From a virus: 41,833 nucleotides of DNA. The stretch is taken from positions 1 through 41,833 of IMG/VR virus record IMGVR_UViG_3300020436_000021; one strand, given 5' to 3'. Within the stretch, counting starts at the first letter, position 1; each line of letters opens with the position of its first letter. Positions 1-41,833 of this stretch are shown piece after piece. The notes under the pieces are model-generated. The model worked only from the letters and a program-made list of their open reading frames with translations, had not been told where the DNA came from and did not search any database. The position numbers and the translations under genes are program-made.

Positions 1-1278
1 CCCCCGCGTCATGGTAAATCGCAGCTTGTAAGTATATTTTATCCCGCTTGGTTCCTTGGACGGAACCCAGGAAAGAAGGTGATGATGGTGTCACACACCA
101 CAGACCTAGCGGTAGACTTCGGACGAAAGGTGAGAAATCTCATAGCTTCCGATAGTTATGTAGAAATATTTCCTGATGTCTCACTTGCGGTGGACAGCAA
201 GTCGGCAGGTAGATGGAACACAAATTTTGGAGGTGAGTATTTTGCGTGTGGTATTGGTTCTGCTCTTGCTGGTAGGGGTGCTGACCTCCTGCTCGTCGAT
301 GACCCCCATTCTGAACAAGATGTCATTAACGGAAACTTCTCTGTGTTTGAGAAAGCATATGAATGGTTTACCTTTGGTGCACGTACCCGTCTTATGCCAG
401 GTGGTCGAGTAGCTATTGTGCAAACACGTTGGCACATGGATGACCTTACGGGACGTGTAACCAACGACATGGTGAAGAATGAATTGGCAGATCAGTACGA
501 AATTGTAGAGTTTCCTGCTCTTCTGGACGCTGAAGATGACGATGGCAAGCCAATTACGAAGCCATTATGGCCTGAGTTCTTTGATTTAGCGGCTTTGGAG
601 CGCACGAAAGCCTCTATGCCCGCATTTCAGTGGAACTCACAGTATCAACAGAAGCCTACAGCCGAAGAAGCGTCGATAGTTAAGCGGGAATGGTGGGGAA
701 TATGGCCTCATGACCAACCTCCGCACGTAGAATACGTGATTATGTCGCTTGATGCAGCCGCAGAGAAGCATAATCGCGCCGATTACACTGCGTTGACCAC
801 GTGGGGGGTGTTTTTTAATGAAGATGAGAACGCACATCACCTGATTTTACTAGATTCCATCAAAAAACGGCTAGAATTTCCTGAATTAAAGCAACTTTCC
901 ATGGAAGAATACACAAAATGGGAGCCAGACGCGTTTATTGTGGAGAAAAAGTCCGCAGGGACGGCGATCTATCAGGAAATGAGGCGTATGGGGCTACCTG
1001 TGCAGGAGTATACACCCCACCGTGGCACAGGTGACAAGCTTGCAAGGTTAAATTCTGTAGCAGATATCATCGCATCGGGTATGACATGGGTTCCGTCTAC
1101 CCGTTGGGCTGATGAGTTGGTCGAAGAGATAGCGGGATTTCCGTTTATGTCTAACGATGACCTTGTTGATAGCACAGTTATGGCGTTATTGCGCTTTCGT
1201 CAGGGTGGATTTATTCGTCTTCCGACTGATGAGTGGGAGGACGAGGCTCCTTACTACCATAAACGCGAGTATTATTAG
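1..1278 (+). CDS. terL: Terminase large subunit, 5' end missing
   Basis: ATP-driven DNA packaging motor and headful nuclease, acting at the portal of the procapsid. The reading frame is open from base 1, so the gene continues beyond the left edge; the first methionine (79) is internal. The first seven residues, PPRHGKS, are the Walker A P-loop. LLLVDDP at nt 286-306 is Walker B, and VAIVQTRWH (about nt 409-435) is the coupling motif. The C-terminal RNase H-like nuclease shows Asp in IMSLDAA (about nt 751), Glu in FIVEKKSAG (about nt 943), and the acidic pair in SNDDLVDS (about nt 1156-1170). 425 residues are present; only the short part before the P-loop should be missing. Its 3' end is overlapped by an antisense gene. 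No small terminase subunit is visible in the window. The family call is firm. Confidence 0.95.
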   Translation, partial: PPRHGKSQLVSIFYPAWFLGRNPGKKVMMVSHTTDLAVDFGRKVRNLIASDSYVEIFPDVSLAVDSKSAGRWNTNFGGEYFACGIGSALAGRGADLLLVDDPHSEQDVINGNFSVFEKAYEWFTFGARTRLMPGGRVAIVQTRWHMDDLTGRVTNDMVKNELADQYEIVEFPALLDAEDDDGKPITKPLWPEFFDLAALERTKASMPAFQWNSQYQQKPTAEEASIVKREWWGIWPHDQPPHVEYVIMSLDAAAEKHNRADYTALTTWGVFFNEDENAHHLILLDSIKKRLEFPELKQLSMEEYTKWEPDAFIVEKKSAGTAIYQEMRRMGLPVQEYTPHRGTGDKLARLNSVADIIASGMTWVPSTRWADELVEEIAGFPFMSNDDLVDSTVMALLRFRQGGFIRLPTDEWEDEAPYYHKREYY

Positions 1279-1369
1279 CAAATTTTATTGCTATGAGCCT
1301 GTCTCTACACAGAACAACAACTTTACCTGTGTCATCATACACTACCCAACGGCGGTGTTTCGTTTCCAT
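1211..1369 (-). CDS. Small hypothetical protein (52 aa), antisense to terminase 3' end
   Basis: Last gene of the minus-strand cassette. The hand-read translation starts METKHRRWVVYDDTGKVVVL and ends in an acidic tail (QSEDE). ATG is preceded by a GAAGGT ribosome-binding sequence and lies 5 nt after the stop of the preceding gene, fitting an operon. The N-terminal half looks like a compact beta-strand unit (RRWVVYDDTGKVVVLC); the C-terminal third is Pro/Ser/Glu-rich and lies opposite the last 68 nt of the terminase. I do not recognise a function. It could be a chance frame, but its spacing and start signal argue for a gene. Confidence 0.5.
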   Translation of the reverse strand: METKHRRWVVYDDTGKVVVLCRDRLIAIKFANNTRVYGSKEPRPPTHQSEDE

Positions 1370-1374
1370 TACCT

Positions 1375-1536
1375 TCAACGCTCTATTTTAATACACACAA
1401 CCTTGGAGTTCTGGTTTGTGACTAAAACTTTAGCTTCTTTTTGCGCTTCTTTGCAGACTTCCTCACTTGAGTAGCTGCCCACGTGATAGTGATCAAAACT
1501 TCCGCTTACTAACTGTAACCAAAGCAACACCCACAT
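1375..1536 (-). CDS. Small protein with hydrophobic N-terminus and two Cys (53 aa)
   Basis: Hand-read translation starts MWVLLWLQLVSGSFDHYHVG. The start codon overlaps the stop of the upstream gene (TAATG at 1538-1534, minus strand), strong evidence of coupled translation. The first 10-12 residues form a short hydrophobic stretch that could be a signal peptide or membrane anchor; the remainder is hydrophilic with two cysteines (CKEAQ and VVCIKI) that could form a disulfide in the periplasm. The layout resembles short secreted or membrane proteins often seen in phage small-gene cassettes. Function unknown; a role in lysis or superinfection control is only a guess. Confidence 0.65.
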   Translation of the reverse strand: MWVLLWLQLVSGSFDHYHVGSYSSEEVCKEAQKEAKVLVTNQNSKVVCIKIER

Positions 1537-1925
1537 TACCAGCGCCCCTGCCACTTACCAAGAATATAAAAACCAATAAATAATATGCCGCCACTAATAC
1601 AAAATATTACTGCGCCAATAGCAAAATTAATCGCTGCGTCTATTCGTTCTTGCTTTTTGTATAGCTCATCCTTGCGTTGCTTACGCATTCTTGCCTCAAT
1701 TGCTAAGACTTCTTTCCAAGCACTAGGCCCATAGTTCCAAGAGATATGATCTTTGATCTCTTCTCTCATCTGCTCCATCTTTCTTTTTTGAGCAAATATC
1801 TCTAAAGCAGTTTCTTCGTCAGATCCCTTGAACGTCTTTTTCCAAAACGGAGGGTTTTTCTCTCGTTCTTCTAAATTAGTAAAATCAGAGAAAGCTTTGC
1901 CCCATTGGGAAAGCTGACTCGTCAT
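1536..1925 (-). CDS. Conserved-type phage membrane protein with C-terminal TM helix (129 aa from ATG; probably longer)
   Basis: Charged, helical cytosolic part (EEREKNPPFWKKTFKG, then DEETALEIFAQKRK) followed by one transmembrane segment near residues 98-122 (IGAVIFCISGGILFIGFYI). It is a tail-anchored membrane protein of unknown function. The frame stays open upstream of the ATG at 1925 for about 38 more codons, and the extra residues just upstream (IDPISCVALATGSFKALKAA) look like the natural N-terminus of this type of protein. No ATG, GTG or TTG occurs in that extension; an ATC at 2012-2010 is preceded by AGGTGGGG at Shine-Dalgarno distance. The downstream gene overlaps its stop. The true start is thus uncertain. 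Confidence 0.75.
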   Translation of the reverse strand: MTSQLSQWGKAFSDFTNLEEREKNPPFWKKTFKGSDEETALEIFAQKRKMEQMREEIKDHISWNYGPSAWKEVLAIEARMRKQRKDELYKKQERIDAAINFAIGAVIFCISGGILFIGFYILGKWQGRW

Positions 1926-2043
1926 ATCTTGAAAATCTTTACCTGCTCCTATGGCTGCTTTGAGCGCTTTGAAGCTACCTGTCGCCAGAGCTACGCAACT
2001 TATTGGATCGATGGCTACACCCCACCTGAACGTCTCCCTGCAC

Positions 2044-2274
2044 TCAGACCTTTTCTGCTAGTTTATCTATTTTTCCTTCTAATCTAACCAGATGGTCTAC
2101 CACCCTAGACAATTCTGATTGATGATCTTCTCGCTTGATATAGTTCTCGCGAGTCATGTTTAGCAAGATGTTGAGTCGTTTTAGCTCACTATTCATCTGG
2201 CTTATCCACCACGCCATAGGTGCTACGACTAGCGTAACAACGATATTCCATATCATTGGCATAGAAATTTCCAT
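2044..2274 (-). CDS. Membrane-anchored coiled-coil protein (76 aa)
   Basis: First gene of the minus-strand cassette. Residues about 5-25 (MIWNIVVTLVVAPMAWWIS) form a single N-terminal transmembrane helix. The rest is charged and predicted helical/coiled-coil (SELKRLNILLNMTRENYIKR, then LVRLEGKIDKLAEKV). The start is supported by AAGGA 7 nt upstream. Small N-anchored coiled coils of this shape are common in phages near lysis or regulatory genes; a spanin-like or holin-regulating role is possible but unproven. It resembles in layout, not in sequence, the protein at 26061-26330. Confidence 0.75.
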   Translation of the reverse strand: MEISMPMIWNIVVTLVVAPMAWWISQMNSELKRLNILLNMTRENYIKREDHQSELSRVVDHLVRLEGKIDKLAEKV

Positions 2275-2362
2275 AACACATCCTTTTCTTTACAGATTAC
2301 ACACCTTTATGTTACGCTGCAAATATAAAGATGGTTTTTTCATTTTTTTGCTCCTCCCAACT

Positions 2363-2390
2363 AAGGGGTCTTTGCGGCCCCTTTTTCTTG
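2363..2390 (+). terminator. Rho-independent terminator before the portal operon
   Basis: Eight-base stem AAGGGGTC / GGCCCCTT (2363-2370 with 2376-2383, one G-U pair) around a 5-nt loop, followed on the plus strand by a T-rich run (TTTTTCTTG). It would stop plus-strand transcripts coming from the terminase before the portal operon begins. There is no matching U-run for the minus strand. Confidence 0.8.
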
Positions 2391-2434
2391 TTATAGTATA
2401 AGTTGAGGCGTATTCTCCCTTTTTTGCGCTTCAT

Positions 2435-2470
2435 GGCGGAGCAGATACCCCCACCCAAATCTGCTTCGCC
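2435..2470. promoter_or_regulatory. Inverted repeat in the portal upstream region
   Basis: GGCGGAGCAGAT (2435-2446) is matched by ATCTGCTTCGCC (2459-2470): 11 of 12 bases pair across a 12-nt C/A-rich spacer. No U-run follows on either strand, so it is not a standard terminator. It lies just upstream of a candidate promoter for the portal operon and between divergent genes, a suitable place for an operator. It could also be an RNA structure of a minus-strand leader. Confidence 0.45.
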
Positions 2471-2472
2471 TC

Positions 2473-2502
2473 TAGACGTGCGGTAGTAATATCTGCTATC
2501 AT
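2473..2502 (+). promoter_or_regulatory. Candidate sigma70-type promoter for the portal/head operon
   Basis: TAGACG (2473-2478; 4 of 6 to TTGACA) and TATCAT (2497-2502; 5 of 6 to TATAAT) are separated by 18 bases. Transcription would begin near 2509, about 23 bases before the portal start, leaving room for the AGGAG ribosome-binding site. Position immediately after a terminator supports it; the match alone is modest. Confidence 0.35.
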
Positions 2503-2531
2503 TAGTTTGTGCACACATTTAGGAGACCGTA

Positions 2532-4943
2532 ATGGCAATCGAAAAACAGATGGAGCCATCAGATCTAGACATTGAAAATACTGATGCAACAGATGTAGAA
2601 GTAGAGATAGTAAATCCAGAGGCAGTGGCTATTAACACTGATGACGGAGGGGTCGTTATAGACTTTGAAGGAGATCTTACTGAAAGTCTTGTTGGTCCAG
2701 ATCATGATGCAAATCTAGCTGATCTTATCGATGAAGACGTGTTACAATCAATGGCCTCTGAACTTGTAGAAGAATTTAATTCTGACCGTGAATCTAGAAA
2801 AGATTGGGCAAGAGCCTACGTTAAAGGATTAGATCTTCTTGGGATGAAGATAGAAGAACGTAGCCAACCGTGGCAAGGGGCATCTGGTGTGTTCCATCCA
2901 GTTCTTACAGAGGCCGTTGTTAGGTTTCAGGCACAGGCGATGGGTGAGTTATTTCCTGCGTCTGGGCCAGTAAGAACTAAAATTATGGGTAAATTAACCC
3001 CAGAAAAGACAGACCAAGCTGACAGAATCCAGACAGAGATGAATTATCTTTTGACTGAAGAAATGACGGAATACCGTGATGAGACAGAACAAATGCTTTT
3101 CAAGCTACCTCTTGCAGGCTCTGCTTTCAAAAAGGTTTACTATGATCCGTTAGAGGATAGACCTGTAGCTATGTTTGTCCCCGCAGAAGACTTCGTTGCT
3201 TCCTATGGCGCGTCAGATCTAGCTTCCTGCCCTAGATACACACACATCATGAAGAAAACAGCTAACGAAATCCTAGAACTACAGGTGGCAGGATTTTACA
3301 AAGAGGTAGACCTTCCTGAACCAGAGCCAGACTTTTCAGATATTCAGGAGAAGTATGATGAGCTTGATGGTGAGAGCGCAGTTATAGAGGATGACGATCG
3401 TCATACGATTCTTGAAATGCACGTTACCATGAATATGCCAGATGAGTTTGATGATCCAGATGGAATAGCTAGGCCATATGTAATTACAATTGACAAGTCT
3501 TCTCGTGAGATATTGGCGATTAGAAAAAATTGGTATGAGGAAGATGAAAAGAAAAAGAAAAGATTACACTTTGTACATTACAAATACCTACCTGGGTTGG
3601 GTTTCTACGGCACAGGTCTTATACATCTCATCGGTGGATTGGCTAAATCAGCAACGTCAATACTTCGTCAGCTTATTGATGCGGGTACATTATCTAATTT
3701 GCCTGCGGGTCTTAAAGCTCGCGGTCTCCGTATTAAGGGTGATGACACCCCTCTTATGCCGGGTGAGTTCAGGGACGTTGATGTTCCGGGTGGTGCGATA
3801 CGGGATTCAATTACGTTCATACCTTACAAAGAGCCATCGGGAGTGCTCTACTCGTTACTTGGCAATATTGTCGAAGAGGGTCGCAGAATTGGATCAGTAG
3901 CCGATATTCAAGTAGGTGATATGAATGCTCAAGCACCTGTAGGTACAACGCTTGCCCTTCTTGAACGCAGTATGAAAGTTATGTCTGGTGTGCAGGCCCG
4001 CATGCATGCAGCTATGAAAAACGAGCTGCGTCTACTAGCCCGCATCATACGTGATTATATGCCCGCTGAGTACGCTTACGAAATGGATGGTAATTTTGAC
4101 AGGCAAAGAGACTTTGATGCACGGGTGGACGTTATACCCGTCTCAGATCCTAATGCTGCTACAATGTCCCAAAGGATTATGCAGTATCAGGCGGCGTTGC
4201 AGCTTTCTCAACAGGCTCCTCAATTGTACGACATGGGGAAACTACATCGTCAGATGTTGGAAGTGTTGGGGATACAGGATGCAAGCGACATCATCAAATT
4301 ACCTGATGACATAAAGCCAGCCGATCCTGTTACAGAAAACATGATGCTTTTGAAGCAAGAGCCAGTCAAAGCATTCAAGTATCAAGACCATGAAGCACAT
4401 ATCGCTGTGCATATGGCAGCAATCCAAGACCCCAAAATGCGTGAGATGGTTGGTCAGTCACCGTTTGCTCAGGCAATTGGTCAGGCTATGTCTGCTCATG
4501 TTACCGAACATGTTGCATTCCAATATCGCCGTGAGATTGAGAAGATGCTTGGTGTCGAGATGCCGAACGAAGACCAGCCACTACCAGAAGATGTAGAGGT
4601 AGAGATCTCAAGATTGGCAAAAGATGCAGCAGAAAAGCTGCTGCAAAAAGATCAAATGGAAGCGCAGCAACAACAAGCGCAGCAACAGCAACAAGATCCT
4701 GTTGTACAAATGCAACAAGCAGAACTACAAATTAAACAACAAGAGTTACAACACAAGATGCAGATGGACGCAGCTAAATTAAAGCTAGACGCTGAACGTA
4801 TTGCCGCTGAGAATCAACGTGAGGGTGCACGTCTCGGTGTCAAGCTCGCTACTGATCTAGATAAGTCACAACGTGAGGATCAGAAAGAGGGCGCAAAACT
4901 GGGGATTGAAATAGCGAAGGAGCTTACAAAAGGGGATGGCTGA
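2532..4943 (+). CDS. Portal protein, P22-like
   Basis: Dodecameric head-vertex ring through which DNA is packaged and ejected. 803 residues, longer than P22 portal (about 725). After an acidic N-terminal extension of about 70 residues comes a portal core with typical stretches: SRKDWARAYVKGLDLLG, RSQPWQGASGVFHPVLTEAV, and the loop HYKYLPGLGFYGTGLIHLIG (around nt 3570-3640) followed by the long helix SATSILRQLIDAGTLSNLPA. The last 150 residues are glutamine-rich and helical (runs of Q near nt 4660-4740) and carry two copies of an EGA(R/K)LG(V/I) unit, perhaps equivalent to the C-terminal helical barrel of P22. Start chosen by AGGAG 8 nt upstream. Its 3' end overlaps the next gene by 8 nt. Confidence 0.9.
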   Translation: MAIEKQMEPSDLDIENTDATDVEVEIVNPEAVAINTDDGGVVIDFEGDLTESLVGPDHDANLADLIDEDVLQSMASELVEEFNSDRESRKDWARAYVKGLDLLGMKIEERSQPWQGASGVFHPVLTEAVVRFQAQAMGELFPASGPVRTKIMGKLTPEKTDQADRIQTEMNYLLTEEMTEYRDETEQMLFKLPLAGSAFKKVYYDPLEDRPVAMFVPAEDFVASYGASDLASCPRYTHIMKKTANEILELQVAGFYKEVDLPEPEPDFSDIQEKYDELDGESAVIEDDDRHTILEMHVTMNMPDEFDDPDGIARPYVITIDKSSREILAIRKNWYEEDEKKKKRLHFVHYKYLPGLGFYGTGLIHLIGGLAKSATSILRQLIDAGTLSNLPAGLKARGLRIKGDDTPLMPGEFRDVDVPGGAIRDSITFIPYKEPSGVLYSLLGNIVEEGRRIGSVADIQVGDMNAQAPVGTTLALLERSMKVMSGVQARMHAAMKNELRLLARIIRDYMPAEYAYEMDGNFDRQRDFDARVDVIPVSDPNAATMSQRIMQYQAALQLSQQAPQLYDMGKLHRQMLEVLGIQDASDIIKLPDDIKPADPVTENMMLLKQEPVKAFKYQDHEAHIAVHMAAIQDPKMREMVGQSPFAQAIGQAMSAHVTEHVAFQYRREIEKMLGVEMPNEDQPLPEDVEVEISRLAKDAAEKLLQKDQMEAQQQQAQQQQQDPVVQMQQAELQIKQQELQHKMQMDAAKLKLDAERIAAENQREGARLGVKLATDLDKSQREDQKEGAKLGIEIAKELTKGDG

Positions 4944-5124
4944 CACTTACTTCACGCTACTACAGCGTAAGATTGACGAGTACGAAGAAGATATAAAGAC
5001 ATATCTAGCGTCTGGTCAAGCTGAAGACATGGAGAAGTATAATCGTATCGTAGGGCGGTATGAGGCGCTTCAATATGTCAAACAAGATATTAATGATCTT
5101 GAGAAGAGATATATTGAAGAATGA
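4936..5124 (+). CDS. Small helical protein after portal (62 aa)
   Basis: Starts MADTYFTLLQRKIDEYEEDI and overlaps the portal 3' end by 8 nt, so translation is coupled. The whole sequence is hydrophilic and helix-forming, with heptad-like spacing and an acidic/basic mix (YNRIVGRYEALQYVKQDIND). Small proteins of this size and character often follow the portal gene in phages of this type. Function unknown; a head assembly accessory role is plausible from position only. Confidence 0.75.
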   Translation: MADTYFTLLQRKIDEYEEDIKTYLASGQAEDMEKYNRIVGRYEALQYVKQDINDLEKRYIEE

Positions 5125-5159
5125 TATTTTTTAATATAACGTATCACACATAAAGACTT

Positions 5160-5208
5160 CGTGGGGTGTCCACGCAGGGTGACTGTGAACCTTTAAATCA
5201 CTGCAAGG
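5160..5208 (+). promoter_or_regulatory. Structured leader of the groES-scaffold transcript
   Basis: Upstream of the GroES start the sequence can form CGTGG/CCACG (5160-5164 with 5170-5174, 5-nt loop). A second, overlapping helix is possible between GCAGGGTGA (about 5174-5182) and TCACTGC (5198-5204) with a 2-nt bulge. The second helix ends next to the weak ribosome-binding sequence CAAGGTAG. It may tune translation or be an RNA processing site; an AT-rich stretch at 5115-5140 could hold a weak promoter, but none is convincing. Confidence 0.3.
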
Positions 5209-5215
5209 TAGTAAA

Positions 5216-5584
5216 ATGTATACAGGAAATAAAGAAACAGAAGAGAAGGTAGCCTCTAAATTACCAGAACCACAAGGATACAAAATCCTAATTGGTGTAC
5301 CAGAAGTCAGCGATAAAACTGAAGGTGGCGTGTTTATGCCAGACGGCTTGAAGGCCGCAGAAGAAACCGCTTCGATTATCGGTTTTGCTATGAAGCTAGG
5401 CCCAGACGCCTATGCAGACAAAGACAAGTTTCCACATGGCCCGTACTGTAAAGAAGGTGACTTTGTTATCTTTCGTTCTTATTCGGGTACTAGATTTAAA
5501 ATTCATGGGAAAGAGTTTAGACTTATCAATGACGACACTGTAGAAGCAGTGGTTGATGATCCAAGGGGGTATACAAGGATATGA
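5216..5584 (+). CDS. groES: Phage GroES-like co-chaperonin (Cpn10)
   Basis: Cap of the GroEL folding chamber; phage versions can replace or modify host GroES so that large or difficult virion proteins fold. The protein shows the Cpn10 pattern: entry strand PQGYKILIGVPEVSDKTEGG with the conserved Gly-Gly at the base of the mobile loop, loop region PDGLKAAEETAS, then VIGFAMKLGPDA-type centre (here IIGFAMKLGPDAY) and the second barrel strand YCKEGDFVIFRSYSGTRFKI. 122 residues, against about 97 in bacteria; the extra length lies at both ends and around the central region. The position between portal and scaffold/coat genes suggests coat assembly as the purpose. Its stop overlaps the scaffold start (ATGA). 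Confidence 0.85.
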   Translation: MYTGNKETEEKVASKLPEPQGYKILIGVPEVSDKTEGGVFMPDGLKAAEETASIIGFAMKLGPDAYADKDKFPHGPYCKEGDFVIFRSYSGTRFKIHGKEFRLINDDTVEAVVDDPRGYTRI

Positions 5585-6558
5585 ATAATTTAGCTGAAGA
5601 ACAAGAATTTGAAACTAAAGAAGAGACAGTAGCTGAAGCTGTTGAAACCGCAAAAGCTGAAACAGAGCAAGAAGATGACAGTTTTGAAATAGAAGTTGTT
5701 GATGATACTCCAGAACAGGATAAAGGTAAACCACGACGCTCTGAAAATGCTGAACCACAAGTTCCTAGTGATGATGAGGTTGAGAAGTACAGTGAAGGAG
5801 TGCAGAAACGTATTAAGCAATTAAAGTTTGAGTACCATGAAGAACGTCGTCTTAAAGAAGAAGCGTCACGCCTTCAAGAAGAAGCACTTAAATACGCTGA
5901 ACAGATTAAGAACGAAAACGAAAAGTTACGCAAAACTCTGGATGAAGGAGAGGGCGTTCTTGTAAATCAGGCAAAAGGTCGAGTCGCAGCAGAAATTGAT
6001 AAAGCCAAGATAGCTTACAAAGCTGCTTATGAGTCTGGTGATCCAGATGCTTTAGTCGATGCTCAAGAAAAATTATCTGCATTGCAGGCAGAAAAATTAA
6101 AATATGAGTCTTTTAAGCCACAGCCCCGACAACAGCAAACGCCACCGCCACAATCTCAGTATCAACAGCAAACTCCGCAGCCGCCACGTCCAGATGATCG
6201 TGCTTTAGAGTGGGCAAAAAATAATGATTGGTTTGAAAAAGATCCTGAAATGACGGGGTACGCTTATGGATTACATGAAAAACTTGTAAAAAGTGGTATT
6301 GATCCAAGAAGTGATCAGTACTATAGTGAAATAGATGATGCGGTTCGCCGCGTCTTCCCAGATAAGTTTGACGATGGGACTACTATTGAGGAATCAGCAC
6401 CCCAACGTCAGACGGGCAACGTGGTCGCCCCTGCCGCTAGAAGCGGTAAAAAACCACGCAAAGTGCAACTGACCTCAACGCAAGTCTCTCTCGCCAAGAG
6501 GCTTGGTCTGTCAAATGAACAATATGCGGCGCAATTGATGAAGGAAATGAAATCATGA
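5581..6558 (+). CDS. Probable scaffolding protein
   Basis: Transient internal scaffold around which the coat protein assembles. The call rests on position between portal and coat genes and on composition: a very acidic N-terminal 65 residues, a long charged coiled coil (about residues 68-180, with ERRLKEEASRLQEEALKYAE), a Pro/Gln linker (PRQQQTPPPQSQYQQQTPQP), and a C-terminal part ending in a basic helical segment (KKPRKVQLTSTQVSLAKRLG) that could bind the coat protein, as in P22 scaffold. 325 residues, close to P22 gp8 (303). It overlaps both neighbours by 4 nt (ATGA). Confidence 0.75.
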   Translation: MNNLAEEQEFETKEETVAEAVETAKAETEQEDDSFEIEVVDDTPEQDKGKPRRSENAEPQVPSDDEVEKYSEGVQKRIKQLKFEYHEERRLKEEASRLQEEALKYAEQIKNENEKLRKTLDEGEGVLVNQAKGRVAAEIDKAKIAYKAAYESGDPDALVDAQEKLSALQAEKLKYESFKPQPRQQQTPPPQSQYQQQTPQPPRPDDRALEWAKNNDWFEKDPEMTGYAYGLHEKLVKSGIDPRSDQYYSEIDDAVRRVFPDKFDDGTTIEESAPQRQTGNVVAPAARSGKKPRKVQLTSTQVSLAKRLGLSNEQYAAQLMKEMKS

Positions 6559-6998
6559 CGAACCGAAACTCACGCAACACACAGACTCGTGACGAGTCGA
6601 AACGTAAGGTGTCATGGACGAGACCTTCGATGTTACCTGTCCCCGAACCCAGAGAAGGTATTGAATACCGTTGGATTCGCACATCAACACTTGGACAGAG
6701 TGATAATACGAATGTTTCTTCCAGATTTCGTGAGGGGTGGACACCTGTTCGGAAAGAGGATCATCCAAACCTTCAAGTTGTGTCTGATATCGATTCTCGA
6801 TTTACAGACAATATTGAGGTCGGTGGATTACTGCTATGTCAGAATGCTGCCGAAAATGTGCAAGCTAGACGTGAAGCGCAGCTCCAACAAGCTGAAAGCC
6901 AAATGGATGCTGTGGATAACAGCTACTTGCGTAACTCAGACCCTCGTATGCCCGTTCTAAATCCAGAGCGAAGCACACGATCTTCGTTTGGCAAGTGA
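6555..6998 (+). CDS. Unknown head-module protein (147 aa)
   Basis: Translationally coupled to the scaffold (ATGA). The first 35 residues are basic and Arg/Asn/Thr-rich; then comes a compact segment EGIEYRWIRTSTLGQSDNTN ... REGWTPVRKEDHPNL, then a helical stretch rich in Gln/Ala (AENVQARREAQLQQAESQMD), and a C-terminal tail PVLNPERSTRSSFGK. I do not recognise a defined family. Position between scaffold and capsid genes suggests a minor head component or assembly factor. Confidence 0.7.
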   Translation: MTNRNSRNTQTRDESKRKVSWTRPSMLPVPEPREGIEYRWIRTSTLGQSDNTNVSSRFREGWTPVRKEDHPNLQVVSDIDSRFTDNIEVGGLLLCQNAAENVQARREAQLQQAESQMDAVDNSYLRNSDPRMPVLNPERSTRSSFGK

Positions 6999-7046
6999 CT
7001 CGAAAGGGTAGCTTGTCGTAATTTTAAACTTTTAGGAGTATGAGAC

Positions 7047-7661
7047 ATGGCTACTACAGCAGCTCCCTACGGTCTACGTCCGATCAGACGATCAGACGGA
7101 ATGCCGTATGCAGGTTCTACGAACCAATATCTCATCGATCCCGCAGGTGAAGGTACAAACCTATTTTATGGTCAAGCCGTCATCATTGGGGCAGATGGGT
7201 ACATTGCTTTGGCTACAGGTACAGGTGCAGACCTAACCTCCAATAGCATTTCAGGCACTTCAGGCGTTGGCGCAATAGGCGTTTTCGTTGGTTGTGAATA
7301 TGTAAACTCTTCAGGTCAACGTGTTCAGGCACAGTATTATCCATCTGGAACAAACAGTGATAGTACTGCTATTAAAGCCTATGTGATTGATGATCCGAAT
7401 GTATTATTTCAAGCGCAGCTTGATGGTGCAGGCGCTCAAACAATCATTGGCACAAATACATTCTTTGCGGCAGCGCAGAGCACCTCAACAGGTAGTACCT
7501 CGACAGGTAACTCTACGTCAGCATTGGATGCGACTGTACAAACGGCTGCGGCAGCATTCCGCATCGTTTCTCACGTGTCAGATCCAAGTGACGCATTTCC
7601 AGATGTTCTTGTAAAGTTCAATCCTGGTGGTCACCAAATGACAAATAATGTTGGCTTATAA
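7047..7661 (+). CDS. Probable head decoration/structural protein
   Basis: 204 residues, beginning MATTAAPYGLRPIRRSDGMP. Small-residue and Thr/Ser/Gly-rich, predicted beta-structured, with no charged helices and a low-complexity insert STSTGSTSTGNSTS near residues 150-163. It precedes the major capsid gene by only 12 nt and has a strong ribosome-binding site (TAGGAG). Such beta-rich proteins immediately before the coat gene are usually capsid surface decoration or cement proteins. The call is by context and composition. Confidence 0.65.
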   Translation: MATTAAPYGLRPIRRSDGMPYAGSTNQYLIDPAGEGTNLFYGQAVIIGADGYIALATGTGADLTSNSISGTSGVGAIGVFVGCEYVNSSGQRVQAQYYPSGTNSDSTAIKAYVIDDPNVLFQAQLDGAGAQTIIGTNTFFAAAQSTSTGSTSTGNSTSALDATVQTAAAAFRIVSHVSDPSDAFPDVLVKFNPGGHQMTNNVGL

Positions 7662-7673
7662 GGAGTTTAGACG

Positions 7674-8579
7674 ATGGCTATATCACGCGCACAGCTCCTC
7701 AAAGAGCTACTACCAGGTCTTAATGCATTATTCGGATTAGAGTACGAAAAGTACGAAGGCGAACATGCAGAGATCTATGAAACTGAGAACTCAGATCGCA
7801 GTTTTGAAGAAGAAGTGAAGTTGTCAGGATTTGGCGCTGCCCCAGTGAAAGCTGAAGGCGCATCAATATCTTACGATAATGCACAAGAATCATTCACAGC
7901 TCGTTACAACCACGAAACGGTTGCAATGGGATTTTCCATTACTGAAGAAGCAATGGAAGATAACCTGTATGATTCACTATCTGCTCGTTATACTAAAGCA
8001 CTTGCTAGAGGTATGGCGTATACAAAGCAGGTTAAGGCGGCGTCTTTGCTTAATACAGGCTTTGACACATTTAAGTCAGGTGACGGATCGTTCTTGTTTG
8101 CAACTGACCACCCAACTGTTGAGGGCGGCACAAACGCAAACGAACCTGCGGTTGCGGCTGACTTGAACGAAACATCTTTAGAGCAAGCAGTTATTGATAT
8201 TGCTGCGTTCACTGACGAACGTGGCCTATTGATTGCAGCACGTCCTCGTAAGTTGATCGTTCCGCCTGCATTAATGTTTGTTGCGACTCGCTTGTTGCAG
8301 ACAGATCTTCGTGTCGGAACAGCCGATAATGATATCAACGCATTAAACTCTAATGGCTCCATACCAGAAGGTTATCGCGTAAATCATTATCTAACTGATA
8401 CTGATGCGTTCTTCCTAACTACAGATGTTCCAAATGGCATGAAGCACTTTGTGCGTACTGCTATGCAGACATCTATGGATGGAGACTTCGATACAGGTAA
8501 CGTTCGCTACAAAGCGAGAGAGCGTTATTCTTTCGGCGTATCAGATCCATTAGGAATGTATGGGTCTCCAGGTGCATAA
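7674..8579 (+). CDS. Major capsid protein (HK97 fold, Mu gpT-like)
   Basis: Forms the icosahedral shell. The 301-residue sequence has the layout of the Mu gpT-like coat family: an N-terminal helical start (SRAQLLKELLPGLNALFGLE), a region with KYEGEHAEIYETENSDRSFE and FEEEVKLSGFGAAP for the E-loop side, the spine/P-domain SITEEAMEDNLYDSLSARYT and KALARGMAYTKQVKAASLLN, and the A-domain with RKLIVPPALMFVATRLLQTD followed by VGTADNDINALN. The C-terminus FGVSDPLGMYGSPGA is typical. Excellent ribosome-binding site (AAGGAG) and a strong terminator directly downstream fit very high expression. Confidence 0.88.
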   Translation: MAISRAQLLKELLPGLNALFGLEYEKYEGEHAEIYETENSDRSFEEEVKLSGFGAAPVKAEGASISYDNAQESFTARYNHETVAMGFSITEEAMEDNLYDSLSARYTKALARGMAYTKQVKAASLLNTGFDTFKSGDGSFLFATDHPTVEGGTNANEPAVAADLNETSLEQAVIDIAAFTDERGLLIAARPRKLIVPPALMFVATRLLQTDLRVGTADNDINALNSNGSIPEGYRVNHYLTDTDAFFLTTDVPNGMKHFVRTAMQTSMDGDFDTGNVRYKARERYSFGVSDPLGMYGSPGA

Positions 8580-8596
8580 CCTGAACTAATCTTTTG

Positions 8597-8628
8597 AGAG
8601 GGCTGCTAAATGCAGCCCTTTCTTTTTT
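8597..8628 (+). terminator. Rho-independent terminator after the capsid gene
   Basis: Perfect 8-bp stem AGGGCTGC/GCAGCCCT (8599-8606 with 8612-8619), loop TAAAT, extendable by two weaker pairs, followed by TTCTTTTTT. Probably partial read-through sets a high coat to tail protein ratio, since the next genes continue in the same direction without an obvious promoter. Confidence 0.9.
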
Positions 8629-8696
8629 AAAAAAGTATGTTATTCTGCATTTGGGGTAACACAAGCCTTGCAGACAGGATTCCGCCCCACCTGACG

Positions 8697-8728
8697 TTGC
8701 ACAGACTGCTAGGCGAAACCTTGTGCAA
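8697..8728 (+). promoter_or_regulatory. Inverted repeat overlapping the ribosome-binding site of the next gene
   Basis: TTGCACA (8697-8703) pairs perfectly with TGTGCAA (8722-8728) across an 18-nt loop. Its 3' arm runs into the AAGGGG ribosome-binding sequence (8727-8732) of the gene starting at 8740. Folding could partly hide that site, or the region could be an RNA processing element. No good promoter is visible in 8629-8739. Confidence 0.35.
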
Positions 8729-8739
8729 GGGGTATTAAT

Positions 8740-9222
8740 ATGGCTTCAACTACATTTTCAGGCCCAGTGACATCTACTGGTGGTTTTATCAGCGGTTCAG
8801 ATTCTCTGGTTTCTATTACAGCAGACGCAACAATGACTGCTGCTTCGAACGCAGGTCGAACAATGAATCTAAACATAGCATCTGGTGCTACTGTAACTCT
8901 ACCTGCCGCTTCAGGTTCAGGAAACACATATCGTTTCTTTGTTCAAACAACCGTAACTTCTAACAACTATAAGATCCAAGTTGCTAACGCTAATGACACA
9001 ATGTCTGGTGTTGCAGTGGTTGCAAACGATGGCGGTGCTACAGCTTCTATCTTTGAAACAGCAGCAGACAGCGATACTATTACATTAGACGGCACCACAA
9101 CAGGTGGTATTCTTGGTGGTCACATAGAGATTCAAGACGTTGCATCAAACAAGTTTCGTGTTCTCATAAACCAAGCAGCAACAGGATCAGAAGCTACTCC
9201 GTTTAGCGCAGCCGTTTCATAG
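8740..9222 (+). CDS. Beta-rich virion surface protein (160 aa)
   Basis: Starts MASTTFSGPVTSTGGFISGS. Almost free of charged residues, rich in Thr/Ser/Ala/Gly, with strands such as TMNLNIASGATVTLPAASGS and TYRFFVQTTVTSNNYKIQVA, as in trimeric fibre or decoration proteins. It lies immediately downstream of the capsid terminator, consistent with a capsid-bound fibre or cement protein. No enzymatic motif. The start is supported by AAGGGG 7 nt upstream. Exact role unknown. Confidence 0.65.
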   Translation: MASTTFSGPVTSTGGFISGSDSLVSITADATMTAASNAGRTMNLNIASGATVTLPAASGSGNTYRFFVQTTVTSNNYKIQVANANDTMSGVAVVANDGGATASIFETAADSDTITLDGTTTGGILGGHIEIQDVASNKFRVLINQAATGSEATPFSAAVS

Positions 9223-9229
9223 GTGAATC

Positions 9230-9391
9230 ATGGGTAAATTAACTGCGATGAAACCTCGTAAAGCGGTACGTGCTAGGAAAGCAGACGGGACATTGAAAGC
9301 TGATGACCCGTCAACTCCTGACGTAAATGAAGCATGGGAAGGTGGCAAGGCTCCTAACAAGAGTGCCAAGTCAGCAAGTAAAAAGGAATAA
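9230..9391 (+). CDS. Basic micro-protein (53 aa)
   Basis: Hand-read translation: starts MGKLTAMKPRKAVRARKADG, ends with a lysine/serine tail (KSAKSASKKE). The N-terminal half is strongly basic, the middle acidic (DDPSTPDVNEAWEGG). It fills the gap between two well-supported genes with 7-nt and 3-nt spacing and GGTGA upstream of the ATG. Probably a DNA- or capsid-associated accessory protein like the other basic small proteins downstream; function unknown. Confidence 0.65.
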   Translation: MGKLTAMKPRKAVRARKADGTLKADDPSTPDVNEAWEGGKAPNKSAKSASKKE

Positions 9392-9394
9392 AGT

Positions 9395-9664
9395 ATGCGT
9401 TCAGATGTACAATCAAAACGTGTTACTGGCACAGGGTCACTTGCTGTTGGCCCTGCTAGGATACGACAGATTCAGGTGCTTACGGCATCTGGAACCCCAC
9501 GCCTGACTATTACAGACAGTAGTGGTGGTGCTACGGTTATCGATTTAGATTTTAAGGCTTCTGATTTGCACTCAGTAAACATTCCTTCTGATGGTGTTCG
9601 TGTCAGCGATATTCATGTTTCAGTGTTTACAAACATTACTGCAATGACGGTTTTTTATAACTGA
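9395..9664 (+). CDS. Small beta-rich protein (89 aa)
   Basis: Starts MRSDVQSKRVTGTGSLAVGP; alternating hydrophobic/polar residues (RIRQIQVLTASGTPRLTITD, then VRVSDIHVSVFTNITAMTVF) indicate a compact beta-sandwich. AAGGAA ribosome-binding site upstream and 3-nt gap from the preceding gene. Likely a minor virion protein, perhaps decoration, because it sits among capsid-surface genes. I do not recognise a named family. Confidence 0.65.
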   Translation: MRSDVQSKRVTGTGSLAVGPARIRQIQVLTASGTPRLTITDSSGGATVIDLDFKASDLHSVNIPSDGVRVSDIHVSVFTNITAMTVFYN

Positions 9665-9671
9665 GAAGGCT

Positions 9672-9959
9672 ATGGCTGTAAAAAAGAAAGGTGAAATGCC
9701 TAAACGCAACAAAAAGAATTTCCGTCCCACTAAATCTGGGGCGGGGATGACCAAGGCAGGCGTTGCAGCATATCGTCGTAAAAACCCAGGATCTAAGTTA
9801 AAAACTGCTGTTACTGGCAAGGTAAAGAAAGGTAGCAAAGACGCCAAGCGTCGTAAGTCTTTTTGTGCTCGTTCCGCAGGACAGATGAAGAAGTTTCCTA
9901 AAGCAGCTAAAAATCCAAACTCACGCTTACGGCAAGCTAGAAAAAGGTGGAAGTGCTAG
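9672..9959 (+). CDS. Highly basic protein with conserved RKSFCARS motif (95 aa)
   Basis: About one third Lys/Arg. The core GVAAYRRKNPGSKLKTAVTG, then DAKRRKSFCARSAGQMKKFP and the C-terminal SRLRQARKRWKC form a pattern I recognise as a recurring domain of unknown function in phages and large DNA viruses; two cysteines are conserved in that pattern. Likely nucleic-acid binding. The next gene starts one base after its stop. It opens a run of three consecutive basic proteins. What they do (DNA condensation, ejection with the genome, head assembly) is not shown by the sequence. Confidence 0.7.
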   Translation: MAVKKKGEMPKRNKKNFRPTKSGAGMTKAGVAAYRRKNPGSKLKTAVTGKVKKGSKDAKRRKSFCARSAGQMKKFPKAAKNPNSRLRQARKRWKC

Positions 9960-10280
9960 ATGGCTATTTCCCGTGCTCAAATGCCTAGTCAATTAAGGGG
10001 TAACAGAATGGAAGAAAAAGCAGGATTTGCATCTACAGGTGATGATGCAAGAGACCTCGAAATAATCCGTATGGGTAAAGGCGGCAAGACTAAAAAGAAA
10101 AAGAAATCTAAAAGTCGCGTGAATGAAGCAGGTAACTACACCAAACCAGGAATGCGTAAACGATTATTTAACAGGATAAAAGCAGGCGGAAAAGGTGGTG
10201 CACCTGGACAGTGGTCTGCTAGAAAAGCACAAATGCTTGCATCAGCTTATAAAAAAGCAGGGGGCGGTTATAAAAACTGA
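9960..10280 (+). CDS. Highly basic protein, second of the run (106 aa)
   Basis: Central poly-lysine stretch KTKKKKKSKSR, followed by a defined motif EAGNYTKPGMRKRLFNRIKA and GGAPGQWSARKAQMLASAYK. The motif looks like a small helical domain that recurs in phages and large viruses beside the RKSFC-type protein encoded just upstream. The N-terminus (MAISRAQMPSQLRG) resembles the first residues of the capsid protein (MAISRAQLLKEL), perhaps by chance. The stop and next start overlap (TGATG). Nucleic-acid binding is likely; specific role unknown. Confidence 0.7.
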   Translation: MAISRAQMPSQLRGNRMEEKAGFASTGDDARDLEIIRMGKGGKTKKKKKSKSRVNEAGNYTKPGMRKRLFNRIKAGGKGGAPGQWSARKAQMLASAYKKAGGGYKN

Positions 10281-10543
10281 TGGCACTGAAGAAATCTCAG
10301 AAAAGTCTAAAGTCATGGACGAAGCAGAAGTGGCGGACTAAAAGTGGCAAGCCTTCTACCCAAGGCTCTAATGCTACTGGTGAACGCTACCTCCCTTCTT
10401 CGGCTATTAAGTCTCTTAGTCCTGCTGAGTATGCAGCCACATCAAGAGCAAAGCGAAAAGGCAAGGCTTCAGGCAAGCAGTATGTGGCTCAACCTAAAAA
10501 AATTGCAAAGAAAACGAAACGACACAGAAGTGTAGTCACATAG
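10280..10543 (+). CDS. Highly basic protein, third of the run (87 aa)
   Basis: Starts MALKKSQKSLKSWTKQKWRT, continues with TGERYLPSSAIKSLSPAEYA and ends in a lysine-rich tail. The W-T-K-Q-x-W-R-T-K-S-G-K plus RYLP pattern is a recurring small domain in phages and large viruses. Overlaps the preceding gene by one base. Probably nucleic-acid binding. Together with the two preceding genes it forms a module of three different basic domains that tend to occur together. Confidence 0.7.
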   Translation: MALKKSQKSLKSWTKQKWRTKSGKPSTQGSNATGERYLPSSAIKSLSPAEYAATSRAKRKGKASGKQYVAQPKKIAKKTKRHRSVVT

Positions 10544-10552
10544 GAACTTATC

Positions 10553-11236
10553 ATGGCAGTAGTAACACCAGACCTACCAGAACTATTTGAAGAAGCTTAT
10601 GAACGGGCAGGTCTTGAAATGCGTTCAGGCTATGATCTCAAAACGGCTCGAAGGAGCCTTAACATTTTAACATTGGAGTGGCAAAACCGTGGTCTTAATC
10701 TCTTCACTATTGAATCTAATACTCTATCCATTTCGGCAGGTACTGCGACTTATACGCTACCTGTGGACACGATTGACATCATCGAGCACCAAATCCGTAC
10801 AGGTACAGGTGTCAACCAAACCGATACGAACCTCCAGCGGGTCAGTGTCGCAACCTACGCCCAGCAAACCAACAAAGAAACGCAAGGTAGGCCGACCCAA
10901 ATCTTCGTCCAAAGACTCCCAACGGAAACAAAAGTAACTCTGTGGCCTGTGCCAGATAGCACAACGACTTACACGCTTTTTTACTATAGGCTAAAAGGTA
11001 TAGATGGGTTGTCTTCTGGTATAGGATCTACAGTTACCTCTGTGCCGCCGCGTTTTGTACCTGCGCTAGTTTCTGGACTGGCTTATTACATAGCTATGAA
11101 GAAGCCAGAAGTTGCTGATAGGGCAGCAGCATTGAAGCAAGAATATGAGTTTCAGTTTCAACTTGCGGCAGGAGAGGATGAGGAAACAGCATCAATTAAG
11201 TTTGTTCCTTTTGACACCTTTATGGCAGGTGGTTAA
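10553..11236 (+). CDS. Head-completion adaptor, P22 gp4-like
   Basis: Ring protein that binds below the portal and continues the DNA channel. 227 residues (P22 gp4: 166). Helical N-terminus with LPELFEEAYERAGLEMRSGY and the typical ARRSLNILTLEWQNRGLNLF, followed by a beta part with a TATYTLPVDTIDIIEHQIRT strand pair and TKVTLWPVPDSTTTYTLFYY, and a C-terminal helical part FVPALVSGLAYYIAMKKPEV. This helix-beta-helix order matches phage gp4-type adaptors. The start is supported by TAGGAA. TAATG overlap with the next gene. A second adaptor-like gene lies at 13662. Confidence 0.8.
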   Translation: MAVVTPDLPELFEEAYERAGLEMRSGYDLKTARRSLNILTLEWQNRGLNLFTIESNTLSISAGTATYTLPVDTIDIIEHQIRTGTGVNQTDTNLQRVSVATYAQQTNKETQGRPTQIFVQRLPTETKVTLWPVPDSTTTYTLFYYRLKGIDGLSSGIGSTVTSVPPRFVPALVSGLAYYIAMKKPEVADRAAALKQEYEFQFQLAAGEDEETASIKFVPFDTFMAGG

Positions 11237-11676
11237 TGAGCTACGCAAAAGCTAAATATGCGTTTGGTTTCTGCGACAAGACTGGGTTTAGATACCCATT
11301 AAAAGATCTTGTGCCTGAATATAATAACGGAGTTAAGACAGGATTTCTTGTTGGAAGGGATGTTGTTGATCCTGATCAACCTCAGAACTTTCTTGGCAGA
11401 ATAAAGATAAATGATCCTCAGTCTTTGCGTAATCCAAGACCTGATAGATCTCTTGTAGAAAGTAGAGCTTTATATGGCTTTGATCCTGTGGGCAATAGTG
11501 CAGTATTTATGACTGCATCAGTTGGAAGGGTAACGGTAACAATAACAGAAGTTGATAGAGTCACTGGTGTATCTGCAACAGGTGGCGTAGGCTCCGTTAC
11601 TGTATCAGTTGCGGATAGATTTGACAGTACATCAATTACGTTAGACTCAACATCACAGACATTTGACGAGGGATAA
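11236..11676 (+). CDS. Virion structural protein with C-terminal GVGSVTV repeat (146 aa)
   Basis: The N-terminal 80 residues (YAFGFCDKTGFRYPLKDLVP, then NDPQSLRNPRPDRSLVESRA) form a small domain typical of phage structural genes beside the adaptor. Its Cys and aromatic residues could form a small fold. The C-terminal part carries one clear unit VTGVSATGGVGSVTVS, the same unit repeated many times in the protein at 15077-16276 and found at the end of the protein at 24042-24338. Coupled to the adaptor by TAATG. Function unknown; probably tail-associated. Confidence 0.65.
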   Translation: MSYAKAKYAFGFCDKTGFRYPLKDLVPEYNNGVKTGFLVGRDVVDPDQPQNFLGRIKINDPQSLRNPRPDRSLVESRALYGFDPVGNSAVFMTASVGRVTVTITEVDRVTGVSATGGVGSVTVSVADRFDSTSITLDSTSQTFDEG

Positions 11677-11679
11677 AAG

Positions 11680-12330
11680 ATGGCAAAACAAACAGTGGGT
11701 ATTGGTTCATCTGCAAACGACGGAACAGGTGACACTCTTCGTGCAGGTGCGGACAAAATCAATGATAACTTTAATGAGGTATATGCTGCTCTAGGAAACG
11801 GCACAACTTTAACTGATATTATAGATTCTAGTGGACTGCTTGATGTTAGTTCTGGTGCAAATAAAATTGTCTTCTACTATGCGGCTTTAAGTGATTTACC
11901 AAGTGCTTCCACATACCATGGCGCTGTGGCGCATGTGCATGCGACTGCGGGGCTGTATTTCGCGCACGGCGGGAATTGGATTAGACTAAATGACGAAGTA
12001 TCTGGCCCTGTAACTAAGTATACAGCAGGAACAAATGGATCATCCGCATATACTTTTACTGGCCCCGGAGCAACATCTGGAGACAATCCAAACTTTACTT
12101 TCTACAAAGGCCACACTTATCTTATAGATAATACAGCAAATGTAAGCAGTCACCCTTTGCAGATTAGAACATCTAATGGTGGATCTGCTTTTACTACGGG
12201 TGTTACAGAAAACTATAACTCAACAACAGGATTGACACAATTTATTGTGCCTCACGAACCCTCCGATACATCTTTAGTGTATCAATGCACAAACCACAGT
12301 AGTATGGTGGGTAACATAACTATAGTCTAA
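11680..12330 (+). CDS. Virion protein with C-terminal cupredoxin-like domain
   Basis: N-terminus IGSSANDGTGDTLRAGADKI then NDNFNEVYAALG is a common attachment region of phage fibre/baseplate proteins. Middle region (about residues 60-107) contains a short beta domain. The C-terminal about 100 residues are cupredoxin-like: TFTGPGATSGDNPNFTFYKG, HTYLIDNTANVSSHPLQI and LVYQCTNHSSMVGNITIV. His158, Cys203, His206 and Met209 are placed like the type 1 copper ligands of plastocyanin (His ... Cys-x2-His-xn-Met, followed by a similar final strand). Metal binding is inferred, not shown; the Cys-to-Met loop is shorter than in plastocyanin. Related domains occur in cyanophage structural proteins. Probable surface or fibre component. 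Confidence 0.65.
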   Translation: MAKQTVGIGSSANDGTGDTLRAGADKINDNFNEVYAALGNGTTLTDIIDSSGLLDVSSGANKIVFYYAALSDLPSASTYHGAVAHVHATAGLYFAHGGNWIRLNDEVSGPVTKYTAGTNGSSAYTFTGPGATSGDNPNFTFYKGHTYLIDNTANVSSHPLQIRTSNGGSAFTTGVTENYNSTTGLTQFIVPHEPSDTSLVYQCTNHSSMVGNITIV

Positions 12331-12341
12331 AGGAGATCAAA

Positions 12342-12596
12342 ATGGCTATGAAAAAGAAAGGTTACAAAAAAGGCGGCGCTGTTAAAAAGATGGGCGGCGG
12401 CAGGATGAAAAAGCCCGTTGCTATGAAAAAAGGTAGCAAAATAAAGAAGAAGACAATGTCAAGGGGCGGCGCTGTCAAAAAGATGGGCGGCGGTAGAATG
12501 AAGAAGAAAACCATGGCTAGAGGTGGGGCCGTAAAAAGAAGAGTCGGCGGCAAAATGAAAAAGACCATGGCTAAAGGCGGTAAAACACGTAGATAA
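12342..12596 (+). CDS. Lys/Gly-rich repeat protein (84 aa)
   Basis: Composed almost only of Lys, Gly, Arg, Met, Ala and Thr, with a three-fold repeat GGAVKKMGGGRMKK (the third copy degenerated to GGAVKRRVGGKMKK). There is no acidic residue at all. Strong ribosome-binding site AAGGAG. Likely an intrinsically disordered, histone-like DNA-binding peptide that packs with genome or ejects with it; also conceivable as an RNA- or scaffold-binding protein. TAATG overlap with the next gene. Confidence 0.75.
   Translation: MAMKKKGYKKGGAVKKMGGGRMKKPVAMKKGSKIKKKTMSRGGAVKKMGGGRMKKKTMARGGAVKRRVGGKMKKTMAKGGKTRR
12372..12563 (+). repeat. Three coding tandem repeats of about 42 bases
   Basis: Units begin at 12372, 12465 and 12522, encoding GGAVKKMGGGRMKK and variants. 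The first two units are nearly identical at base level (differing at a few third positions), indicating recent duplication or selection; the third is diverged. Confidence 0.8.
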
Positions 12597-13270
12597 TGCC
12601 CTACTTACAGAGTAATATACCGCATTTTAAATGTTGGGTTCGTCGTGAATATACGCATAACCACCAAGCCTATCATGGAGAGTTTCTTCATGCGATGGCA
12701 ATAGCGGTAACAACAATGCCAAACAGATGCTTGAGTTTTCAAGTCATCTTTACAGGCTGCGAAGCAGATGAGGAAGGCGACGAGAATGTACATGGCGGTG
12801 CAATGTGGGCTAGGATGCCTATAACTGCGTTAGTTGCAGACGAGCCATTTGAGGAATGGCCCGAACCTATGGCGGTGCATGACGCACAGCCTTGGGACTG
12901 TTCCTCGCATACACATGCTGTGTACGTTCTTGACAGAGCAACTCCTTGTCCTTGGTTAGCCAAGATAGATGGTAATATGTTCCCTGCAAAGTATATGTTT
13001 ACCGTTGATTACGCAGAAAGCGAGATAGCTGACGATCCTGCACAACACAAACAAAGTCATGTAATGCAGTTGCTAGATGCAGGCGAGTGGACTGGTAACG
13101 TGGTAGCACTCCCTAATAACCGTGTGAGAGTAACACATCCCGCTTGGTTTGAGACTGGTAAAGGCGCACCAGATTTTAGACCTTCACAACATATACACTA
13201 TTCAAAAAGTGATTTAGACTATACATTGGACGTGAATAGAGTATTTGATAACCTTTACAATGAGGATTGA
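12596..13270 (+). CDS. Histidine-rich protein of unknown function (224 aa)
   Basis: Starts MPYLQSNIPHFKCWVRREYT and contains 14 histidines, several clustered: THNHQAYHGEFLHAM (residues 20-34), SSHTHAVYVLDRATPCPW and SQHIHYSKSDLDYTLDVNRV near the end, plus WDC and PC cysteines. The density and clustering suggest a metal site or structural metal. It reads as a mixed alpha/beta folded protein with many aromatic residues, not as a fibre. Start overlaps the preceding stop (TAATG). I do not recognise the family and cannot assign a reaction. Position among head-tail genes suggests a virion or assembly role. Confidence 0.75.
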   Translation: MPYLQSNIPHFKCWVRREYTHNHQAYHGEFLHAMAIAVTTMPNRCLSFQVIFTGCEADEEGDENVHGGAMWARMPITALVADEPFEEWPEPMAVHDAQPWDCSSHTHAVYVLDRATPCPWLAKIDGNMFPAKYMFTVDYAESEIADDPAQHKQSHVMQLLDAGEWTGNVVALPNNRVRVTHPAWFETGKGAPDFRPSQHIHYSKSDLDYTLDVNRVFDNLYNED

Positions 13271-13273
13271 GAC

Positions 13274-13657
13274 ATGGCAGTACCTAGCCCCAAGAAGACC
13301 TTAAAAGATTTACCTAAAAAGAAAAAGAAGGTAATAAAGCCAGAACCGAGACCATTTAATGAGAAACGCAAATCAGGTGCTGTTAAAAAGTCTCTACGAC
13401 CAAAAAAACGTCCTGATATCATAGACGTAAGTCCGCCTGAAGAAGCAGATCAACTTCTTGTCCCTAAGAAAAAAGATGGTGGTAGCCTAAAAGATATACC
13501 TTCAGGTAATGTCGGGCTAGGTAAGTTACCTACAGAAGTCAGGAATAAAATGGGTTTTAAATCTTCTGGCGGAAAAGTCGCTAAAATGGGCATGGGTGGC
13601 AAGTGTCGTGGCATGGGCGCAGCAAGTCGCGGCGGTGCGTTTACTAGAAACGGATAA
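13274..13657 (+). CDS. Basic disordered protein with GGK/CRGMG tail (127 aa)
   Basis: N-terminal 55 residues are very basic and Pro-rich (DLPKKKKKVIKPEPRP). The middle is low complexity, and the C-terminus KMGMGGKCRGMGAASRGGAF is a glycine/methionine-rich motif resembling the repeat protein at 12342. GAGAC upstream of the ATG at 13274. Likely nucleic-acid or capsid binding, part of the same group of basic small proteins. Function unknown. Confidence 0.65.
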   Translation: MAVPSPKKTLKDLPKKKKKVIKPEPRPFNEKRKSGAVKKSLRPKKRPDIIDVSPPEEADQLLVPKKKDGGSLKDIPSGNVGLGKLPTEVRNKMGFKSSGGKVAKMGMGGKCRGMGAASRGGAFTRNG

Positions 13658-13661
13658 GCAT

Positions 13662-14318
13662 ATGAACTATTCTGAGTTATTACAGCTTATACAGGATTAC
13701 ACGGAAAATGATGAAACGTCTTTCGTGACTAATATCCCTACGTTTGTGCGACAAACAGAAGAGCTGGTGCATCGTACAGTAATGATTCCAGAGCTTCGCA
13801 AGAACGTGACAGCAAACGTGGATAATGCAAATCCTTATATGGCTAGACCCTCAGACTTCTTGGCACCGTTCTCATTCGCCGTGGTAGATAGTAGTAATAA
13901 CTACACATTTTTAATTGAAAAGGATGTAAACTTTATTAGAGAAGCATATCCAGATCAGACATCTACTGGCATACCTAAGTACTATTCTGAGTTTGATGGT
14001 GACTTTACATCAACAGGGTCTCCGGGTAATTTTATTTTAGGGCCAACGCCCAATTCTGATTATTTAGTTCAATTACACTATTACTATGATCCTCCTTCAA
14101 TCGTGACATCTAGTACGTCTTGGCTTGGAGATAACGCCGAAGAAGTATTGTTGTATGGCAGTTTGGTGAACGCATATGTTTACATGAAGGGTGAGGCTGA
14201 TGTTCTTGCCATGTACAAAGAAAGATACGATAACGCTTTACGTCGATTGCTGGTATTAGGAGAAGGTAGATTGAAGCGCGATAGCTATCGTGATGGCGAA
14301 CCAAGGTTAGATATGTAA
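13662..14318 (+). CDS. Second gp4/adaptor-like tail protein (218 aa)
   Basis: Start placed at the ATG at 13662 (MNYSELLQLIQDYTENDETS), which leaves a 4-nt gap from the preceding stop; the frame is open further upstream but that would overlap the previous gene by 62 nt. The fold pattern is that of adaptor proteins: helix at the N-terminus, FVRQTEELVHRTVMIPELRK, beta strands with DFLAPFSFAVVDSSNNYTFL, GNFILGPTPNSDYLVQLHYY, and a C-terminal helix pair ADVLAMYKERYDNALRRLLV. Very similar in plan to the adaptor at 10553. TAATG overlap with the next gene. Could be the second ring of the head-tail connector. Confidence 0.7.
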   Translation: MNYSELLQLIQDYTENDETSFVTNIPTFVRQTEELVHRTVMIPELRKNVTANVDNANPYMARPSDFLAPFSFAVVDSSNNYTFLIEKDVNFIREAYPDQTSTGIPKYYSEFDGDFTSTGSPGNFILGPTPNSDYLVQLHYYYDPPSIVTSSTSWLGDNAEEVLLYGSLVNAYVYMKGEADVLAMYKERYDNALRRLLVLGEGRLKRDSYRDGEPRLDM

Positions 14319-14614
14319 TGTTTAAGATTGATTTAAATGTACCGCGTGATGAACAAGTTGTGTTAGTTAACACGACAGAGAAACGTGGATTATCTCCAGA
14401 AGAACTTTCTGAGCAATGCGTTCAGAAAATAGTGTCGGTTTCTGATCAGGCTCCCCCTGCTATTAGAGATCAGGCTCGTGCTTTCTCTAAGCACGTTGAA
14501 ACGCTTGTTGCGTATTATATGCGACAGGCTATTCGCAGTGACCGTACAACAGTGTGTAACGCACTAATTGATGCGGGGCATCCCCAACTGGCTGAACTCA
14601 TAAGGAGACTTTAA
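14318..14614 (+). CDS. Small helical protein (98 aa)
   Basis: Starts MFKIDLNVPRDEQVVLVNTT and is otherwise helical: SPEELSEQCVQKIVSVSDQA, FSKHVETLVAYYMRQAIRSD, and ends NALIDAGHPQLAELIRRL. Overlaps the preceding stop by one base; its last codons contain the AAGGAG ribosome-binding site of the next gene. No known function recognised; a tail assembly factor is plausible from context. Confidence 0.7.
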   Translation: MFKIDLNVPRDEQVVLVNTTEKRGLSPEELSEQCVQKIVSVSDQAPPAIRDQARAFSKHVETLVAYYMRQAIRSDRTTVCNALIDAGHPQLAELIRRL

Positions 14615-14615
14615 C

Positions 14616-15053
14616 ATGGCCTTTTCAGGAAACTTTATGTGTACATCATTCAAAAAAGAATTGATGACCGCAACACATAACTTTACCAATTCAAGTGGTA
14701 ATACTTTTAAACTAGCTTTGTATACTAACAGTGCTTCTTTTAATGCGGCAACTACAGCGTATACAACTTCAAACGAAGTCAGTGCTTCTGGTTCGTATTC
14801 AGCAGGTGGTGGTGCGTTGACAAATGTTACGCCAACATCTTCTGGCACAACAGGACTTACAGACTTTGCAGATATAACATTCACGTCTGCAACGATTACT
14901 GCTCGTGGTGCTTTGATTTATAATGACTCCGCATCAGGTGATCCATCTGTAGTTGTTCTGGATTTTGGTGCAGATAAAACATCTACATCTGGTGATTTCC
15001 AAGTTGTATTCCCAACGGCTGACGCGAGTAACGCTATTATCCGTATCGCCTAA
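14616..15053 (+). CDS. Beta-rich phage structural protein (145 aa)
   Basis: Starts MAFSGNFMCTSFKKELMTAT, continues with TFKLALYTNSASFNAATTAY and ends in hydrophobic strands (VVVLDFGADKTSTSGDFQVV). The pattern SGNFxC-x-FKxEL followed by FKLALYTNSA is a recurring type among phage minor structural proteins of unknown function. Low charge and many Ser/Thr/Gly fit an exposed virion protein. Strong AAGGAG upstream. Confidence 0.7.
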   Translation: MAFSGNFMCTSFKKELMTATHNFTNSSGNTFKLALYTNSASFNAATTAYTTSNEVSASGSYSAGGGALTNVTPTSSGTTGLTDFADITFTSATITARGALIYNDSASGDPSVVVLDFGADKTSTSGDFQVVFPTADASNAIIRIA

Positions 15054-15076
15054 ACTCTTATTAGGAGTGACGGCCT

Positions 15077-16276
15077 ATGGCGGATGCCAGAGTAATATTT
15101 ACGGGTTGGGGCCGAAGTAGCTGGAATAGCGGTACTTGGAGCAATCCAGCCGTTACCCTTCCTTCGGCTGCTGGTCAGGTAGGCACTGTCACAGTTGTTG
15201 GCAATGCCCCGAATATTGCTGTCACTGGTATTGGTGCAGTTACTGGCGTTAGCAATGTTTCTGTTGAGGGAGCGGCTACTGTCCCACCGACAGGTATTGC
15301 TGCTACAGGTGGCGTTGGCGATGCAAGCATTCTTACTGGCGCAATTGTTTCGCCCACTGGTGTCGAAGGAACGGCAACCGTTGGCTCTGCTGTTGCATCT
15401 ATCCCCGGAGAAGTTTCTGTTGTTGGTTTATCTTCAACTTCCGCAGTTGGCTCTGTAACGGCTACGGGTACAGCCAGTGTTACGCCCACGGGTCTTGCCG
15501 CCACAGGTGAGGTTGGTGGACTACCGACGCAACCTGTCGGGGTTTCTGCAACTGGTGGTGTAGGTGTTGTATCTATTAACGGCACGGTTAATGCTGTGCT
15601 TACAGGTTTAGAAGGCACGAGTGCTGTAGGGTCTGTAACTGTATCTGGTGATGCTCCTAGCATCCCTGTCACGGGTATCGCTGCCACGGGTGGCGTTGGT
15701 TCTGTTACTGTCGCCGTTGGTTCTGGTGTAGGAATCAATGTTACTGGTGTTTCTAGCACATCTGCTGTTGATTCGGTTACTGCCACTGGTGGGGTGGATG
15801 TAGCTGTCACAGGACTTGCGGCAACAAGTGGATTGAATGGAGTTACTGCTACAGGACTCGCAAGTGTTCCAGTCACAGGTTTACAAGCTACAGGTATTGT
15901 AAACGGTCTACCGCAAAACGTCACTGTTTTCTTAACTGCGGCTGACGCATCTGGTTGGGGTCGAGCAACTTGGGGTGCTGGAGCTTGGAGCCAGCCCGTA
16001 GCTACTGACCTTGGCATGTCAGGTAGTGTTGGCACTGTAACAGTAGATTTATTAATTCAAGTCCCAGTTACAGGGTTAGAGGTGACAACAGGCGTTGGTT
16101 CTGTTAGTGTGTCCACAGGCACGGGAATTGATGTTCCAGTTACAGGGGTAGAAGCGACTGGATCAGTAGGGCCAAGAGGAGTAACAGTTTGGGGTAGAAT
16201 AGTTCCAAGTGAAACCGCAACATGGACAAGGATTGCACCGAGCACAACAACAGAGTATACTGAAATTAGACCTTAA
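15077..16276 (+). CDS. Repeat protein of the VTGxxATGGVGSVTV type (399 aa)
   Basis: Likely extended beta-structured fibre or surface protein. Between about residues 45 and 375 there are roughly 13 repeats of 22-30 residues built on (V/P)TG(L/I/V)xxTxxVGSVTV. Two Trp/Gly-rich sections, GWGRSSWNSGTW near residue 10 and GWGRATWGAGAW near residue 293, divide it; similar WG motifs occur in the gp10-like protein (22741-22800). The C-terminal TWTRIAPSTTTEYTEI could be a cap. Nearly no charged residues. Repeats shared with the proteins at 11236 and 24042. Probably adhesive or decoration; function not proven. Confidence 0.7.
   Translation: MADARVIFTGWGRSSWNSGTWSNPAVTLPSAAGQVGTVTVVGNAPNIAVTGIGAVTGVSNVSVEGAATVPPTGIAATGGVGDASILTGAIVSPTGVEGTATVGSAVASIPGEVSVVGLSSTSAVGSVTATGTASVTPTGLAATGEVGGLPTQPVGVSATGGVGVVSINGTVNAVLTGLEGTSAVGSVTVSGDAPSIPVTGIAATGGVGSVTVAVGSGVGINVTGVSSTSAVDSVTATGGVDVAVTGLAATSGLNGVTATGLASVPVTGLQATGIVNGLPQNVTVFLTAADASGWGRATWGAGAWSQPVATDLGMSGSVGTVTVDLLIQVPVTGLEVTTGVGSVSVSTGTGIDVPVTGVEATGSVGPRGVTVWGRIVPSETATWTRIAPSTTTEYTEIRP
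15217..16180 (+). repeat. Degenerate coding repeat array (VTGxxATGGVGSVTV)
   Basis: Roughly 13 units of 66-90 bases encoding the VTG...VGSVTV motif; base sequence is more diverged than the peptide, showing the array is old and kept under protein-level selection. Confidence 0.7.
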
Positions 16277-16292
16277 CGGAGATTAATGTTTC

Positions 16293-16976
16293 ATGGCTAG
16301 TACATACACAACAAATACAGGTATTGAGCTGATTGCTAACGGCGAACAGTCTGGCACATGGGGCGATACCACAAATACAAATTTACAAATTATTGATCGT
16401 TTAACAAATGGTGTTGGCACGATAACTCTTTCAGGAACAACGCACACTCTCACCACCACAGATGGGTCTCTTTCTGATGGTCAGTATAGAGTTCTTTTAC
16501 TGGCAGGGTCTCCTTCGGGAACAAACACTATCACGGTGACCCCAAACGATCAGACTAAACTATTCTTTGTAAAAAATGGATCAGGACAAAGTGCAATATT
16601 TTCACAAGGTTCTGGCGCAAACGTTACGATTCCTAATGGTGAAAGCGCAATTATTTATTGTGATGGCGCGGGATCAGGTGCAGCGGTAGTTAATCTATCT
16701 TCTACTTTTGATCTTACGACATTCTTGGAATCGGCAAACAATTTGTCAGATGTTGCAAATGCATCGACAGCAAGAACAAATTTAGGACTTGCGATAGGCA
16801 CAAATGTGTTAGCCTATGACGCAAACCTACAGGGATTTGTAACGGCTCTTACCCTCCCTACGTCCGATGGGACAAACGGGCAAGCGTTGGTTACAAATGG
16901 TAGTGGCACTGTAAGTTTTGGCAGTGCTGGAATTGGAACAGGTAAGGCCATCGCAATGGCTATTGTGTTTGGATAA
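16293..16976 (+). CDS. Tail fibre-like protein (227 aa)
   Basis: N-terminal TGIELIANGEQSGTWGDTTN then TNLQIIDRLTNG is a typical start of phage tail fibre proteins. The middle part is a beta domain (TNTITVTPNDQTKLFFVKNG, then SAIIYCDGAGSGAAVVNLSS), followed by the common fibre segment NLSDVANASTARTNLGLAIG and a hydrophobic C-terminal GKAIAMAIVFG. The GGAG upstream is unusually far (13 nt) from the ATG; an ATG closer to it runs into a stop after four codons. Probably a short fibre or adaptor for the receptor-binding proteins that follow. Confidence 0.7.
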   Translation: MASTYTTNTGIELIANGEQSGTWGDTTNTNLQIIDRLTNGVGTITLSGTTHTLTTTDGSLSDGQYRVLLLAGSPSGTNTITVTPNDQTKLFFVKNGSGQSAIFSQGSGANVTIPNGESAIIYCDGAGSGAAVVNLSSTFDLTTFLESANNLSDVANASTARTNLGLAIGTNVLAYDANLQGFVTALTLPTSDGTNGQALVTNGSGTVSFGSAGIGTGKAIAMAIVFG

Positions 16977-16989
16977 AGGAGGCTAACCG

Positions 16990-17367
16990 ATGGCAGCACC
17001 GAACATTGTAAACGTAAGCTCAATACTAGGAAAAACAGATCAGTATGCACTTACAACAACTAATCAAACTACGATTCTAAACAACGCAGCATCGAGTGAT
17101 AATGTTTTAAAAGTAAACATGATCCAAGTTGCAAACGTAGACGGCACAAATGCTTGTGACATTACGATAGATGTACACAGCGCAGATGATGGAGCAGGTA
17201 CAGCCTTTTCGCTAGTGTCCACTGTGTCAGTCCCTGCGGATGCAGCATTAGTTGTAATAGACAAAAACACAGCGATATATTTAGAAGAAGATATGTCAAT
17301 TACAGCAACCGCTGGAACAGCAAGCGATCTTGAAGTTATCATAAGCTACGAGCAAATTACCGACTAA
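16990..17367 (+). CDS. Small virion structural protein (125 aa)
   Basis: Starts MAAPNIVNVSSILGKTDQYA; Asn/Thr/Ala/Ser-rich with regular strands (VLKVNMIQVANVDGTNACDI, AALVVIDKNTAIYLEEDMSI and SDLEVIISYEQITD), a jelly-roll-like small protein often found beside fibre genes in marine phages. Excellent ribosome-binding site AAAGGAGG. Likely a fibre-associated or neck protein. No enzymatic features. Confidence 0.65.
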   Translation: MAAPNIVNVSSILGKTDQYALTTTNQTTILNNAASSDNVLKVNMIQVANVDGTNACDITIDVHSADDGAGTAFSLVSTVSVPADAALVVIDKNTAIYLEEDMSITATAGTASDLEVIISYEQITD

Positions 17368-17379
17368 TAGGAGTCGCAC

Positions 17380-18567
17380 ATGGCTAAAGGTAAAGGCGGC
17401 TTCATAGGCCAAGATGGGCTAAACGCACCAGACAGTCCTACGGCGGTTAGTGCTTCAGCAGGTAATGCACAAGCAACAGTAAGCTTTACAGCACCAAGCG
17501 ATGTTGGTGGATCTGCAATTACGGGCTACAGAGCGCAGTCAAATACTGGCGTGGGCGTTTCTGGATCTTCTTCTCCGATTACAGTCACTGGTTTATCTAA
17601 CGGCACAAGCTACACGTTTAACGTCTGGGCAATTAATGCGTTTGGTTACTCTGCGCCTAGTGATGCGAGTGGGAGTGTAACGCCTGTTGATCCACCTAAT
17701 CGCGGTTTGTTCGCTGGTGGTTCCACTTCTGGTGGATCAGATTATAACACGATTGATTTCATCAATATTAAGTCTGCTGGCAATGCGACTGACTTTGGTG
17801 ATCTTACACAAGCAGCAAGATGTTCGGGAATGGGATCGTCAACACGAGCCTTGTTCCCACTTTGGTATGAAACTCCTGTGGACTACGTAACAATAGCGTC
17901 TACTGGTAACGCTGCTGACTTTGGCGACAAAACGGAAAATAGTCGGCTTTTTGCAGCAGCATCAAATGAAACACGAGGTTTAATTGCAGGTGGTAATGAA
18001 AACTTTACCGATTACAGCGACAGAATTGAATACTTTACTATTGCGTCACTTGGGAATGCAACTGACTTTGGTAATTTGGATTTAGCTGGACGATATGGAC
18101 TTGCTGGATGTTCCTCAACAACACGAGCGATCTTTGGTGGTGGATATGATGGTAGCTACGAAAACCGTATAGATTATGTTACCATTTCAAGCACAGGAGA
18201 TGCCACAGATTTTGGTGATTTAAGTGTTTCAAGAACCTATTTGGCCTCGTTTTCTTCTAATACCAGAGGTTTATTTGCAGGTGGCTCATCTTCAGGAAGC
18301 ACTGATGAAAATACAATAGATTATGTGACAATATCCTCAACAGGAAATGCGACTGACTTTGGTAATTTAACGGTTGCGAGAACACGGCCAAGTGGAACGT
18401 CTAACAAGACAACAGGTGTCATTGCAGGCGGTGAAACAACTTCAGCATCAAATGTTATTGACCAAGTAACAATATCATCCACTGGTAACGCAACAGACTT
18501 TGGCGACCTAACAGTTGCTAGACGTTCGACAGGTGCAACATCTGACAGTCACGGAGGGCTTTCATAA
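17380..18567 (+). CDS. FN3 plus six-unit repeat propeller, probable receptor-binding protein A
   Basis: N-terminal fibronectin type III domain (residues about 17-107; strands QATVSFTAPSDVGGSAITGY, PITVTGLSNGTSYTFNV). Then six repeats of about 45-48 residues, each with (S/T)TRGLFAGG, (N)xIDYVTI(A/S)STGNATDFGDL and a variable loop, ending in SHGGLS. Six such blade units, with conserved strand sequence and variable loops, fit a six-bladed beta-propeller of Kelch-like design. Varied loops suit ligand binding. First of three consecutive paralogues. AGGAG ribosome-binding site. Stop overlaps next ATG (TAATG). Host recognition is inferred. Confidence 0.7.
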   Translation: MAKGKGGFIGQDGLNAPDSPTAVSASAGNAQATVSFTAPSDVGGSAITGYRAQSNTGVGVSGSSSPITVTGLSNGTSYTFNVWAINAFGYSAPSDASGSVTPVDPPNRGLFAGGSTSGGSDYNTIDFINIKSAGNATDFGDLTQAARCSGMGSSTRALFPLWYETPVDYVTIASTGNAADFGDKTENSRLFAAASNETRGLIAGGNENFTDYSDRIEYFTIASLGNATDFGNLDLAGRYGLAGCSSTTRAIFGGGYDGSYENRIDYVTISSTGDATDFGDLSVSRTYLASFSSNTRGLFAGGSSSGSTDENTIDYVTISSTGNATDFGNLTVARTRPSGTSNKTTGVIAGGETTSASNVIDQVTISSTGNATDFGDLTVARRSTGATSDSHGGLS

Positions 18568-19544
18568 TGCCAAATTATCAAGGTGTATGGTCGCTCACAA
18601 CGCAGATGCAGAATGCTAGTGCTTGGCCTAGCGCACTTCCTGCAAATATGGGTGTATTTTTTGGGGGGTATCAATCTTCTATAGTTAATACGATAGCGTA
18701 TATTGATCTTACAACGTCAGGCAACACCACTGATTTTGGTGATCTGATTACAGCAGTCAGACTTTCAAATGCTGGCTTTGGAAGTACAACAAGAGGTGGT
18801 ATTGGTGGCGGTTATACATCAGCATCTGCCAATACAAACGAGATTCAATATATAACTTTTTCAACGCTAGGTAATGCCTCAGATTTTGGAGATTTAACGG
18901 TTGCACGGTCATATATAGGCGGTACGTCTAATAACACCAGAGGCATTTTTGGGCCTGGTTGGAACGGATCAACTGATGCAAATGTCATAGATTACATTAC
19001 AATAGCTTCCACAGGTAACGCCACTGACTTTGGTGACGCGAGTGTGTCTAGATCTTACCCTAGTGCGTTAGCTTCACCTACACGAGCCGTGCTAAATGGT
19101 GGGTATAGCTTTGGAAGTACAACGTATTATGATGTAATAGAATATATTACTATTGGCTCTACAGGTAACGCCACTGACTTTGGCGATTTGGTGACACCTA
19201 TCTGGTACACTGATAGCGCAGCTTCTAGTACGAGAGGTTTAATCATGGGTGGTGATAACCACAATCAATCACCACGTTATAAGGATACTATTCAATACAT
19301 AACTATTGCTTCCACTGGAAATGCAACGGACTTTGGCGATTTGACGTCTGGAAAAGCTTTGGGGGCAGCAACATCAAGCAACACAATAGCAGTCTTTGGC
19401 GGCGGTGTTGGAACTAGTGGATATGTAAACAACATAGATCAGGTGACTATTGCTTCTACAGGAAACGCTACAGATTTTGGTGACTTATCGGCTGCACATG
19501 GGCAGTTTGCGGCATCATCTAATTGTCATGGGGGAGTTCAATAA
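18567..19544 (+). CDS. Six-unit repeat propeller B, no FN3 domain
   Basis: 325 residues. After a short N-terminal segment MPNYQGVWSLTTQMQNASAW come six repeats with the same blade signature (YITIASTGNATDFGDL), ending NCHGGVQ. Paralogue of the gene upstream but lacking the FN3 domain. Its N-terminal GVWSL-type segment is also found in the third paralogue after a different leader (NGVWSLAEAETF). Coupled to both neighbours by TAATG overlaps. Probably assembles with its paralogues. Confidence 0.7.
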   Translation: MPNYQGVWSLTTQMQNASAWPSALPANMGVFFGGYQSSIVNTIAYIDLTTSGNTTDFGDLITAVRLSNAGFGSTTRGGIGGGYTSASANTNEIQYITFSTLGNASDFGDLTVARSYIGGTSNNTRGIFGPGWNGSTDANVIDYITIASTGNATDFGDASVSRSYPSALASPTRAVLNGGYSFGSTTYYDVIEYITIGSTGNATDFGDLVTPIWYTDSAASSTRGLIMGGDNHNQSPRYKDTIQYITIASTGNATDFGDLTSGKALGAATSSNTIAVFGGGVGTSGYVNNIDQVTIASTGNATDFGDLSAAHGQFAASSNCHGGVQ

Positions 19545-20902
19545 TGACCAGTAAGCGTTATCTAGGAAACATTATAACAGATAATCCGACTGATCCGACA
19601 GCAAATTCGGGTGCTAATTACGGTGTGGCAAATGGTGTTTGGTCACTAGCGGAAGCGGAAACTTTTTCAGCAGCAGGGAAATGGCCTGTTCCTGCTTCGG
19701 CTCCTAGCGCACCAACTATAGGCACGGCAAGCGCGGGAAATGCAACGGCTACCGTACCCTTTACTGCTAATTCAAATGGTGGTTTGGACGTTACATCTTT
19801 CACGGCAACTTCAAATCCTGGCAGTATTACAGGCAGTGCAAGTTCCTCTCCTATTACAGTCACGGGACTTACTAACGGGACAGCTTACACCTTCACTGTT
19901 ACTGCCACCAATGTGGTCGGTACAAGTGCCGCTAGTTCTGCGAGTAATAGTGTTTCTCCTGTGAATCCAGATCGTGGTATATTCTGGGCGGGACAAACAC
20001 TTAGCGGCACTTACGCAACAGATGTGATGGATTACATAGACATTGCAACAACTGGTAACGCAACAGACTATGGCGATCTATCGCAAGTGCGCGGCGGCGG
20101 CGGTGCGGCATCCTCAAGTACAAGGGCTTTGTGTATGGGTGGGGGTGACATCTTTGGCGCAGCGGGCAGCACAAACTATTCAAATAGAATTGACTACGTT
20201 ACAATAGCCTCAACTGGTAACAGTCAAATTTTCGGTAGTTTAACTGTTTCTATACGCACCCAATGTGGCGGGTTAAGCAACAGCACTCGCGGATGTCAAA
20301 TGTTTGGTCAAGAGTCAACCGGAATATACAAACAAGAAATAGATTACGTCACTATCGCATCCACAGGAAATGCCTCTGATTTCGGGGATCTTGATAACGT
20401 TTATGCAGATTCAGCATCAGCGTTTGCAAGTCCAACAAGGGGAGTGATGTGCGGTGGCACGACCAGTAGCTCATTATACACGAATAAAATTCAATACATC
20501 ACGATTTCCTCTACTGGTGATGCTACTGATTTTGGAGATTTGGGCGGTAATTATTCACGAATTGGTGGCACTTCTAGCAGCACTCGTGGCTTAAGCACAA
20601 CTTGGACAGGTAACAACTCAGGATCAGGGCAGATCCAGTATGTGACAATAGCATCCACTGGCAATGCTACATCTTTCGGTGATCTAATAAACGGGGCTAC
20701 TAATAAAACTTATTTTTGTTCTGCTACGTCAAACAATACAAGAGCAGTATTTCACGAGGGTTATAACAACTCTGCTGGCAGCACCAATGTTGTATCATAT
20801 GTGACGATAGCATCCACAGGAAATGCCGCAGATTTTGGCGATTTAACGGTTGCTCGTTATATGAGCACAGCCACAAGTGGCACACACGGCGGTCTACAAT
20901 AG
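19544..20902 (+). CDS. FN3 plus six-unit repeat propeller C
   Basis: Start taken at the ATG at 19544, which has GGGGGAG (19531-19537) upstream and overlaps the previous stop by one base; an upstream ATG at 19523 would overlap the preceding gene by 22 nt. The first 45 residues contain NGVWSLAEAETF like paralogue B, then an FN3 domain (residues about 50-140; STSPITVTGLTNGTAYTFTV-type strands, here SSPITVTGLTNGTAYTFTVT), then six repeats of the propeller type, ending THGGLQ. It thus combines features of A and B. 452 residues from this start. Confidence 0.7.
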   Translation: MTSKRYLGNIITDNPTDPTANSGANYGVANGVWSLAEAETFSAAGKWPVPASAPSAPTIGTASAGNATATVPFTANSNGGLDVTSFTATSNPGSITGSASSSPITVTGLTNGTAYTFTVTATNVVGTSAASSASNSVSPVNPDRGIFWAGQTLSGTYATDVMDYIDIATTGNATDYGDLSQVRGGGGAASSSTRALCMGGGDIFGAAGSTNYSNRIDYVTIASTGNSQIFGSLTVSIRTQCGGLSNSTRGCQMFGQESTGIYKQEIDYVTIASTGNASDFGDLDNVYADSASAFASPTRGVMCGGTTSSSLYTNKIQYITISSTGDATDFGDLGGNYSRIGGTSSSTRGLSTTWTGNNSGSGQIQYVTIASTGNATSFGDLINGATNKTYFCSATSNNTRAVFHEGYNNSAGSTNVVSYVTIASTGNAADFGDLTVARYMSTATSGTHGGLQ

Positions 20903-20907
20903 GGAGA

Positions 20908-21792
20908 ATGAAATTGCCAAAAGATACAACACAAGAAATAGCCTTAACAACACCAGACATTAATATTCAGCTTCCACAAGCAAAGCCAGAATATAAGTCT
21001 ATGTTGGCGAATATTCAAGAAAAAGCACCTGCAATCGCACAGGCTTCTAGCAATTTTTATAAGTCTCATTCACAGATGATGAGTGTGACATTAGATGTAA
21101 CTGCGATCACACCTATACGTTCCGTAAAGCACAGCCTTGCTGAGATTGAAAAAACTAAACAAGCTTTGCAAGAGGGTTACTTCAAGATGAAGAAAGAAGA
21201 AGTAAAGCTTAAAAAGCTAGAGCGTAAGCTTGAGACTGAGACAGACGATCTTGAGCGTGAAATGCTTGAGGTAAAGATAAACGAAAAGCAGGCACAGGCG
21301 GCAAGTTCTCGTGGCTATGTAGAAGGTGCAGTAAGAAAGCTAAACTTCTTTACCAATCAGTATGATAACCTGATGAAGAAAATCGGCAAAGATGAACTTA
21401 CCGAAGAAGACTATGAGTTAGAGGAGATCAAATATCATATTATGACCAACATGAAACAGGCGCTAAATGCAGCTCGTGCTCGAGGCGGTCAGATTGATGA
21501 GGGTAATTTAATATATCTTTTTGATCTTGGAATAAATGCAGCACAGGCACAAGCCGAAGTATATGCGTACCTTCAATGGGAAAATGAATTGATGAAAGAA
21601 GGCAAAGCACCAGAGCATTTTCATACAGTGCAGTGGTTAGAAGCATGTGCAGAAAAGTGGGCGCATTGCCCAAGAGACTTTGCTAACAGTCGTGGTTTTG
21701 ATATACTAGATAAAACATCATTAACAAATACTCCACAGCTAGAGGATAAGAAAAATGGCACACAAAGTAGTAAAGTACAGACTAGAAAGTGA
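20908..21792 (+). CDS. Coiled-coil protein behind the propeller genes (294 aa)
   Basis: Residues about 75-145 form a long charged coiled coil (EKTKQALQEGYFKMKKEEVK then LKKLERKLETETDDLEREML). The N-terminus PKDTTQEIALTTPDINIQLP is extended, and the rest helical with EEIKYHIMTNMKQALNAARA and many aromatics. The ATG lies only 1-2 nt after GGGAG; a TTG at 20914 has better spacing and may be the true start. The C-terminal end overlaps the next gene by 38 nt. No known family recognised; tail fibre assembly chaperone or structural linker are possibilities from context. Confidence 0.7.
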   Translation: MKLPKDTTQEIALTTPDINIQLPQAKPEYKSMLANIQEKAPAIAQASSNFYKSHSQMMSVTLDVTAITPIRSVKHSLAEIEKTKQALQEGYFKMKKEEVKLKKLERKLETETDDLEREMLEVKINEKQAQAASSRGYVEGAVRKLNFFTNQYDNLMKKIGKDELTEEDYELEEIKYHIMTNMKQALNAARARGGQIDEGNLIYLFDLGINAAQAQAEVYAYLQWENELMKEGKAPEHFHTVQWLEACAEKWAHCPRDFANSRGFDILDKTSLTNTPQLEDKKNGTQSSKVQTRK

Positions 21793-22096
21793 TGGGACTA
21801 TACCAACTTGGTTGAAGTTTGGGGTGACGCAATCAACAGGCGGCATGTATGCAGTTGCGGATAGTGGCACGGCTAGTCCACAAGATTGGATTATGATTGG
21901 TATAGCAGACGATGGCGCAGACATATCTGGTGCGATAGAAGAAATTACTTCTCAATCAAATTTACAAACATACCTCACCGCACAAGCATCAGCGGGTGAT
22001 TGGAAGGATTTAGATGCAGAAGGCAACGAAGTTTCTTTTGATGCTGCTGCACATGCAAAACGTGTTTGGGATGATTTGACTGCACTTAACTCATAG
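21755..22096 (+). CDS. Small protein overlapping the coiled-coil gene (113 aa)
   Basis: Starts MAHKVVKYRLESDGTIPTWL in a different frame within the 3' end of the preceding gene (38-nt overlap); AGAGGATAAG gives a good ribosome-binding site. Mixed beta/helix with DWIMIGIADDGADISGAIEE and acidic C-terminal half containing KDLDAEGNEVSFDAAAHAKR. The size and setting resemble tail-fibre accessory proteins. Function unknown. Confidence 0.65.
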   Translation: MAHKVVKYRLESDGTIPTWLKFGVTQSTGGMYAVADSGTASPQDWIMIGIADDGADISGAIEEITSQSNLQTYLTAQASAGDWKDLDAEGNEVSFDAAAHAKRVWDDLTALNS

Positions 22097-22104
22097 GATG
22101 CACA

Positions 22105-24042
22105 ATGCCACTACAAAAACTCCAATTTCAACCGGGAATAAATAAGGAGACAACTTCATACACAAATGAAGGTGGTTGGTTTGACTGTGACAAGGTTCGC
22201 TTTCGTCAGGGTTTTCCCGAAAAAATTGGTGGGTGGACACGGTTAGGAATAAATAGTTTTTTAGGCACATGCCGTGCTTTGCACCCGTGGCGAGCATTAG
22301 ATGGTGATTTGTATTTAGGGTTGGGTACAAGTTCAAAATATTATATAGAAAGCGGTCAAGGGTATTACGATATTACCCCTGTAGATACTACAACATCAGC
22401 AGGTGATATAACTTTTAGTGCGACCAACGGATCATCTACACTTACTGTTACGGATGCCTCTCATGGCAGGGTTGCTGGTGACTTTGTTACCTATAGCGGC
22501 GCAACCTCATTAGGAGGAAATGTAACTGCGGCTATATTAAATCAAGAGTATAAAATCGACGCGATAAACGATTCTAATACATACACTATTACAGCTCGAA
22601 CTGTTCAACCTGTTTCGAATATAACCGTAAATGGTCAGTACACGCCTACGGCAGTAACCGCAAATTCATCTGATACAAGTAATGGTGGTTCTTCTGTAGT
22701 TGGAGCGTATCAAGTGAGTGTCGGTTTAAACACTTCTGTTTTTGGCACAGGTTGGGGTGCAGGGGCGTGGGGTCGTAATACTTGGGGTAGTGCTGCTTCA
22801 CTAACTCTGACAGATGTTTTGCGTATATGGGGTCATGATAACTTTGGAGAAGACCTTATTTTTAACGTTCAAGATGAAGGGGTTTATTATTGGGATGCTT
22901 CTGCGGTAAACGCACTTAGCACTCGTGCCATAAAACTATCATCACTAGCTGGGGCAAAAAGCTGTCCGACTAAGGCTCGTAAGATAATTGTATCTGACAT
23001 AGATCGCCATGTAATCGCCTTTGGTGCAGACGGGTTGGGTGGCGCTAATGATACAGAAGGTAATGGTGTGCAAGATCCTTTGCTTATACGTTTTAGTGAT
23101 CAAGAAAATGCAGCGGATTGGTTTCCAACACCAGAGAATACGGCAGGTGATTTAACAATTGGTTCTGGCTCTTTGATTGTTACGGCTGTGGAAACACGGC
23201 AACAAATCTTAGTGTTTACAGATATATCTTTATATTCAATGCAATTTATTGGGCCACCGTTTACCTTTGGGATTAATATGATCTCTGAAAACATTACAAT
23301 ACGTGGGCCACTATCTGCTGTCGCTGTAGATGATCAAGTTTATTGGATGGGCAAAAATGAGTTCTATGTCTATAACGGTGCAGTACAGCGTCTGCCTTGC
23401 ACGGTTCGTGATTATGTCTTTTCAGATTTTAATGAATTTCAAGGTGATAAGTGTTTTGCTTCAGTGAACAGCGCCTTTGGTGAGGTATGGTGGTTCTACC
23501 CATCTAAGGACTCTGATACCATTAATAGATATGTTATTTATAATTATCAACAAAACATATGGTATATAGGTACTTTAGCGCGTTCTTTCTGGCTTGATCG
23601 TGGTGTATTCAACCTACCTATTGCAGCAGGTCTAGATGGATATTTGTACAACCACGAAACGGGTTTTGATGATGGTAGTAGCAACCCTGCAACAGGTATC
23701 TCTGCATACATTGAATCTAGCCAATTTGATATTGGCGAAGGAGATCAATTTTCCTTTGTTCGCAGGTTAATACCAGATCTAACATTTCGTAACTCCACGT
23801 CTACAGATGCCGCAGCAAACTTTACGCTTAAAGCCCGTAACTTTCCGGGTGGCGCTTATTTGCAAAACAATAGCAAAGCAGTAGAAAAAACAGCATCTGT
23901 ACCCGTAGAACAGTTCACTCAAGACGCACATGTCAGATTGCGTGGCAGGTCTATAGCCATAAAAGTAGATAGTACTGAAGCAGGTACGTCTTGGCGATTA
24001 GGCTCACCACGTATTGATATACGCTCAGATGGTAGGCGATAA
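22105..24042 (+). CDS. Tail/DNA-stabilisation protein, P22 gp10-like
   Basis: In P22-like phages gp10 seals the channel below the gp4 ring and is needed to keep DNA packed. 645 residues (P22 gp10: 472). The N-terminus is typical: FQPGINKETTSYTNEGGWFD followed by VRFRQGFPEKIGGW. The middle has a repeat/beta insertion (residues about 90-240) including a Trp/Gly-rich segment (GWGAGAWGRNTWG, nt about 22750-22790), then a beta-propeller-like part with FNVQDEGVYYWDAS, RFSDQENAADWFPTPENTA and YWMGKNEFYVYNG. The latter stretches are typical for this family. Extra length is in the insertion. One-base overlap with the next gene (ATAATG). Confidence 0.85.
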   Translation: MPLQKLQFQPGINKETTSYTNEGGWFDCDKVRFRQGFPEKIGGWTRLGINSFLGTCRALHPWRALDGDLYLGLGTSSKYYIESGQGYYDITPVDTTTSAGDITFSATNGSSTLTVTDASHGRVAGDFVTYSGATSLGGNVTAAILNQEYKIDAINDSNTYTITARTVQPVSNITVNGQYTPTAVTANSSDTSNGGSSVVGAYQVSVGLNTSVFGTGWGAGAWGRNTWGSAASLTLTDVLRIWGHDNFGEDLIFNVQDEGVYYWDASAVNALSTRAIKLSSLAGAKSCPTKARKIIVSDIDRHVIAFGADGLGGANDTEGNGVQDPLLIRFSDQENAADWFPTPENTAGDLTIGSGSLIVTAVETRQQILVFTDISLYSMQFIGPPFTFGINMISENITIRGPLSAVAVDDQVYWMGKNEFYVYNGAVQRLPCTVRDYVFSDFNEFQGDKCFASVNSAFGEVWWFYPSKDSDTINRYVIYNYQQNIWYIGTLARSFWLDRGVFNLPIAAGLDGYLYNHETGFDDGSSNPATGISAYIESSQFDIGEGDQFSFVRRLIPDLTFRNSTSTDAAANFTLKARNFPGGAYLQNNSKAVEKTASVPVEQFTQDAHVRLRGRSIAIKVDSTEAGTSWRLGSPRIDIRSDGRR

Positions 24043-24338
24043 TGTCTCGTAATCTTGCTATACCGTATTTTCCTAATGCACCAAAGGAATATAATCAGCA
24101 ATATATAGCTGAAATTGTTAGAGCGTTTTCTGTATATGTACAGCAGGTGCAGAACCCCGGCGAGGGGCGCAACACATTTAGTGTATTCACCAATCTACAA
24201 ACAGATGATTTTGGTTTAGAAACTGGGGCTATCTTTAATCATGGTGGATATGTTAAGATTACACAACGAAACATACCACACACTCGTGGATCTACTGGCA
24301 CTGGTGCCGTTGGGTCTGTGACAGTAACAACTACATAG
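24042..24338 (+). CDS. Small tail protein with GVGSVTV-type end (98 aa)
   Basis: Starts MSRNLAIPYFPNAPKEYNQQ; the segment YIAEIVRAFSVYVQQVQNPG is a helix found in many short tail-associated phage proteins encoded behind gp10-like genes. The C-terminus RGSTGTGAVGSVTV carries the unit shared with the proteins at 11236 and 15077. It probably sits at the tail surface. Function not established. Confidence 0.65.
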   Translation: MSRNLAIPYFPNAPKEYNQQYIAEIVRAFSVYVQQVQNPGEGRNTFSVFTNLQTDDFGLETGAIFNHGGYVKITQRNIPHTRGSTGTGAVGSVTVTTT

Positions 24339-24345
24339 GTGAACC

Positions 24346-24579
24346 ATGTCTGATGAAACCGTAATTACAATGCCCGATGGAGGTCGATGGAGACCTGCTA
24401 CATCTGTTGATACTATCCAGTGTCATAACTGTGGTAACTTAGTGGATACACCAGAAGAAGTTGCCTCGTATCCTGATGGTAAATGTCCAGACTGCGGAGA
24501 GTCTTGGACAGGAGAAACTAAGAAGCACACAGCTATTACTGTGACAATGCCTCAAGCTATGGATGGAGGAACTTTATAA
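24346..24579 (+). CDS. Zinc-ribbon protein (77 aa)
   Basis: Two CxxC knuckles, CHNC and CPDC, about 20 residues apart (residues about 27-52) make a classic treble-clef or zinc ribbon. The flanks are hydrophilic, with MPDGGRWRPAT at the N-terminus and TVTMPQAMDGGT at the end. A zinc-binding structural or regulatory protein; DNA or protein binding cannot be told from sequence. Overlaps the next gene by one base (TAATG). Confidence 0.75.
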   Translation: MSDETVITMPDGGRWRPATSVDTIQCHNCGNLVDTPEEVASYPDGKCPDCGESWTGETKKHTAITVTMPQAMDGGTL

Positions 24580-25451
24580 TGTCAGGCCCAATAACTCGTG
24601 GTAGACGACCCAACCCAAGACCAACATCAAGTCCAAGACCTCGTCCAAGACCATCAAGATCTTTAGGTTCTAGACTTATGAGTGGGATTAGGGGCATAGG
24701 TAGTCAAATTAGAAGTGACTTTCAACAAATTAGAGATAATGTAGGGAAGCCTCGAAGCGAGCAGACTCAAGCTTACAGAGACAGAACAGAAAGATCTAGA
24801 ACTAGAGCTGAAGAGGCTAGAAAAAGCGCTAGAGACAGAATAAGGCGAAGAAGGGCTAGACAAGCGGAATCGGTTACACCTGCGCCAGAGGATGTTCAAT
24901 CACCTGCGGAACAAACTCAAGTTAACCAAGCGATGCTTAACCGTATGCGTATGCAGCAAGAACAGGCTGCTCGTGCAGCAAATATGGATCGTGCGCGTAT
25001 GATGTTTGAACGTCAAAATATGATGTCACCCGGCCCTGTTCCTCGTCAAATGCAAGGTCTTGGTGGATTTAGAAATCCTTATAGAAGTCGTCAAAGGATG
25101 CCTATGTTTCAGATGATGCCACGAAATCAAGCAACTAGCCCTGCGTTTCGCTATGCTGGTCAAAACTATGATCGTCTTGGTGGTATGCAGCGTACCATGC
25201 CTCGACCTATGGAGATGATGAGTAGTGGTGAGCGTCAGCAAATTGGACGCATGGCAGACAGAATGGAAGACCCGCCTATTGGGCTTTTCCAAAATCAGAA
25301 CCCTTATGTAGGCATATTGCAGCGAGGTATTAGTGCAAAGGGCGGTGGGCGTACAATGTCGCAAAGACCGCCAAGTAGATTTGGAATGAACCCACAGCTT
25401 ATGGCTACGTTAGCCTCTAGGTTTGGTGGTATGAATAGAGGTATATTTTAA
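24579..25451 (+). CDS. Arg/Pro- and Met-rich virion-type protein (290 aa)
   Basis: First 30 residues are Arg/Pro (RPNPRPTSSPRPRPRPSRSL), followed by an Arg-rich helical section (residues 50-105: RDRTERSRTRAEEARKSARD). The rest is Met/Gln/Arg/Gly-rich without clear folds (MRMQQEQAARAANMDRARMM). Highly basic. Could bind DNA within the virion or act as a disordered linker. I cannot assign a family. Adjoins the lysis genes, TAATG overlaps at both ends. Confidence 0.65.
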   Translation: MSGPITRGRRPNPRPTSSPRPRPRPSRSLGSRLMSGIRGIGSQIRSDFQQIRDNVGKPRSEQTQAYRDRTERSRTRAEEARKSARDRIRRRRARQAESVTPAPEDVQSPAEQTQVNQAMLNRMRMQQEQAARAANMDRARMMFERQNMMSPGPVPRQMQGLGGFRNPYRSRQRMPMFQMMPRNQATSPAFRYAGQNYDRLGGMQRTMPRPMEMMSSGERQQIGRMADRMEDPPIGLFQNQNPYVGILQRGISAKGGGRTMSQRPPSRFGMNPQLMATLASRFGGMNRGIF

Positions 25452-25681
25452 TGCCAGCAACAGTGCTAGATGATTGGAAAGTTCTACCACGTCTTATGAT
25501 GCTGGCAGTTACTATTCTTACATATCAAGCAGTGCATTGGTTTATGAGTTTGCCTGATCCATCTGTTGCACAGAGCGGTCTCGTGTCTGTATGTATGGGT
25601 GCTTTGACGGGATGTTTTGGTATCTGGATGGGTAAAGAATCTACCTCTGCAAAGAAAAAAGTTGAAGAGGAATTACTATGA
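25451..25681 (+). CDS. Two-TM protein, probable holin or antiholin (76 aa)
   Basis: Two transmembrane helices (residues about 12-33, RLMMLAVTILTYQAVHWFM, and 42-61, SGLVSVCMGALTGCFGIWMG) and a charged Lys/Glu C-terminal tail. The size, topology and position at the start of the lysis genes fit a class II holin or an antiholin. It overlaps the next gene by 4 nt (ATGA). Not proven which of the two membrane proteins forms the lethal pore. Confidence 0.65.
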   Translation: MPATVLDDWKVLPRLMMLAVTILTYQAVHWFMSLPDPSVAQSGLVSVCMGALTGCFGIWMGKESTSAKKKVEEELL

Positions 25682-26061
25682 TTGCTCAAATGATAGGGCC
25701 AATAGCTGAACTTGCAGGTGGGTGGCTCAAAGGTAAGGCAGATGCAAATGCTGCAAATGCAAAACTCAAGCTAACAGAGGCGGAAGCGAAAGCGAAAATA
25801 ATGCTCTCAAAAGAGACATCAATCGCTGACTGGGAACGCATCATGGCAGAGGGTTCTAAGTCCAGTTGGAAGGACGAATGGTTTGTAATTATTCTAAGTA
25901 TTCCATTAATCTTATGTTGGATTCCGGGTGCAGAGGGTTGGGTTGATCGTGGTTTTGAACAGCTTTCTAAAGCTCCAGACTGGTATTTTTATAGCCTTGG
26001 AATCGCAATTTCAGCCTCATTTGGAATACGTGGGGCAACAGCTTTCTTTAAGAGGAGATAA
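25678..26061 (+). CDS. Holin of GTA 3TM type
   Basis: 127 residues. The N-terminal 65 residues hold one hydrophobic start (IGPIAELAGGWLKGKADANA) and a charged helix. Then two membrane segments (FVIILSIPLILCWIPG and WYFYSLGIAISASFGIRG) with the typical sequence SSWKDEWFVIILSIPLIL and a Lys/Arg end (FFKRR). This pattern matches holins used for release of gene transfer agents and many marine phages. It permits endolysin access to peptidoglycan. Good GAGGAA ribosome-binding site. Adjacent holin-like, spanin-like and endolysin genes confirm the lysis context. Confidence 0.8.
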   Translation: MIAQMIGPIAELAGGWLKGKADANAANAKLKLTEAEAKAKIMLSKETSIADWERIMAEGSKSSWKDEWFVIILSIPLILCWIPGAEGWVDRGFEQLSKAPDWYFYSLGIAISASFGIRGATAFFKRR

Positions 26062-26330
26062 TGACAGATTTAAAAATACCTGTTGCTCTTGTCTTTGCTA
26101 TGGCTGTGCAGTTAGTTGCGTTGGTCTGGTATATCTCTGGGATGGTTCATGACATTGAGCATCTTGAGGGAACAGTATCTGCACAACAAGATATTATTGA
26201 TCTACTTAGCGCAGACGTAAATGATCTATGGCACTTCTGCACTTTTACTGAAAACAAGTGGGCAGAGAGCTATACCTCTGACATGGTCTATGAACGTGTC
26301 TGTGGCACGAAGGAGTTTGTAGATGAGTGA
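26061..26330 (+). CDS. Membrane-anchored coiled-coil protein, possible spanin or lysis accessory (89 aa)
   Basis: One N-terminal TM helix (residues about 6-27, PVALVFAMAVQLVALVWYIS), then a coiled coil (HDIEHLEGTVSAQQDIIDLL) and a C-terminal part with two cysteines (WHFCTFTE, ERVCGT). Its topology equals an inner-membrane spanin, but no lipoprotein partner (outer-membrane spanin) is seen nearby. Overlaps the preceding stop (TAATG) and the endolysin start (8-nt overlap). Confidence 0.55.
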   Translation: MTDLKIPVALVFAMAVQLVALVWYISGMVHDIEHLEGTVSAQQDIIDLLSADVNDLWHFCTFTENKWAESYTSDMVYERVCGTKEFVDE

Positions 26331-26934
26331 AGCATTAAAAACATTACAAGAAAAGATTGGGGCTACGCCTGATGGTGCATTCGGCCCTAATACTGCAAAA
26401 AAGATCTGTCATCACTACGCCTTAAATCCAGAGCGTGGCGCACACTTTCTTGGGCAGCTTGTGCATGAGAGTGGTACGTTTCGTTATACTCAAGAAAATC
26501 TTAACTATAGCAAAGAATCTATATTAGCAGTGTTTGGTAAATATTTTAAGTCGGAAAGCGATGCTGCAAGCTGCGCTCGCAACCCACAAGCTCTTGCTGA
26601 CCGTGTGTACGGTGATAGGATGGGCAATGACGGTCAAGGATATCTGTGGCGAGGCAGAGGATTTCTGCAATGCACGGGCAAAAATAACTATTCTCAGTTT
26701 GCAGCAGACATGGATTTACCAGAAGTCATAAAAGATCCCGATCTTGTGGCTACAAAATACCCTATGGAATCGGCTATTTGGTTTTTTCACAGAAACAAAT
26801 TGTGGGATATATGTGATGAAGGTGTTACAGACGAGGTTATTAAAAAAATAACTAAAAGAGTAAACGGTGGATACAATGGGTTAAAGCACCGTAAAGAAGA
26901 GACAAATAAGATTTATAGCTGGCTAGACGATTGA
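26323..26934 (+). CDS. Endolysin, glycoside hydrolase family 19
   Basis: Cleaves the peptidoglycan sugar backbone at the end of infection. 203 residues. An N-terminal short segment LQEKIGATPDGAFGPNTAKK resembles a peptidoglycan-binding repeat. The catalytic domain has the GH19 pattern: HFLGQLVHESGTFRYTQENL with Glu49 as the likely general acid, VYGDRMGNDGQGYLWRGRGF then LQCTGKNNYS, and late-domain W-rich ESAIWFFHRNKLWDI. No signal peptide, so export depends on the holin encoded immediately upstream. Confidence 0.88.
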   Translation: MSEALKTLQEKIGATPDGAFGPNTAKKICHHYALNPERGAHFLGQLVHESGTFRYTQENLNYSKESILAVFGKYFKSESDAASCARNPQALADRVYGDRMGNDGQGYLWRGRGFLQCTGKNNYSQFAADMDLPEVIKDPDLVATKYPMESAIWFFHRNKLWDICDEGVTDEVIKKITKRVNGGYNGLKHRKEETNKIYSWLDD

Positions 26935-26976
26935 AATAATAAATGTTAAAGTTCAATAGAACTTTTGGAGATTAGT

Positions 26977-28059
26977 ATGGTTCTACCCCTGTTATTTAGT
27001 TTAGGATTACCTGCATTAGCAGCATCTGGCTCTGTTCCTTTTCTTACGACGCTTGGTGCATCTATTGGAACAGCAGGTATGGCTGGACTAGGTGCTGGTT
27101 TCGGGTCGTTTGTGCAATCAGGAGATATTGGCGATGGCATCAAGACAGGACTAGCATCATTTTTAGGCGGTAAAATCCTTGGTGGCTTGACAGGAAGCAC
27201 AAGTGCAAATGCAATCAATGCAGGGCAGGGCATTCAAACAGAAGCGTTTGGTGAGCTTGCACAGCCTAAGTTTCTTCAAACCTTTCCGGGTTTGACCGAA
27301 CAAGGTGGGCTTCTCGCATCTCAAGGTATGCAACAAGCTGCTGCTGGAGCGTTTGCTCCCGGTGTTATGCCAGCCGCATTTATTGGTCAGACAATGTCAG
27401 ATACATATGCAATGAATCGTGCAGCGAAAAAAGATGATGACGATAGCAACCCACCACCAATGCCTCGCCCTCCAATAAGAACATACAACCCTAATCCGTA
27501 TGGAAGTGGTGGAGGTGAGGGTCTCTATTTTCAATATCAACGTCCACCAGCACCGCAGGGATATACACCACAATACCCGTATATGTATGCAGATGGTGGC
27601 ATAATGGCTTTAGCTAAAGGTGGCGAGGCCGAAGCCGATGCGATGATGGAAGAAGCGGGCATGAATGAGAAAGATGTCATTGTTGAGGCTATCGAAGCAA
27701 TTAAAGGAATGTCTGAGCAGCCAGAAATAGCACTTGCTATGTTTGTTCAGAAATACGGCGAGGACGCATTACGTGATCTTGTCGGGCGAGTGCAGTCGGG
27801 AGAACTAGATGACACTGTCGCTCGTTTTGAGGAAGGTGATAAGGGAATGGTTCGTGGGCCGGGCGATGGTTCTGGTGTAGACGACATGGTTCCTGCAACA
27901 CTTGAAGGGGAGCAAGATGTTCTCTTGTCTGACGGGGAGTTTGTTTTGAGGAAAAAGTCTACTGATGCCTTAGAGAAAGCATACGGTGGTGGATTTCTTG
28001 ATGTTATTAACCGTGCCGAAGAGGATGCTCCAAAAGAACTTGAACGAATGGTGGGATAG
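26977..28059 (+). CDS. Probable internal virion (ejection-type) protein (360 aa)
   Basis: Start taken at ATG 26977 with GGAG 6 nt upstream; an in-frame TTG at 26965 is within that site. The first 130 residues are hydrophobic/glycine-rich with zipper-like GxxxG repeats (GTAGMAGLGAGFGSFVQSGD, SFLGGKILGGLTG), able to interact with membranes. A linker rich in Pro/Tyr follows, then the short motif YADGGIMALAKGG, and C-terminal GDGSGVDDMVPATLEGEQDV followed by LLSDGEFVL. The C-terminal motif is widespread in phage internal or tape-measure-type proteins. Opens the ejection module. A pore-forming role in DNA ejection is inferred. Confidence 0.65.
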   Translation: MVLPLLFSLGLPALAASGSVPFLTTLGASIGTAGMAGLGAGFGSFVQSGDIGDGIKTGLASFLGGKILGGLTGSTSANAINAGQGIQTEAFGELAQPKFLQTFPGLTEQGGLLASQGMQQAAAGAFAPGVMPAAFIGQTMSDTYAMNRAAKKDDDDSNPPPMPRPPIRTYNPNPYGSGGGEGLYFQYQRPPAPQGYTPQYPYMYADGGIMALAKGGEAEADAMMEEAGMNEKDVIVEAIEAIKGMSEQPEIALAMFVQKYGEDALRDLVGRVQSGELDDTVARFEEGDKGMVRGPGDGSGVDDMVPATLEGEQDVLLSDGEFVLRKKSTDALEKAYGGGFLDVINRAEEDAPKELERMVG

Positions 28060-28472
28060 TGAGAGTAAGCTTGGTGCCGCCAGAGGCGGTAGGCCAAATA
28101 TGGAAGGAAGTTGATAGAGTACTAAAGAAGAGCGTAGCGACAGTCAAAGACAAATCAGAAATGATTGATATTTTAGACGGTATTTTTGATAACACTTACG
28201 TTCTTTGGGTTGTGATGGATGAAGACAATAATATAATAGCTGCATTTACCACACGACTTATAGTATATCCTCAACGGAAAGCCTTGGCATTAGATTGGGT
28301 AGGCGGAGAGCGCATGAAAGAATGGGAAGATCAATTGATCGAGACTATGCGCCGCTACGCAAATGAGTTAGAATGTAGTCATTTAGAGGGCTATGGACGG
28401 AAAGGATGGGGTAGAGCTTTGAAGAAATACGGATTCTATCCTGAGTACATAGCTTACCGAATGGAGTTATAA
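28059..28472 (+). CDS. Acetyltransferase-like (GNAT-type) small protein (137 aa)
   Basis: Starts with GTG overlapping the previous stop (TAGTGA). The order of elements resembles a reduced GNAT fold: helix, strand YVLWVVMDEDNNIIAAFTTR, strand QRKALALDWVGGE, helix MKEWEDQLIETMRRYANELE, and a C-terminal strand-helix-strand HLEGYGRKGWGRALKKYGFY. The typical RxxGxG/A acetyl-CoA loop is not obvious, so catalytic activity is uncertain. Phage proteins of this type lie within internal virion protein gene groups. No substrate can be named. Confidence 0.6.
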   Translation: MRVSLVPPEAVGQIWKEVDRVLKKSVATVKDKSEMIDILDGIFDNTYVLWVVMDEDNNIIAAFTTRLIVYPQRKALALDWVGGERMKEWEDQLIETMRRYANELECSHLEGYGRKGWGRALKKYGFYPEYIAYRMEL

Positions 28473-28473
28473 G

Positions 28474-30243
28474 ATGGGCAAAGGCAGAAGTGCACCAGCA
28501 GACCAAACAGTACGCCAAACAAACCTACCTGAGTACGCTGATCCGTACTTTCGTCGGATGTTGCAGGGTGCCGAAGAATCCCTTATGCCCTTTTACCCAG
28601 ATGACCCAGATGTTTATGGGGATCTAGCAGGGCAATCTACTTATATGCCGTATCAAGGTGAGCGTATTGCGCCATCTGATATGTACGGCGATATTATGTC
28701 CTCTCGCGCTATGACACGAGGTATTGCTGAGTCTGGCATTGCAGGTATGCCTCAAGCTCAAGGTGCAGCACAGGCTGCTATGGATATTCAGTCAGAGGCA
28801 CTTGGTGGGTTACGTGGTCTAGCTGATTATCAAACTGGTGATTTTAGCGCGGCTGATACGAGAGATTTTGCAGACGAGTTCCAGACAGTCGCGCCAAGTG
28901 ATGCATTTGGCTTATTTCAAGAGTTTGATCCAACACGATATACAGGATTTGAGCAAGCTCAGTTTGAAGAAGCAGAGTTTACTCCATTTGCTGAGTTTGA
29001 CGAATATCAGTTCCGTGCGCCAACAGAATTTTCACAGTTTGATTTTAGACCAGATTACTCATTCCAACAGTTTGAATATGAAGAGCCAGAAGATTTTACA
29101 GCGGCAGCAGCAGAGAGATATATGTCTCCGTATATGCAAGCTGTTGTTGAATCTCAACAAGAAGCGGCGCAACGCGAGTTTGAAAGGCAAGGGGCTGGAC
29201 GAGCGGCGCAAGCAATTCAATCTGGTGCATTCGGTGGTTCTCGTCAAGCAGTACAAGAAGCTCTTGCGGAAGAAGCACTCGGTCGTCAAGTGGCAGACAT
29301 CGAACGCACAGGTATGCAGACAGCATTTGAACAAGCGGCACGGCAATTTGAGAGTGATCGTGCAGCAAGAATGACGCAAGAGGAGCGTCAGGCTCAAGAA
29401 GCATCAAGGTTCCAAGCTGCGACAGCGGCAGAGCAAGCGCGTGTGGATCAGGCTCGATTTACAGAGTTATCTTCTCGTGAACAGGCGCAAGCAGCAGAAT
29501 TTGCAAGGGCAGGAGATCAAGAAGCAGCAGAACGCGCTCGTGTTCAAGCCTCTAAGTATCAAGACTTGGCGCGTATCCAAGCGGGCAAAGCTGCTGAAAT
29601 GGGTCGTGTGCAAGCAGGTATTGCAGGTGAGATGGGTCGTGTGCAAGCAGCAGAGGCAGCAGAAAATGCTCGTATGGATCAGATCATGCAGCAAGAAGCT
29701 GCTAGGGTACAAGCCGCACAAGCAGCCGAAATAGCAAGACAAGACGCAATGCTTGCAGGTGAGGAAGGTCGTGTTCAAGCAGGACGTGTAGGTGAACTTG
29801 GTAGAGCGCAGGGTCTTACCGCATCTGAACTTGCTCGTGTGCAAGCCGCAGAAGAAGCATCTCGTCAATTTGGTGCAGGTCAAGGACTTGCTGCGTATCA
29901 AGCAATTGGTAGCGGAGCGAGCAACCTAGCAGGTTTAGGTGCAGGTCTTGCATCTCTTGGTGAGCGTCAACGCGCAGCAGACATACAGGGCGCACAACTA
30001 CTTGAATCAATTGGTAGGGATGTTCGCGCAGAGGATCAAGGTAGGCTTGATCTTGCTTACGAAGACTTTATTAGGCAACGTGATTATCCGATCTCACAAT
30101 ACGAGCGTATGGCAGGTATTTTACGTGGTGTACCAGTCACGCCTGATGTGGAACAAACAAGGTTTGCTAATTATAACCCAGTACAACAGGCACTTGGTGC
30201 AGGTATATCGGCACTTGGACTATATAAAGGTCTAACAGGATGA
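28474..30243 (+). CDS. Probable ejection protein with long alanine-rich coiled coil (589 aa)
   Basis: N-terminal part contains a Phe/Glu-rich segment (residues about 140-205) with repeats such as FEQAQFEEAEFTPFAEFDE. Next is a recognisable phage motif: RYMSPYMQAVVESQQEAAQR then GAGRAAQAIQSGAFGGSRQA. Residues about 250-470 form an Ala/Gln/Arg/Glu helix with a quasi-repeat ARVQAxxAxE, making an extended coiled coil. The C-terminus is Gly/Leu-rich (ASNLAGLGAGLASLGERQRA) followed by a typical end. Similar proteins in short-tailed phages are packaged inside the head and ejected. Overlaps the next gene by 4 nt (ATGA). Confidence 0.65.
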   Translation: MGKGRSAPADQTVRQTNLPEYADPYFRRMLQGAEESLMPFYPDDPDVYGDLAGQSTYMPYQGERIAPSDMYGDIMSSRAMTRGIAESGIAGMPQAQGAAQAAMDIQSEALGGLRGLADYQTGDFSAADTRDFADEFQTVAPSDAFGLFQEFDPTRYTGFEQAQFEEAEFTPFAEFDEYQFRAPTEFSQFDFRPDYSFQQFEYEEPEDFTAAAAERYMSPYMQAVVESQQEAAQREFERQGAGRAAQAIQSGAFGGSRQAVQEALAEEALGRQVADIERTGMQTAFEQAARQFESDRAARMTQEERQAQEASRFQAATAAEQARVDQARFTELSSREQAQAAEFARAGDQEAAERARVQASKYQDLARIQAGKAAEMGRVQAGIAGEMGRVQAAEAAENARMDQIMQQEAARVQAAQAAEIARQDAMLAGEEGRVQAGRVGELGRAQGLTASELARVQAAEEASRQFGAGQGLAAYQAIGSGASNLAGLGAGLASLGERQRAADIQGAQLLESIGRDVRAEDQGRLDLAYEDFIRQRDYPISQYERMAGILRGVPVTPDVEQTRFANYNPVQQALGAGISALGLYKGLTG

Positions 30244-32519
30244 ACATACTAGAGTTACAAGATAACCTTAAAGATTTACCAGACAGCGCGTTGATGCGCG
30301 AAATGCAGATGCCTTCAGGTAACGCACCACAGTTTCTTGTCTTGAGTGAGCTAAAACGACGTAAGCGCATGCGGGATGACTTTCAACGTCAACAAAACGC
30401 CGATATGCCTACCGTAGCAGAAGAAGTTGTCACAGCCGCAGGTATGCCACAAGAAGGTATTATGGGTGCAGCACGTGCAATGGCACCAAATACAAACATG
30501 GCTCAGAACACGGGTATGGATACAGCCACGCCAATTCCTGCTACACGTGCACCTCAACCACAAATGATGGCTGACGGTGGTATTGTTAAGATGCAGACTG
30601 GTGGTATAACAGAGTACCCCTCAATAAATCCTCTTATAGGCAATGTGGATTTAAGCCAAATTGCAGCCATGCTACAAAGCGGTGCTGATAAAGAGGCACT
30701 CGTTGCTAACTACGGTGCAGACGCTGTTCGTGAAGCAGAGTCTATGCTTTTGCCTTTTATGAAAAAGTCTATAGGACAAATACCTCTTGGTAGTGGTAGT
30801 TTAACTAGACGTGAAATAAGAAGAATGGAAGATCAAGGTATCTTCGGTAATAAGTCTTATCGTGACATAGGCGGCGAAGGTATCGGAAGCGTATCCGCAG
30901 ACGTAGAAGATTTTGCAGCGGCTCCGTTAGCAGATGAACGTAGAGACGATGACCCAGAATTACCAGAAGACCCGTTAAGACCAAGAACAGGCTTTGGATC
31001 AAACCCTGCATACACGTATGAAACGTTCTTAGAAGAAAATCAGATAAACGACACTCCTCAAGCGCAAGAGATGTTTATTAGATATAAAGACTACATGAAT
31101 GAAAGAGGGCCAACATCAGATCCAAAAGTATATTCTCCTTTCTTGGATGATAGTCCAGAATTAAAATCACCAGTCGATTCAGGGAAGCTTCCATCAATAT
31201 CTTCTATGGACGAAGAGTTTGCAGCAAATACACTCTACCCTGAAGGTATAGGCACAGCTACACAAGAGTTTCTTCAAAAACGAAATGCAGGTTTTGGGGA
31301 CGGATCAGATGAGTTTGAACCCATACCGTATTTGTCTTCTATTTCTAAAGATGCAGATCAAAGAGCATCAGCGGAAGCTGAAACAGACAAACCTACCTTT
31401 ATGGGAGATGTGCTACCGTTCCTTGGCGATGCGGCTGTAGCAGCAGGTAAAAGTCTTTATGAGAATACCTTAAAGCCAGAGCCGTTGCTAGAGGTAGGCG
31501 CAGTGCCAAATAAAAGAGAAGTTTTAGAAGGTCAAATCGCTGATATAAACCAACAAATTCTTGATGCGGAACAGGCAAATGATGAAATACTTGCAAATGC
31601 ATTAACAAAACGTAAAAATGTATTGATGCGCCGTATAGATACTATGGAGTTTTCAGAAGACGCAGGAGAAGCTCTTCGTAATGTACCGGGCGCGTTGCAA
31701 GATGTAGGTTCTTCTATATATCAAACTTTTAATGAGCAAGTGTTAGCAGGGGTTGATCCACGGTTAGCAGCCGCAAATATAAAAGCCTCACAAGATGCTG
31801 TAGCTGCTAGAGACTTAGAAAATGAAGCTGGTATTGAGTCAGAAGCAGAACGAGAGGCACGTATAGAAGCGTTACGTGGTGATGCTACTGAAGTCGTCCC
31901 AGGAATTAGCACTGATGTTTCTGGTTTTTTTCCTAACTTAGAAATGGAAAACCCAAATATTGGTGATCCTACCACTCCTGCACCAAAGGTAACTACAGAC
32001 GATAACATAGATAACATTAAGCCAGTGACAGACCCTGATCCTGAAGGATTCGGCTCAACAGATTCTCGTATCGCTAAGATGTTATCAGAGCGTCAAAAGC
32101 AAGCCGAATCAGACAAGTGGATGGCACTTGCATACGCAGGTTTTAAGTTAATGGAACCAACTTCGACTATTGGCGAAGGTTTTGGTAAAGCAGGTCAGGC
32201 AGGTCTTGCCTATCTAACTAAGTCTAAGAAAGGTTTACGAGACTTTGAGACTGATATGCTCAAGCTACAAACAACATTGGATGCCGCGAGACTTAGATCA
32301 CAACGTGCAGATAAAACTTCTGCAACGGCATACGCTGCTTTAGAAAGGTCTTATAGCGAGGCTCTTGAACTCGCAACTCAAAATCCAAGTGCGCCAAATT
32401 TAGCAAGATTAAAAGAACTTGAAGATTTAGTCAGGGAGGCTAGAGCTGTGCAATTTGGTGCTGTGACCGCAGATAATACAAACAGCGGGGTAATTAAGAC
32501 ACCTTCCGCACAAACTTGA
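30240..32519 (+). CDS. Probable internal virion protein (759 aa)
   Basis: N-terminal helix ELQDNLKDLPDSALMREMQM followed by PSGNAPQFLVLSELKRRKRM, a pattern recurring at the start of such proteins in marine phages. The motif MADGGIVKMQTGG (nt about 30565-30605) matches YADGGIMALAKGG in the protein at 26977. Long stretches are acidic and poorly ordered (residues 200-480). The C-terminal region has helical segments (WMALAYAGFKLMEPTSTIGE, GLAYLTKSKKGLRDFETDML, then a long helix). No enzymatic motif seen. Likely ejected with or before DNA. Confidence 0.6.
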   Translation: MNILELQDNLKDLPDSALMREMQMPSGNAPQFLVLSELKRRKRMRDDFQRQQNADMPTVAEEVVTAAGMPQEGIMGAARAMAPNTNMAQNTGMDTATPIPATRAPQPQMMADGGIVKMQTGGITEYPSINPLIGNVDLSQIAAMLQSGADKEALVANYGADAVREAESMLLPFMKKSIGQIPLGSGSLTRREIRRMEDQGIFGNKSYRDIGGEGIGSVSADVEDFAAAPLADERRDDDPELPEDPLRPRTGFGSNPAYTYETFLEENQINDTPQAQEMFIRYKDYMNERGPTSDPKVYSPFLDDSPELKSPVDSGKLPSISSMDEEFAANTLYPEGIGTATQEFLQKRNAGFGDGSDEFEPIPYLSSISKDADQRASAEAETDKPTFMGDVLPFLGDAAVAAGKSLYENTLKPEPLLEVGAVPNKREVLEGQIADINQQILDAEQANDEILANALTKRKNVLMRRIDTMEFSEDAGEALRNVPGALQDVGSSIYQTFNEQVLAGVDPRLAAANIKASQDAVAARDLENEAGIESEAEREARIEALRGDATEVVPGISTDVSGFFPNLEMENPNIGDPTTPAPKVTTDDNIDNIKPVTDPDPEGFGSTDSRIAKMLSERQKQAESDKWMALAYAGFKLMEPTSTIGEGFGKAGQAGLAYLTKSKKGLRDFETDMLKLQTTLDAARLRSQRADKTSATAYAALERSYSEALELATQNPSAPNLARLKELEDLVREARAVQFGAVTADNTNSGVIKTPSAQT

Positions 32520-32531
32520 GGGTAGGATACG

Positions 32532-35500
32532 ATGGGTATATATCAATACGTCGATCCTCAAACAGGACGTAGCTATCAGTTTGAACATGCTGGAGATGCG
32601 CCGACCAACGAAGATTTTGCGTTCATACGCAGTACATTAGAACGAGATCGAGCAGCATACGCGCAGCAGTTTGAAGCATTTACTGGCAAAGAATACGAAG
32701 AACCTGATGACGGCACAGCCATAGGTCGTGGGTTTGAGCGTGGCAAGAAGCAGATTAAACAAGCTTTTGGCGAGACACTCGGCACTATCGGTGAGAAGTC
32801 TGGACTTGAGTTCCTTGCAGAATATGGACAGGGTGTAGAGGAAAACGCCCGACAGGAACTAGGCGAGCTAATGCTTGAACAGCCAGAACGCATGCAGTCT
32901 ACAGATGTAGAAGGTATTATGTCAGGGTTGACCTATGCAGGAGAAATTGCTGGTGAACAAATACCACAGCTTGGTCTTGGTCTTGGCGCAGCTATAGCCG
33001 CTCCTATCTTAGCCCCTGCCGCAGCAACCGCAACCGCGCTTGGCTCTTTTGCTGTAGGTGCAGGTGCCGCAGCAGTTGCAACCGCGCCGATTTTGTTTGG
33101 TAACAATATCCAACGTCAAGAAGATGAAGTAGCCGCAGGTAAAAAGGCGTCAGTCGATGTTAGCGATGCTCTTGTAGCTACGTTTGGTCAAGCAACTCTT
33201 GAGGGTATTGCTGACAAAGTGTTGCTAGGTGGAGCGTTCCGTTCTTTAGGAAAATCTATTTTTACCCGCGCAGCTACTCGTGCAGGTAGTGGTGCTACAA
33301 CTGAAAGTTTGACCGAAGTTGGTCAACAGATGATGGAACGAGCACAGGCAGGACTACCGATTGACAGCGAAGATGCCATTGCAGAGTACCGCGAAGCAGC
33401 TATTGCAGGTGGCCTCGTCGGTGGCGGCACACGAGCTACACTTGGAGCATTCGGTGAGCGTGACCCAGATGCGCCTCCAATCACCGAAACCACCGAAACA
33501 GGGGGTACTGCTACCGGGGCGGTGGGGCAGGTTGTACAAGACACACAAACAACTCCTCAGTTACAAGAAGGCCAAACACAGGGCGAGTTGTTTGCGGTTG
33601 AGCCGACTGAAGACGCTATTTCTGTTGCTAGGACGGCGATAGCTACAGATGCACGGTTAACAGATCCAAATGTAGACGAAGATTTTATAAGAGAAGAACT
33701 AGATCAAGACTATTCCCCCGCCGTTATAGAGCAGATTATAGCAGAGCGTAGGTTAGCAGCTAACGCGGCAATAGCTACAGAAGCTAAAAATGCAGCAGAC
33801 CCGACATCACCGAAAGGTAAAGCAGAACAAACAGATGAACAACGTGCAGCAGAATCGGCTGTGGTGGCAGGAGAAACTGCTACACCAAGTGCGGCAGTGG
33901 TTAAAGAAGAAGCTAACCTTGTTAACGAGCAAACCCGAAAACAAAAAAAGGCTGATGCAAAAGCTGTAGCTAAGACTCAAGACTACTTACCTGGACTTGA
34001 GCCACAAGAAAGCGGCACCGCTGCAATCGAGAGCGAGCAGACTGGTCAGAAGATTGAAGTAGGTAAAAAAGATGTAGAAACTACAGAAGCAACTGAGGAA
34101 GCATTTACACCTGATTATGTAAAGAACGTGCTCGGCGTTACACGACCCGCAGCGCCACTTTTAAAAGCCGCAACAGAAGGTAATCTAAGTGGCAAATCTC
34201 TTGATGACCCTGCTGTGGTAAAACGGCTTGCTAACTATGTAGGTAATCGTGGAGCTGAATCAAATGCTGTGATAGCTTCGATGGAAGGACGAGGTTATGA
34301 ATATGTCGGAAACCAATTCGTTAGACCTGAGTCAGAGGGAGTTAGAACAGGCGTTCAGGGTGGTGGATCTGGCGTGGCAGGAACGAGACGGGATGGAAGT
34401 AGAGATCAGGATACCACCGAACTTGCACCATCTGACGAAGAAAGAGTGGGAACAAGTGTGCCAACTACTGAGCCACCTGCTGTGGCAACAAGAGAACAGC
34501 CTGATACATTAGAAGTATCATCAGAACAAACAGCGCAAGTACAGCAGCTTGCCGAACAAGCAACGGCTACGCCAGTAGATTTAACAGACACACAGGTACA
34601 ATATATCCGTGAGAACCCGTTGTCTGCCGAAGCACAAGCAGAAGCTGAAAAGAGAAGAATTATACGCGAAACTCCCGGTGGGTATGCAGGGGAGGTACGA
34701 AATGCACTAGCAGAGACTGGCACAACAATACCTCCAGAAGTTCTCGTAGAGCAAGATGAACTAGCTGCGAGACAAGCTAGATTAGCAGCAGGGCAACCAG
34801 AAGGACTAGCAGTTCCAACTGGCCCAATGACAGGCGCAATCGGTGGCGCTGAAACAGCAGCAGATGCACAATTAGGGCCAATACCTGAAGGTATTCCGCC
34901 TGTACCTAGAACAGAACCAGTGCAAGAAACTGCACCTGAAGTAGATGTGCAAGCGCAGCAAGAACTAAATGTTGCAGCGCAGCAAGCTCTAAATGATCGT
35001 TTTGCTTTACCACCCGCTAATAATAAAGAAGGTCAAGCTACCGCCGTTGCACGTCAGTACTACGAAGAACAGCAACTAGAGAGTCAAGAAGCTGATCCTA
35101 CCAACGCAGGTGATAAACAAGCTATTTTAAATTTATTTTCTATCCAGAAAAATAAACTAACAGGAGAAGAAAAAGCTGCTAAAATATTTTTTGATAGGTT
35201 TCGTCGTCCTATAGATGCCCTAGAAGAAATAGGCGGTATGGAAGTCGTTGGTCCTACTCAATATGTTAAAAAGAACTATAATATAGATGAGTTTGACTTC
35301 TACAGAGGAATGACAAAAAGCAACGCTCTTGCCGCACGTAAGTGGGCGCAGCTTAACTTGTCAGAAGAAGCTAGTAGTCGTATAGCCCTCGCCGCACAAC
35401 GAGCACGTAAAAATACATCTAAGTTTAACCCTTCTGATAAAGAAATTGAAGCAAGTCGCGCAGCTAAGAAAGAAGCAAAGAACATTCGTGATGCTCAAGA

Positions 35501-38500
35501 TAAAGCATATAAACGGCAGGTAGATGAGATTGTAAAACAAAACAAGCTTGTAGCAAGCATACCTGCTCAAATCGAAGCAATGCCAGAGCAGAGACAAATC
35601 ATTCCTGATCTGGAAGGCGCGTTTAAAAACTATTTACGTGACCCACAAGGACTAAATTTTACACAAGCTGAAATAGATACGATGACCCCTGCACAGATAC
35701 AAGAGTATCGTGATGGTTATAATTACTCCTATCAGCTAGGTCTGTACCTAGATGCAGACGCAGTGCATGGGCTAGATATTGCACTACTACCTAGTGTACG
35801 CAACGCACTTATAAACGGCAACTTACGTGGAGCGTTAGACGCCATAGCTACAATCAATCAAATAGACAGTATTCGTGAGATTGCAGCTAAACTAGGGGCT
35901 GTTGTAGGCGATACGCAAGTGCGAGTGGTTGATAATCTATCACAGATAACAGGGCGCAACAGTGCAGGGATGTTTGAGCCTGAAACAAATACGATCTTTA
36001 TCGATGCTACCAACGGGATGAACGTGCATACTATACTGCATGAGATGACCCACGCAGCTACCTCGGCATCGATAGCTAACCCCTCACTACCTGAAACTAA
36101 ACAGCTACAAGCAATATTTAACAATGTCCAAGAGCAGTTTGGCGAGGCGTATGGCACGGCAAACCTAGATGAGTTCGTTGCCGAAGCGTTTAGCAATCCA
36201 GAGTTTCAAAGCGCACTAGCCCTTACAAAGGTAGATGGGGGTAGGCTGACAGGTTGGGAGAAGTTCACAGGTGCAATAAAACGTATTGTCCGTAAGATAT
36301 TGGGTTTGTCTCCTTCTCCCACCGCCTTATCTGAGGTTAATCGCATTATAGACGGTATGCTATCTCCATCTCCTGCCACACGTGCAGCAGCACCTATGCT
36401 AATATTAGCAGGCTCAAAGACAGGAGCGAAGAACTTAGCCAGAGGCGCGGCAAGCGTTGTGCCAGAAAGTATTCGTAATTCAGTTGCAGATAGCGCAGAC
36501 GTTATGTTTAACGAAGGAGCGTCACGAACGCTGCGGAGCTGGTACTTAAACACTTTACCTGTAAACATCTTGACAGATAAAGCTAAGAAATTCATCCCGT
36601 TTGCTAGAGAACTCAACACTATAATAAATACAATGAGTGGGTCGTTGAGAAAAAAGACAGAGATGTTGGACTCTATTCTTTACAATCTCCACAAATGGCA
36701 ACGTAAAAACAAAGATAAAGCTAAAATACTAAACAACCTTATACCGCGTAGTACTTATCTACAGGTTGATCCGTCACGCACTGATGTCGAATACACGAAG
36801 AAAATACGTGCCGACAAAGAGCGTTCTGCCGAATACGATCAACTAAGAGCAGAGTACAACAAGCTAGGTTCTGAAGGACAGGCGTTCTATCGTCAGATGC
36901 GTAATTACTTTCAGGATACATACAACGAGATAATGGAAGCGTTAGACATACGTCTAAAGGCTACAATCCCTAATCTAGAACAGCGCAAGTCGGCGATGGC
37001 TAAGATACAGGAGATGATGCAAAAGCAAAGCGGCACTATTACACCGTACTTTCCTTTAATGCGTAAAGGGGCATACAGACTAACGTACAACGCAAAAGAT
37101 CCGCTTACAGGAAAGCCAGAAAGATTTGTAGAGTATTACCCTACAGAGCGTAAAGCGACACAAGCATTGCAGGCAGCGGAGAACGCAGGGGCTAAAGAAA
37201 CGTCTATAACTTCAGCTTCAAAACGATTTGAGTACGAGAACAATCCTTCGCCTGGATTTATAGGTGATCTTTTCGACACGTTAAATAAAGAAAATGTATC
37301 TCCTGAAGCAATGAGTGAAGTAATAGATCTTGTATTAGATGCCATGCCAGAACGTTCTTTTTTGCAAGGCTTCCGTAAACGTGGAAATGTACGCGGGTTT
37401 ATCGGAGATACTACACCGACTGGTATAGGTGGCACGGAGTTCGACGCCTACACGATGATGAAAGAAAAAGGTCGTGACCTAAACAGGCAGCTTGTGCAGA
37501 TGAAAGCAAGTGCAGAGCTTGTTGGGTTTAAAAACAAATTGACGAGTGGCAAGTACGATCAAGACCCACGCACATCTATGATGGCAGGTAAACTTGCACA
37601 GATAGCTACGTTTGCACAAAGCCCAGATATAAATCGCGCTTCTCAAATAGTTAATAGTCTTGGGTTTGGCTATACTATGGGGCTTAACTTTTCTTCCGCA
37701 GCTATAACATTCTTCGATGTAGCTATGAGTGCCATGCCTGTGCTTGCAGGAAAACACGGTGTCGGTGCTACTTCCAGAACATTCGGCACAGCTTCTAAAT
37801 TATTTATGGGTGCACCTAAAACAAGAACCGTTATGGTAACTGGCCCTGACGGACAACCTGTTCAACAAGAAGTAAACATGGGAGCGTTTGGTAAATCGAT
37901 TGCTAACTACGAGCTAAACCAATTACCTTCTATTTTGCAGGACAATCGTGGTGACATACTGATCGAGATGGGTACAGACCAAGGGCAGTTTAACCAGTCC
38001 ATGACGCAAGAGAATCTGGAGATGGGTAGAGGTGCACCGCTAGAAACTTTTAACAAGTTTTCTAGTTTTATGTTTCATCACTCAGAAAGATTTAACCGTG
38101 AGACCACACTCACATCTGCATACCTACTAGAAGTACAAAAGCTTAGGCGAGAGAAAGGTGATCTTACTGAAGCCGACTACCGTGATGCGGCTCAAGAAGC
38201 CATAGACGCTACAGAATTTACTCTCGGTGCAACTGCTTCCGCAGGTCGTCCAATCGTAGCACAAAGCGGTATTGGTAACGTGCTGTTTCTCTTCAAAAGA
38301 TTTGCAATCAGTAAGTACTATATGATGGCAAAACTAGCCAAAGAAGCGGCTATGGGAGATCCCGTTGCACGTGCAGCAGGACGTAACTTTCTTATCTCTA
38401 CAGGCATATTTGCAGGGCTTGGTGGTATGCCGTTAATGGGTGCAATAGGTGTACTCTACAACATGTTTGCAGATGATGATGAAGATGACTTCGAGGCAGC

Positions 38501-39203
38501 TACACGTAAGTTCGTAGGAGAAGGTATTTACGGTGGGCTTGCTAATGAGATGTTGGGTATAGATCTAGCTAATCGAATCTCAATGAATAGTCTGCTTTAT
38601 CGTGCACCGATCATAGACAAAGATCAGAGTAATCTATGGACTCTAATAGAGCAACTTGGAGGCCCAGTAATCGGTGTAGGGTTAAGTATTGAGCGTGGCA
38701 TAGGGGACGTTTACGAAGGCGAGTGGTACAGAGGCGTAGAATCCATGGTTCCTGCGGCTGTCCGTAATGGCATGAAGTCCTTTAGATTTGCAACTGAGGG
38801 GGCAACAACTAGACGTGGAGATGCCATTACTGAGGATATCAACCCATATAATGTGGCAATGCAGCTTGCAGGATTTGCACCACAATCATACATACAACGA
38901 CTTGAGATAAATAAAAACGAAAGACGTAAGCAAAAGTCGTTAGACAGCAAACGCACAAAGCTTCTACGAAGACGTAACATGGCGATGCGTGAGGGTGACT
39001 ATGAAGAAGTGCAAAAAGTAGATGAGTTAATTGCTGAGTTTAACGCATCTATACCAGAAGCGTTTATACGAGATGAGTTAATAACAGCAGAAACAAAAAG
39101 CAGATCGTATAAATCGTTCTTACAAACTTCTAAAAACATGCGTGGTGGGGTGGTCTTTACCGACGGTATGTTAGAAAGCTTAGAAGAATACGACTTAGAT
39201 TAA
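32532..39203 (+). CDS. Giant ejection/internal protein with HExxH metallopeptidase domain (2223 aa)
   Basis: Largest gene in the window. N-terminal 130 residues are helical; residues 146-190 form a hydrophobic Ala/Gly stretch (AAIAAPILAPAAATATALGS) that may cross membranes. About residues 310-860 are Glu/Thr/Pro/Gln-rich and probably disordered. Residues 1130-1240 hold a zinc metallopeptidase signature: HEMTH at 1170-1174, and LDEFVAEAFSNPEF at about 1213-1226 supplying a third acidic ligand (probably Glu1218). Next come helical domains with PYFPLMRKGAYRLTYN (about 1505) and, near 1950-1980, a second hydrophobic segment (LISTGIFAGLGGMPLMGAIG). Such multi-domain proteins are known as large polyvalent phage proteins and are thought to enter the host with the DNA. 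The C-terminus is charged and helical. Confidence 0.75.
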   Translation: MGIYQYVDPQTGRSYQFEHAGDAPTNEDFAFIRSTLERDRAAYAQQFEAFTGKEYEEPDDGTAIGRGFERGKKQIKQAFGETLGTIGEKSGLEFLAEYGQGVEENARQELGELMLEQPERMQSTDVEGIMSGLTYAGEIAGEQIPQLGLGLGAAIAAPILAPAAATATALGSFAVGAGAAAVATAPILFGNNIQRQEDEVAAGKKASVDVSDALVATFGQATLEGIADKVLLGGAFRSLGKSIFTRAATRAGSGATTESLTEVGQQMMERAQAGLPIDSEDAIAEYREAAIAGGLVGGGTRATLGAFGERDPDAPPITETTETGGTATGAVGQVVQDTQTTPQLQEGQTQGELFAVEPTEDAISVARTAIATDARLTDPNVDEDFIREELDQDYSPAVIEQIIAERRLAANAAIATEAKNAADPTSPKGKAEQTDEQRAAESAVVAGETATPSAAVVKEEANLVNEQTRKQKKADAKAVAKTQDYLPGLEPQESGTAAIESEQTGQKIEVGKKDVETTEATEEAFTPDYVKNVLGVTRPAAPLLKAATEGNLSGKSLDDPAVVKRLANYVGNRGAESNAVIASMEGRGYEYVGNQFVRPESEGVRTGVQGGGSGVAGTRRDGSRDQDTTELAPSDEERVGTSVPTTEPPAVATREQPDTLEVSSEQTAQVQQLAEQATATPVDLTDTQVQYIRENPLSAEAQAEAEKRRIIRETPGGYAGEVRNALAETGTTIPPEVLVEQDELAARQARLAAGQPEGLAVPTGPMTGAIGGAETAADAQLGPIPEGIPPVPRTEPVQETAPEVDVQAQQELNVAAQQALNDRFALPPANNKEGQATAVARQYYEEQQLESQEADPTNAGDKQAILNLFSIQKNKLTGEEKAAKIFFDRFRRPIDALEEIGGMEVVGPTQYVKKNYNIDEFDFYRGMTKSNALAARKWAQLNLSEEASSRIALAAQRARKNTSKFNPSDKEIEASRAAKKEAKNIRDAQDKAYKRQVDEIVKQNKLVASIPAQIEAMPEQRQIIPDLEGAFKNYLRDPQGLNFTQAEIDTMTPAQIQEYRDGYNYSYQLGLYLDADAVHGLDIALLPSVRNALINGNLRGALDAIATINQIDSIREIAAKLGAVVGDTQVRVVDNLSQITGRNSAGMFEPETNTIFIDATNGMNVHTILHEMTHAATSASIANPSLPETKQLQAIFNNVQEQFGEAYGTANLDEFVAEAFSNPEFQSALALTKVDGGRLTGWEKFTGAIKRIVRKILGLSPSPTALSEVNRIIDGMLSPSPATRAAAPMLILAGSKTGAKNLARGAASVVPESIRNSVADSADVMFNEGASRTLRSWYLNTLPVNILTDKAKKFIPFARELNTIINTMSGSLRKKTEMLDSILYNLHKWQRKNKDKAKILNNLIPRSTYLQVDPSRTDVEYTKKIRADKERSAEYDQLRAEYNKLGSEGQAFYRQMRNYFQDTYNEIMEALDIRLKATIPNLEQRKSAMAKIQEMMQKQSGTITPYFPLMRKGAYRLTYNAKDPLTGKPERFVEYYPTERKATQALQAAENAGAKETSITSASKRFEYENNPSPGFIGDLFDTLNKENVSPEAMSEVIDLVLDAMPERSFLQGFRKRGNVRGFIGDTTPTGIGGTEFDAYTMMKEKGRDLNRQLVQMKASAELVGFKNKLTSGKYDQDPRTSMMAGKLAQIATFAQSPDINRASQIVNSLGFGYTMGLNFSSAAITFFDVAMSAMPVLAGKHGVGATSRTFGTASKLFMGAPKTRTVMVTGPDGQPVQQEVNMGAFGKSIANYELNQLPSILQDNRGDILIEMGTDQGQFNQSMTQENLEMGRGAPLETFNKFSSFMFHHSERFNRETTLTSAYLLEVQKLRREKGDLTEADYRDAAQEAIDATEFTLGATASAGRPIVAQSGIGNVLFLFKRFAISKYYMMAKLAKEAAMGDPVARAAGRNFLISTGIFAGLGGMPLMGAIGVLYNMFADDDEDDFEAATRKFVGEGIYGGLANEMLGIDLANRISMNSLLYRAPIIDKDQSNLWTLIEQLGGPVIGVGLSIERGIGDVYEGEWYRGVESMVPAAVRNGMKSFRFATEGATTRRGDAITEDINPYNVAMQLAGFAPQSYIQRLEINKNERRKQKSLDSKRTKLLRRRNMAMREGDYEEVQKVDELIAEFNASIPEAFIRDELITAETKSRSYKSFLQTSKNMRGGVVFTDGMLESLEEYDLD

Positions 39204-39230
39204 AAAAGACCCCCACAAGATGCAGGGGTC
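39202..39230 (-). terminator. Terminator for the minus-strand replication operon
   Basis: Stem GACCCC/GGGGTC (39208-39213 with 39225-39230) with an 11-nt loop. On the minus strand it is followed by TTTTTT (complement of the A-run 39202-39207), so it ends minus-strand transcription. On the plus strand no T-run follows, so the ejection operon may be stopped only weakly here. Confidence 0.75.
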
Positions 39231-39280
39231 AGTATAACAATGGAGAACAACATCTAGAGGACGTTGTCAGATATAGTATA

Positions 39281-39493
39281 TCACATAGTTCTCCACGCAC
39301 GTAAACCAAGTTTTTTGTTTTCAACACAAATCTGCACCTCAAATTCCCATGCTTTCATTTTTGCAACACTTTTTAGTTGTTTTTTACCCTTTTCGGTATT
39401 GATGCAGGGTACAAATATAGACGACCCTACGTCCATTGCGTCCCAGTTTATTGTGATCCGAAGCCCGTCAGGGTTCAAATCATCAAGCTTCAT
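39281..39493 (-). CDS. Small conserved-type protein after the primase-helicase (70 aa)
   Basis: Translation begins MKLDDLNPDGLRITINWDAM and overlaps the primase-helicase 3' end by 11 nt in a different frame. Other in-frame starts at 39508 and 39520 are possible. Contains WDAMDVGSSIFVPC and a basic helix KGKKQLKSVAKMKAWEFE, then VENKKLGLRAWRT at the end. The fold reads as a small alpha/beta protein. No function recognised; its location suggests a replication accessory protein. Confidence 0.65.
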   Translation of the reverse strand: MKLDDLNPDGLRITINWDAMDVGSSIFVPCINTEKGKKQLKSVAKMKAWEFEVQICVENKKLGLRAWRTM

Positions 39494-41833
39494 CACTTTC
39501 TGATCCATCACTGCCCTCATCTAGCTCTTCAAATTTCATCTCCAACACCCAGTCTGGTGGCAGATTAAAGTCTGTACCCTTAGTCAAACGCTTCTTTATA
39601 CGCTTGGCGTTCAGCTTGTCTTTCAGATCGTCCACAAGACTAGCATAGTTTATCTGCTGATCTATACACCACTCTCTAAATGGCTTGATGCGTAGGAATA
39701 GCAGTTTTGTGTCAGGCTCGTACCGTGCAACCAAGAAGCCTCTTGGCGATGCCGAAACAGGTACAAGTTGATCCAGACTACTGTCGTTACTGCCTCGCAA
39801 GTCCTGTGTGCTTTCTATCTTCAGCATGTTGTTGTAGTTCTCTGACAAGTAGTTGTTGAGTGTTTGTGATACCGATGCGCCGATGTCGTTGACAAAGTTG
39901 TTTCGTATAATCAGCTCCTTAACCACCCATCTGTATACAGCACCTACATCGTACCTAACAAACCCAAGCTTATTAGCTATGATAAGTCCTGCAAGAATTA
40001 CAGCGTTGCCGTTTGACCAAAATCTATTTTCTGGTCCTAGCCCTGCTGCAACGTCTATTCTGCGTTTAACAGACTCAACGGTGCGCTTGGCTTCTTCTTT
40101 GTTGTTTATCACCCACTGTGTATACTCTGGACCAATCCAACCGTAGTTCTTTTTCAATTCTTTAAACAGATCAGATGTATCGATGTTCTGACCAACAACA
40201 TTAACTAATTTCTTTACTTGTATCTCAAACAGCCGCTGCATCTCTGCTTTCGGCATAGCTTTGTCTCGACTCAATATCTCCCATGCACTGGTATTTCCAG
40301 AACTAATAGCCAACAGTTGCCAGGGTTTGCCACGAGTTCTTTCTATATTACCGTTTGATGCGAGACGGTTCTTTTGGCGTCCGCCTGATATTTGATAAAC
40401 ATACTCAGACATCTCTCTACTTGTTACGTTAGTCATCTCATCAGACACCAAAGGTAAACTGTGCATTATCTCACCACGGTTCATCCTAGCGTTGTGGGTA
40501 TCATCTTTAGCGTTCATCAGTTCTTCTGGGTTACCCCATAAAGATAAACAAGCCATTTCCGCAGTTGTTTTACCTACACCTGAACCACCATGCAGATGCA
40601 CTGCCATGCTGTTTAGCCCTGTCAAAGCCATCAGAGGTGAGCCGAATCCGACGCCAACGATGTATTGATGTAGCTCCCATCCTTTTTTGTTGTAGAAGTT
40701 TAGCAACTCTATATTCTTCTCACGTGAGCCTTTTGGCTCAAATGAATCTATAAGCCCCGCTGTCTTGGATGACGGTGGGTTATAACTAATCCCTGCACCT
40801 GTGATAAGTTTATCTCCAAGTACAAACTCTTCCATATCATCATCGACCCAACCAAACTGTCTATGCGCTTCGTCTGCCATAGATGTTTTCTGTAATTCAT
40901 CGACCCACTTTGTTGTATATGCCATAAGTTTATCTAGACTCCTTCCCCATGCAGTTACGCCCTCTCGCGCCATGCTTTTACGAAACTCTTCTCTTGAGGT
41001 CACATGCGTAAGCGGCACACTAAATTGACGTACACCATCTTTTGGTAAGTGTAGTCGAAACACTAGTGTTTCGCCAAGCTCTTCGTCATGCAACCTACGA
41101 GTAATGTATATATCGTGATGGTATATTACCTCTTCTTCTATGTCCCCATCTTCGTTACTGCTACGCATAAACACGCCGCCTGCTGCGCCTCGAAAATACG
41201 GTGACGGGTATTCTGGTATATCAAACTCTCTATCTTGTTTTTTACCTGCAACAGGTGCAGATACCGTTGCCGAACCCTGTGCTGCTTTGATGCGTTTGCC
41301 CAACACAATCGGCGATTTAATCTCACCCCACAAAGGACACTCTGTGCATACCCCTTCGTTCAACTCGTCAAAACGTGCACATGTATACGGACCTTTTATC
41401 TCGTCTACCTTCTTACGCATCATATCTTCGCTGTAATCAGGATGCTTATCAGATATTCTTTCTGCTGCTTTGTCCCCATCTACACAAAACTTTGTAATCG
41501 ATAGTCCTGCTCGCCATAGTGGTTCGCTGACCTCTTCCTGCTTCGTAGCTATGAAACGTAGCTGCTCGCATCCACGTCCTTCGATGGTTTTCTTTATAAT
41601 CGTTTTAAAAACGTTTTCTGAGTTGTCGGCATACGCTTCGTACAATGCGTCTGTACCCAAGTCTATGTTGGTAACTGGCTTCAATACGCCAAGCTTGGCG
41701 ACAAACTCAGACAAGACAACAGGTTCTGGCAGGTCTACACCAAACAAACCAACTGCCAGAGGTGGATCGCCTTTATAGTTATGCGTATTCGGCACACGTA
41801 ATATACGTGCTACATCTGCTGTCACGGCGGGGT
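39483..41833 (-). CDS. Primase-helicase (DUF927-like ATPase), N-terminus missing
   Basis: DNA replication enzyme. The frame is open to the right edge (residues PAVTADVARILRVPNTHNYK at the edge), so the primase-polymerase domain lies outside the window and the GTG at 41825 is internal. The visible part shows the end of the primase region, a conserved PLWRAGLSITKFCVDGDKAA, a Cys group CARFDELNEGVCTECPLWG that may bind zinc, and a DUF927-type helicase core with Walker A GGSGVGKTT (about nt 40565-40591), Walker B-like LPLVSDEMTN and an arginine-containing later motif (AEMQRLFEI). A phage replication operon is implied upstream. The C-terminus is acidic (DEGSDGSESDEA). Confidence 0.85.
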   Translation of the reverse strand, partial: PAVTADVARILRVPNTHNYKGDPPLAVGLFGVDLPEPVVLSEFVAKLGVLKPVTNIDLGTDALYEAYADNSENVFKTIIKKTIEGRGCEQLRFIATKQEEVSEPLWRAGLSITKFCVDGDKAAERISDKHPDYSEDMMRKKVDEIKGPYTCARFDELNEGVCTECPLWGEIKSPIVLGKRIKAAQGSATVSAPVAGKKQDREFDIPEYPSPYFRGAAGGVFMRSSNEDGDIEEEVIYHHDIYITRRLHDEELGETLVFRLHLPKDGVRQFSVPLTHVTSREEFRKSMAREGVTAWGRSLDKLMAYTTKWVDELQKTSMADEAHRQFGWVDDDMEEFVLGDKLITGAGISYNPPSSKTAGLIDSFEPKGSREKNIELLNFYNKKGWELHQYIVGVGFGSPLMALTGLNSMAVHLHGGSGVGKTTAEMACLSLWGNPEELMNAKDDTHNARMNRGEIMHSLPLVSDEMTNVTSREMSEYVYQISGGRQKNRLASNGNIERTRGKPWQLLAISSGNTSAWEILSRDKAMPKAEMQRLFEIQVKKLVNVVGQNIDTSDLFKELKKNYGWIGPEYTQWVINNKEEAKRTVESVKRRIDVAAGLGPENRFWSNGNAVILAGLIIANKLGFVRYDVGAVYRWVVKELIIRNNFVNDIGASVSQTLNNYLSENYNNMLKIESTQDLRGSNDSSLDQLVPVSASPRGFLVARYEPDTKLLFLRIKPFREWCIDQQINYASLVDDLKDKLNAKRIKKRLTKGTDFNLPPDWVLEMKFEELDEGSDGSESDEA

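What the first reader, a model, noticed from the sequence alone, without database searches (positions are those of the whole stretch)
35922..36255. HExxH metallopeptidase domain inside the 2223-residue ejection protein
HEMTH (residues 1170-1174) plus LDEFVAEAFSNPEF about 40 residues downstream forms a gluzincin-like or related site. A protease in a protein that probably enters the cell with DNA could process other ejection proteins, cut peptidoglycan cross-links or attack a host protein. It is placed between a disordered region and a helical C-terminal half, like a deployable module.
Basis: partly seen in the sequence, partly recalled or inferred. Interest (0 to 1): 0.65.

Follow-up and report, generated by a model that had tools for sequence, protein, structure and literature searches.

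The report
Protease domain in phage ejection protein
A marine phage carries, inside a giant protein that is probably injected into bacteria with its DNA, a zinc-protease domain with an intact active site; it belongs to a recurring family of such domains in phage delivery proteins whose job is unknown and which public records often mislabel as a cell-wall enzyme.

Summary
Glu1214 of LDEFVAEAF follows 40 residues after the second His. By composition 0.003 such motifs are expected. In 21 proteins from unrelated phages the only invariant positions are His1170, Glu1171, His1174 and Glu1214. Among 27 homologues recovered through the C-terminal half, without using the motif, all keep an HExxH there. 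The predicted fold (pLDDT 85) is a minimal zincin, and the best PDB folds are the catalytic domain of anthrax lethal factor, followed by small gluzincins. The tyrosine seven residues before Glu1214 has the spacing of lethal factor's catalytic Tyr728.

The domain is not new in kind. It is the zincin of polyvalent phage proteins described in 2017 and matches N4 virion RNA polymerase domain C1 (HHalign E 1e-8). It also matches the tetrameric ejection protein of PhiM1, phiKMV-like and KP34-like phages (E 1e-12 for PhiM1-like), where the same segment is annotated 'endolysin/exotransglycosylase-like'. That label looks wrong.

Most likely it is an active peptidase that works after ejection, releasing parts of its own protein or cutting a host protein. 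Substrate and timing are inferred. A peptidoglycan role is disfavoured.

The parts
32532..39203 (+). 2223-residue polyvalent / ejection-type protein that contains the domain
   Evidence: ORF; LPD39 Pfam hit; DarB-like and other giant-protein PHROGs over the C-terminal half; 38 homologous loci found with the C-terminal half
32961..33104 (+). Hydrophobic stretch, residues 144-191, candidate membrane-spanning part of the N-terminal domain
   Evidence: Kyte-Doolittle 19-residue peaks up to 1.8; a similar peak near residue 150-180 in most close homologues
33432..35051 (+). Low-complexity, fast-evolving linker, residues 301-840
   Evidence: Low conservation, P/E/Q/S/T/G 48%, dN 0.37-0.78
35865..36227 (+). 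Zincin metallopeptidase core, residues 1112-1232
   Evidence: AF2 helix, three strands, HExxH helix, Glu helix; Foldseek PDB and BFVD; HHalign to PhiM1 and N4 domains
36039..36053 (+). HEMTH, residues 1170-1174: His ligands 1170 and 1174, catalytic Glu1171
   Evidence: invariant columns in alignment A1; an HExxH is kept in 27 of 27 homologues recovered without the motif
36150..36152 (+). Tyr1207, candidate transition-state tyrosine at -7 from Glu1214
   Evidence: 54 of 55 in the wider clade; also in PhiM1-like, Axy21, phi14:2 and Rhizobium proteins, not in N4-like ones; spacing of lethal factor Tyr728/Glu735
36171..36173 (+). Glu1214, third zinc ligand
   Evidence: Invariant in A1 and A2, not part of any search seed that used HExxH
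36516..36995 (+). LPD39 domain, residues 1329-1488, start of the helical C-terminal half
   Evidence: Pfam PF18858 E 1.7e-18
28474..30243 (+). 589-residue protein matching a DNA ejection protein family
   Evidence: phrog_4287 E 2.5e-5
30240..32519 (+). 759-residue protein between the two, no family match, likely second ejection protein by position

Best explanation
Residues about 1112-1256 form a catalytically complete zincin metallopeptidase domain of the kind found in phage polyvalent and ejection proteins: N4 vRNAP C1 and the tetrameric ejection proteins of PhiM1, phiKMV-like and KP34-like phages. Zinc is held by His1170, His1174 and Glu1214. Glu1171 activates water and Tyr1207 probably stabilises the transition state. 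The protein is packaged in the head and ejected with the DNA. Its N-terminal hydrophobic part probably sits in the inner membrane, and the linker lets the zincin and helical C-terminal half reach the cytoplasm. There the peptidase most likely acts after ejection, either cutting the polyvalent protein itself (freeing the C-terminal half from the membrane anchor) or cutting a host protein. Shown by computation: fold class, conservation of the active-site residues, kinship. Inferred: zinc binding, activity, location, timing and substrate.
For: Only H1170, E1171, H1174 and E1214 are invariant across 21 sequences from Autographiviridae, Schitoviridae, Crassvirales, Parlovirus, Rhizobium and Vibrio phages. 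HExxH is kept in 27 of 27 homologues with coverage that were found through seeds in the C-terminal half. The predicted fold has the zincin order of elements with HEMTH and Glu1214 in the right helices. The top eight PDB folds are lethal factor, followed among others by selecase and abylysin. Foldseek against viral models finds phage core proteins and vRNAPs with probability 1.0. HHalign E 1.3e-12 to PhiM1-like TEPs and 1.2e-8 to N4-like C1, with ligands aligned. Profile hits to solved ejection proteins 9sfn, 23sg and 8vb2. Tyr at -7 has lethal factor spacing. The gene two upstream matches a DNA ejection family. Strong purifying selection. For timing: N4 vRNAP is packaged unprocessed (PMC5512222), and PhiM1 gp48 is modelled in the capsid with this segment in place (PMC11440229).
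Against: No activity has been reported for any relative in the papers read. Foldseek PDB scores are weak (best E 0.011, TM about 0.33). Pfam hits are all below the curated cut-off. The N4-like relatives lack the tyrosine at -7, so some family members could be weak or inactive. Virion location is inferred from relatives, not measured for this phage, whose morphology is unknown. The whole C-terminal half folded poorly (pLDDT 64).
Confidence: 0.7

Rival explanations
1. Maturation protease: the domain cleaves its own protein or neighbouring ejection proteins during assembly, before or in the head, as proposed for phage P1 DdrB.
For: The C-terminal half matches a DarB-like PHROG. P1 DdrB is processed before packaging and has a C-terminal MPTase domain (PMC5512222).
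Against: The closest characterised relatives of the domain are not cut: N4 vRNAP is packaged whole (PMC5512222), and PhiM1 gp48 is seen in the capsid with the domain in place (PMC11440229). The N-terminal domain, zincin and C-terminal half are all kept as one reading frame in the homologues.
Confidence: 0.17
2. Effector: the domain attacks a specific host protein in the cytoplasm (defence, transcription or envelope protein), like other zincin effectors.
For: Fold and tyrosine placement resemble lethal factor, a host-protein protease. Polyvalent proteins commonly carry counter-defence domains (PMC5512222). This is one of the two branches of the best explanation.
Against: No substrate evidence. 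The same clade is conserved across phages of very different hosts, which fits a phage-internal substrate at least as well.
Confidence: 0.3
3. Peptidoglycan endopeptidase or 'endolysin' domain that opens the wall for the ejectosome, as annotated for PhiM1 and many relatives.
For: Annotation of the same segment in PhiM1 as endolysin/exotransglycosidase-like from BLASTP and DALI (PMC11440229) and in many records.
Against: No transglycosylase or lysozyme Pfam match in PhiM1, KF1 or Axy21 core proteins, while the Limnohabitans relative has a separate SLT domain (residues 16-118) plus the zincin at 609. The fold is protein-endopeptidase-like. The window has a possible separate GH19-like lysin.
Confidence: 0.06
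4. Structural relic: the zincin fold is kept for folding or for unfolding and refolding during ejection, without catalysis.
For: No activity reported for N4 C1 in the parts of PMC12633501 read. N4-like members lack the tyrosine at -7.
Against: The catalytic Glu1171, not needed for metal binding, is as invariant as the ligands in very divergent proteins.
Confidence: 0.12

Closest known systems
Zincin-like MPTase domains of phage polyvalent proteins (Iyer et al. 2017, PMC5512222)
   Same: HExxH helix, later helix with Glu, embedded in a giant protein with large-polyvalent-associated (LPD) domains; proposed to process polyproteins or act on host proteins
   Different: This sequence is below the cut-off of the Pfam models found, including MPTase-PolyVal. 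Whether it falls in one of the 12 published clades was not tested.
Domain C1 of phage N4 virion RNA polymerase (PMC12633501; PDB 9pnr, 11fw)
   Same: Homologous by HHalign (E 1.2e-8); lies before a long helical C-terminal part and after a membrane-active N-terminal domain and linkers
   Different: No RNA polymerase domain was detected in the window protein. N4-like sequences lack the tyrosine at -7 and have longer spacing (64-78) to the Glu. Homology of the helical C-terminal halves was not shown.
Tetrameric ejection proteins of PhiM1 (8vb2), phiKMV/LKD16-like (9sfn) and KP34/F19-like (23sg) phages
   Same: Homologous domain by profile search (E 1e-16 to 4e-11) in a core ejection protein; PhiM1-like ones keep Tyr at -7
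   Different: Shorter proteins (about 1240-1340 aa). The segment was called endolysin/exotransglycosidase-like in PhiM1.
Anthrax lethal factor catalytic domain (Pfam ATLF)
   Same: Best PDB fold match; third ligand Glu and a tyrosine seven residues before it, with 45 against 40 residues between second His and Glu (residue numbers in PMC3496994)
   Different: Only weak sequence similarity (E 0.05; Pfam ATLF below cut-off); none of its cell-entry parts; encoded by a phage structural cassette

Membership tests
Zincin metallopeptidase superfamily | HExxH in a helix | tested here: met
   helix 71-86 of the model contains it
Zincin metallopeptidase superfamily | Third ligand from a downstream helix | tested here: met
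   Glu1214 invariant and in helix 118-127 of the model
Zincin metallopeptidase superfamily | N-terminal helix and three-stranded sheet before the HExxH helix | tested here: met
   H18-28, E35-39, E52-55, E60-64, H71-86
Zincin metallopeptidase superfamily | Zinc bound with correct geometry; peptidase activity | not testable with these tools
   Model coordinates not supplied; needs biochemistry
Phage polyvalent-protein MPTase (PolyVal) | Embedded in a multidomain giant phage protein with LPD domains | tested here: met
   LPD39
Phage polyvalent-protein MPTase (PolyVal) | Match to curated MPTase-PolyVal models | tested here: not met
   Only one of 21 members hits PF18818, E 0.056, below cut-off; the published clades are wider than the Pfam model
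N4 vRNAP C1 / tetrameric ejection protein zincin clade | Profile-profile homology with ligands aligned | tested here: met
N4-type virion RNA polymerase | T7-like single-subunit RNAP domain in the same protein | tested here: not met
   No RNAP match in Pfam or PHROGs scan
Lethal factor family (ATLF) | Pfam model above curated cut-off | tested here: not met
   16.8 bits against 27.4
Lethal factor family (ATLF) | Glu third ligand with catalytic Tyr at -7 | tested here: met
   Tyr1207/Glu1214; numbering of reference
Thermolysin-type gluzincins | NExxSD motif in the third-ligand helix | tested here: not met
   Sequence there is LDEFVAEAF
Lytic transglycosylase / endolysin | SLT, lysozyme or other muralytic domain | tested here: not met
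   No match in the window protein nor in the PhiM1 core protein
Ejection protein | Present in virion and ejected | not testable with these tools
   Inferred from position, phrog_4287 neighbour and relatives, one detected in virions by MS (phi14:2 gp076)

The most novel reading that the evidence does not exclude
A delivered zinc protease is a general, so far overlooked part of short-tailed phage genome-delivery machines. The 'endolysin' domain of tetrameric ejection proteins in PhiM1, phiKMV-like and KP34-like phages, N4 vRNAP C1 and this protein are one lethal-factor-like zincin family that cuts a conserved target after ejection, for example releasing the cytoplasmic half of the ejectosome or disassembling it.
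Probability: 0.35. Interest if true: 0.7.

Novelty: new member of a known kind. Interest (0 to 1): 0.42.

Why it matters
It joins several separately annotated domains of ejection proteins into one zincin family with an intact active site, and suggests that the 'endolysin' label on hundreds of phage core proteins is wrong. That gives a direct test of a long-standing gap: what, if anything, these delivered domains cut during the first minutes of infection. Solved particles (PhiM1, phiKMV-like, KP34-like, N4) already exist in which zinc density and cleavage can be looked for.

Tried and rejected
A chance motif was rejected (expected 0.003; invariance of the ligands). HExxH conservation in the 55-sequence alignment A2 was not used as proof, because the search seed contained the motif; the test was repeated with seeds in the C-terminal half. 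A thermolysin-like or LAS/M23 peptidoglycan peptidase was rejected by motif and fold. Homology of the helical C-terminal half with N4 C2 was tried by profile (only a weak 14-3-3 match, taken as spurious) and by folding (low confidence, no usable match) and left open. Host identification through genome contigs failed: none for the C-terminal half, four distant MAG hits for the domain. The paper search for PDB 9sfn returned nothing. The Foldseek match of the domain to PDB did not list the ejection-protein chains among the 50 rows shown although sequence profiles find them; cause unknown. The search for published zincin annotation of crAss-like or phiKMV core proteins found none in the held library, which does not prove that none exists.

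Full report
What is there. The ORF 32532-39203 encodes 2223 residues. HEMTH lies at residues 1170-1174 (36039-36053) and Glu1214 of LDEFVAEAF 40 residues after the second His. By composition 0.003 HExxH motifs are expected in this protein. Pfam recognises only LPD39 just downstream (residues 1329-1488, E 1.7e-18); Tox-MPTase4 is a sub-threshold hit over the HExxH region (E 0.033). The C-terminal half matches PHROGs of giant proteins, one called DarB-like antirestriction.

Conservation. Close relatives from viral contigs, found with six seeds outside HEMTH, all keep HEMTH (16 of 16). Seven divergent phage proteins found by tblastn add Autographiviridae, Schitoviridae (annotated virion RNA polymerase), a crAss-like phage (virion protein by MS), Parlovirus, and Rhizobium and Vibrio phages. 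In the joint alignment of 21 sequences the only invariant columns are the two histidines, the catalytic Glu and the downstream Glu. A stricter test used the C-terminal half as query: of 27 loci that reach far enough upstream, 27 have an HExxH 122-179 residues before the match. Twenty-three have this domain; four (L129, L130, L131, L137) carry a different-looking HExxH segment in its place. Some of these loci come from the same contigs, so the tests overlap. Selection is strongly purifying on the domain and weak on the linker.

Fold. AlphaFold2 on a 55-sequence alignment gives pLDDT 84.8, with helix, three strands, the HExxH helix (71-86), a helix, then the helix with Glu1214. This is the core described for polyvalent-protein zincins in PMC5512222. 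Foldseek against PDB puts lethal factor chains in the first eight ranks (best probability 0.97, but E only 0.011 and TM about 0.33), with selecase and abylysin among the next ranks. Against viral models it finds phage internal core proteins, large polyvalent proteins and virion RNA polymerases with probability 1.0.

Kinship. A profile of the 21 sequences finds three solved ejection proteins: 9sfn_G (1e-16), 23sg_S (2.3e-11) and PhiM1 gp48 8vb2_A (3.6e-11). N4 vRNAP and lethal factor follow near E 0.05. By tblastn 9sfn corresponds to the LKD16/phiKMV-like core protein and 23sg to that of KP34/F19-like Klebsiella phages. HHalign links the domain to PhiM1-like proteins (E 1.3e-12) and to N4-like C1 (E 1.2e-8) with catalytic residues aligned. 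The N4 paper notes a conserved HExxH in C1, followed by a helical C2.

A likely wrong label. The PhiM1 paper describes residues 268-528 of gp48 as endolysin/exotransglycosidase-like, by BLASTP and DALI, and many records carry 'internal virion protein with endolysin domain' or 'peptidoglycan lytic exotransglycosylase'. The zincin lies in exactly that segment. The PhiM1 protein has no transglycosylase match in Pfam, while the Limnohabitans relative has an SLT domain at 16-118 and, separately, the zincin at 609. I infer that the label was propagated in error. The papers read do not settle this.

Catalytic tyrosine. In the window clade a Tyr (1207) stands seven residues before Glu1214, as Tyr728 does before Glu735 in lethal factor, where it is implicated in catalysis (PMC3496994). 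The same Tyr is present in PhiM1-like, Achromobacter, phi14:2 and Rhizobium proteins but not at that position in N4-like ones. This suggests that the window domain is catalytically complete, and that not all relatives need be equally active.

How it probably works. The gene follows two other large genes, one matching a DNA ejection family. The N-terminal domain has a hydrophobic stretch at about 144-191, present at a similar place in most close homologues, and a long linker separates it from the zincin. In N4 the N-terminal domain enters membranes, and flexible linkers carry the rest. By analogy the zincin and helical half would reach the cytoplasm. N4 vRNAP is packaged uncut and PhiM1 gp48 is seen with the domain in place, which favours activity after ejection. 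Self-release of the C-terminal half or cutting of a host protein are the leading options; I cannot separate them. P1 DdrB is the precedent for earlier processing.

Verdict. The kind of domain has been known since 2017, so this is a new member of a known kind. The value lies in joining the ejection-protein domains under one active-site pattern and in the testable correction of the endolysin label.

Noticed in passing
L129:5154, L130:6461, L131, L137:6461: Relatives with about 31% identical C-terminal halves carry, at the zincin position, an unrelated-looking segment with HEIAHHDERNHSESGF (HExxHxxxxxH) and no Pfam match: possibly replacement by another zincin type.
   Followed up: partly
L143:6198-9989 (PhiM1 gp48), L142:6993-10847: Core ejection proteins annotated as endolysin or exotransglycosylase appear to hold the zincin instead.
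   Followed up: partly
L024:6201-10931: Limnohabitans phage core protein has both an N-terminal SLT transglycosylase and the zincin.
   Followed up: no
L019 residues 1195 and 2557; L023 residues 2286 and 2609: Parlo and Vibrio 1.245.O giant proteins each have two HExxH sites, so possibly two zincin domains.
   Followed up: no
window 5216-5584: Phage-encoded GroES-like co-chaperonin (phrog_3188, E 8.8e-12) close to the capsid genes.
   Followed up: no
window 12596-13270: Matches phrog_3704, labelled ferredoxin (E 9e-29), amid structural genes; the label may be wrong.
   Followed up: no
window 26323-26934: Weak GH19 chitinase-like match (E 0.0013), candidate endolysin just upstream of the ejection cassette.
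   Followed up: no
window 39483-41825 (-): DUF927 primase/helicase-like protein on the opposite strand (E 4e-28).
   Followed up: no
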